Origin: Phoenix dactylifera
Taxonomy: Eukaryota; Streptophyta; Magnoliopsida; Arecales; Arecaceae
NCBI RefSeq assembly: GCF_009389715.1
Contig: NC_052401.1
Coordinates: forward strand, 1,786,843 to 1,850,842
Direction: 5' to 3'
Length of the DNA stretch: 64,000 nucleotides
A program made the position numbers and the translations under genes. The notes beneath the pieces are model-generated. The model had not been told where the DNA came from and did no database searches. It worked only from the letters and a program-made list of their open reading frames with translations. Positions 1-64,000 of the stretch are shown piece by piece; the first letter of the stretch is position 1; every line of letters begins with the position of its first letter.

Positions 1-293
1 TCAAACTCAACTTCCAGTCCATGCAAATGATGATTCCACAGCAGCATCATAAGCTTTCCAATGGCTGTATCTAAGGTTGCATCAAGAAAAGCATCTCCAA
101 TTCATCCACCACGCACTGGTATATCCAGCAAACCCCTAATTTACGCTACTAATTTTCTTGTGCATGATAAAAAAAATAAAAAATAACAAGCTTCCGAAAT
201 TGAGTGTGATGTTGCGGTCCCCGACCAAGGACCGAAGTTGACCATTGCTATTAGCTCTTCCTCGTCATCCAAGATCTAACATCCACCACTACC
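1..293. other. Intergenic, no gene seen
   Basis: AT-rich non-coding sequence running up to the TRIM element at 294. No reading frame of useful length and no recognisable motif. Confidence 0.5.
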
Positions 294-576
294 TATAAGA
301 AAATATAAAATATATAAATAAACCTACCTCATCCTATCACCTTAAGCTTTTGGGATAAGTGGTGATTTTAACAGGTATCAAAGCAGAGGTTCTGAGTTCG
401 AATCCTGTCTCCGTACTCTTTAACTCCATTATTAAAAATTTCACATGTTGTGCTCACCCATTAAAATGGAAAGTCAGGCCCACATGTGAAGGGGAGTGTA
501 AGAAAATATAAAATATATAAATAAATCTACCTCAGCCTATCAGCTTAAGCTTTTGGGATAAGTGGTAATTTTAACA
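294..576 (+). mobile_element. TRIM (terminal-repeat retrotransposon in miniature), near intact
   Basis: Two direct repeats of about 80 bases (294-373 and 497-576) enclose only about 123 bases. Each repeat begins with TGTAAGAAAATATAAAATAT or a one-base variant and ends AATTTTAACA, and they differ at only a few positions. Directly after the left repeat is GGTATCAAAGCAGAGG, which resembles the usual plant primer-binding site TGGTATCAGAGC. Directly before the right repeat is a purine tract (GAAGGGGAG). Flanking bases CTACC and CTACT agree at four of five positions, as expected for an ageing target-site duplication. There is no coding capacity, so it must be non-autonomous. The B-box-like GAGTTCGAATCC inside it belongs to this internal region and is not a tRNA gene. 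Confidence 0.82.
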
Positions 577-2230
577 CTACTAGCACAGGATTAAAATTAG
601 GTTTGCAGGATCCAAAAATGAGATCAATGGAAGACTTACATAAAATGTTGCCATGAGAAGCAAGCTGCAACATGAGGGATCTAGAAATGGGTTTGCCAAA
701 AACCTAGAAAGGAGTCGAGAGAAAAGTTAAGGGGGTAATAGTAGTCTTTCTCTCGTCTTCTAGGATCAGGGTTCCATTGTCATCTACCTTCCAGCAGGCA
801 CAAACCACCGATTTCGAACATTAGCTCCGAGCAGCCCTATATCTCAGCCCATAAAGTGGCCTAACAAATAAGAGGGATTGATTTAGATTTGACAGAAAAC
901 CTTGATATATACATAATAACTAACAAGTAATTAAGCAATTAGAAGTTCTAAAAGGCTTTTCCTTTTTGTCTTCCAAAAAAAAAAAAAAGATTCAAGAAAA
1001 TTTTCTGTCATTATATTGTTGGAGAAACTGTTTCGTGATAAACGTTGTGAACCGTCTATTCAGATGGCCTATCACGAGGCCTGATACATGAAAAGAGATG
1101 AACCAGGTAATACCCTGGCTGTCAAAATAATCGACAAAATGGTCATACCACACTGCCCCAGGATGACAGTACCAACTGAGAGTACTTCTCTCTCTGAATT
1201 TAGCCATTGGTAGTGATGGTGGTCGTCTTCACTAGTCACTAGTCATTATGACAACCACAACAAATCAATAATTCAGCACAGAATATCCCCATCTGCAGCA
1301 TTGGGAGATTTTCAGTCAACAAACGAAAGTAAATAAAGATCCTTACTGGAACCAAGCAATGTGCCTTCAGTTAAATTAATAAAAGTCAAGTATATAAGTA
1401 TATAACAGAGAAAGAATATGTTGTATATGAACCTCTGTTTTATCAATTAATATTAATTACAAAAGAGTTGGTGTCCCGTACTCAAAAATTTTCTGAAGAG
1501 CGCATAAACTGAATTACAGAAGATAGTTGATAAACAGGACAGCAAGTTAACACCTTCTCATATTCAAATGCTGTAACAGAGCCACCACTAGCAAACTGAT
1601 AGCAGGCATTATGAAAACCTTACTTTGTACTAGAGCACACTTCAAACCCTGTCGTATTTTTACCTGCTCAACATCGAGGGGCTGATGCACAAGTTTCAGA
1701 GCTTGCCTGCCAGCACTCCAAGCATGGATGATCTAGTCATACCAAGTGGTCTACCATGATGAGCACTCTATACTCAGTGGATGGAACAAAAAAAAAAAAA
1801 AGGGGACCTCGCTGCAGAGTAGCTGATGATAATCTGTAATGTGACTGTTGACACTTGGATCGCCAATGGCAAGTTGCTGGCAAGATTTGCAGCTCCATGT
1901 TTCTGTCAAGCAGGAAACAGTTTTACATCTCCAAGCAATACTTACTACGAAAATATAATGTCTAACAGCATAACAATTGATGATTCCACAGCAGATGCAT
2001 ATAACAACTATTTCTTCAACAAATGAAAAAAAAGCGATCAGCAAGGATCATTTCTAAACAAGATTCTGATAAAAAAACATTAAAAGAGAGTACACATGCA
2101 AAGTTGCAAAGAAATGAAGCACGAGTTCATATGAGATTTTTATATGAAATTATCATTCTCTTGCTACAGTGAATGCATCTTCACTTCTCTTGTAGGGTTT
2201 TCTACTGCATGAGTAAAAGATGCTTGTTCA
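577..2230. other. Intergenic, no convincing gene
   Basis: Short open frames on both strands, none longer than about 100 codons and none with a recognisable domain or codon pattern. Poly-A/T tracts occur near 976-989 and 1788-1801. Nothing else seen. Confidence 0.5.
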
Positions 2231-2233
2231 ACT

Positions 2234-2479
2234 TCACCACAGGAACCTCTGTGCTGTTACCACAGCAGCTTGCTCAGAATGGTTCTCGGAGCGATAGGAA
2301 ATTCTCAGATTGATGATCAACTTCCTCTCTATCTTGAGTAGAAGCTTCCTCTCTATCTCAAGTAGAATGCACGTGTCCTTTAGTTCCTGACTTACTACCC
2401 TCAATTTCTTGGGTACCACCATTTGCTCGTTCCTGTTTCTTAGGCTTTGTGTGCTCCTCTCACCGTGCACCAAACTCAT
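2234..2479 (-). pseudogene. Possible C-terminal fragment of the NSRP1 pseudogene (tentative)
   Basis: An 81-codon frame ends with a stretch reading EQAAVVTAQRFL, loosely like the C-terminal end of plant NSRP1 proteins (EAVAAARERFLARK-type). It is on the same strand as the better-supported NSRP1 5' exons at 3687-4066 and lies downstream of them, where a last exon would be. The similarity is short and the central exons are not found between the two, so this is a weak suggestion only. A small internal duplication (CTTCCTCTCTATCT twice near 2320-2360) lies in the same stretch. Confidence 0.2.
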
Positions 2480-2865
2480 TTTTCATTTCTTTGCAACAAA
2501 CATGCCCTCACTGGACTACAAATCCTAACTCTCAAATTGAAAATCTCACCATTAAAAGGATGCCTTATTCCAAAATCCAGTTAATCCAATCTTATTTTCT
2601 CCTACAACAATCACCTAGCAGGCAACAGTCCAATTAGTCTTATATTTTTGTCAAAAGTGTTCTCCTAAATCTATACCAGTTTAAGAAAAAGGCATGATTT
2701 TATTAATACTAAAATTTTCACTCATACTATTCCTAACAATTTTATTTCAGCTCTCCAATTCAGATCTGGTTCCTTTCATGTTGAATCCTTTTTCCATAAA
2801 ATCCCAAAATATTGCATATTTTCTAGGAGATGTGCTTTTATTATGAGGACCCGTGCATGCATACA

Positions 2866-3226
2866 TTTAGTCCCACATCGGTTGTGCACCGGGTAGATCT
2901 TGAATACTTATACAAGGCCAATAAACGCAAAAAACACCTTTCAGCTGGCTTCTTTCGGTGAGGTCCCAAGTTATTACAGATAGTATCAGAGCAAACCAGG
3001 CCCATAGCCTATGTGGACTAACAGACGCTGCAGTATAGGTCTATTTGGGTTGACTATAAGCTGGTCATGGTATTTGTGATTGGATTTGAATAGATTTCGA
3101 CCCTTAGCCTAGTGCGAATGCTAGGGCTTAAACAGGGTAGTGGGTGAGTATTGGTGCGGGCGTATGTTTAGTCTTACATCGATTATACACTGGGTAGATC
3201 TTAGGTACCTATATAGGGACAATGAA
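2866..3226 (+). mobile_element. Decayed TRIM/LTR-type element
   Basis: Two diverged direct copies of a roughly 60-base segment lie 301 bases apart (about 2866-2925 and 3167-3226). Both carry TTTAGTCYYACATCGRTTRT followed by GGGTAGATCTT and a TATA-like stretch. After the first copy, at about 2981, is TAGTATCAGAGCA, a near match to the plant methionine-tRNA primer-binding motif. The TAGTCCCACATCGG motif is widespread in plant LTR-type elements. Ends and target duplication are not clear, so the limits are approximate. Confidence 0.5.
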
Positions 3227-3686
3227 CCCACATTTATTTTCATGTCAAAATGCCGTGCAATTTTAGTAATGCAACTATTACACATACCAACATTTTCAGT
3301 CCTGTTAACAATACCTTGTGTGTTGTTCATTTACTTGTACCATTATAAAACGCCCTATTTAACAAAAGGACTAACAACAACCTTTGTTTCCCATTCTTGT
3401 CAATAAGATATATGTTGCTTATTAATCAATATTGGATCATAATTAGAATTTGAGTTCTGCTGGAGGAAAAGTCTATATTAACCTCAATTTCTTGTTTCCC
3501 AGTATTTACAAATAAAATTCCCTGCACTACCAACAAGTTTCCACTCACGCTAAAATAAAACAGACAGTCAATCCCTTTCCTTCTCAAGGGAGGAAACTTT
3601 TGAGGGAGGAAAAACAAAATAATTTAAACTTTGCTCAAGATAAACATCATAAATCCAGCAAAAAACATAAAAGAAAAGAAGGGTAC

Positions 3687-4066
3687 CTTCTCTCAGTGGG
3701 GTCTTGAATCTTGGGGCGGGCGATCTTCTCTCTCACCTGGTCGTACACCCCATCGTAGTCGAACACCGAGGGGTCCTCGTACAGCCTTGTTGTGCTGTTC
3801 CTCTTATCTTTTTCCAAATTCCATTCGGAAATCCAACAAAACAAACAAAAAATCACAAATTTAGCCAATGTTTCTTCTCAATCGATGGAAACAATGGTAA
3901 GAATTAGGGTTTATAAGAGACGAACGCAAATCTTCTGGAGGGCCTTGTGCTTCGAAGCTTAGCGAGAGATCTCTAGCTCGAAATCGTCCTCGTCGTCTCC
4001 GACGAAGGCCCGCGGAGGACAGCGGGGGCTTCGCTGCTCTAGCGGAATTCGGAGCTAGAGCCTCAT
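3687..4066 (-). pseudogene. NSRP1: NSRP1-like (nuclear speckle splicing regulatory protein, DUF2040) pseudogene, 5' part
   Basis: Read on the minus strand from the ATG at 4066, the first exon (to about 3932) gives LRIP..., then an acidic DDEDD run, then LEISR and ASKHKALQK, the N-terminal order of plant NSRP1/CCDC55 proteins. A second exon (about 3794-3687) contains the hallmark EDPSVFDYDGVYD followed by EKIARPKIQD and ends at a GT donor. The family acts in nuclear speckles in alternative splicing. This copy is broken: TAG at 4055-4057, TAA at 3959-3961 where the family has Gln (a CAA to TAA change), a one-base loss just before YEDPS near 3786, and no GT where the first donor should be. The retained intron shows it was copied as DNA, not through mRNA. 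Central exons are not visible downstream. Remnant identity is strong; function is excluded. Confidence 0.8.
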
Positions 4067-5314
4067 CTCTCCCCTGCGAATCCTAGCTCCCTCCCTCGTA
4101 TCGATTTCTCGTTTCTTGGTCACTGTGCGGTGCCGTACTCGGGTCGGATGCTACATAATCCGAATGCGACATGGAAACCCGCATCCGGATCCGGGATGCG
4201 GTTAGTTAGGTTAAACCTATTGTGGGTTATTAGGTAATCATGTTTAGCACCAAAGCCGAGGGACATGCTTAGCTAATCTGGCTCTAGAGTTAAGATACCA
4301 TCCGATTTGTATGTCAACTAGGGAGGGCCAGTTCTCCGATCACGATCGCTCATGATTAGTGCAACGGTCATGATGGGATGGGCCTCATGCCATACATGAG
4401 GTAGCATGTTGGTAAGGACCATCCAATCACAAATATCATAACAATTGCAGAAAGTTTTGACCGGAGAACTACACCCCTCTACTCCTCATGCAAATTAGAG
4501 AGGATAAAGATGCTAGAAGATGACCTAATAGACCCAAATCCAGGGAGGGGTATACTAAAGACCTATCTTGATCAAGTGTAGGTATCATGAAACTTAGTTG
4601 AAGATTAAATCTAGTTTGGTTTATTATTTTATTTAATGTTTAATTCAAATCTAATGTCAAAGAAAAATATGAAGTTGAGAATTTGAAGTAGCTTGTTTAC
4701 ATTTCATAACTAAACTTTTTTTTTACTTTCTCAGCTCTAACTTAAATTGAAGCTAAGATGTCCTAAATATTAACTTGCTACGACATGTGGGAGATAAATG
4801 GAATATAAGAGCATCAAACACCAGTGGAAGGTCTACCTTGAAAAAAAAAATTGAAAAAAAAAAAAAGAAATGGTCAAGAAGAATAATGGGACTTCTTATA
4901 AATAAGGGTAAAAGTAGGATTATGATAATTCCTAACCATTTCCTAAAAGCAAATGCTATAATAAACTAAAGAAGAAAGTGTCCCTGATCTAGATTATACC
5001 AGAGATGTGCCTTCCCTAATGTACCATATAATGTTTTTAAATGTTATGCTCTTAAAGATGAAAGTGGAAGGTAATAATAGATTTTTGGTGACTCAATCTC
5101 CACGAGAATTGAGCATGTATGTTATTGTATTCATAATGACAGTACATCATTCTATATATCATCTAAAATTACAAAGAATAATACATTCTTTTAGCAAAAA
5201 AAAGAATAATACATTCAAATTATAAATGAGGCATAATGGAAAAATCTCTTCAAGGAAAGAATCACTTTGATATAAAAGGAAGAGTGAAGTTGCTATAACA
5301 GTCACAAAATAATA

Positions 5315-5440
5315 GAGGATTTATATGATTTCTTGCCAAGTTGAAGAAAATCTAGAGAATCATTTTGATCCCCTGTAATCATGGAGGATTTGTTTGATTT
5401 CTTGCTAAGTTGATGATGATCTAGAGAAATAGTTTGATCC
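5315..5440. repeat. Tandem duplication, 69-base period
   Basis: The segment starting GAGGATTTATATGATTTCTT at 5315 recurs at 5384 as GAGGATTTGTTTGATTTCTT. Both copies continue through AAGTTGA, ATCTAGAGAA and TTTGATCC with a few substitutions. Two copies only. Confidence 0.7.
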
Positions 5441-6082
5441 TCCATATCGGTATCATTATCAGTTATGCTTTAATTCATTAACAAGTAAATGCACCCTATA
5501 AAACCCACAAAATATCTATCTATTGACACGTAACATTGGTATCACATATCAATAAACAACATTATCATTCAAAACCAAAGTTTACAAAATAGTCCCAAAC
5601 CCTTCATTTTAGTGTGTATCTAATCGAACTGGTGCAAAATCAGGTTGATTTGCTAGTTTCGCTCGAGACAAGTCCAAACTAGTCCGAACTAAATGAAACC
5701 ACCCAATTCGACTCATTCAAGTTAGTTTGAGGCCCTTCATGAATGAAAGAGGGAGAATTCTTTTCTACCAAGCACATAAATAAAAATGTGAGAAGATAAA
5801 ACAAATCAAGGAAAATAGGTTTTTTTTCCCCTATGGTTGTGACTAAAATCCACACAAATATGGGGTATAATCTCCTCCCTCCTCTTCATTTTTTCTTGTT
5901 TTTCTTTTTGTACCTAAAATAAACTAAAAATAAAAAAATAAAAAATTGTATCAAAATTTTATATTTTGACATGATTTTATAATATGTTATAAATCTAAGG
6001 GTAATCTATGCATTGAAGAAGAAATCATGATTTTTCATTGATTCCATAATTTTTTAGATTAAAAATATATTTTTAATTTAAA

Positions 6083-6124
<42 letters not shown>
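6083..6124. repeat. (AAT)n microsatellite
   Basis: About 13 uninterrupted AAT/ATA units in an AT-rich stretch. Confidence 0.9.
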
Positions 6125-7651
6125 TAGATAGAATTAATAGTACATTTTAGAGTATTCATGTTACTTGCTTTCCTTTTTGATAATTATTTTAATTTATGCA
6201 TGGTTATGGTTATGTGAACCTAAGTCCAAATTCAAATGAATTTAAAAAACAAGTACTAATTAAGGCATACCTATAGACTAAAAAAAATATATGTAGTATC
6301 CCTAGTATAATTTTATATTTAGCAAAATTACAACTAAACTTTTATAGTTAAATACTATTTTTAAATAAAAATTAATTTAAAATATATAAAATAGTAAAAA
6401 CAGAAATTATTGTGATGCATAGATAATTTAGAAATTCTTTTGAAATAATTCAGCCACCTTTTGTGTTGCTATATAAAATATCACTTTTTATATGTTTAGT
6501 AACTTAAAAATATTAATTAAACTAATTATTTTTATATATTAGGACATGTTTTTAAGGACAAAATGCATAGTATTTTAATTATTTTATAATAACCACATAT
6601 ATTAAGTAAAATTAACTCATAAAATCATTAACATGTTTAGAAATATATTTTTTATTTTTTTAAAAATATAGATCCACTTCGTGTAATTTATGAGATGGTT
6701 TACCACATGTGGAACCTTAAGATCATATTTCGAAAATTTCTAACTCTTAAAATAACTATAACAATATAAAAATTGGAAAAAAAAAGAACTGGTACTGTAT
6801 TAGTAAGCTTTCGTATGGGTTATCATACATAGTAACAAGATCATGAATCTTATTCAAAGCACCAGCTAGTTGTAGAAGATAAAGTTAATCGACGGCAAGA
6901 GCAGACAGATAATGGTAAGTAAATCATCAGAACAGCAATTTTGAGATGAGTGGATGATAAATGCAATACCCAGGAAAACATCTGATAAGTCTGAATTTGC
7001 AGACGAAAATCACTTTTTGTAATGCCCAAAATTAATACCATAATGCCTCTTTTTGCAGGTACCCGAAAAAATCTATGGCATCAATCACAATGTCCTCGAG
7101 GTTTCTTATAGGTACTAGTTTGATTCCCATAAGAGAAGATTACTCAGTTTATCCTCCTTTCTTTTGACTAGTACAGGTAATATCGTTTCGAAGAGAATAT
7201 GATCCGCTAAAGCTTTGAATACAAGAATCAAATGGTCACGACAAGAAAAATGCAGAAGTTAGATGTTGCTACATATGAATTTCTTGGTAAACCTGCAACA
7301 ATCTTAGAATGTTAGTTTGGAACGCAATAGTGGAGCATGCTTTTAGATGGTACCAACTCATACACAAGAGAATTGCAACTTGAATGAGATCAAAATAAAA
7401 GTCTATAATTGATCGTTGCTGGAGTAAGCCCTTATTACAAAATGGCACCACAAATGTAACTATTTCTGGACCTTTCTAAACCGTTTCTTCTTTGCAGTAA
7501 GTATGTCTGAACTTGCATGTTTAACAATGATGCAAGGCTAAAAAATTGAAAAAATGCAAAGATTGCTAACTAGCAGATCCTAGATTGTCGAAATATGCAT
7601 ATACAAAAGGACAGGAGTGTAACAAAACAAAATGAAGGCTGTAGGAAGAAT

Positions 7652-10600
7652 TTAGCTTCTCATTCTGATAAGATTCTCAAATGAGAGGGTGCAAGTTACG
7701 GCATCATATTGGGCATCCCTTGCCTCATTAGCACTTTGCAACCAACTATTTAGCTGACTATCTGGTGTAGATATGATTCTCGTACCAAAGGGATTGTGGT
7801 CTATAACCATATTAACAGGTGGAAAGGAGAGAGGTTCGGTAGTAAGACTTTGTGACAGGGTCTCCGGATCTGTCATTGATGTGTCAAAGGCAGGCAAACT
7901 GTTGAAAACAGATACATTGGGAACTTTGGGATGCTGAATCTCTGACAAATCAGTATTCATTCTCCAAGGATCTGGAATGCCATTGATGTGTCCCTCTGTG
8001 TTATAATTCCACCAATCTTGGTCAGCTGCAACAAAACCGCCAGTCTCGCTATGCTCACTAAAAGTGCATGGGAGTTCATCATTTTTCTTTGTGTTCTTCC
8101 CATGACTGTTGCTATTGTCAGTCTGTATATCTGCAGAAAGCAAAAACCAGAAGCAACACTCATAGTTTCATTCAATTGAAAAAAAAGGAAAAGGAAAAAG
8201 AATAGATAACAAAAACACTAATGCAAAATACCACCTTCTTGATCCACTGCTCTAATGTTGCATATAGACTTCTGAAGCAAATTTGTTCGTGCGAAAACAA
8301 CCATGCTCAAATCCCGGATCTCATCTTTGAAGGATGGTTCCAGAGGTTTGAAGGAGAAGGATTTCATCCACATGTCCAGGAGATCAGGAATGGCAGGAAT
8401 GATCAGCTTCTTTATGCATAATGAAGATAACATCTGCTACAACAAGTCAAAACGATTAAATTTTCAGGAACTGAGATCAACATAAATAAAACCCAATCAT
8501 TTCAATATAATATAGAAGGGGAAGTCACAAAGGCAGCATATCAATGAGACTACCATAAAGGATGATTGGGGTAAAAATAAATATGGAGCTAATGCACCAT
8601 GTCATAACAAAAATAGGGAAGAAAGAGATGTCAGAAGAATCTGAAACTGGTCCAGCATTTCTTAATGCCCTTCAGGTATCATTGCTAACAGTACTCAACA
8701 ACAAATGTTTCAATTAGTATATTACATAGAAGGGGCATCTGTCAGTTCTTATGGCATGAGTGTCCAGCAAAAGTAATGCAAAAGAAATATGAAAATGAAA
8801 TCCATTTTGTAGCCTTTCCTTCTACACCTTATGATGTAAACTCTCTTGCCAACTCTAGACCAACCGTAGACAGGAGTCGGCCTTTCCTTGTACATTCTCA
8901 ATCTTCTCTTCTAAATAAATTTTGGGGGGCTGTCATCTAGCTTCCCTTTCATCAGAAAAAAAGAGAGAAAGAAATCCATTTTATAGCAAAACAACTTCGC
9001 ATTCTGACATTCCACAATATCAAATCCATGCAACATAAGGTCTATGAATTATTAGAAAGAAAACAGTGGTAGAATCTTCATGCAAAATATCAGTACAACA
9101 GAAACAGAAGATCTTGCAGTACTCATCGTCAAATCTAAGCTCGCAGTGTTCACATTTTCATGCATACAGGGAAAAATCTGTATTTGATCAACAAAAACTA
9201 TTGGCTTCCAGATGTAGAACCAATGAGTTTTATTCAAGAACGTGGCTCTATGTGATAAAGAAAAAGTATAGAAGAATGTTTGTGGTTTACAATAGCGGAA
9301 ACAGTGAAGTAGGAAAGTGCTTATGATGTTGCATGATTGCTAAACAAGCGGAACCTGAAGGAAAATTTTGTCTGACAATGCCAATACATGTTCCATTGTA
9401 ACAATAAGTCTCATAGAAAAAAGAGGCAGCATGTGCATGTAACATGGGGTAACAAAAATAGAGGATGAGGTGATGAATGAATAAAGTTAAAAAGAGGTTT
9501 AGCAATAGTTTGACTTTCTATTTTGATAAGAAATCTCCTTGAAAAGAGAGATTTTAGGTATAATGCTGCTTATTATGTAAATTCCAACAAAGGTACAATA
9601 TACTTGGTACTTGAATTTTCAGGATAAGAGATGATGTTAAGTGATAAAAAATTTAGTCTACTAGCCAATTGGAAAGGGATTGGCAGTTTTCTTACATACA
9701 TCTTCAGTTGCCTTGAGAAGGCGATGGCACATTCCTTGCTTTTGGTATATCGGTCGAGTACCAACAAAAGGCATTTCCGCCAAATTTGTCCCATGGAATC
9801 TGTAAAGAGCCACATAACAAGGTATAACTTATACAGTACTATGAAGTAAAGACAAAAGTATGCAAGATATATTACAATAAGTCGAATTAATGACGTGGAT
9901 TGTCCAAAAAAGCTTTTACAAAATTGGTGAAAATTCTATTGAACAAAATTTAAAAATTATCCAGAAAATCAAATACATACTAAATGTTAGGCAGGAAATA
10001 GGAAGAAATTTCCATACGTGCATCATAATGTGAGACTCTTTTCAAAAAAGGCTTTACTCGACAAAAAATAAAGAACATGTTCAATCAATACATGCATGTT
10101 AGCTTTGGCTATATTCAAACCATTCCTATTAAAAATGCTGCCTTCAAGTACGATATACGGATCACCTCTACCATAGGATAAGGATATGTGAATATAATAA
10201 CAAAATTATTTCCTCAAAAGTAATCTGTTGCTAATTGCATAGATGAATATCACAAAGAACCAGCTCTTATACCTGGCAAACAAGTTCCCCAAATTCTTGG
10301 TTTTATTTTTGTCTTTTTTCTTCAGTGCTCTTCAAATATTCTAATTAGATTCTCAGTTTTGTTTTGATCTAAAGGGTGATCTAAAAGGGAAAAATGATAG
10401 GTTAATGGAATAATTGACACATAATGTAGTAATGTTCAGCTTACTTATAACAAAATCAAACTTGTACACAGATCTTATTTTTGTAATGGCTAGTTAGATC
10501 AGACTGTTTTCCATATCTCATGGAAACATCACTCATGCATTTGATAGCCAGTCATAAGTTATAGAACTAGTATGGATCATTCTTTAATCCACATAGCTAA

Positions 10601-13600
10601 CCCCATACAGACGAGTCAGGGCTTGCCTGTTCAGGTTAAGGAGTCAAAACACATATAGCATCAAGTTATTGAAGAATCTGTTATCAATTTAACAATTGAC
10701 AAAATGACAAAAAGGCACACAGTGTTCATGTAGATCTTTAGTAGGTAAACATTCATCTACTTATATTTATGTTTGGATTTAAATCAAGAGTCAGCCAGAA
10801 CCATGATTTTGCTTGATAATTTTGTCGGCATTTTGAATGAAAAATAATTCGTCATGACAGAGTTACAAGAAACCCTCCAACGGACTCCTAAATTATCTCT
10901 TTATCACCTTATTTATGCCATGGATGTGGCACATGTTTATTCTATAGGATTTTTAGGTTTTGGATCGAAAGTTGAACCTATTTGGCTTCAGAAAATATTT
11001 ACAATATTCATCCAAGTAATCTAACTTAAATGTTCTTGCCACGTTGCCTTTATTTTCTTCAAAAGTTGAGGTCATGCCTGCAACATGCAGTGATCTCCAA
11101 GATAATGTGGTTCCAACAATTCTAAAGCGCTTGACTTATTCAATACTGATGTCTCAAGACACTGAATCAAAGAAATCCATCTGTAATGCACCTAAAGCGA
11201 AGTGAGGTATTATAAGATGGCTTAATTTTTTTTAATTTTTTGAACCAAATCCAACCTACTGGTAAGATATATCCTTGCAATGTCAATGTTACATCTGCTT
11301 GCCTGCTAAAGGCTAAGAGCAGTTCTCTTTGCACACCTTCAGATGTTAATACACTTTTCTTGTAGGGAATGGTTCCACTTATTTGCCCATATCAAAAGAA
11401 AAAAAGATAAATATTAGTTTTTTCATTGACTAAGGAGTACGGCTGAAAGTACAAGCTAAGTAGAGAGCCAAAACGAAAAATAATGAATATATATATATAT
11501 ATATATAGTGGCGATAAAAGAGGAAAACCAGGTATGAATACAAACCTCAGTGAAGCTACTGAGATAATTTCCTCATCCTTCTCCAGAATTAGGGTATGAA
11601 ATCCTTCATAATTCAAACGATTAAAATTTGATCTGGGAAACAAATTAAACAATTATTATCATCTATACACCTAATATATCGAAGAAGTAAGTTCCTCAAG
11701 ACTGAAATCAGAAAATGGATTACAGAAAATGGTGCATGTATGATCCCCAATAATCTAGATGATTACAGGATAGTTTGCATCATCAAAACTGAACTGAAAT
11801 ATTGAAATCACATCTTCAATCATGGTATTAAAAAAATAGGTACCTTAAGCTTGAGATCAGTTGTTTATTTGGAATTATACGAGCATAATAAGAAAAAAAG
11901 AGTAAAAATTTTACATTGATAGGATTTGACAGATAATAATAAAACTAAAAGAGGAAGCATAACAACCTCATGAAGAACAAGAAATAATAATCCTGCTGCC
12001 ATCATAATAGAGAGTTTTATGGATATGGATAAAATTCAGAAGATTTGTCCAGCTGTAATGAAGAAAAGAAAAGTTCCTCTGAAATTTAAATGCTAAAGCT
12101 TTTCAAAGAACTCAAAGAAAAAATCATGAACATTACATAATACAGTATAGCTAGATCCAAGATAGACATGAACAGCAGCTCTCTTAAAAGATAGCAAGAT
12201 GACGCAGCTAAATATTTTATCAGAGAATTCAGATGAAAGGACAAAGATGAAACTTACCCACGGTTGTAAACTGCTTGACAAATCACGTCCACACCTGTCC
12301 TTTGATCCATTAGAGGAACAAAACACTCGTTCAGTACAGAGAGAGCCATGGAAAGTTTTACATTGCATTCCATAATAAAAGGTAATTTCTCATGAGAGAT
12401 GACTCCCTCCTCTTCATCAAGACATTTCAATAGAGTCCATGAAAACCCCCCTTCCATAGAATTTGAGACACCAAGCATATCTGATAATTGAGTGGCCAGC
12501 TGCAATAATAAAACAAGCATGATAATGATTAAGGACTAGAAAGCACGATTCTAGGAAACAACCATATGAATGAAGTACCACCGGCTGGACTTGTGCAAGT
12601 CATCAAAATTATATAATAATGAAGAAGAAAAAAGATATTGGCCAAAAACTAGAAAGGAAATCTGGATATTATTACCTTTTGTATTTGTTCAATTCCCATC
12701 TAAATATATGGTTTCCAAACCAACATGTAGACCTAGAACTGTCTTTCCTTGTCCTTGCCACAAGATACAAATTATAGCTGCAGGCTTTTGTGCACATTTG
12801 TTTTTCTCTCATCCTTTATAAACTCAATACAGAACTCTTTTGCACCTAGCCACACTGACTACTCAATTAAGAGCATATCAAATTACTCAACCCTCACAAC
12901 CTAATCCTAGATGTTTTCAGAAGAATTTCAGGCATCTACACAAGCATGTGCAATTTGTTTTTAACACGACAGGCAGCTTATTATAAAAAGATGAAATTCA
13001 AGCAGGAAAGATGCTAATAGTCTCACATCAGTAGCAAAAAGAAAACAGATGTGTTTCTGTTCATACATAAATTTATGCTCAGGTTATTTTCTCCTCCACT
13101 TCTGGCTTATTTAACAAGATACAAATAGAACAGCAAATCAGTCAAGGAAACATTAACTCTTTCTTGTCATTTTTTATATTAAAAAAAAACAAACATATTG
13201 GCACTTTTGACCATGGTTCACTTGATGAGGCTACATGGTTATGCCATGGTTGTTTTAAAATGTAAATGCATCAATATAATGCTAGAGGAAACTAAAAGGT
13301 TATCCAAGACCAAATGAAACCTTCTTGCATTTTTTCCCGCAGAATGAAATTGGCACTGAACCAATCTCATTAATGTCATTCCCCCAGGCACATTGTTGGT
13401 GATCTGCAAAAGAATTTTCAAGTACTTCAGTCATCACTTAACTAGAAGAACACTGAGGATAGGCCAAAGGTAAGTAAAAAATAACACTAAAAAGAAGCAC
13501 GTAGCACTGACTTAATACTTACATTTGCGTCTACATTGCTTGCACAGAAGCAAAGCTGAGGTGTCAGGACCTCTTTTTGATCCATGCTCAGCTACCATGC

Positions 13601-16600
13601 AGAAGGCACATCGACAATATGGGCAGTACCAAGCACCCTCTGGAAGAGCCTGAAAGAAGACAAGCATTCCTTTAGGGAACTTACCATGGATGCGCACAGT
13701 ATACTCAAAAGGAGTAATAAAAGAAGTTCATTGACAGACCATGCTGGTGCCATATAATGCAGATGTTAGAAATAATATTCATCAAATTTAATATTGGAAT
13801 AAGGGAAAAGAGTAGTAAAAGACTATTCTTAAAAATGACTAGAAAAATGAAATAACCAAATAAAATAAATAAAAAACATCTTTTCAGTAAAACAGTTTTT
13901 CAGAAGCACAAAAAAAATGATAAGCAAATAATCCTTTCTAGCAAAACTATATCTCAGAAGCACCATTATGATCCATCAAGGCCGTAATCACAATAATTTT
14001 TTTAGAAAAAGGAAAATTCAAAGCAAAAGTTACATTCTGCTCATAATATCACAACAAGCATGTTAACAAGAGTTCCCTATAGGAGTTTTGTAAGATGTCC
14101 GAGAATTTGATCTATACCACCTCACCTAAGTTACAAATATACATGGATGACAATCAAAATTTGGTCTATCTTTTGATTCTGGTCATTTTTTTATGTGCAT
14201 GCACCTGATTTTTGAGCCTTTTTTCTTTTTTCTTTTTTTTTTTTTTTGTCAAGCAGACAAGTCTATTTACTTTTAAAATGTAAAAGAGGTGGGACTATAT
14301 AGGAGCAACTGGTTCATGAGCTACTACCTTAAGCATCACACAGTCCTGATGGAAAGTCGAAGGGCAATTATCGCAGCATATCAAGTGCCCACCATCTGCA
14401 CAAACCCCACACGTGTCATCACTGGGATCTGAACCAACAGTTCCTACTGTCTGAAAACCAACTTTATTAAGTTTCTTTTCCTTCTCCCAAGCTTCCAGGA
14501 GGCATTGTGTTAATGTTTTTCCTGACATTAGGAAAATGTTATCCCAAGGCAGGTAAAGATCGCTGCCAGCATGAGCTTTGAATTTTGACAATGGCTCAAC
14601 CTCCTTGCAACTGTCGCACCAAATTCCTCCTCTAGTCACCAAACCATTAGGAATGTTACCCATGCTGTTCTTTGATATGTAAACAACCTTTTCGTTTTCT
14701 GTTAGAATGCCAAAATCAATTAGCCAAGATAGTATAGTAAGTTTTGTTTGTGATGAGATCTCTTCATGATGATTTTCTTTTCCATTCCTCCTAACAATTA
14801 GACTGCATCCACGACTCCGCTTTTTCTTTTGTTTTGTATTTAAATTTCCACCACTAGCTGGCTTCCTTTTAGCCACCTCAATCTCCTTTTGAGAAGCAGA
14901 GGATTTTTCCGATCCTGGATTCTTTGCCTTGCCACCTTTTCTAGAATCATGACTCTCCACCTGTTTGGGTGTTCTGAATTTTTGGCTGTCTGATTTCTTA
15001 CTGTTAGTTTGCTTCAACTGCATATTATCTGATTCAGGACTTCTTCCTTCCTTGTCGTTGAGTCCGGAGAAATTAGTTATTAGCTCTTCCTGATTCTTCA
15101 GCACTGTGTTGGCTGCAAACTTGGACAAATCTAAAAAGGTATCATCAACCCCCATTTCTGCATACAATTCATCATCTACACAAACATGTTTGCCGTTTAT
15201 ACGCACAGATCTCCTGACTCCAAGTACATCACCAGATTGATGCATATCACTGACATCAGTTTGACGTGAAAGGATTGCAATGCTGCAGTCCAGTTTTTGA
15301 GCTTCAGAACCCGAGCTTTTGCCTGTCATACTAAAATTCATCTTCTCATCTATTACACTCTCTGAAACTAATGACTTTCCCTTGTTCTTTCTAGGAGCTG
15401 TGTTAACAACAGATTTAGATGAAGCCAAGTTGTTTTCTACCATCAATTCTGCATGCACTTCTGAATCCACTGGAACATTTTTCTTATTTGCACGCCTGGA
15501 CCTCCTAACTCCAACTATTTGGCTATCTTTCTCCACACAGGTTGTGCTGCTATGTGTATTTCTTGTAACCCCCATACTGCTGGATTTTGACTTTCTGACT
15601 TCATTGTTCGATGATTGATCTATCATGCATACTTCAGGCATGTTATCAAGCACAATTTTTGCTTGTGAAGTTCTAAATTTCTGCTCCTCCTTGCCCCTCA
15701 CTGCATTTACTGCATTTCCGCTGACTCTGCATGTAGACAAATATGAGAAGTTGCCGTCAGTTTCTGCATTATCCACTTTACTTTCTACAGGAACATGTCT
15801 CCCGCTAATTTGCATAGATTTCCTTACTTCAAGCAATTCTCCATCTTGGCGTGTGCCATTTGTACAGGGTCTATCATTTTCTATAGTCAAACTGCAGCTA
15901 CCAGCCATCTTATTGGATTCATTGTCCAAGCATCTATCTTCGACATGTAATTTTGTTTTCTCGTCTACCATGCTCGATGAAACCACCTGGTTCGCTCCTT
16001 CAGATACCACCGTACCTGGCATGTTTGATGAAGCCTTGCTAATTTTATAGACAGAATACTGTTTTAACTGGGGAGGCTTTTTGCTTGTCATTTCAGGCTC
16101 CACATTCCCTCTGATTGTAGAATTCTTTGTCCTGATGCTTTCGCCCTTCTTGCCACTGCCCTCAGCTGCAACATGACTCTGCATGGTTACGTTGCTGGAG
16201 GGGAGCCCTGCAATGGAATTGCCATCAGATGTTGTTCCACTTTGCAGGCCTACATTGCTCGTCATTCCAGGCTCCACATTCTCTCTGATTGTAGAATTCT
16301 TTGTCTTGATGCTTTTCCCCTTCTTACCACCGCCCTCATATGCAACTCCACTTTGCAGGGGTACATTGCTAGCAGGGATCTCTGCAATGGAGTTGCCGGG
16401 AGCTGCTGCTCCGCTTTGCAGGCCTACATTGCTCGCAGAGAGCCCTCCAACAAAGGTACCATCAAGCCCCCTGTTCTCCCGGAATTGGGATGCACTCCAT
16501 GCCTTCTCCTTATACTTTGAAGTACCATGTAGAAAGGTCTCGAATGCTTTGGGAAGGGAATAATAAGCAATACCATTGGGAGAGATGTAAATGTAGTCAC

Positions 16601-17057
16601 CAAAGCCAGGCCGAAATATCACCCTCCATCCAAAGAATTGCAAAAGGTTCACTAGGTATGGGGGCGGCAGTCCTGATTTGGAGCCAAACATACTGTTGTC
16701 TCCTACCGGTGGTATCTCGGAAGCATTCTTACCGACTGATTGCCCTTGTTTCGGTCTGGTGGGTCTGCTTGCTGAACTACTGCTCTTCCTGGCCTTCTTC
16801 TCTGGCACCCAATCCGGATCCTGCATTTCGCTGGAGGTCCTTTTACCTTTCTGACTTTCTGATGCCGATGATGCTTCATCTGTTGAATTAGATAAAGTGT
16901 CCATTTTGCTGACAGCATTAAGATTGGGAGTCCCCTCTACTGTGTTCTGGTTGAAAGCATTAGAAGCCACCGGAAATGCAGAAGAGTTGCCCAATCCAAC
17001 AGTGTTGTTTCCCAAGTTTAGGACCAAGAACGAGCCATTCAAAGTCGAATTCTCCAT
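7652..17057 (-). CDS. PHD-finger and GNAT-domain chromatin protein (IDM1-like), 1348 aa, eight exons
   Basis: Exons on the minus strand: 17057-14328, 13649-13523, 13403-13321, 12499-12258, 11632-11546, 9799-9700, 8433-8235, 8130-7652. All introns are GT-AG, phases agree, and the total is 4047 bases. The first exon (910 codons) has a charged, low-complexity N-terminus with a PDWVPEKK segment near residue 80, a DYIYISPNG segment near 155, internal repeats (about 210-325 and 411-640), and a Tify/TPL-associated (TDBD-like) region near 770-860. A C4HC3 PHD finger (about 880-925, starting CGVC) spans the exon 1/2 junction. A second Cys/His cluster follows (CKQC, YHQQC, FCGKKC). Exons 4-7 form a GNAT fold with the acetyl-CoA loop QKQGMC near 1110. 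The family includes Arabidopsis IDM1/ROS4, a nuclear histone H3 acetyltransferase that opposes DNA methylation. Whether this member does the same is inference; the family has several paralogues. No frameshift or stop. Confidence 0.93.
14240..14260. repeat. Poly-T tract in intron 1 of the PHD/GNAT gene
   Basis: Long T-rich run just downstream (in gene sense) of the first coding exon. On the gene's own strand it reads as poly-A. No feature beyond low complexity. Confidence 0.6.
16083..16430 (-). repeat. In-frame tandem duplication inside the PHD/GNAT gene (174-base period)
   Basis: GGCTCCACATTCYCTCTGAT (plus-strand reading) occurs near 16096 and again 174 bases on, and the similarity extends over the whole unit. 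At protein level two 58-residue units (about residues 210-267 and 268-325) both carry SNVGLQSG, a KKGKS/KKGES motif, RTKNSTIR or KTKNSTIR, and NVEPxMTS. The period is exactly 58 codons, so the reading frame is kept. Confidence 0.85.
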
Positions 17058-17870
17058 GGGTGGGGAGCCATTAGAGCAAAACCCTAGGCCAAGACAAACT
17101 AATCCTGCAAAACCACCGATTTCCGGCTTTCAATGGCACCAACACAATTCAAGAACCAAATAGATCATCCAAAAAACACGCATGCACACACCCACATAAA
17201 GAAAGGCCAGCGCCTTTTTGCCGCAAATTAATAGAAATCCTAGAAGTAATAAACCTCCAAACAAATCCAGAAAGAAGATATATTCCAATCCTGTTGAAAC
17301 CTTCAATCCAATAGATGAAAAAGTGGTTTTTGTTTCTCTAATTTGATCGGAAAAAGCACCAAAACCCAAAAAAAAGGATCCGGATTTCTCCTAGAAAACT
17401 AACGAGCAGTACCAAGTTTTCACATGCAATCAACCAATCACATTAATGCAATGCACCATCAAAAAGACAACACCGGAAGAAAGAAACAACCAAAGACGAG
17501 CAATCTCCGTCTATAAACCTCCAATCGGTTACTCCTAAAAAAAAGAATACTCCAATCAGTTCAAAACTCCGAAAAACTTCAACCTAACCCAATAAAAAAA
17601 AACTAGAAAAAAAGAACGAGGAAAAAACCGATGATTATAATCCGATGTAATTAAAATGGCTTACTTGAAACGAGACGATTTCAGCTCCTCCAAACCAACC
17701 CATCCTCGAATCAAAAGAGAGAAAAAGCATTAGGGTTTTTCTCTCCCGTTTCCTTGGAGGAGGAGGAGGAGGAGGAGGAGACGAGGAAGAGACCGATATT
17801 GGCTCGGGCTCCGTCTCCGTTTTCTTACTTTCTTTGATTTGTTTTTTTGTTTCTCTAAAGGTAAAAGTAG
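17058..17870 (-). promoter_or_regulatory. 5' leader and promoter region of the PHD/GNAT gene
   Basis: The stretch upstream of the ATG at 17057 contains a (GAG)n run (about 17757-17780, plus-strand reading) and the plant leader motif TTAGGGTTTTT near 17732. This suggests that transcription starts around 17.7-17.9 kb. A TATA box is not obvious. Whether the leader is split by an intron cannot be told from sequence alone. Confidence 0.45.
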
Positions 17871-20356
17871 AGAGAGCTATCGTTCGTTATTTATAGAAAT
17901 TTTTTCCATCACGGTCACTTTGGGATGGTATCGCAAATTAATCTTTTGTATCAGATTCCATCAAACCCTTCGCTGCATGCAGCTAATGAGCCTCTTATGT
18001 TATTTCTTTAACGTCCCCTCCTTTCCCCTGCCTCGCGGGTAAGCGTAGCGGATATCTGCTTCCCCTGATGGACACTAGGATTTCTGGTGTAAAACAGGAG
18101 ACATCGTAGGAGGAGGGGGCTTGTGCTGGATTAGATGGCGGCACGTGCGAAGGCGGTGCCTGTCAGTTAGGCTGGACGTGGTGTAAGGTGTTTGGTAGGT
18201 TAAGGCGACTAGCGGATCGGCTTACGTGGGAAGGAGGAGAATGTTGGGAGATCGCATTGGGAGCGGACCCAACTCGATTCTGGTCACGTGCGGTGGGAAT
18301 AAGAAGGGTTGCTTAAATAGTAGTTTGGGCACGAAGCAGTCGATTTAATGTTGCTGGTTGTTTACAGGGAGCGCAGCTCAGCTGTCTCCCCGCGGTTTCA
18401 CAGCTTTATGAACTAATATGTCAAATTATTATTAGCAAGCAAGGTGGAGCCCATGGTTGATGCTGGCTCAGGCCATATATATTCGCATTCTACTTTGGGA
18501 TGGTCATCTAGAATGTTGCATGAAACGCAAATTTATCGGTTGATATGGCATAGTTAAATCAGCAAGCATTTTAGGACTGGGAGGCCATGTTTGATGAGGA
18601 CATCCTGGACATGTAGCTCACCTTCTATTCTAGTATTGCCATCTAAGACATTCTTTTAGACACAAATTCGTAGATTGATATGTTCAAATATGTTTTGCCA
18701 GTTTTCTTGGTTGATATGCTGCAATTTCATTGGCAAGTTTTTTTTTTTTTGGTAAGAATCATTGGCTATTGATGTGGCTAAAATATATCAACCAATGAGG
18801 AGGTGACATGTGGCGAAAAAAAAAAAAAGGATGTGGTACTATTTAAATTCGAACTTTTGGGCCCCAATTAAACAAAGCTTAAATCTCTTCCCGATGAAAC
18901 AAAGACTGTAGAGCATGAATTCATTAAAAGAAAGAGCCTTTGTTTAATTATTTTTTCCTTAGCTTTCTTGTTCTACCAAAGTTCTCTCTTATTTAAGCAT
19001 TGGAGAGCCTGAATGGAGCTAATCTGAGGAGTCTTTTCTTTTTTTTTTTGGTGTGCAAGACAGGGATCGTTTGATCGGGTTTTGGACAAAAGCAGCCATG
19101 TTCGATGAGGACATGTACTTCACCTGCTATTTCAGGATTGCCATCGAAAACAATCTGGAACACAACTTTACAAATCGATATGTTTTATCATTAGGCATTT
19201 TGGCACTTGCAAACCAGTTAGTCAGCTAGAAGTATTTTTTTCAACTAGTTTTCATATGGCAACTCTGATTGTCGTACAGCTTAATGAGCTGTGTCACATT
19301 TTTCATCCGTAAATGCGGGGAGTTTGGAACCTATGGCAGGTTAAGGTCAGTAACTTCTACATTTCAAGTTTAGCATAGCCATCTGACATGGTCAAGTGGC
19401 ATAACAAGCCAGTCAAGCTTTAACATTGTTATCCAGTAAGCAGTATTCTTTGCCACTATTTCCTGTCAAAAAGGAGGCAGCTCTGACTCTCCATACCGTG
19501 AGAGTAACATGAATTAGCAACACGAATCAAGAGTAGACCCATATTCTTATGGTCTGAGAGATGAGCAGTTGTATCCTCTATAGTCTCTTAATCTCTCCCT
19601 TTGTATGTGTTACATAGGTTGCAAGATAGCAAGGGTGATCCAGAACAGAGCATTTCTAAGTTGGCATCCATTACCTCACAACTAGGAGGAGCGATAGTTT
19701 AATAGAATCAAGTTGGGCAGACCAGTAATTCGTAACATACCGCTGTTGCATATATATTGATGCGATAACAAACAGTAGTGACTGGTCAGCTGCTCCTACT
19801 TGGAAGGATAGCATGCAAGAAAATACATCTCAACAATAGATAACCCTGACAAGCAAACCTCTCATTGCTTTTAACAAGCTTTCAGCCTTTAAACTCACTG
19901 GTCAGCAGTTCTGCTCACTCTCATCACAGCATAATAAATAAATAAATAAAGAAATAAATAAAAAGTTTGTACTTTAACAATACCAAGCACAAGCAGCTAA
20001 GATTCCGCAACTCCAGTTGCAATTTGTTCTGCCGGCCACTTAGTCATTTGATATAAGATGACAACTGCAGTTCATCGATCTGCATTTAACAGAACACATG
20101 CTGTCTGCGGAGCTTCTGCTCCATTAAACTGAGCACGGGCATAAATATGAACCCACGAACAGAAATCTTATACATGAAGTAAAATCAGGAGGGGTGAAAG
20201 TCCCTCACATTTATTCGAGTATGGGTCCATGAAAAATTCATGAAGTGGATACACCTCGGCTCGACATCCAGGGACTTTATGCAATGCAGGGTAACGGACT
20301 GGTTTCCACTTCTTACAGATAGCACAGCACCAGCAGCAGCCAAAATGGAACAGTTC
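17871..20356. other. Intergenic with a diverged dispersed repeat
   Basis: No gene seen. Related segments recur at about 18589-18690 and 19098-19190 (see separate entry). Poly-T near 18740 and 19033 and poly-A near 18820 are present. The final few hundred bases form the 3' flank of the peroxiredoxin locus. Confidence 0.5.
18589..19190. repeat. Pair of diverged direct repeats, about 100 bases each, 509 bases apart
   Basis: The first copy (about 18589-18690) reads CCATGTTTGATGAGGACAT, then TATTGCCATCTAAGACA, then GATTGATATGTT. The second (about 19098-19190) reads CCATGTTCGATGAGGACAT, GATTGCCATCGAAAACA and ATCGATATGTT in the same order. A weaker third similarity lies near 18500-18555. Origin unknown. 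Confidence 0.6.
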
Positions 20357-23300
20357 CTATATAGCTGTGAAATATTCCTTGCTGAGTTTAGGGTCTGGCT
20401 TCATAGACCTCTCCCCAGGCTTCCATCCTGCAGGGCAGACCTCATCTGGGTTCTCTTGGACATATTGCAATGCCTGAAAAGCACAGTAAAGAAGTTTGAA
20501 TTAATCTGGGCAGGTAGAGTTTATCTAGCCTACAAAATTTACAGGGTTAATAATCCAAGCAACAGGAGAGGTATCTGCAATCTAAATTGGCAGCCACAAA
20601 AAAGATATCACAAATTCTAGATTTATTTGATAGTTCTTGAGTGGGTTACTGCTGCAACAAACTGTATTTATTAAAATTTATTGGTGAAATATTAAGCAAA
20701 ATGTATGATTTGGTAGCTTTCAGGAAACAGCTCATCCCCCAGGCAAAAAATGGATTACGGGATGCAAATTGGAGTGACCGACCAAATAATGAAACACATC
20801 TTGTTATAAAGCAGAACGAGAGCTCTGAACGTTCTTCTCCAATTTTACCTGAAGCGTCCCCATGGTTTCATCAACACTCCGTCCACTTGCAAGGTTACTA
20901 ATCAAGTAATTGGTAATCACAAGCATCTTGGCTTGACAATCAAGTTCATGTAAAGCTACTGGGATTTAGAATCTGACCAGTGTTGAAACAGAAATCACCA
21001 TGTTTTGGACCTCTTCGTTCACTTCTGGGCACATTAGGTTTAACCTAAGCCAGCACTACCTTACTGGAAGACTAATTTCACCTGGATTCTGCTAGAATGT
21101 CTTGGGCCAGGCTGACCAAAATGTACTGCAGAACTAAAAAACTTAAACCATGATAATTTAACTTCCAAACAACACTTTATAGTTCATTTCGTCACAAGAA
21201 AGATGTCACAAATTAAAAGTTCTCAAGCAATCATTTCTTGGCAAGGGAAAAGGAATTGTTTTATTCTGTGGATGATGCATTCATGGTGTTGTTTAGCATC
21301 ATAACAAGTATCACTAATGACAAAACCAGAAGGAAAAAATCAACAGTGGAGGTCTTAAGTCATTCATAAAGCTGATACAGCATGTGGTGCATGGCTGCTT
21401 TGGCCAATTCTTCATCCTATTTGATATTATGAAGGACATTGACAGATTCTAGCAGCAAGTTGTCTGGTTGCATGCTCCATGTTAGCCCTTTAAGTGCAGA
21501 ATAACCTTTTATCCAGAGTCAATGACTTTACAACTAGGTTTACTACTGTTGCGACTGTCATGATCCCCCTGCGCAGGCATGTCTAGCTCCAGCCATAAGC
21601 TTGGAGTGCAGACTTGCATGTGCAGAAATGCATAGGCACACACAAATGCATCCATAATGGTATTTAGACTTAGCTCCAAAGAATTATAATTTACTGACCA
21701 ATACCTTCCAATATCTTCAGAGTAATTCCCATATCGAGAAAGACCAGAGTAGCAACTGCTAGTAACTCAATGCCTACACAGTACAATACCATAAAAATAT
21801 ACAATACCACACAGTTCTGAATTACTCATTTCAATTTTTTTGAATAATTTTGAGTATCTTTTGCATAATGATTAGACTAGCTTGCGACCAAAATTTTCAC
21901 CTATGCAGTAAGCCCATATTCTAAGTCAGCTACAGCCAATTTCTTGAAACGTGCATGATATAAAATTGAAACAGGTTTTTTGCATAAGCTTTTTTTTAAC
22001 AATAAATTTTGACAAGAAACCAAAGAAAGCTTTGATGATATAAAAATTAGTGAAAACACATGCACAAAGAAGCCTCCCAGGACCAACCAATGAAACAAAT
22101 ATCAGTCATGGCCATAGTTTCAATTTTCTTATTTTTCCAGTAATTTCCAATATCCAAAATCATCAAATATGCCATCTGTATTGTACTTTTTTCCCTTTTA
22201 CCATAATTGTTTCTTGAGATATTTTAATATCCCTTTAGGTCATTATTGTTCTTTTAACAAATAAACACCCTTGGTCAGCATATAGATGACCAACAACCAG
22301 CCATAGATTGAAAAAAGAAAAAAACAAATGGCAAATAAGAAGGTAAACGGGAGGTCAACAATATTTTCCCCATGATTATGAAGAAAGCATTTCTCAGTTT
22401 AAATTGTTGGGTATCGCTATTGAAAACCCACTGGAGATCTCCCTACCATGAGCTGTTAGATGGTCCTAGGCTTTACGGCCACTTAAATCAAAATATGCTG
22501 ATACATTGCACACGAGCATTCTCAACTCTGCTGAATGCTCTTATTTTGTTGGATTAGATTATCAGGATATTTCTAAGACAAAGGGCAAAAAGATCGTAAT
22601 CTTCTCGTAGAGGACAACAGCTACAAGCAATGCATTATCCAATTTAGTGGAATGTGCAGCATGTATCGCAACTTCTAATTAATACCATCGCCACTGTAAT
22701 CATAATACAGGGAGAACCTACTATCAAAGCCGAATTTTCCAGAGAACAAACAAAAGAGAGGAAGGAATACCAAAATCGAATGCAATTGTGTGTACCTTGC
22801 TGAACTCCTGATCAAAGACTGCTTCAGCTTCAAAATCTAGCGCCAGATTTCCAGCCAGTGGCAGCTCATTCTGAAAAAATAATCAACTCACTCAGCAAAT
22901 GAAGATTAAAAGTCCCGAACCCAAAAAAGCACTCAAGCGAAGTAAAACAAGAAAAAAAAACAACGATAACCCAAAGAGTATTGCCGCTGCATTAGAAAAA
23001 CCACGAGAAACAATCAATTACTGGAAAAAACAAAAAATCCAAAACCCTGATAAGAGTGACGGGATCGAGAATAGAATAACCTAGATTGACCAGGAAATCC
23101 GGCAACAGGAACGAAACGCCATCAAATCATAATAAGAATAGAAATTCCTGGTGTCTGGGAGAACAACCCCGCCGACGGCATTCGCGACGAAGCTTCTTCG
23201 GGAGGATTTGGGAGCGGAGACAAACGGAGAGGGAGCGAGGCTGGAAGTCCTTCCGCAGGCCGTGGAAGCTCTTCGGGATGGCTAGGGTTTTGGAAAGACG

Positions 23301-23402
23301 CCCCGGCGCGGAAGGCAAAGAAGCCATGGGCGCCAAAGGTTTGGAGGGGAAGACCCTAGGGTTCGAGTTCGAGGAGACGATAGAAGGAACGGAGCGAGCC
23401 AT
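20357..23402 (-). pseudogene. BAS1: Plastid 2-Cys peroxiredoxin (BAS1) locus lacking its catalytic exons
   Basis: Family recognition is firm. The last exon (20473-20357) encodes [16 protein letters not shown] and ends [10 protein letters not shown], including the resolving Cys. A 49-base exon (20897-20849) gives NLASGRSVDETMGTLQ. Exon 2 (22870-22796) gives NELPLAGN then DFEAEAVFDQEF. Exon 1 (23402-23168) is a Ser/Arg-rich plastid transit peptide. The real enzymes are chloroplast thiol peroxidases whose peroxidatic Cys sits in FYPLDFTFVCP. I read the 1.9 kb between 22795 and 20898 on the minus strand and found neither that exon nor the GLGDLKYPL and GLFIID exons. Exon 1 also shifts frame near 23220: the conserved SSRRSFVANA is read only in another frame. 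Joining exon 2 to the 49-base exon gives an immediate TAA; joining exon 2 to the last exon would stay in frame. No peroxidase activity is possible. A transcribed remnant cannot be excluded. Confidence 0.85.
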
Positions 23403-24060
23403 GGCGACGGAGCGCTCCCTTTCTCTCTCCTTCGCGCTGCCTCTGTCACCGGGAGCGTGGATAAGGGAGAAGGGGAGGGGGGTTGAACCGGCGCCACATG
23501 ATCTCGAGTTGAACCCGACCGGACCGGACCGACCGGGGATCTAGTTGGAGTGGTCGCCCGTAGGCAAGTGTGGTGAAGCGTCCATTGTACTGCTGGAACC
23601 GGCTAGCGGAGAGGGTGTGGCGGAAGGGACTCAAGGGGTCCATTTTTTTTGCTTTCGTAGAACATCAGATTTTAATAGAATTGTGAATTAAATGGCTTCG
23701 TACGTGATCGCTCACTTGAGGGACTCTATAAATTAAAAAAAATGTTGCCCATGGTATTACAAGATTTGCTATATATTTTGATTTTAGGTGTACTCATTTT
23801 AGTTGTGTATGAGGGATCCCTATAGAAAAAAAAAAAAAAAAAATTCTAGAGTGTTATTGGACAATTTGGACCCCATGCGGCGGAGAGAGACGGAGCGACT
23901 AACCTGTACCCGCGGCGCATCTGAACCCTGTCGTCTCCGGCACTACCATATCCCCAAGGAATACCCACCGAACCAATCGCGAAAGGTGCGAGAGGTATCG
24001 GCATCACAGGTGCGGTTCTTCTGACACCCCCTTTTCTTTTTCAATTTTTTCCGTGGTTCT
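23403..24060. other. GC-rich 5' flank of the peroxiredoxin locus, then AT-rich spacer
   Basis: The first 250 bases are GC-rich, as expected for the promoter and leader of the minus-strand peroxiredoxin locus. A poly-A run lies at about 23826-23842. No further gene seen. Confidence 0.45.
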
Positions 24061-26432
24061 TTTCCTTAATTGGTCCTGGAATCGCTATTATTCGAAAGTA
24101 TTCGAGTTTCCCAATTCCTATCAACTCCTTATATGGCTTCTTCAAATCAGAAAAAACTTGCAATCTTCTCCTTCCTTCCCCTGATTAAGCCCTCTTTCTC
24201 TAGAAATATAATCATCGTTTCTTTCGGTGAGTTTTTTTTGTAAGATTATGATGTGGGATTTTTTTTCGAAAGCGTGGGATGCGATCGCTGCGGAATGATA
24301 AGCGAACACGAGGTTGCAATCCTTGATAACATATGATGACAAAGAACTTATTTGAAGCTGATGCTAAATGATTACGTCAAGACTTGATATTTGTATCATG
24401 ATTAAGTTGGGATTGAAGGTTGGCTGGGACTGATGAAAGGGAATGAGTTTAGATGGTGTGTTGTATGAATGAAATCAAAGGGGTAAATGTATCGACTGTA
24501 TAGCAAGAGGGTGATATGAAAACCCAAGTAAGAAATTAGGCATGACATGATGCTATTAGTCTGCAACATTCTGGTGGGATTTAGGAACCTATTTGAAGCT
24601 GCTAAAGTTGAATGATATTGGCATAGTGACCATTAGTCCATCACAATGTGAGGCTGTTATAATTTTTTTTTTTTTGGTTGAGGTAAGTAAGGCTATTAAA
24701 AATCAAAACTGCATACTTGCATGGATATGCAAGAGCAAAACAATGCAGAATGTTGGCATTGGCACGATATGTGCTGACTGGCAAGCCTACACCTGAATCA
24801 TTTGTTCAGCCATATCTCTTTGACGATATTTGATAAACATTATTTACTATGCCGTTCAAATTTCATGTCATTTTGGAAGCAGTGGGTAGGATAGACAACC
24901 CTACATAGATCCAATTTTTGTTCTTCTGGTTGTTGTTATTGTACAGTTTTCATTATATCAAAGTATTTTGGTGTTAATGACTGCAAAAAGTCATGTTATG
25001 TAAATTTAAACAAAGGCGGGCAATGTCCTCTTGTGGTTGGTTGAAAATTTTCTTTCATCAGTTGTTGGGTAATTTTCTCTCATACTGTCATCTAGTGCAT
25101 GGAAAGGTGATCATAGATTGGGGTATGTATGCAGGAAAAGAGTAGGGGGTTCCTTAGGATGTTTAAAAGGTAACGAGATCAAGAATGTTGGAAGAATATG
25201 CAAGGATTCAAGTATCTTGGATTTCCATGCTGAAGGAAAATCAAATGAGATTATTCTTTCCTGAATAAAATATGGATGCTTTTTGGTTATTGAATTGATA
25301 ATTTCTACTCTATATATAATGGGAAAGTCACTATAAATGGCACTGTATCTTTAGTAAAAATGTGGGAAGTCCAGCACATGCTAAACTCCTAGAGCATTTC
25401 ATGAGGCTCCCAATCAACTCCTGCAGTATGTTTTTTTTTTTCCCCTCATGCGCAGAGAACCTGCAGGATTCTAGTCATGAATAACCAGTAAAGACACGCA
25501 TGAAGGCCTTCTGCAGGAGGTTGGAATTTTGGACGTAGAGGGGGTTTAACATGGAATAAATGTAACAGAAAGGTGCAGACCTGGACTGTTCTCCCTTTGC
25601 TTGAGGACAATGGGTATTTGGTTCAGACATAAAATATCTGAACAATATGGGGAGCAGTTCAGTTGCATGCATCACAAATGCATGCGGACTTGGATCAATT
25701 AGCAGGAGAAGTAGAAGTCTCATGACACCTCCAAGGTGTTTAGAAGCCAAAGAAGGCTGTTGCGGAGGCCTACATGATTTAAGTAGCATTCAATGTGTTG
25801 AGTTGTGCCTTGTAAACTCGAACTGCTTTTAGTTAGAAGTTGGCTTGAAAGTTCATATACCGAGAACTAGATTAAGTAGTGCTGATCATGTTTGTGTATA
25901 AGACAAGTGTGAAGCCAAAATTTTGAGGATACTCGGCATTTTCAGGAACCCCTCCACCCCCCCCCCCCCCCCCCCCCCCTCTCTCTCGAAGAGGATAAAT
26001 ATGTTTGTATGTATGTCTGTACTTCTGAAGGGTACAATGGGAGGTAGCTTTTCTAAGCAAATGATGTGGAATGTTAGAAATTTTGTCAAAAGGAAAAAAG
26101 ATGCAGAATGTTAGAAATGGCATATTTATGTGCAGTGTAACATATTACAGTTTTGTGATGGCCCTTGAGGCTTGACTTCCCAGAAGAAAATAGCAGCACC
26201 CCTATTGTGCACCACTCAATTTTGATCAAAGTCTGTTTTAGCATCTAATGTGGCATCTTAATATGCTACTGATTTTTTTTTTCGAAAACAACTTAATGCA
26301 TTCCCTTAAAAGTTCTCTTGCACAGTTTCTCACAAGACTGATCCTTATTTGTGCCTTTGTTTCAGCCTCACAAATCTGATCCTCTGCCTTTTCAGATTCA
26401 GGTGGCACGCAATCAGAATTCTCTGAATTGAC
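24061..26432 (+). promoter_or_regulatory. Probable promoter, 5' leader and leader intron of the 77-aa protein gene
   Basis: A pyrimidine-rich stretch with TCTTCTCCTTCCTTCC (24170-24190) precedes TTTCGGTGAGTTTT (about 24220-24235), a good donor. TTTGTTTCAG ends at about 26365, a good acceptor 67 bases before the ATG at 26433. This suggests a single long leader intron of about 2.1 kb, a common arrangement for small plant housekeeping genes. The interval holds only short, unconvincing reading frames, plus the 23-base C run at 25957. The leader structure is inference from splice-like motifs. Confidence 0.4.
25957..25979. repeat. 23-base homopolymeric C run followed by (CT)n
   Basis: Uninterrupted C from 25957 to 25979, then CTCTCTCTC. 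On the minus strand this is G23, with clear G-quadruplex potential. Length may be inexact, because homopolymers are hard to sequence. Confidence 0.9.
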
Positions 26433-26666
26433 ATGGGGAATAAGCCTGCCAAGCAGGAGCGCGAGGAGATCCTGGTTAAGGTCATGCCTCCATTGGACCG
26501 AGCCTATGGTAGATGGCTTGCTCGTGATGTTCAAAGGCTTCATGGTTTCACCCCAAAGAACCCTCCTGCTATAAAGCCCCCTGACCATTATATTGAATAC
26601 ATGCAGCTTTATGGCTGGCTGGATCTGGACATGGATGACCCAGATCTGGCTCACTTGGTTAAGTAG
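26433..26666 (+). CDS. Conserved small plant protein, 77 aa
   Basis: Single coding exon from ATG 26433 to TAG at 26664-26666. The protein begins MGNKPAKQEREEILVKV, continues LARDVQRLHGFTPKN and ends in a strongly acidic motif, YGWLDLDMDDPDLAHLVK. I recognise this as a small protein conserved across flowering plants with no assigned function. The Pro/charged composition, absence of membrane segments and lack of a signal peptide suggest a soluble protein. An N-terminal MG could in principle be myristoylated, but the following residues (NKPAK) are not an ideal site. The ATG is preceded by a good splice acceptor at about 26365, so the start is well placed. Function unknown. Confidence 0.85.
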   Translation: MGNKPAKQEREEILVKVMPPLDRAYGRWLARDVQRLHGFTPKNPPAIKPPDHYIEYMQLYGWLDLDMDDPDLAHLVK

Positions 26667-27479
26667 GATGTCATTTCCTTTTTGTTTCGAGTGATTATAA
26701 TATAATGGAGGTGTCTAGGCCTGGTAGATCTATTGGTTTTGTCATATATGACAATTTACAGCCTTTAAAATCTGAATGAATTTTGTGGAAGAAGATAGTG
26801 CTATCACTCCCAATACAGTATAAAATGGTGAAATTAGATATGCATTATAGTTCCTGTTTGTACCAGTCTGTTAAATATGGGATTGAGATTGTGTTGATTC
26901 TGCTTGGTCTGTACATTTTAGTATCATGCCATGTTCACTTCCTGGCCAGCTTGCTGACTCTGAGAAACCAATGGAGTTTATTGAGCACAGAACTCAAGAG
27001 AGCCCCAGCTCATGACCAGTAAAGAAACAGGGATGATAGTACTCGGCTCACCCTTACTTACCAGCAGAAGCCAAAAGGCGTTGGATTTATGTATTTGTTT
27101 GAAAGTGATGATCCTGTCATCTGTTTGCAAGCTCCTCATCAGGCTAATCAGGTTTCCATGGTACTTTTAGACTGCAAGAATAATGAGTAATATTGGTGCG
27201 ACAGAGTTGTTTCAGGTGCTCTTCTTTGTTCCTCTTGGATTTAAGGTGATAGCAGAGGTGCAGGGCATCACGACAGGGTTATCAAATTTTAAGAATGCTG
27301 TGATCTCAGAGGGTATTTGGATGTTAGCCAAACTGTGAAGCAAAGAATGCTCACCAACCTTCCCATTTAGAATAAGATATCCACTTCTCAACTACTACCT
27401 GGAAAACCAATTCGTCCATCTAAAACTTGAGCATAGGCAGAATGTTGTACCTGTGGGCCTGTTGCAGGTCTTGAAACTT
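26667..27479. other. 3' flank of the 77-aa gene, no further gene
   Basis: Presumed 3' untranslated region followed by unremarkable sequence. Open frames are short and have no recognisable domain. Confidence 0.45.
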
Positions 27480-28265
27480 GTTATCACTTTGACCTAAAGT
27501 CAGCTCCACTTCGGAACTCTGTTAAAAGCTCCACCAACTTCAGATATTCGCCGACTTTTTCGACCAAGCTCTGAACGCCTCCAGACATTCGCCGACCCAC
27601 CCCGACGAAGCTCGAGGTGCCTACCCCAGCAGTACGCCCCGATCCTCGAGCTCGGGGCGCTCCACCGAGCACGCCTCGGAACTCGAGAAGCCAAGCTACT
27701 CCCAGCACCGCCAAGCTGATCTCGTCAAATACATGACGCGACTACTTAACGAGCTCAGCCTCGCCAACGACCGCACCCATGTGTAGGCCTATGCCCACTT
27801 ACGTGGCCGTACTTCACAACACTACCGTATCACGTCTCCATAATCGGCCTTCAGCAGTCAGACGGCACCTTAACTACTCCGACCATACCCTGTCGTGACT
27901 GTCAACATCCTATAGTTCTCAAGAATAGGCGGTACTGCACGCCACCAACTAGCCTAAGCTGCGCGTCATCCGGCTCAGAGCCACGCCCCCTCATGATGAG
28001 GGCTGACAGTGCCTCTGCCACTGGGCCACTCCACCGAGACTATAAATAACTCGATCAGGTAACTTTTAAGAAACTTTTGGTTGGACCAAATTTACCCCAC
28101 TCTAACTTGAACGTCGGAGGCCCCTCATCGGAAACACCGGTGAGGCTTTGTGCAGGTCCGTGGCCGTCGCGCAGGAGGTGGCTCCTGTCTTCCCTTTTCA
28201 ACCACCGGCGGCTTCCTCGACTCCACCGGCGTGGTCACTCTTGGGCCAAATTTGAACCACAACAA
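27480..28265 (+). mobile_element. Probable solo LTR of a Ty3/gypsy-type retrotransposon
   Basis: A GC-rich island of about 790 bases with sharp edges in AT-rich DNA. It contains a TATA box (GACTATAAATAACTCG, about 28039-28054), then TCTAACTTGAACGTCGGAGG (about 28099), the R/U5-type motif familiar from large monocot gypsy LTRs, followed by CACCGGTGAGGCTTTGTGCA. Short internal duplications (ATTCGCCGAC twice near 27546 and 27587) are typical of U3. No reverse transcriptase or gag frame adjoins it, so it appears to be a solo LTR. Exact TG...CA ends and target duplication could not be fixed. Confidence 0.6.
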
Positions 28266-28640
28266 TACCGATAGCAATTACATGCCCAATTTAGCCATAT
28301 GGAAGTTGGTAATGTATTTTCATGGCTGTTAACATGCATCTTAACTCGCATTAGAAAATCAAATCTCAATGAGCTGGGCGAGATTATTCCCTCCCTTTCC
28401 TCAGAGATTTTTTTTAAAAACAACATGAACTGATCAGTTCCAATTTCAATAAACTAGTGTTAATAAAAGTTTTCAAGTATGAGAGACAAGATACTCGACA
28501 AGGATGCTCTTCGAGAAATTATATGTCTTAAGAAGGCTGGTCTTGATATATTGTGATATAAGTGTTACGAATTCAAAATATAAGAATAACCTTGATAAAA
28601 TTGCATACATTTGGTTCATTCTTATAGTGCATTGAGACAA
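28266..28640. other. Spacer, no gene seen
   Basis: AT-rich sequence between the LTR and the MITE-like element. Nothing recognised. Confidence 0.4.
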
Positions 28641-28649
28641 TTTTTTTTT

Positions 28650-28950
28650 AGAGTTTTTTTTTACGAATACCTTTCTAAAAATTTAAATTTGCATAAATAT
28701 CCTTTTAAAATTTATATTTATTTTTGTATCTTCATAAAATACTATTTTTGCACAAATGCTCCTAATATAATGGTTCTTCTAACACCGTTAATAAAAACCA
28801 TATGTATTTTAATTAAAAATAAAATAAAATTTTGAAATTACTTTTTTGCCCTCCATTAAATGTTTTTTTTGGGCACATCTACCCATTAACAATATTTTAG
28901 TCATTATATCAATTTTAGAAGGATATTCATGTAAAATTAGATATAAACTT
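28650..28950 (+). mobile_element. MITE-like element, copy 1 (related to 45066-45508)
   Basis: The sequence ATACCTTTCTAAA, TTTGCATAAATATCC, CACAAATGCTCCTAATATAA, GTTCTTCTAACACCGTTAA and AATTAAAAATAAAATAAA occurs in the same order as in the 45 kb fold-back element. The right-hand arm is more decayed here (TCAATTTTAGAAGGATATTCATG). Two related copies in one window argue for a dispersed non-autonomous DNA element. Superfamily not assignable. Confidence 0.55.
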
Positions 28951-29085
28951 ATTTTTTTATACCTATATATTTCAAAAGATCTGTGCTCAAACTATTGGGA
29001 TATAATGCAAAATTAGGTATAAACTTATTTTTTTATACCCACATATTTCAAAAGACCTGTGCTCAAAGTATTGGGATATAATTGC
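28933..29085. repeat. Tandem duplication, 76-base period
   Basis: AAAATTAGATATAAACTTAT at 28933 and AAAATTAGGTATAAACTTAT at 29009 start two copies. Both continue through TTTTTTATACC, ATATTTCAAAAGA, CTGTGCTCAAA and ATTGGGATATAAT. Only a few substitutions separate them. Confidence 0.85.
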
Positions 29086-29089
29086 AACC

Positions 29090-29375
29090 GACCAGGTGAC
29101 TCGTGGTGGCTGTTGGAGGCGAAACAGCGACACCAGTTACTTTACGGAGAGTCGCTGTCACATGTCTCGACTCTCGACACGTCGTCGCACCCTTTAGTGG
29201 AAAAGTCTCCCGAAGGCGCTCCTCCCACTCGCAGCCCGCCCGCCAGATCCCACGGCTCTCTCCTCTCGCCCGCTAGGGTTTCTCCCTTGAAAAATCGCGA
29301 GGAGACGAAGGCCAAAAAGCGCGGGCATCGCCGATTCGAACGAGCGTGAGCTGTTCCCACTAGCTCGGGCCGGAC
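29090..29375 (+). other. GC-rich, leader-like island with no attached gene
   Basis: About 285 bases of GC- and CpG-rich sequence containing CGCTAGGGTTTCTCCC, a typical plant gene leader motif. A 96-codon frame (29059-29349) crosses it, but its composition is that of a leader and it matches no family I know. The sequence turns AT-rich abruptly at about 29380. It could be the detached 5' end of a gene, or part of a larger element. Confidence 0.35.
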
Positions 29376-29669
29376 AAACTACGGTGTTAAAAAAATAAAA
29401 AAACATGAAAAAGAAGAAAAAAAACCTTTTCCTTTGTGAGTCTTATATACAGACAAAAACGTTGTATAGCCAACCTTCACGCCCTCCTAAAGTAACGGGC
29501 GTGGCTTGGTGACGTGCATAGACAAGATGATCTCAGCCGTCCGTTTATTAGATTTGGCACTCTGCTAACAATTCTTTGTTGTGTGGGCGACCGGATCAAA
29601 GTCCACAACGACGGCCGTTATAACAATTCAGAACCTCTTACTCTGATTATATATATATATATTAATAAA

Positions 29670-29880
29670 ATGCCAGAATAATAACCAACATTTCGTTGCT
29701 ATTTTGGCCAATAATCATCGATGGTTGTTACCTTTATTGTAATGGTAGATATCTCTGTATAAATTGTTATCATCCATCGTAATGATTAAATTATTTCTAT
29801 ATGCTCAATTTTTTTAAACTAAACATGATAATCAATCATATTTTATCATTATAATAATAAAAATAATACTATTCTGGCAT
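29670..29880. mobile_element. Small MITE with terminal inverted repeats
   Basis: A 211-base AT-rich segment begins ATGCCAGAATAATAA and ends TTATACTATTCTGGCAT-like (AATACTATTCTGGCAT). The ends are inverted repeats over at least 11 bases (ATGCCAGAATA). No coding capacity. A clear target duplication was not seen. Confidence 0.55.
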
Positions 29881-30149
29881 ATTTCTTATATTTTCTATTA
29901 TTAAAATTATTTTTAGATAATATACAAGTTTAAATCTCACAATAATATTTTGTCCGATAAACAATGCAAATGCTAAGTTACCTAGTAGTGACTATCATAC
30001 CCAGTATACATTATTAGGTCTGTCATAGTGTAGTTGGATTAGGAAATAGTAGTTAGATAAAAGCTATTATTTAAGTATCTCTTATTAGTTGTCATTCGAC
30101 AAAGTATAATGACACGTTGAGAATGAAAAAGATTCAATTAACAATTTTT

Positions 30150-30500
30150 TGTTATTCATCCACCTGCATAGATCTCAAAGCACGCTATTATTCTACTTGC
30201 ATTGATGTCTAAATGCTTCATTCTCTATCATTCATTAACTTGTGTAGATCTCAAAACACTCCATTGTCATTCATTTACCTATATAGATTTAAAAGCACTC
30301 TATCCTCCATCATCCATCTATCTGTACAAATCTCAAAGTACTATATTCTTTCATCCATCCATCTACATAGATTTCAAAATACTTTATCCTTTGTCATTCA
30401 TAAATCTATATAAATCTTAAAATACCTCATCCTCTATCATTCATTTACCTGCACATATATTAAAACACTTTGCCCTTTATAATTCATCTACGTGCACTTC
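30150..30500. repeat. Degenerate minisatellite, about seven units of 45-50 bases
   Basis: Repeating theme CATTCATYYACCTRCATAGA, then TYTCAAARCAC, then TATCCTYTRT, with many substitutions and small indels. Units start near 30152, 30186, 30226, 30272, 30320, 30353, 30396 and 30440. Confidence 0.7.
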
Positions 30501-30503
30501 TTT

Positions 30504-31214
30504 TTAATTTACACTAAAACAAAAGTTCATCGCTAAGTTGGTAGAAAAGATAGCTCTAGAATTTTTCAAAAATTTAGTTTTCAGATGATCCCCATGTAAT
30601 AACATTTCATAACAAAGATAGACAGTTGGTCTATATTGTAACGAATTTGAAGTTTTGATGGCTAATTCACACTTTTTAAACTTTTGGTATCCTAGTATAA
30701 ATGGCTCAAATTTGGAGGGGTGTATATGTAATTTTTCTTTCACAGTTATAACAGCTAAGGGCCGTTATTTTAACTAACGAGCGTCGCTGACCGGTGACGT
30801 CAATACAAGTTTTTGCCCCTGTATAATAACCACAGGGGAGGATTTCTTGGCAATTTCTTATATTCTTCTTGTTTTATTTCTATATTTTCCTTTTTAATTT
30901 CACTCAACTCACGCCTTCCCTCCATATCTATCCGAAGTCCAGGCTATAATTTCCCTCGTTTTCTGCTCTCCGCTTTTTTAACCCTCCCTCTCCGCCCCAG
31001 ATCCCAAATCCCCCAAGCCCTAGCCCCCGCGGCCCCTCTTGCCGGCGACCCCCCGCCGGCGGCCACCTCAACCCCTCGATCTTGGCCCCGATCCGCCACG
31101 CCCTCCGATCCCCTCCTTGAATCGGGGGTCTTTTTCTCGGCTTTCGCCTCCAGTACCAATCTGTGTACGTTTCGGCATCCGTTTCATCGGATTTCGTCTC
31201 CCGCGGTGGGCTCG
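30504..31214 (+). promoter_or_regulatory. Promoter and 5' leader of the E2F gene
   Basis: Upstream of the E2F ATG, TGTATAATAACC at about 30818 is a plausible TATA element. A CCGGTGACGTCAAT element at 30790-30803 contains the palindromic TGACGTCA core of bZIP sites. From about 30900 the sequence becomes pyrimidine- and GC-rich, as in a leader. The frame of the E2F ATG stays open upstream to 30813 by chance of composition. Confidence 0.45.
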
Positions 31215-34200
31215 ATGTCTGGCGGCCGGGCAGCGGGGAACCGGTCGGCACAGCAGCAGGCCGGGCAGATCTTCCGGCCGCTGAAGCGCCACCCGCTGTT
31301 CCCCTCGGCGAAGCCGCCGTTCGTGGCACCCGATGAGTACCACCAGTTCTCCGCCGCTGACGGCTACCGGATCACCCCCGATGATGTCTCCGATGCCCTA
31401 GTTATTAAGACACCCGTGAGTTTCATGTGGAGGTTTGTTCATTTTGTTCTATGTTCGAGATGGAAACGATAAATCCACTGCTTGAGTGTTCTGATCGTGC
31501 TTTTAGTGCTCTTGATGCTATTCCCCCGTTCTGTTTCATCTAATACTAAAATTAGCTGTTTTCCTGATATATTTCTTGTTTTTCAGAAAATTAGAGTGGT
31601 CGAATTGGTGCAGAAGTGTTGTACTGTGCTGTATTGAGGTTTCTTGCTTTTATAGATCCGTGCTATTTTCTGTTGCTGCTGCAAATGGAGTTGGTTATTT
31701 GGGAACGTTAACCACTGAAGCTATAGATGTTACTCTTTATAGTTGTTGCATTGAAGCAGTAAATAGTTGATTTGATCATTTTGATTTTCTTCGTTCAGAG
31801 GTAAATTGCCATTTTTTGAGAGTATGGATGATAGCTGGAGCAATTAGTGTATGCTACTTGTGTTTTGAGGTGCTGTCGTAAAGCTTGAAGGTTAAGCTCG
31901 CATTGAAATCGGTGGAGCTTTCTGTAGAAAGTTTACGTGCTGCTTGATCTGAAATTCACTTCCAAGTTCTCTATTTATGATCGTTTTATGATATCTACAT
32001 CTTTTGAAAGAACTGCAAATTTTGTAAATTATCTTAGAACGAATGTTTAAAGTATTAAGAGGGATGAGCATCGCTGTGGGTGATATACCGACAAGAACAG
32101 CTGTGATTCTATGCTCAATCAAACAACAATATCACATATTTCTGCCACTTTGCGAGGAGCATGTGCAAGAGAAAGCCTAAAGATCCCCCTAGATTTATCT
32201 AGAATTTTCTTGCATCTTGCGGATGTTGTATTAGTGCGTTTTTGATTTTATAAACTCAAACAGCTGTAAGGCTTTAATTAATCTGTGGATTCAATGCTGC
32301 ATCAATTCATTATTTAGATGCAGAATGTGCTGATTTCTTTCTCTTTTTAAGTGGGAGTGAGACAGAGAGAGATGTATGTTGTCATTTTGTGACTGAACAC
32401 TGGAAAATTGCTTGATTAGGTAGCAAAGTGGGGATCTTTTGGATAGTTGGCTTAGCAATAATTGTGTCTGGCAAATTGCCGAAGCTTGAAAGCCCAGCCA
32501 ATCGAGGATGAAGTGATGGACATAAACATGTGGTTTTTTCATGTTAAATGATATACGCTTGATCGATTTTAAGAAGAGGAGCTTAGATAGTTTCAGAGAG
32601 TCTTAAGGATAATGGCTTAGTGTTGCATGGAAATTTTGGGAAAAGAACAAGTAAGTTTTCATTCATGAAGCATATGACTAGCTAAAAATGATTGCTTTGA
32701 TCTTGAAAAGATGGAGCAAAACTCACTGGTTGTAGTTATGGCCTTTGCAATGAGTTACTCATTTTGATTTGATATGTTGCTCAAATACTTGCTACATTTA
32801 ATCCTTTTCTTGTTTTGATCATCCGTGAATGCTTAAAGAGTTTAACTCATACCTAATCAATTTTAACTAGTGGTTAGTAGTTATCTACCGATGGTCAATT
32901 AGCATTATCAGAGTTTGCCAAAATTTGGTATCAGATTTCCATTCGGTCCTGTATACTTTTCCTACATCAAATATGATTCTAGTGTGGGGTCCCATCTGTT
33001 GAGGTAAATTCACCAGATGAATGCCTTTTGTTATACTGAAATTTTTGTCATGAATATGATGTCCAATCATGACAAGCACCTACTTCTCTCTTTCCATCTT
33101 CTCCATCTTTTCCCTTTGCCTCTATTTAGTGCCTTCTTCTTAGCAATTGTTCCCAATAACACCTCTCTCCTGCTTCCACTCTCAACTCCATGCCCCTCTT
33201 GTTCTTTATTTACTACTTTTGGATTGCAATGCTCACTGTGCTGATTATCTGAAATCTTCTTTTGTATCATGTTTGACATGGTGGAACATGCAAGCACCAA
33301 AGTACATTTTACAGTATTGGCATATTGTGGTATTTTGTTATCTTATGCTGTGGCTATATCTGATCCTCTGCGCCACTGATTTCATGCAGAAGTTTATAGA
33401 TGGTCAAACTAGAAGCATAATGGGTGGATTTAACACTAATAAATGGAGTAATTCTGAACAGGAAAAACTTAAAGGTCAAAATGTTTTTGAGGAAAAGCTT
33501 GGATTAACATGTGGATAATGGGAAAGATAAGAAAAAGGTTAGCACAAAAGGTAAGAAAATTTAAGAGAGAAAGGGAACACAAAGGCTGTTGATAAGGGAA
33601 CTATTTATTATACCAGCCCTTTTTGTCAAAGTGCAACAGAGAGGCAAAAGACATAGTAGATGACTGGTACGTGCTCGAAATGGAGAGATGGTGGAATGGA
33701 AGAGAGTGCAAAAAGAAATATAAGGCAACTGAAATCACTGTTTGTTGTCAAAATTGCATGGTAGCCAACCAGGCTTGGGGTGATGACTTCCATATGTTAT
33801 GGAGGAGAATGGGAGAAGATTCTATGCAGAATGGAGAATAAAGATCAACCCTGTGTCCCTATTGTTGAATTGGTGCATCAATGGACATCACTCTGATTGA
33901 AGTTAGGGACTGGTTTCATTTGTGTTGAACAGCTGAATGTACATTCTTTCTATTTGTTCACTGTTTTGGTTGTTTACTGTTTTTATGGTTTCATTGCTTA
34001 AGTTGATAGCTTAAATTTCTTGTGCATCAACAACTCTTGCATTAGTTATCATGCTTGCCGCCTCCGCGTGCTCTATCATGTAGCAAATGTAAAACAAAAG
34101 TTGATAGTTGCACTGTTGTTGCCTAATTCTTTTATTGTATCCATTTATCATATCATGTGGGCATGTCATTCTTTGTTTGTGTAATTTGGGATCCCATCAT

Positions 34201-37200
34201 ACCTGACTGGTTTAGCCTACTGCTAGTGCTTCCAACCATTGATGTGTTGATGTCAAAACCAAGATTGATATTTGAGTCATTACATACAAAGTTATCTGGT
34301 GACACTTGATTTGGACCTGCCTTCAAAACTGAAGTTCTTATTTGTCTGATTTGGAGCTGACTCAAGTCAACTTAACAAAGTGCTCATCCCAAACTAGTTG
34401 GGGTCTGCTGCATGAATCTTTTTTTCTCCATTCCACTTGGTTTAGTACTGATGTTGATATGCCAAGTTCTTTCTTGCTACTTCATACTATGTGATTTTCA
34501 GTCTACCTTTGCCCGTCTTTCCTTCTTCATGTTTCGAATCACTCCTTTATATTGATACATCCCTCAGTCTACCATATGATTTGGAGCTAACAATGAAGTT
34601 CAAAATATCAATTATATATTATCTCCGGAAATTACAGGCTTTGCTTTTCATGTATTGGAAAAGAATGTATTATATCAATTTTTTAATGCCCCAAATCTCT
34701 TTTCAGTGTATCTTTGTGATTTTTAGCACTTTCTCTATTCAACTATCTATGGTTTGGAAATAAGAATAAAAAGACATTTTCAACCCATCCACCCAGAATT
34801 TGAAATATTGTGATTTGATTTGCATCTTTTATGAAAAATTCTCATATATCTTCTATGCTAGATTTGATGTTGGAAAGCACCCTCAACTCCCAAAATTTTG
34901 TTGATATGGTTTCTGGGAATAATGTAACTTAGTTGTCTTAGTACCACCACCCTCTTCCATGATTCTATGATATAGTTTATGAATTTAATGTGACATAAAG
35001 TGGTGCAATACTGTAAATTAGTTTTGTTCTTATAAAATTGATACGGTATTTCTTTCAATAACTTCTCATTTTCTTACTTTAGGATCTTATCGAATAAGCT
35101 AGTTAACTAGGTCCTCACCTTTGAATCTTCATCAAAATTCTTTCATATCATCATCCTTTGAGCTTTCTCAACTTATATTGTTTAGAGTGCTGCCCTTATG
35201 TGTTTTCCTAGAGTTATGAATTTCGATAATTTTGCAGACATATTCCATCTTTCCTTGTTAATTTTCACACCCCTACTTTAGCTGACTTCTAGATATGTTA
35301 GCCCAACCAGTGGATAACCATCATAAATGGGTATAGTTAACCTTACTAATCTTTTTTCTCCCTTGGTTTTTAATACATCTTTCCAGGCCTTTTACATTAT
35401 TTATTCTTTTTTTCATTCAATGAAGATCAGCAACTTTTATTACCTTTTGAATCTTGATATGAAGTCCACAATTTTTTCTTAAAAATGCTTTTGTGTAATC
35501 CACATACCAATTTTACTATTTTGTCATTTAAATACATTTATAGCAATATTAGATGCTTCATGTCATTTTCTACTATTTTATGCTTGTCATCTTTGGAGTT
35601 CGTGCTGTGGGCAGCATTTTTTCCTCCCCTAAGTTGCAAAATCTTTTTGGCGTAAATAGGTTCTCATCCCCTTTCATAATTATCTTGTTTATTTTTATAG
35701 CATTATGCAAATGAGCTGTTGATGTGGGCTTGTGGATGCAAGGCATTGCGTATTTTGGTAAAGCCTCTTTTGCTTAACAAAATGAAAAGGAGACTTGGTT
35801 GATCTGGCCCACTTCAACATATCAATCCTTGGGCCTTCACTTTTATGAATGATCACATTGCATAAATTGATAATATAAGCAATATTATGGTAATTTGTTA
35901 ACAATGCGTTATGTCACCATCTCCTCATAATATACCACCATATCTTTAACATTCATTATATTTCCAAGACCTTTCTTTACTTTGATTGAATCCCTTTTTG
36001 TCGAGTTTCATGAACACATAGCTCGCCATGCCCAATTATTTGGGGTTGGCTTCAGGGATCCTTATTGGCCAAATATTCCTATTTAGAACCATCTCGAGTG
36101 TTATTCCAAGCTTCTCCATATCTTTCCTCTTAACCTCCATCCATGTTTTCTTAGATCTTCCTCTCCTCTTACGATCTTCAATACAAATTAAAATACCCCT
36201 CCTTATTGGAGCCTCTTCAGATCTTCATTGAACATGTCAATACCATCTAATCCCCATAAATACATAGATATGATGAAGAAAAGAGGGATTTGCAATTGTA
36301 CAATTTGCATATCACCTTCTAGGAAGATTATAAGAATGTTCAGAACAACACAGTCCTACGCCTTAGTGTAATTTATATGGGAAGCTGAAAATGATGTTTT
36401 CATGAAAGGTAGTTGTTCAATTTGATATTGGAACTTTGAAGAAATTGGTCAGAGGCACTTAAACTTTTGACAATATTATGGGGTTTGTAGTTCTAGTTTA
36501 AAGTTACCACCTAAAAGCACTACAAAATCAAATTTAGATAATATTTTTTTTCAGAAAAGTTCTGAATATTTTGTACATAAAGAGATTGAATAAATGATAG
36601 CTTGAACCTCCTGCAACATGAAAAATTGGGTTTTTTTTGGGGCCAGTGAGAGTGCCAACTCCAGAAAAGAAGATCTGGCTCTTTTATAGGGTCTGCAAGA
36701 TGACTTTGAGAGCTGGTGACCTGAATCTCAATGTGTACAGGTGTGTTGCAAGCTTGTGTTTCAATGCCAATCCAATACTCTGGAAAGTTTATTTGACTTT
36801 TTGATTATTTTATTGTCTGAAAGTTTATACTCCCTAAATACGTGTGACATCCTAATGCTGCAGTGGGTCCTTAGCATTTTGTTTTTTGAGAAAATCTAAG
36901 CATATCTTAAGTTGGTTCAAGCTTGTGTTTTCTTTATTAATGCAGTTCTTTAATCTGTTCTCTGAATAATACATATTTATTATGATGTTGTTGATTATAT
37001 TTCAATGATAATGGTATTCCATATGTAGTTGAAGAGAAAGACTGAACAAGAAGACAATGAAGCTGCTGAATCAAGTGAGTGGACAACCAGCCCTGGATAC
37101 GCTGAGGCTGCTACCAGTTCTCTCCTTACACCAGTATCAGGAAAAGGAGGTAGGAACTATGGCAGGTCCAAGGTTGCAAACTACAATAAATCTGGACCTC

Positions 37201-40200
37201 TGACACCCTTGTCAAATGCTGGTGAGTTATCTTCTCTTTCCAATCTTGTTATTATTATACGTTTGCACCTAACCCTTGAATAAAGATTCACTAATTCCCT
37301 TACGAGTACAATTACATATATATTTTGATGGACTGCATTAGTTATTACACCACTCCTTAACCGAACCTATGAAGCTTTATGATGATAAGTTTTGTTTTAG
37401 GAAGCTTTATATTTAATCAAGTATCATTAATTCATTATAAGTTCTTGCAGCTTCTCCATCCAGCAATCCTCTCACTCCAGTTGGTACTTGCCGTTATGAC
37501 AGCTCTCTAGGTGATTGAAGTGGTTGTTAATCTGAAGCTTTATTTTTTTATATATGAAAAACTTGATAGACAGGGTCTCTATAAATTACAAACTTTCAAG
37601 AGTTCAGCAGTTAAAGCTGAAGAAAAATTGATTTTGGGTTTCACTTGCTTGTGCCACTGACAATTTTGTCCCATTATCTTTTCTAGGACTCTTAACAAAA
37701 AAGTTTATCAATTTACTTAAGCATGCACAGGATGGCATCCTTGATCTGAATAAAGCTGCAGAAACACTGGAGGTGAGCTGATAAACACTCATTTGATTCT
37801 CTCTCCTTTTTATGTAGGCTTAAGGAGATGTTTCTGATATATAGGTCCAAAAGAGAAGGATATATGACATCACAAATGTCCTTGAAGGGATTGGACTGAT
37901 AGAAAAGAAACTTAAGAACAGAATCCGTTGGAAGTAATTAACCTTTTCTATTTTTGCATCTTTACATGTATTTTCCTCTATACCTATCTTATAAATTGAT
38001 AGACATCCAAGAACTCAGAATATGTTAATTTGATAAGAAAATATTTGACAGGGGACTAGATGACTCGAGGCCAGGAGAGCTTGATGATGATGTTTCAAGT
38101 TTACAGGTATCATGCATGGATGGATTTTCATGCTAACAACAAAAACCATGATCTATAGTGTGCACATGTTTATTCCATTGAGCCATTAGTATAATATCAA
38201 TAATATATAACTTAATATGAATTCTTCTTTCTTTCCTTCTGTTCAGGCAGAAGTTCAAAATCTTACCTTGCAGGAGCGCAGCGTAGAAGATCATATAAAG
38301 TCGGTTGCTGGTCAAACTGCCACATTATAATTATAAATAGCTTTTACCATTTCTCTGATGATTTTGCATTGTGTACAGTGAAATGCGAGAAAAACTAAGA
38401 GTGCTTACTGAAGATGAAAATAATCAAAAGTAAATGTCATCCTATATTCAGTTGCACATGGTAAGCACGTTAGTTTTCCATATATCTGACAGTCAATTTT
38501 ATCATTATCTATGTCTTCAGGTGGCTTTACGTGACCGAAGCTGACATCAAAGGCCTGCCCTGCTTTCAGGTTTGTTAACTGGCTTGTAGAAAGTAATCTT
38601 GTGTTCTTTGAACTGTCAGTGACTTGAACATTAGCAGTAGCTGTTAGTTGCTCATAGAAGCCAAAAAGTAATCATTAATGTCTTCTTTCTTTATATGCAG
38701 AATGATACCTTGATAGCAATTAAAGCCCCGTATGGTACTACCCTGGAAGTTCCAGATCCTGATGAGGTGAGATTAGACAAGGACAGGAGAGAAGTTTCAT
38801 TTACATGTCATACTTGAGAGAAGTTTCATTTACACGTCATACTTTCTTATGCATTTGTATAGCTCATATATTTTGCTCCCTCTGCATGCAGGCTGGTGAA
38901 TATCCCCATAGGAGATACAGAATTGTGCTAAGAAGTTCGATGGGTCCCATTGATGTTTACCTTGTTAGGTAATGTTCTCCTTCCAAATTATATTTCAGGA
39001 TGCTTGACCTTGTTTAATCCGACATGCAAAGTTTCTGACCACCCCACTCAAAAATGTAGAAGAATCCTGAAATTCAAAGTTGTTCTTGGTATATATTGTA
39101 TCATAGGTTTCTGAGTTCTTTCTTTCTTTTCCAACGCACATAGTCAATATGAGGAGAAGTTTGAGGAGATGAGTGGTGTTGAGACACCCCAAAGGCTCCC
39201 ACCTGCATCAAATTCGGGTTCAGCTGAGAACTCCACAGTGGAAGTGGTTACAGAAGAGGGCAGGGGGAAGGAAATGGCGCCTAATGTTCCAGACTGTCAG
39301 AGGATGGACTCAGATCCAAATGCATCACATGATTTTGTTGGAGGGATGATGAAGATTGTTCCTTCAGATGTTGATGTAAGTGCATTCCTCTTAGATTTTA
39401 GTGATGGTCTTAGTAATCATGCAGAGAAGGAAAAGAGAGACAGGATCCATTACTATGTCATAACAATGCATAAATAAATTACAATAATAAACCTAAACAA
39501 GTCCATTTTAGGATTGGCTTTTTATGGATCCTATGCCATCAATCATCATCTGCTCTTAGGCCAAAATCCTGAGATCGAAATTTCTTACTACACGTGGTTT
39601 GAGTTAATGGAGACTACTCTGGCCTTGATAGCATGCATCCAGTTATGATCGACTCCATTATTTCAGATATCTTGTCAACTAAAATTCTTAATTAAACAAA
39701 ATGATTGATTATCTAGTTTGTGAATTCTTTTTTTTCGGATTTCCTGATTTTTGATGTTCAGCTTATTAATTACTAATATTGCAATGATGTAAATGATTTT
39801 CATATCTTATACTGGGTCCTCTGAGTATTATGATGGAAATGAAAATTTCATGGATACAGTAGAACAAAAAACTTATTAGCTGCAGCTGCTTTGAGAATGT
39901 TTGACTTGGATAGGACGTTTTCTATAGGAGGAAGTGACTTTGGTCCATTATCTTCTTGATCCTTAAAAGTGTTCAAAGGAAAAACAGAAAAAGCACCCCA
40001 AGGAACTGTTCTGTTTGATATTGCTTTTAGAGGCTGATTATCATCACTAATCAATATCTCCTTTTTGTGTCATCATCTTCAATGATGTGGTTGGAATGAT
40101 ATGGTACCTCAAGATATTTTTAAAAGACTATACTGAATGTGTCGATTCTGAGAACTCTATTTCATTCTGCAGACTGATGCTGACTATTGGCTTCTATCAG

Positions 40201-40459
40201 ATGCTGGAGTTAGTATTACAGATATGTGGAAGACAGCTCGTATCCTTTGCTGCTTGTCATATGTTCCTCTTTTCTTTGTTTATCCCAGTTCCAACATCTT
40301 AGCTCCTTAACTCCAACCACAGCTGAAGTCCAATGGGATGCAATGGGCAGATTCAATCCAGAGGATTTCATTGCAAGCAACGCTAGCACTCCTCGGCCAG
40401 AAACTCCACCATCTGGTGTTATCGATGTCCCTTCCGGTACAAATTCCACTCAGCGATGA
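31215..40459 (+). CDS. E2F: E2F transcription factor (canonical E2FA/E2FB class), 471 aa, 14 exons
   Basis: Exons: 31215-31415, 37029-37221, 37451-37510, 37687-37772, 37845-37933, 38052-38106, 38247-38299, 38379-38429, 38521-38569, 38701-38766, 38892-38968, 39144-39375, 40173-40239, 40323-40459. All are GT-AG and in phase, 1416 bases in total. Residues about 152-210 form the winged-helix DNA-binding domain with the [19 protein letters not shown] signature. Residues 211-280 form the leucine-rich dimerisation region for the DP partner. About 280-335 is the marked box. Near 405-425 is [18 protein letters not shown], the retinoblastoma-related (RBR) binding motif. The domain set is that of activator-type E2F, not the DP or atypical DEL proteins. 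It acts in the nucleus with DP at G1/S promoters under RBR control (family knowledge). The first intron is 5.6 kb. All key motifs intact. Confidence 0.95.
34380..34640. mobile_element. Non-LTR retrotransposon (RTE-like) remnant in E2F intron 1
   Basis: CATCCCAAACTAGTTGGGGT, followed by a CATGAATC-type stretch and CCATTCCACTTGG, is a motif I know from 3' regions of common plant RTE-type LINEs. Short, diverged fragment with no coding capacity. Orientation and limits uncertain. Confidence 0.4.
36010..36250. mobile_element. Second RTE-like LINE remnant in E2F intron 1
   Basis: GCCCAATTATTTGGGGTTGG, then a stretch with CATCCATGTTTTCTTAGATC and TTCCTCTCCTCTTACG, is the same class of plant LINE tail as at 34380 and is better preserved. 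A 67-codon open frame here is a remnant, not a gene. Confidence 0.45.
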
Positions 40460-41865
40460 ATATGAGATTGAGGAAGGATTCAGGAACTCAGGTCGGTACC
40501 TTTCTCCTCTGATGCAATCATGTTCATCAAGGTCTATGTCACTGGACTGACCTTCGAGATGGGAATAATCAATATTCTGGGTGGGAACCTGTTGTTTAAC
40601 GGAAGATGCTTTTGCAAGAGAAAGCTGTCAGTGGCCTTAAAAAGAACAGCTACGGTCCATATGTACAGTTGAGTAACATGTCTTGTTACATAGTGCTGGC
40701 ATGAATCATAATCTTCCCTTTTCTAAAGCCTTTTTGCATGCCCCGACACTTCAACCAGTCTCGTAGCAAAAGGTATACATGAGGCAGCCATCAGAACTAT
40801 GTTTAACTTCTCTCATTCATGCTGTTTATCACATTGTATACATATACAAGATGCAATGGCACTTTTTATGGTACATTAATCTTCTCAAGGGTAAGCATGA
40901 TGAATGACTGATTGACCATATCACTCAAACTGCTGAAGATGGTTGCATATAATGATACTTTCAGAGATTCATGCTTTCTGGACACCTCGACTGTTTGCAG
41001 AAGGGCTATCATATTTTCTTTTTTAATTGCTATCAGGGTCCTGTCTGATTTCTGATTTCATTTGATCTGCTGTATGACTCTACAGAAATGCAAATCACTG
41101 CAATTTTTGGGGCTTGCTTTGATGAACTTAAAGTCACCATTAACGAAGCTAATGTTTCATTCTAGTAGGCATGAGGCTACAGCTAAATCTACAGGTACCC
41201 GTCCATCGAAACACGAGCGACGAATGAGTACAAGGAAAAACAAGAACTACTTCGTTGCGTTCAGGAGTCACTTGTCCGTCTTGGCTCTCGTGTTTCCGAT
41301 CCAACCGGCTACGATTATGGTGCGCGCAACGGTCGGAGGTAACCTAATCGGTGACGCCGCCCTGTGCGCTACGCAAGCCAATGCGCATGTTCCCACCGTC
41401 CCGCCGCTCCCACCCGTTGGACCTTTAAACTTTGAGAAGAAATTGAGTGCCTTTCTCGTGTTCTGTCTGGAAGTTTAATACCAACGATTCTAGCACGAGG
41501 AGGTGGTAAAGGGAGAGAAATGAGAGGGAGATGGAGCTGGCCAAATAAGCCCTCCATACTTGGTCAGTAGTTCCTTTGCCTTATCCACTTTAGATTTCTC
41601 CAAGTTGGCACGCTCAGCTGATTGCTTTCAATGTTTGAAAAAGTTAAAGTTGGCCGCCTCCTGTTTGGTTTCTTAGAGCGCGTGGATCCTGAGCCCACTG
41701 TGACCGCGTCGAACGGTGGAGGGGGACTTGAGATGGCGGTAACGGTAGAGAAGGCCGTGGCTTTTCGTGGGAAGGAGCGTGGATGATAGCTGGAGCTCTG
41801 CGGCCTTGGCTCCACCACTAGCTGGAACCCCACAGGGACTCCTTAGAAATGAGCACGGAGAAAGA
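40460..41865. other. E2F 3' region, then a GC-rich stretch without an identifiable gene
   Basis: Up to about 41100 this is probably E2F 3' untranslated region and flank. From 41190 to 41860 the sequence is GC- and CpG-rich and open in several frames (138 codons from 41062 plus, 89 codons from 41833 minus), but I recognise no domain. It directly precedes a LINE 3' end and may be part of that insertion or of a decayed gene. Confidence 0.4.
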
Positions 41866-41869
41866 GATA

Positions 41870-42032
41870 GGTTAGGTGGCTGCGTATGTAGCTAGTCATT
41901 CCGGAGGCACTTTGTGGACTGTAGATGGGGAGCTGCCTTTGGCACTCCGAGGTATCCTATTTTTTGACTTTATTGGGTGTATCCGTACCCGTCGGGTATG
42001 ATCCATCCGCATTAGCAAAAAAAAAAAAAAAG
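41870..42032 (+). mobile_element. LINE (L1-type) 3' end with poly-A tail
   Basis: The plus strand reads YVASHSGGTLW, then LALRGILFFDFIGCIRT followed by a stop, and ends in a poly-A run at about 42017-42031. This is the C-terminal end of the RNase H domain of plant L1-type elements. The 5' limit is uncertain and could reach into the GC-rich stretch before it. Confidence 0.6.
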
Positions 42033-42622
42033 AGATAGGTTAGGGCTTCTATTGGCCCATATTGATCATCATGGGCCTCCAATTACTTCAACTGTGGTTT
42101 TTATTGGCTCGTTTTGCGTTCCGATGGATGTGAACTGTTGAACCTGTGTTGATTCAGACATGTGGAATCTGATCATCTGGACTTTCAGAGCATGATTTAG
42201 TTGATATACGGCTAGGAATTTGTGCTGATAATTGTTGGGCAGGAATTAAGGCCGGCCCAGCTTTGGGCTGCTCGGGCCATGATGAATGATGTGGCTTTAC
42301 GATATTGGAGGGTGGGAGAAGAGACCAGTAGCACATTGGAGTCAAAGCACGCCCGCTAGAAAGGCAGAGGGATTTGATATATTTGGAATAAAGCCCTCCT
42401 CCCTCTATAGTGGGGACCAGCATAATATGTTGCGCAACCTGACTTATTTGGACCGAGTCAATTTATGGGTCTCAACGATGTTTGATGCAACATACAAGAC
42501 CAACTCAATTATACTTAGCCATAAGCCTGATCACAAGTGGCTAGAATCATCAAACATTCTCTAATGAAATTGACATCTGCACTAGACGAGCTAAGATATC
42601 TCAAGTAAAAAGGAAAAACCAA

Positions 42623-43800
42623 TCAAGTCTGCGTTTGATATACAACAAGAACCCAAATTATCTGATTTTTTTTGCCACATAAGAGAATATATCTAAGAAA
42701 ATAAGAAAACAAAATGTCCCGAAACACACTAAGTACACGGAATGATCGGCCACATAAGAGGCCATCTAGTAAATATGCTTTGCCCCAAAGGAGATACAAC
42801 CTCTCGCCAAGTACCAGATATCCTAAATTAAAGGATGCGACCATGCCCCCCTAGCTCGACGCTTAATCTAGCCAATCACTGTTGCTGAGTCACCCTCCAT
42901 CATGATGGCGTTAGCCCTCAAGGTGTGTTGCACATGGCTGAGGCCGGCCCAGACGACGCTCAGTTCCACTCCACGTACCGAGCAGGTGAAAATCTGGCAC
43001 CCACCAATAGCAATCAGTCGGGATTCTGAGTCTCTGATGACTAAGCATGTTCCTCCCCTTCTACCACCATCCAACACACATTCGTCGAACTTCACCTCGA
43101 GAAAACTCAGGGATAGGGACTTCCATGTGTTAAAAATTGTCTAATATGCTATAGAAGCAAAGGTAGAGTCCCAAGTGCCCTAAGCTATCAAGAGCTCTCC
43201 CAAAGGACAGAGATGGGTCATCTCCGATGCCTGTACTCGAGCTCTCTCCAGTACTCTCCTTGGTGGCTGGCATCTCTTCTAAAAAATTCAGAAATTTCTG
43301 GCCATTCAAATATGGTATGCAACATCAGTCTCCAAAATGCTCCCCGACTTGAGATATGGTCTATCTAGCTGACTCCTCAAATACTGGAGGAAGGAGTCCT
43401 CAGGGGTTGCCGAATGGAGCACCTCTACAAGGATGTCTATCAACCCCCACACTTGCTCTGCTCTTTCATACTAGAAAAGGACATGATCAACAAACTCCTC
43501 CACATCGCAACAAAGATAGGTCGAGGGATGCTCAACCCATGTCTACTCAGGATGGCTTCGATCGGCACCCCAAGCTACCTTCTAAAGAAACAAAGCAACC
43601 TTAGGTGAATTCTTAGCCTTCAGACCGAGGCATAGTCATGACTTTAAGTCAACTCTCCTCCGAAGAAGCCATAGAGATCCTAGCTCTAATTCTCGAGCAG
43701 CAAGTGGATCTCTAAATCCGCATAACCTGCAGCTCGGTTTAGATTACACCATCTCTGCCAAGTGCTCCTCAAGCGGCTGGCCTGGCAAGTGTACTCAATC
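42623..43800 (-). mobile_element. LINE remnant: zinc-binding RT region and RNase H, disrupted
   Basis: Minus strand. Near 43520-43430 it reads VEEFVDHVLF, a stop, then YERAEQVWG, the zinc-binding reverse-transcriptase C-terminal motif of plant L1-type LINEs with an in-frame stop. From 43095 to 42868 it reads VIRDSESRLIAIGG and ANAIMMEGDSATVIG, the RNase H fold. From 42844 to 42640 RDILFSYFL continues toward the end of the element. Frames shift between these parts, so the element is dead. It is opposite in strand to the LINE end at 41870-42032. Confidence 0.75.
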
Positions 43801-44830
43801 CCTTGTGGCCCGAGTTTGCTAGGCTCAACCATGGTAATCTTTTTTCGCTGAATTGTTTGTCTCCACTTATATCCACGGTCCCAACATGCTCAGAATCACT
43901 TGATCCTTTGGATCAGTTATCTATCCAACTATTTGGACCCAAGTTCTGGTGCCTTGGGTTTAGAAAACTTGCAAGATTCTTCGTCCTTAGTGGGAGTCTT
44001 CCTCGACATCCCACCCACTGCTCTTGATAGCAACTCGCCCTTTGGGTTCTCGCCCTTCTCACCTCATCGTCCACGGTCAAGCCTGCCAGCTACTCCCAAT
44101 CATATGTAAGCTGGAAACCCCATCCATCCACCAGTCAATATATACTCCATTTTATACCCCGGTTTCCAGGTAGACACGGAGTTTCAGTGCCCAAATAAAA
44201 GTAGATTCCATTCAAATCTGAATATGACGAGTGCGACGCACATCAAATTAATGGTTGGTGAGGATTATTCACCGCGTGGTGCATGGGGTGGCAGTAAGAC
44301 ATTTGATTAAGGCCACAGAAAAACATGCAGTTGTGGCAACTCATTACTTAAACATCGTTAGTTCAAAAAAAAAAAAAAAAAACTCAATCTCTCAACCATT
44401 TTTGTTTAAAAGACAGTAATAATATGGATATTCCAGATCTTTACTCATCTTTTTATTTTGATAAATCGATTTGTGTACATGCGCACACAACTTTATAGGT
44501 TATTCCATTCTAATAATGCAGGATTTACAGGCAATTCCAAATTTACTCAGCTGGATATAAACTGAATCCATCAGATGTACTCTACTTTGGTTTTCAAGAT
44601 CGAATGGTTGCTGTCTTTGATTCAACTAGAGTGATATCCCAACAATTATTATGTCGGTCACACATAAATTAATTATCGGAATCATTTTTCAAGATTCAAT
44701 TACATTACCAATGCCAGATTTATATGCTACGCATATCTTAAAATATTTCAGTTTCATCTACCATCTTACAAAGTTAAAATCTCATGCCCACGTTACAGAC
44801 ATCCAGCCCTAAGTTTCTATCATAAAAAGA
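43801..44830. other. Spacer, no gene recognised
   Basis: A 69-74 codon pair of overlapping frames at 43803-44109 has no recognisable domain. A poly-A run lies at about 44366-44382. Otherwise AT-rich and featureless up to the AT microsatellite. Confidence 0.4.
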
Positions 44831-44953
<123 letters not shown>

Positions 44954-45065
44954 TGATAAAGGGTGTATTGGACTTTTTACTCCTTTTTGGCTCCCAACAA
45001 GGATATAAAAGTTGCGAGAGAGGATTACTTGGTGCATACTGAGACTAATTATTTTTTGAATTTTT

Positions 45066-45508
45066 TGCATGGATACCTTTCTAAATATCGAATTTTGCAT
45101 TAATATCCTTGCAAAATTGATATTTGGATGTATACCCTCGTCAAATATTGTTATTGTACAAATGCCCATAATATAACAGTTGTTCTAACGGTGTTAAGAA
45201 AAATTATATTTTATATTAATTAAAAATAAAATAAACTTTTAAAATTACGCTATTGTCCCTGTCTTCTTCCTCTATCAGGATTACAATCTATTTGCATGTC
45301 TACTCATTAAAGATATTTTATTTATTTTAATTTGAAACCGTTAATTTTTTAACATCGTTAGATAGCATGGGTACATATGCAAAAACAAAAATAAAAAAAA
45401 GGGTAGAACGACAAAATAAGTGTTTTACGAGGGTATACATGCAAATATCAATTTTGGAAGGGTATTCATGCAAAATCCAATATTTAGGAGGTATCCTGTA
45501 ATAAAAAA
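45066..45508. mobile_element. Fold-back MITE with arms of about 90-150 bases, copy 2
   Basis: The left arm (from about 45066) reads TGCATGGATACCTTTCTAAAT, TTTTGCATTAATATCC, AAAATTGATATTTGGATG and TATACCCTCGT. The right arm, 45415-45508 read in reverse complement, gives GGATACCTCCTAAATATTGG, TTTTGCATGAATACCC, AAAATTGATATTTGCATG and TATACCCTCGT. Weaker pairing continues inward through the AACGGTGTTAA and AACATCGTTA segments. No coding capacity. A related copy lies at 28650-28950. Confidence 0.75.
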
Positions 45509-45926
45509 TCTTATTTTTGATCTTTTTAGTTGTATTTGTATTCAACATGTTTTAAATGTATTCGTACAAAACATCTGCTTCAAAAAAAAATAAAAAAAAA
45601 AATCCTTCGCACCTTAATTTCCAGGTCCAAAAACTCTATCCGATATTACTTCTCTGGATAGCTCCAAAGTCTATCCGATGTTGCACCCCCGAATCATCAT
45701 CTACCATTACTGAATCCATCGGATGGTCATGATTGGCCGCGACATTTCAGTTACAATATTCCCCAAATCTTAATTCAATTATTTGCCTAATCTAGCTTAA
45801 AAGTCTCTACCGTTTCTCAAATCTATCTCGAATCTCTTTCCTCAGTATTAATACTTCCCTCTTGGCTCCCTCCATCTTCTCCTTTCTTTCCCCTCCCCAA
45901 CTTTCTCTCTTTTTACCACGCTTCTC
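45509..45926 (+). promoter_or_regulatory. Upstream region of the 148-aa protein gene
   Basis: AT-rich sequence changing to a pyrimidine-rich leader (CTCTTTTTACC, TTTCTTTCCCCTCCCC) from about 45850. AGTATTAATACTTCC near 45843 is a weak TATA candidate. Confidence 0.35.
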
Positions 45927-46373
45927 ATGCCCCCATCGCCGGCGGGCGGCGACTACGAGCTCCGCCACTGGAGGGTGGTGGCGAAGCCCTCGCTCCGGCG
46001 GCGGGCCATCGCGATCCCGCCGCCGCTCGACCTCAACGGCGGTGGCGACCTTGAGCTGCATCACTGGAGGAGAGTGGACACCGGCTACACCAGCCTCCGC
46101 GACATCCTCGCCTCGTCCCCCTCCGCCTCCTGCGGCCTCCTCTCCCCCTCCCCCTCCTCCGCCGGCCCCGGCGAGATCCAGATCAGGAACCGGCTGGTGA
46201 AGCAGGCCGCCTACGCCTACCTCCAGCCCACTCCCTCCTCCTGGGAGTCCACCCCCCGCCGCCGCCGCGGCCCCCTCCGGCGGCTTCTTTCCGTCCTCTC
46301 CTGCGGCCTCGCCGGCTCCTGCTTCCACTTTGTCGACCTCTTCCTCCAATCCATCCGGCGATCTCGTCGTTGA
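45927..46373 (+). CDS. Plant-specific uncharacterised protein, 148 aa, single exon
   Basis: ATG at 45927, TGA at 46371-46373. The frame is very GC-rich, with strong third-position GC bias as in monocot genes. The N-terminus carries YELRHWRVV and a second, similar LELHHWRRVDTGYTSLRDIL; the centre has the conserved-looking IRNRLVKQAAYAYLQP; the C-terminus has a Cys-containing hydrophobic stretch (LLSVLSCGLAGSCFHFVDLF) and an Arg-rich end. I recall intronless plant proteins with the same HWR, LVKQAAxAYLQP and Cys-rich order, all without assigned function. No signal peptide. The upstream in-frame ATG at 45862 belongs to a different frame. Function unknown. Confidence 0.8.
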   Translation: MPPSPAGGDYELRHWRVVAKPSLRRRAIAIPPPLDLNGGGDLELHHWRRVDTGYTSLRDILASSPSASCGLLSPSPSSAGPGEIQIRNRLVKQAAYAYLQPTPSSWESTPRRRRGPLRRLLSVLSCGLAGSCFHFVDLFLQSIRRSRR

Positions 46374-46620
46374 CGTTGACCTTGACGGCGTCTCCCTAAC
46401 GGCGGCACGAGTTCCACATTTCTTTCTCTTTCTTTTTTTCTTTTTCCCCTTATCCTTTTAATTAACTTTTTGTACATAGCACGGATAGGAACAAAGAAAC
46501 AATGCTGACTGATTGGGATTTGATTTTTTTTATAAAATAAAAAAAAATTCCAAAAAAAAAGAGTGCTAATCCCACCCACCACTATTCTATTTCCACCTCA
46601 ATATATTTTCTATGTATATT

Positions 46621-51087
<4,467 letters not shown>

Positions 51088-51960
51088 GTTTCCAATTCCC
51101 ACAAAGCCCTACAATTCCCAAGCCAGAGAAAACATTAAGAAACACAAACAAGAACTAAAGAAGAAAGAACCCCAAGAAACTCGGTTTTTATTATTTTGGA
51201 TGAAATATGGTGGAATTGAGTAACTTTCACCATGATTTATTAAGAGGCAAGAAGATTACATAGCAAGTTACATGGATAGGGAGGAAACCAAGTTACGAAA
51301 GTTCAAACCTTGGATTAAACTAAAAAGATGTTACCTCTTAGCTCTGGGAGCACTTCCCTGCTTGGAATCCAAAGTATATCTTTCTTGTCCCGCGTCCAAG
51401 GAACAGAGAAAGAAGAGAATGTCTCCAAGACTTGGTGCCCAAGGAGACGATCGGATTTGAAACCACCTCTCTATCTATTCTTCCTCAAATGAATCTATAA
51501 TGTTCTATAAATCCTCTTATATCCTCGCCGGGTCCTGGGGATCGCGTCACAGGAGAGGAGAGAAGGGGCGGTTGCTTCCGAGCGACGACTTCCCGCGGAA
51601 TTTATTGCACGCATCGCATGGCGACCAAGAGAAGTAACGATTTCGTTTTGGAGTCGACCGTTAGTCCGAATTTACCATCGTGCCCATAATCATTTTTAAA
51701 GTTTCCTACATTCCGACCTAATCAAAAAAGGACAGTGAGGGTATTTCGTCATTTTGCCATGTTACCGTTAGAAACAGGATACTCTATTCCGGGTGGGATA
51801 ACGGAACCCATGAGTTAGAACGATAATCGGGCGGTATCTCGGTCTAAAGGAGTCGGTATGGACCAAAGACCAGGCGTTGCGAAGGAGAGTAGTTAATTGG
51901 GGCAAGTTAGTTAAGCTTCTTCCAACGCACGCGAATAAAAAAAAAAGGACATGATGTTCT
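51088..51960 (-). promoter_or_regulatory. Promoter and leader region of the HVA22-like gene
   Basis: Upstream of the ATG at 51087. TTTATAGA on the minus strand near 51507 is a plausible TATA box, giving a leader of roughly 400 bases. A GC-rich block with CGCGTCAC (about 51545) lies upstream. No recognisable ABA-response element (ACGTGGC-type) was found, although the founding family member is ABA-induced. Confidence 0.35.
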
Positions 51961-51964
51961 CTTC

Positions 51965-52500
51965 ACGCAATAGGTGAACTCAGGGGTCTGCGACCGACTC
52001 GAGTCTTGGTGGTCTTGGGCATTGATTTGATTCGGTATGCATCGCTAGGGGTTCTATATACCGTCAGGTGCTGGTATGTGAAGTTGTTTGGTGGCTGTAA
52101 CTGGTAGTTGCCAAATCTTTGACACTTCAATTTTTGAGTCTGAGGTGAGGACGGTATGGGCCGATCTAGATCATGCTCGGTGTGTGTTGCAGGCTAGAGC
52201 TGTACTGGTTTAGAGTGACTCGGCTATGGTTATTGGCTGGATCTAGAAAAGCGCCGACAGTATGAGTGGGTGTCATCACTTGCTTCGAGATATCCAGACC
52301 ATGGCCTGTGGCGATGTGGCCTTGCAAGCTAAACAAATGTATGGAGGGGCCAACGGGGCTGCAGACTGGGCGGTCTCGTGTATAGCCAACCATTCCAGAG
52401 ATATTCTTTGTATTGGGAACTTGTTGTATTTTGACTTTTTTTTGGATGTATCCGTATTAGAATTGTATAAATCATTCGTTTCAACAATAAAAAAAAAATT
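51965..52500 (+). mobile_element. LINE (L1-type) 3' end: RNase H remnant with poly-A
   Basis: A frame from 52262 reads HHLLRDIQTMACGD, GGANGAADWAVSCIANHSRDIL and YFDFFLDVS. The GANGAADW motif and the HS-D-L end are hallmarks of the RNase H domain at the C-terminus of plant L1-type elements. The sequence ends in an A run near 52488-52498. Upstream pieces (GGLGI..., RYASLG) are in shifted frames from about 51965, so the element is dead and 5'-truncated. It is related to the fragments at 41870 and 42623. Confidence 0.7.
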
Positions 52501-53740
52501 ATTTGGTTAGGTTGCCATCTGACTAACGATTTTTATAATGATTTAGAGTTATCAAAAGCTATGAATTTTGTTTGTGTGGCAATCCAATCAGATGTACTCA
52601 TTTACAATCACCCATAACCCCTGCTAATATTAGCCTATCTGCATGATGCTCCACCAGGATCACATACATTAGTCATCATACTTAAGCAAGTTCTTTTTTA
52701 TAACAAACATTAAAGCAAGCAAAATGCTTAGTTTTCTTTTCCTCCCCTCCTGAGGAAAATATGAAAGCTTAGCCTTTCACAAGTCTTCGGTCTTTAAATA
52801 TTCCGTGCATGAAGAATTTTGTGATCCACAGCGGTTTGATTCAAATGTCGAGGCTTTCCTCCACCAAGTTGAAGTTGAAAGCGCGTCGCGTTTGACTTGT
52901 TCATGATATCAAGCATGGCGTGCTCTTAAAAATGGTCAAGATGGAAGGTTTTTCTATAACCGAGTTAAAGCCCTGAACGTATCAGACCATGGGGGGGTAT
53001 TGGAATTTTATTTATCAAGAAATAAAACACTAAGAAGAAAAAGAAGGAAGGTGCTTCTAGCCTATCAACAACCAGTCAAACTATAGAAACAAAAACACAG
53101 CCAGTTGACGTTGAACCGAAAGCAAGAGGATGATGGTCAATTATATGATTTCTGGAGGCTTTCTGACTTCTAGATTTTATTAAGAGTCCCATGGAAGAAC
53201 AAAAAAGATTATGGAGATCATAGAAATTAAGCTGCAGAAGAAGTGAAGACAATTTATGTTCTAGAGCTGCCATCTTGGAAGATCATCATGGAGAGCAAGT
53301 AATAGGTTCGATCGATAACTAGGCAAGAAGCTAGTTTATCTATTCTTGTTCATGATGCAGTTGTCTTGACATGGCCTATGGAAATTGTGTCCTTGTATGA
53401 ACCTCTGGCCTTTGTTTTGGAAGTTTCCCTGTGTGCCTGCAAAAAAAATGTGTTCCTTTTTTTCTCCATTTGAGTGAAAATATACCTCTCTTGGAATTAA
53501 ATTTCAATGCAAGAAATATATACTGAATACATAAATAAAAGTGCATGCGATCGAATTTGCATAAATCAAATAATCTGATGGCATCATATCAAACCCTTGA
53601 TAATTTACCTAAGGGACCATCGATGATTTACTTCTTTTCCTCATTCCATGATCTTTATTTTTCAGGCTGTCAATCGAAAATTTTGTCCTCTTGAATAAGT
53701 CTTGTAATAATTTCAGGCATGTGAAATTGATTTGCATCCG
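52501..53740. other. Spacer, no gene seen
   Basis: AT-rich, short open frames only. Confidence 0.4.
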
Positions 53741-53749
53741 GTCTCTCTC

Positions 53750-54135
53750 AAACTATTTGAAGACGAGTAGTCGCTTGGTACCTTCCTCTCTACCAAGAAG
53801 GGCCTTGGTTCAAATTCTATCGACATTGCTTTGAGATCTTATTATTGCAAACCTAATCTAACTAGAGCCCTCATGATGTGATGCACATACTTAGCTTGGA
53901 GGCTGATGAAAACTATTTACCTTCCGCATAGTGGAAGGGTTTGTAGGGTCATGCATCAAGGTAGGCAAAGAGGAGGGCACCGGTTCAAATTCGATCGAGA
54001 TGCTTCGAGATCTTCTTATTATTGCGAACCTAGCCTAATTTAGAGTGGATCATGATGCAATACACGTAATTAGCTTGGAGGCTCATGAAAATCATTTACC
54101 TTCTGCATATGGCCAGGTTTGTAGGGTCATGCAGC
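53750..54135 (+). repeat. Tandemly duplicated SINE-like unit, 176-base period
   Basis: Two copies (about 53770-53957 and 53958-54133) share GGTTCAAATTCKATCGA (starting at 53807 and 53983), TTCGAGATCTT or TTTGAGATCTT, TTATTATTGCRAACCTA, AGCTTGGAGGCTSATGAAAA, CATTTACCTTCYGCATA and TTTGTAGGGTCATGCA. GGTTCAAATTC fits a pol III B-box, and TAGTCGCTTGGTA before it fits an A-box in the first copy. The tRNA-like head appears only in full in copy one. Confidence 0.65.
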
Positions 54136-55447
54136 TAAGTAGGCAAGGAAGGCTTCATGTCCATCTTATTAGCTACAAAGTTCATATATTTTGAATTGGG
54201 TCCATCACAACATTTGCAGTTTAACTAATTGATTAACGTGCAGATGCCCGATTCCATTTTAAAGACCAGGAATTTATGGTCCGTGGGCTAGTGATGTGCA
54301 TGGGTTCGCATCACTCTTTAAGGATTCCATCATGGCCCGTTGATAAGCATCCCGTTCTCGAGCTGACACCGTTGATGCCATCTCCGTGCTCTCCCACCGC
54401 TGCGATTCCCGTCTCCTCCAACTCCGCCGCGCGCTCCGCCGCTCGCTCCGCCGCTCGCCCGACTATTCGACTCTCTTTCGGAGAAAACCAACACTCGAGG
54501 TTTTCTTTCCGCCTTCCCACTCTTTTGCCCGAAATTGCAAGGAAGCCAAAGGAAATTTGAAATCGCTCTTTCTTATCCGAACGGTCCGAAACCAACTTGC
54601 TGATTTCTTGAATTTTTTTCTTTAAAAAATCGCGATCGAATTTTGAGTTCGATTTGCAAAATTAGCGGTATTTATTCCAGGGCGAATAATTCCTCAAACC
54701 CTAATAATATTAGCTCGATTGCGATCAACTTACGAATTTTGGGCGCATTGGCATTTGATTAGACAGCAAGACTTATTAGCATAATGGAGGAGAAAGGAGA
54801 AGCACGGAAGCTGGAATTCTGATGCCACTTGTTGTAATGGTTGATTTTGTTCTTTCTTGATACCGTTCGCACTTTCCTTTCTTATGTTTCTTGGTTTTTA
54901 GATTGATCTTGGAGTCGAATTGGATCTGATTATTTTTTTGAATTCCATGATCTGACGCTGAAATTAATTAGCAAGAAAACCCTAAACCCTAGAAATGCTT
55001 ATCCTATTCCGTCGCCCACTTCACAAATTTGCTTCCCCTGCTTCCAGATCAATTAGTGTTTTGTTCTTTCAATATATAAATAGATAAATCAGTGTTCAGA
55101 AATTTTATCAATGAGGTTTTTTTTTCCACTTTGGTTCTGACTCTGCTTTCTAAATCTGTTTCTTCTTCTGGTAAATAGAAACAACTCTTGCAGTCATGCT
55201 TAAGGGTTTGGTATCATCTTGATTAAGCGAATGCTGCTTATTGAATGCAAAAAAACACTGACATATTGGGACTTTGTTTGTTGAGTTCTTTATAGTCGAT
55301 TTCCTGGCATTCTTGACTTCCTCGAGGGCTATGTGAATCCTTCTTTGTCATTCTTTCTTGATGTTATTGATTTTGTCCTGAAAACTCTTGTTGCCCAGGT
55401 GCTCCAGCTTATTTAGGACGGACTTTACTCCTAGGTGTACAGGGTCA
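54136..55447 (+). promoter_or_regulatory. Upstream region and probable leader of the LDAH gene
   Basis: A GC-rich block (54380-54480) with repeated CGCCGCTCGCTC is open in three frames, the longest 94 codons, but matches no family I know. AACCCTAAACCCTAG near 54978 (telo-box, common in plant leaders) and CCCTAATAATATTAG near 54697 suggest transcription starts between 54.3 and 55.0 kb. Leader introns are likely but cannot be placed. Confidence 0.35.
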
Positions 55448-58400
55448 ATGGAGAGGGTAGCATTATCATCATCTTTTGGGAGAAAGCAAGCAATGAACCG
55501 CATCTGCATCGTCTCCAGGTGCTGACCCAATTTCCGCTGTTCTCAAAATGGTTAATGACAAAGCATTTTTTTTATATTATCGATGCATTAATTTATGGCT
55601 TTATGAGTTCACATGCTTTGGTGGGTGTATACTAAAACAAGAATTAACACAGTACACTTTATTTATTGTAGCTCCTCAACTGAGCTGCTCGAGATGCATT
55701 CTGAAGATCCCTCATTGCATATTCTTTTTATCCCTGGGAATCCAGGTCCAACATCAATCATTTCTTTTCCCTCGAAATTGTTATATTCTCATTAAATTGT
55801 TAGTGTTCTTTTGTAAATACTGCAACAATGTTTCAGTTTTTCCTTCTTATCATTGGTCACGGAATGATCTAGCATGAGAATTTTGGGATCTGAATGCTCA
55901 TCGCAGGTATCGCGTCATATTACAAAGACTTTGCTGAAGCATTGTATGAACTGCTTGAAGGGCAGGCATCTATAACAGGCAAGAAAATTGGACTTTGGCT
56001 ACTCAAAGTTCTGTATGATCCTGATGGTTTGCTAATTGTTTTCATCTACTGTCCACCTTCTTGATTCAGCAATTGGGCACATTTCCCATTCTAGAAAGGT
56101 ATAATGCAACTATTAAAATTAGTACGACAACAATCCTAATATTTTGACAGCAGTGCATAGGAATTACTAATGGGCCTTAATATTAGAATAATTGTGTGAA
56201 TCATGAGTCTTCAATAACTCACATAGTGGTCAAATAGAACCTTGAATATAACTGAATCCATTCTAAAGATACCATAATGTTAATTATATAGCCCCGAGAC
56301 TTTCAATAGTTAACCACTACATAGCTAGAAAGTTAGAGATTTGAAGGATATCTGGTCTTTCGATAAAGTATTATTTAGGCCTGTTAACCCAATAGTTTAC
56401 AAATTTATTAGGCGCAAACTTTTCCACAGATAAAAGTGACATGCCTAATTTATTTTCTGCTAGGATTGGGAGCATGGAAGGATGTTTTCATTGCAAGAAC
56501 AAATCAATCATAAGGTTTGCTGATGCTTTTATTTTGTTCAGTAACAAAGATTTTCATTATCTCGCATCTTGGTCATGGAGGAATGACTATTAAACTGTTA
56601 AACCCATTGTGTTGAGCATCCATATCCTTATATTATGATATTGTGTAATTTTGTGATCTCACTCCTAGTCAATTGCAGAATCCTAGTGGCGTGGTCATTT
56701 TTATCCTGAAAAAATTGTGCTCCTTGTATCACTATAAGTTCAAAGCTTCAGCATTTTCTGTTTCCGTTGCAGGAAGCAACTAATTTTGTCTAACTTTTGC
56801 ATCAGTAGCTCCATTAGTTACTTGAGTTAGTAATTCCTTGTCTTCTTATACTAGGAGCTATATGAAGCGTAATTTTCTTTCTTTTTGTTCTTCTTGTGTA
56901 ACTTCTCTCTTGTCTTTTTCCCCTTCAAGTATTAGTTTTATTGTTTCCAATTTTAATGTCCATCAATCTCGCCTTTGCAGGTGGATTTTATCAAACAAGA
57001 GCACCAGAATAGTGAACTTCCAATAATACTGGTAGTATCTTCAACTGTAATTGATGGTCAGATTTCTAATTTTAGTTTCAGTGGCTGTTTGTAATTATGT
57101 GCTCAAAGAATGATGTCTGACAATGTTGTTTCTATACTTTAAATATATCTGCAATGGAAAAGCTAAATATTATTTTTTTATAATTTATAAAGAGGGTTAC
57201 ACCTGAATACTTCAGCTTATTAACCAAATGTAATGTGAAATGGATGCATGACAATAAATATAAAATATTTGATATGTTGACAGATAAGTAATCTTAATGC
57301 GGTGCCAAAATTAGATTTTCTACTAATATATTACTATATAGCTCATATTGATAGATTTCCTATTCCTGTTTATGTCAAGTTTACCATAGATGACTTGTAT
57401 TCCTGTTTTGTTGAAGGTTGGACATTCTATTGGTTCATATATAAGCCTGGAAATCTTTAAGAGGCTTCCGCAGCAGGTGGCACTTCTGGTTCTATCTTGT
57501 TTATTTGACACTGTCTCTAAAACTCAAGATTAATTCAGTACGTATTTTCTTGGAGTTACAGGTGACGTGTGTTATCGGACTTTATCCATTTTTATCTTTG
57601 AACAGGAATTCTAGAAAGCAGTCCATGATTGGGATGCTTGCAGGGTATAGTTTTCACTGATTGCTCTCAGTTACTGTTATCTTTGTTGTAGGTTGTTACA
57701 CAGCAACTTTTCTTTTGCATTAACATAATGTTTTCTGTTTTTTATTTTAATCAGTCTGTACTCCTATAACTTTAAAACCTTACAATTTTCTGGTAGTTGA
57801 TTGGGTCTGAATCCTCAGTAGGCGGGTGACAGTTTTTGATGTGTATCAACTTCTCTGGAAAAAGAAGGGATTTAAGCGGAGGGGCTTGGAGCTTTATTGG
57901 GTTACAAGTTTGTAAATTTTTATGTCCTTGTAACGCTTTTAACCTGTCTTCACTAACGAACTTCATGACTTCCAAATGAGTCTAAAATGTTTGTGGTGGT
58001 TTATCTGGTAGCTATAAGCATGGGTCTTCTTCTCCATGGTGCTTAAGTGTTCCATAATATGCCCAGGTTGTGTTCTCTAAGCATAATTGAAGAGGAAAAG
58101 TAACTCTGCAGTTAACCTTTTCGTTTGCATTTTTCTTGCATTCTTTTCTCTCTGGTCTCTTATGTACAGGCCTGGGCATCTGCTTCCTCTGGAAATTCAA
58201 TATATTCTTAGAGCTACTTCAAAATGGATAGTGTTGTTGCTAGTGAAAACTTCATGTGGTGGATTCTACAAATCTCTTGAAGATATAAAACTGTTTCATT
58301 TCTTTCATTGATTCTTTTTCCCCCGAGAAAGGGACTTAATTTTCTTGAAGGCTGATTTCTGAAATAGTAGTATTTTCTGAAACTGTCGTAGTGGAGTTTG

Positions 58401-61400
58401 TATCACATTTGCATATTCAGAGGCAAAATAAGAGTTTCAGTTTGCAGTCCTATGAGAGGTTTTATTGGTTGTTTTTGAGCATGAGCCACTTTATTAAGTT
58501 TTTCATCCTCCTTGACCAACTTGTAAACAAAAGAGGAACTGTTGTCAGATATAATACGCCACAGAGGAGATAATTACTTAAAACATTTAATCCTTGATGC
58601 TTGAAGTCTAAAATTAGTCAAATAGTGAAGAATAAATTTTGATGCTGAACTCTCTTATATGCAGTATTCTTTATGCATTATTTTGTTTGTTTCTTGCTGT
58701 CTGTGCTTGTTAGAGGACACGTATATTCCTGAATCATAGGTTGCTGAAGTCAGATTCTATTTAAAAGAACAGCATTTTGCATCAAGTTCCATCATCATCA
58801 AGGTACAAAGATGCAAGATCCATTTCCAGGTGTTTCAGTATTCTGGTCAACCTTCTTTAGGAAGTGGGAGGCAAATTCATGAGTAGTTTAGGCTACTTGA
58901 CACTTAAGCAGCCAAAGACGATTACTTAACCTTACTTCCGAATCTCCTTTTATATACAACCAATGTACCCTTGGCAGAATTTTGCAGAATCATGTAAACA
59001 ATGACTATATTGACAGATGCATAGTTTATAAATTAGCTTCAAGTATTGGAAAACCTCTTGATAGAAAATTATAATGTACTGACTACAAGGTTTAGCATTA
59101 TAAACACTGCCTTGTCTTCTAAATTTCAGGTCCTCCATTCTAAGTGCTGCAATAAGTTCTTTTACAGGATTTTTGGGGTCATTTCCAACCAGGGTTACAA
59201 GTGCTATTGTGAGAAGATCACTTGGGCAGTCATGGTCTGCTACAGCAGTTGATGTTACTTGCAGTCACCTTGTACAGGTTACATTCTTTGTCCAGTATTT
59301 CCTTTTTTTTTAGTTTGGTTGGGGGGGGGGGGACCTCTAGAAGAAAAATCATGTTCTTCTACTTCTTTCTTTTTCCCTCTTGAAGTGGACCTGGATTTGT
59401 TATAAGTTGTCTCTTCTTAATTACTTTTTTCCTTCGCCTTTTTGAACTGGGCTGTTCTAAAGTGTCCTTCTTTATCCTTTTGAAGCCTACATATATTTCC
59501 AGTTGAAATCATAACTGTCAAATATTTGCTATACTATCGATATACTTCCTAGGGAAGAAGTTTGGGTAATTAATTCAATTAAGTAATTCCAGAACCAAGA
59601 GATGTATGAGTAATGTATAAAGAAACATCTTGAGAAGCTTACGAGAAATCATCAGAAGTGCATGGTTAGAAGGTGTTGCATGTGCTAAAAACTGAGAAAC
59701 AAATGTCAATGTTCTGTAAATTGCTCCTGTATTCTCTTAAAAGAAGTCACATCTTTCCTGAATCATGGGCATCTTTTATTTCTTATTTCTCTTTTCTTTC
59801 TTTGCATGTGCACCAATATGGCAGCAGTGTAGGTTAATAATTATTTTCATTTCACCATAAGATTTTTATTACTACACGAACTACATCTGGATTCCAATGG
59901 AGAAGTTGTTTTCCATTGAACTAGATGCTGGAACATGCAATATTTTTACCTTGAATCAAGCTTGTAATCAAGGTTTGCCATCCCGGTAGTGGACCCAATA
60001 GGTACCATGTTGTTACAGCATCGGTGTGCCTGGCACATGGGTCGGTTCAACGTACCGAAACTCGGTACGACCCTATACCAAGTCTCAGATCGATGCCTGT
60101 ATGGTACAGTATGCCCGGTATAAGACGGTATGGTGAACCTTACCTGTAATTCTAAATTGTTCCTTTCTTGGAGAAAAACTTTTAGGATTTGGATTTATTC
60201 ATGCAAATACTGGCATTATTTTTATTTTCCTTCCCAATTGCTTCAAGGATTCAATTTCATGGCCACATTGACGTTTGTGTTATGTTTAGCTGATATGATA
60301 GTCTATAAACTACTTGTACTCCTATAATGCAACCTTATCACCAAAAATAAGTGAAGTCCTTGATGCTAAGCATACTGACTTGCACAAATCTTTGCATTCT
60401 ATGCAGCATCCTTTACACTATGTTGTAATAGTAGGAATTCAAAATAAAAGATTCTGACTTCTTTCATAAATTATGCAGTACCATACAATGCGCAATGTCC
60501 TCTTCATGGCTATGACAGAGTTCAAAAAGGTAATACAACAAGCTCAAAGGACTAAGTTATCTATTCTGAGTTCTGACTAATGTATAGATGTTTCATTGTA
60601 GGTTCATTTGTACTTTAAAATTAAACCAAGCTAGATGTCTCTTTAACAGAAGATGATCTTTGTGTGCTTCTTAGGGGAGGCCTTTCTGTCCGCTTTCTCT
60701 TTTATCATCACATAAAATTTATAAATGAACTTCTTTAGTATGAATTTTCATAACTCACAATTGTCATATGATATGGCATGTGCAAGGAAGAGCTGCTAGC
60801 TAACTGGCCCAAAGAGTATGGTTGCATGAAGGTGGGTGGAGGTCATCCACTTCAATGCATTTTTTTGTGTGCAAGTAACACATGCAGCTCTATTACAAAC
60901 TTGCCACTTCCATGAGGTGACCCTAAAAATCTATGAGATCATTTTGAATAAGTCAGATATAACAATGTTTATATCTTTGTTGCAAATTTGACCATAGTTG
61001 TTTGGAGTTGATTAGGATTACGCTTGGTCAACATTTAATATGCTTGATTATGTATCATGCAAATACCTAGTACCGGAGCTCACCCGCTTTTGAACTCACT
61101 TCCAGCCCTTACATAGTTCAATGAAACCAAGGTTCAAAAACATGGTTTTTGTCAGGTCTGTTGAGTTTCACTTTCGCTGATATTGGCAGTCTCAGCAATT
61201 TCTGCCCAATTTTTGAAGTCTCGGCCAAAGGAAAAAGAAAAAAAAGAAAAAAAGAGAAATATAAAACAAGGCAGGTAAACATGTGTTATATAACTTTGGG
61301 GCATTTGGTATCATTCATATATTTTGATTTTATGGTCTTGGTGTCGGGCTGAAAGCCTGAATCTATGAAAAATTAAAATACTTTAGAAACAATTGAAAAT

Positions 61401-63525
61401 GTCAAAGAACTATATTTACATTCAATTGTTTTATAACAACCTAACCATTAAATGCCTGACAACGTAAATATTCATATATATTAATATTTTGATTACCATT
61501 ATATCAAATAGCAATATATATTTTATAAACTAAAAAGTATGTAAGTTCCTATAAAATTTAAGCTCAGATCTTCCTTAGAGCTTAAATCTTACAAATCTAC
61601 CATCTTATCGGTTATGTCAACTCATAGAACCCTTTTCTCTGTTTGCCCCTTAAATATCATAAACACCAAAAGAAGTCTTTTGTACCCAGGAAAGACTGCT
61701 TTTCTCTTATTTCCTGCAAACCAAACACTCCATCATCCTTTTCATTTTACTCAAAAAGGTGAAAAACGATTGAGAAATTAACACTATTTAGCAAAGTATG
61801 CTTAAGGAAATAAAGAAATGAAATAAAATGACACTTAGTACCAATATAATGAATAAGTGCAGCATACATGTTCGATTTCGGTTAGTTTCACCTGAAATTG
61901 ACTGAAACAGAGTTTGGGGTTAATTTCAGTTTGGTTCCAGCCAAAAACCAATCCATTTTAACCAGATCTTCAAACCTTAAGTAAGACCAAACAAATCCTA
62001 GGAGATATTGTGGCTTACAAATTTCTAATTGAATCATAGAAAGCACAATAAGATTGGGAAACCTCATGAACATAGTGATATTATTAAACTCTTGCACATT
62101 TTTGTAGCTCTGTTTCTATTTGTCCATTGTGCCATATGAATTTAGTTAGTGAAGAGTTTCAACTTTTCCATCTCATTTCTCCTTTTCTTTTTCCGATTTC
62201 TTTTGCTGAATTGAATATGTAGTTTATCAACTCAAGAAATCTCTTATTTCAGGTTTATTTGTAGAACACTAAGCGTCAGCTCCAGGATCAAATATATTTT
62301 ATTTGTAACTATATTCTTCTTATAGAATATTATCTATTTGCTGCAAAGATTCCTGATGTCTTGTTTTGTCATGCTAACTACGTTCTTCAACTTTTAGCTT
62401 GCAGAAGAGCCAGACTGGGAATTCATGAAAAGAAAACAAAACCAAATTACCCTTTTGTTTGGCATTGATGACCACTGGGGTCCATTATCACTCTTTGAAG
62501 AGGTGAATATTGTGTGCATTTTTTGTTTTACCAGAAAGAATCATGAACATGAAAAGTTGGAATTCTGGGCATTACCTGCTAGATTTAATTATTCAACTGT
62601 GCAGTGTAAATTTCTGCTTCTCAAAGTTAGCTGGTTCAACTAAAGTTATATGGGTGAATTTATATCCTCCCAACATCTCTCTTCCATTGTTCAATATCTG
62701 TGCGTGTTGATATAATGCAATTGTTTCCACTAAGGATAATCTAATTTTTTACAATTGATGTAATTGCATTTAGTACAGTCAACAGTTAACTCCGTGTTGA
62801 CTGTTGACTGGCAGAATGGACTCACTTGTATATCCATTGCACTTAAAAATTTGGCTGAGTTAATCACCTTTAATGGGTTGAAATTTGGACTTGATCTTGT
62901 GGCCTGGCTTGACCATACTGGTTGTCTTTTTAACTAGGGCTCAGAAATTAATTAAATTAATCTAATATGTCAAAGTAGATAAAATAGAATACAGCAGAAG
63001 CAGTGAGATTACTGTTCTATTCTTTCAACTTGAGATAACAATGTCATAAATAACTAAATGAGTGAAACAAACTGCATATGGGTACCGGCATCCGCTGCCA
63101 ACATGCTAGTGACTGGTAATCTGCCCTCTTTACATGAATTACCCCTTTCAAAGACAACCTTCTATGTGCTTGTAGATAGAATGTGGTCAAAGTTCAAACA
63201 CTAGATATCATGCCTTTGACCTCCTGAGAGCAAAGGGTGGAGATCATGAAAATTGGGATTAATTAATCGTTTCTCCTTAAGCCTTGTTTTTGGGCAGGCG
63301 GGTAAGATTCTTCTTAAGGGTTTTACTGAAGCATCCCAGATGCTGGTTGTTTAAAACAATTAAAGATTCATGGTTGGTGGATTGCAGGTTTCAAGGCAGG
63401 CGCCAGGTATTGCTTTGTCTATCGAAAGAGAGGGCCATACACATGCCTATTGCTGCAGTGAGGCTGGATCAGCATGGGTTGCCCGCTATGTAGCAGACTT
63501 GGTCAAAAATCAAATTTCAAATTAA
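55448..63525 (+). CDS. LDAH: Lipid-droplet-associated hydrolase (LDAH/DUF2305) alpha/beta hydrolase, 310 aa, 12 exons
   Basis: Exons: 55448-55518, 55672-55745, 55907-55978, 56070-56098, 56464-56514, 56981-57031, 57417-57476, 57562-57644, 59130-59277, 60479-60529, 62398-62502, 63388-63525. They are in phase, 933 bases in total. Eleven junctions were read as follows: ten GT-AG, and intron 3 GC-AG (ACAG/GCAAGA at 55979). FIPGNPG (residues 43-49) is the oxyanion-hole loop, GHSIG (118-122, Ser120) the nucleophile elbow, an Asp in GIDDHWG (254/255) the likely acid, and the His in REGHTHAYC (282 or 284) the base. Length fits the family. LDAH proteins bind lipid droplets; the animal enzyme is linked to sterol ester turnover, and the plant role is unclear. 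The start is the only ATG that gives an in-phase first exon, but the first 23 residues are the least certain part. Confidence 0.92.
59323..59334. repeat. Poly-G run in LDAH intron 9
   Basis: About 12 consecutive G after TTGGTT. No other feature. Confidence 0.8.
59985..60135. mobile_element. GGTAC-rich dispersed repeat in LDAH intron 9
   Basis: A GC-rich block in an AT-rich intron with repeated GGTACC, CGGTACGA, CGTACCGA, TGGTACAGT and CCGGTATAAG motifs in both orientations. Blocks of this kind are common in monocot introns and look like a decayed inverted-repeat element. The class cannot be assigned. Confidence 0.4.
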
Positions 63526-64000
63526 AATAAGGCAGGTTAGGTTCTTTTCCTTATAGTTCTTTTAAGTTTGGCTTTATTTTCTGCTACTGCAACTAGCATC
63601 ATGATAGTAAGTGCCGCAATAGTTTGCTGAACAATGCTGCAATGCTACTTTCTCTGCCTTTCTAATGTTTCCGGTGAGGCTGTTCATGACTTGAAAGTGG
63701 CATAATTCCTGGTAACTGATTCAGACATTAGTAGCCTGTGCTTTGGAAAACAACAGTACTGCTGATGATGGAACTCTTCATCTGAATCTTTCAACTGAAA
63801 CAGATTATTTGGACTGATCATAGAACCAAATCTTTAGGTGGAATATATAATCCTCACAGTCGATGGGAGTGGTGATAGATTCTGAAGTCTGCTACTTCTT
63901 CCAAAGGACAAACTGAAGCTTGCAAGATAGTAAGGTTAGACAGCCAAAGGATAAATTAAATCTTTTGGCTTATCACTACACTTTTCTTAGAAAGGTGGCT
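63526..64000. other. 3' flank of the LDAH gene
   Basis: Presumed 3' untranslated region and flank running to the end of the window. No further gene seen. Confidence 0.4.

Follow-up and report, generated by a model that had tools for sequence, protein, structure and literature searches.

How does a chloroplast 2-Cys peroxiredoxin gene (BAS1) come to keep both of its ends while lacking the exons that carry its catalytic centre? The question is raised by a locus on the minus strand (positions 23402-20357) of the window, i.e., the whole 64,000-nucleotide stretch of Phoenix dactylifera DNA analysed here (C10:1786843-1850842), which has exons 1, 2 and 7 and a shortened exon 6. Exons 3-5 and half of exon 6 are gone, and the peroxidatic Cys with them. 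A sequence-only reading had described a 2-Cys peroxiredoxin locus without its catalytic centre, and this identification held. The joined peptides of exon 2, the exon 6 stump and exon 7 led to plant BAS1 (top PDB match 5zte, Arabidopsis, E 5e-35), and the 3' peptide matched Pfam family 1-cysPrx_C above cut-off, with no Pfam family matched by the exon 1 or the exon 2 peptide alone. Using tblastn with the Arabidopsis BAS1 protein, residues 1-53 (E 0.025), 70-95, 192-228 and 228-266 were found in the window, with no significant match for residues ~96-191. A frameshift-tolerant search for residues 96-191 in 20970-22790 scored 32, which is within the range of 8 shuffles (26-32) and below the opposite strand (35), so that no remnant of the middle exons was seen there, and diverged middle exons within this 1.9 kb were rejected as an explanation. 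Together, the tblastn gap and this null result indicate that the missing middle is real in this sequence.

Searching the genome (773,078,369 bases, 2391 contigs) revealed an intact BAS1 on another contig, C14 (locus L014), with seven exons, GT and AG intron ends, and 813 coding nt for 270 aa without internal stop (the end of its exon 1 was picked by eye). A genome-wide protein search with BAS1 gave 16 matches (17 of 17 candidates scored): exons 2 and 7 were matched on both C14 and C10, the contig of the window, and BAS1-grade matches (76-88%) to residues 90-191 came from C14 only, which suggests that the assembly contains one intact BAS1. Weaker protein matches to the missing-exon region were on C100 (43%), C3 (42%), C16 (31%) and C1 (32%), and the C100 and C3 loci look 1-Cys peroxiredoxin-like. 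A Pfam search of the genome for the AhpC-TSA/thioredoxin-fold domain (PF00578) returned 14 matches, none in the window, most of them other peroxiredoxins or loci left aside (L011, on C10 itself, L012 and L013 among the latter) and a weak one on C14 being the intact BAS1 itself. Six of the 14 carried no locus handle, and of these the C14 match was taken further. Judging by their motifs, L009 and L010 are probably PrxQ, L002 and L004 1-Cys, and L001 PrxII-like; L006 gave weak matches only.

Aligned with the intact C14 gene, with which it shares the order and phase of its kept introns, the C10 locus is organized as follows:

23177..23402, minus strand: exon 1 (transit peptide); 187 of 219 aligned sites shared with its C14 counterpart; 3' end picked by eye as the first of two in-phase GT sites.
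22871..23176, minus strand: intron 1; 85 of 296 aligned sites differ from C14.
22796..22870, minus strand: exon 2; 66 of 75 sites identical to C14; splice sites kept.
20917..22795, minus strand: intron 2, retained 5' part; collinear by blastn with L014 from 5126 upward; 397 of 1847 aligned sites differ.
20903..20916, minus strand: deletion junction; by blastn, L014 5126 and 3093 meet at window 20917/20902.
20849..20902, minus strand: exon 6 stump, the final 54 of 114 nt; 47 of 54 sites shared with C14; donor kept, acceptor deleted.
20474..20848, minus strand: intron 6; 81 of 367 aligned sites differ from C14.
20357..20473, minus strand: exon 7, with the stop codon and the resolving Cys (EVCPAGW); 113 of 117 sites shared with C14; the 3' peptide matches 1-cysPrx_C.

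The locus has thus kept introns 1 and 6 as well as the 5' part of intron 2, all alignable with C14, which led us to reject a processed (retro-) pseudogene. As for the terminal exons, earlier called well preserved, this description suits exon 7, and applies less well to exons 2 and 1.

The alignment to an intact BAS1 of the same genome, which the sequence-only reading had proposed, yielded a single missing block of 2032 bases (~2.03 kb; L014 3094-5125), comprising the rest of intron 2, exons 3-5 with their introns, and the first 60 of the 114 nt of exon 6, or 348 of 813 coding nt. On either side of this single gap the alignment resumes, L014 5126 and upstream corresponding to window 20917 and upstream, and L014 3093 and downstream to window 20902 and downstream. 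The exons are indeed absent, as that reading had it; the 1.9 kb in which they had been thought to belong is retained intron 2. The extent of exon 6 also had to be revised. A full exon 6 remnant at 20959-20849, matched ungapped by tblastn to residues 192-228 (E 5e-4), was rejected since its 5' half is intron 2 by comparison with C14: the end of the exon is there, and the sequence immediately upstream of SNLASGRSVDETM, although aligned to exon 6 by tblastn, is mostly intron 2.

In C14 the left end of the deleted block has GTGACT and the right end GTGATT, the latter being also what the window has. Because ~12-14 nt at the breakpoint fit neither flank well, a GTGAYT microhomology is possible rather than proven at this junction, and a short filler is equally possible. 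Neither a repeat nor a transposon was found at the junction: the window compared with itself by blastn gave 13 pairs, none inside 20.3-23.5 kb, and among the short repeats of 20300-23500 (5 direct families and 5 inverted pairs) none covers 20903-20917. Rfam and tRNA searches returned 0 matches each, and the sole interspersed repeat seen in the gene pair sits in intron 2 of the C14 copy. We infer that the deletion may have arisen by illegitimate recombination or end joining, perhaps at the GTGAYT microhomology.

The C10 copy carries further lesions, assigned to it from the comparison with C14 (the substitutions being placed without outgroup DNA). The transit peptide is frameshifted, as had been noticed from the sequence: by alignment and translation, exon 1 has 6 nt added in frame and a net gain of 1 nt relative to C14, and joining exons 1-2-7 from the normal start and the normal exon 1 end leads to a stop just past exon 1, i.e., the transit peptide is no longer in frame with the mature protein. 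In addition, APDF has become ALDF in exon 2 (Pro to Leu), and GRSVDETMR has become GRSVDETMG (Arg to Gly) in the exon 6 stump. Both the Pro of APDF and the Arg after GRSVDETM are kept in C14 and in 5zte, and are presumably conserved more widely.

Broadly speaking, the features shared with intact BAS1 (C14 and Arabidopsis 5zte) are exons 1, 2 and 7, the end of exon 6, and the resolving Cys in EVCPAGW followed by the C-terminal tail (exon 7, 20473-20357). What sets the C10 copy apart is the loss of exons 3-5, half of exon 6, the in-frame transit peptide, and the peroxidatic Cys, since the FVCPT motif is carried by exon 3 in C14 and this exon is absent here. Since the remnant is without the peroxidatic Cys and the bulk of the fold, it could not yield a peroxidase. 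Disabling lesions occur in one copy only, the C14 frame being open throughout, and this intact sister lies in a collinear duplicate block.

The collinearity extends well beyond BAS1. Between the window and C14:2083200-2173099, blastn (E up to 1e-8) gave 58 matches, of which 55 were collinear and shared one orientation; they span window 575 to 63999 (C14:2094539-2152710) in a gapped alignment whose largest gap is 53934-63555; the remaining 3 were inverted. Window 2844-3233, a likely dispersed repeat, matches C14 at two places in opposite orientation, unlike the rest of the block. Pooled intron divergence between the two BAS1 copies was 22.4% (563 of 2510 aligned sites), and Ks was 0.33 over 873 codons for the adjoining pair of 944-aa genes. 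Because collinearity and divergence are of the kind left by whole-genome duplication, the C10 and C14 loci are best read, from their sequences, as a whole-genome-duplication pair. A duplication common to all palms is described by Barrett et al. (2019, PMC6535811), and such an event would leave two collinear blocks in any palm, Phoenix included. The block pair probably stems from this palm-wide duplication, an assignment that we infer from divergence.

The adjoining gene showed features of its own. On the minus strand of the window, positions 14298-17129 are one uninterrupted reading frame of 944 aa. A Tify-binding domain in it scores over cut-off, a PHD-like match scores below cut-off, and the frame contains a tandem repeat of two 174-nt copies (83%; 16081-16435). 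Its C14 partner is retained, with a Ka/Ks of 0.51 over 873 codons, seemingly high for a kept duplicate pair.

The C10 locus is thus very probably a fractionated pseudogene, i.e., the copy of a whole-genome-duplication pair that suffered one internal deletion while its sister on C14 stayed intact. Under this scenario, whole-genome duplication would have left a BAS1 copy in each of two collinear blocks, one on C10 and one on C14, with the gene kept on C14. On C10, one deletion of ~2.03 kb, from intron 2 into exon 6, would have taken out the peroxidatic Cys along with the bulk of the thioredoxin fold, and the copy would also have been hit by the net +1 in the transit-peptide exon and by the substitutions at conserved residues, the order of these lesions being conjectural.

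The main competing explanation in terms of data quality is an assembly collapse or haplotype error, where the plant itself would have a complete second BAS1 on C10. The long-read date palm assembly consists of primary contigs and haplotigs (PMC6794320), and an alternative haplotype may lie outside the set searched. However, the intron sequence flanking the junction is 19-22% divergent from C14 on both sides, which argues against a junction chimeric with C14, BAS1-grade matches to the missing exons occur at C14 only, and the independent frameshift and changed conserved residues suggest that the C10 copy would be dead anyway. A collapse, which the sequence-only reading had offered as one option, is therefore quite improbable.

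That reading had also considered a recent internal deletion, and its deletion stands as one block with an intact sister on C14, while its recency stays conjectural. Ka/Ks between the two copies (NG86) was highest in exon 1 (0.53), followed by exon 2 (0.32), exon 7 (0.24) and the exon 6 stump (0.18). Exons 2, 6 and 7, which hold 10 amino-acid-changing differences, gave 0.24 together (bootstrap 0.10-0.61), and all four exons gave 0.37 (0.21-0.69). Assuming a functional ratio of 0.05, the C10 branch has been unconstrained for a share of ~0.32 of the time since duplication (limits 0.09-0.70), an estimate which becomes 0.37, 0.22 or zero for assumed ratios of 0.02, 0.1 or 0.2, respectively. With constraint lost for roughly a third of the branch, and very wide limits, the death of the C10 copy likely came well after the duplication.

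Exon 7 is the best conserved part of the locus. It differs from C14 at 4 of 117 sites, the corresponding figures being 81 of 367 for intron 6 (Fisher 5e-7) and 16 of 129 for exons 2 and 6 combined (Fisher 0.010, all sites); for amino-acid-changing sites alone the latter contrast is weak (binomial 0.07), and all of these tests were made after exon 7 had been singled out. Gene conversion of exon 7 from C14 was considered and rejected, as the 60 nt on either side of the exon are themselves divergent (12%, 7 of 57, at the end of intron 6; 18%, 11 of 60, at the start of the 3'UTR), so that there is no clear conversion tract, although a very short one is possible. The conservation of exon 7, combined with Ka/Ks below 1 in the retained exons, thus requires either a late loss of function or some residual constraint, and the excess conservation of exon 7 probably reflects late loss of function plus chance.

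The third option of the sequence-only reading, a transcribed remnant with a different role, would have exons 1-2-7 or 6-7 encode a short protein or peptide with the resolving-Cys tail, or act as RNA; none of the observations calls for it. Besides the strong conservation of exon 7 relative to its flanks, the splice sites of exons 2 and 7 are intact and the two can be joined in phase. Spliced from any of four GT dinucleotides in exon 1 (unscored as donors), the reading frame would stay open for 67-122 aa, and a frame of 43 aa begins at an ATG in the exon 6 stump. Yet the normal exon 1 donor leads to a premature stop, exons 2 and 6 have lost conserved residues, and the excess of exon 7 over these two exons is modest and was noticed post hoc. 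A new role is quite improbable, as is a collapse. The more specific version, with exon 7 under present selection as part of a short transcript for a resolving-Cys C-terminal peptide, made either from the stump of exon 6 or by cryptic splicing within exon 1, would be just as much of a long shot.

Fractionation by deletion has been described in other plants, and the internal exon loss is in this respect less unusual than initially proposed. In maize after tetraploidy, Woodhouse et al. (2010, PMC2893956) report 16 verified within-exon gaps of 5-178 bp, 10 of which are flanked by short direct repeats (3-24 bp). As in these maize homeologues, one of two collinear duplicates at the BAS1 loci lost coding sequence by deletion and the other is intact. 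In contrast to the maize gaps given there, the missing BAS1 block is much longer (~2.03 kb, over several exons), and where direct repeats are given for 10 of 16 gaps in maize, the C10 junction offers one doubtful 6-nt repeat. No earlier report of the C10 BAS1 locus appears in the titles and abstract openings, among the matches listed, on BAS1 pseudogenes, peroxiredoxin gene structure, and palm peroxiredoxins or pseudogenes. As a pseudogene it is ordinary of its kind and does not change the view of peroxiredoxin function; its value is as a tidy example of a redundant chloroplast antioxidant gene lost after duplication, for which the intact sister and the deletion ends are both known.

Several minor observations concern repeats and other BAS1-derived sequences. 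An interspersed repeat of ~0.45 kb lies in intron 2 of the C14 gene (L014, about 6522-6977), and holds 40 of the 45 scored genome matches (72-81% identity) of a DNA search with the C14 gene, in which 40 of 2211 first-look candidates were scored. The repeat is absent from the window copy, which suggests that it is likely a mobile-element insertion in C14 after the duplication. Elsewhere in the window, two adjoining direct copies of ~180 nt (53796-54149, 80% identity) were seen by self-blastn and not in the tandem-repeat finder output. Finally, BAS1 3' fragments comprising exons 6-7 only were detected at L042 (G000 C564:65596-65727) and L046 (C627:106216-106311), with exon 7 split across two frames. 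They are about 77-82% identical to the C14 exons, with no match in the introns, and over 3.1 kb the two loci share 98% identity; they represent an older BAS1 3' fragment, perhaps present as two haplotigs.
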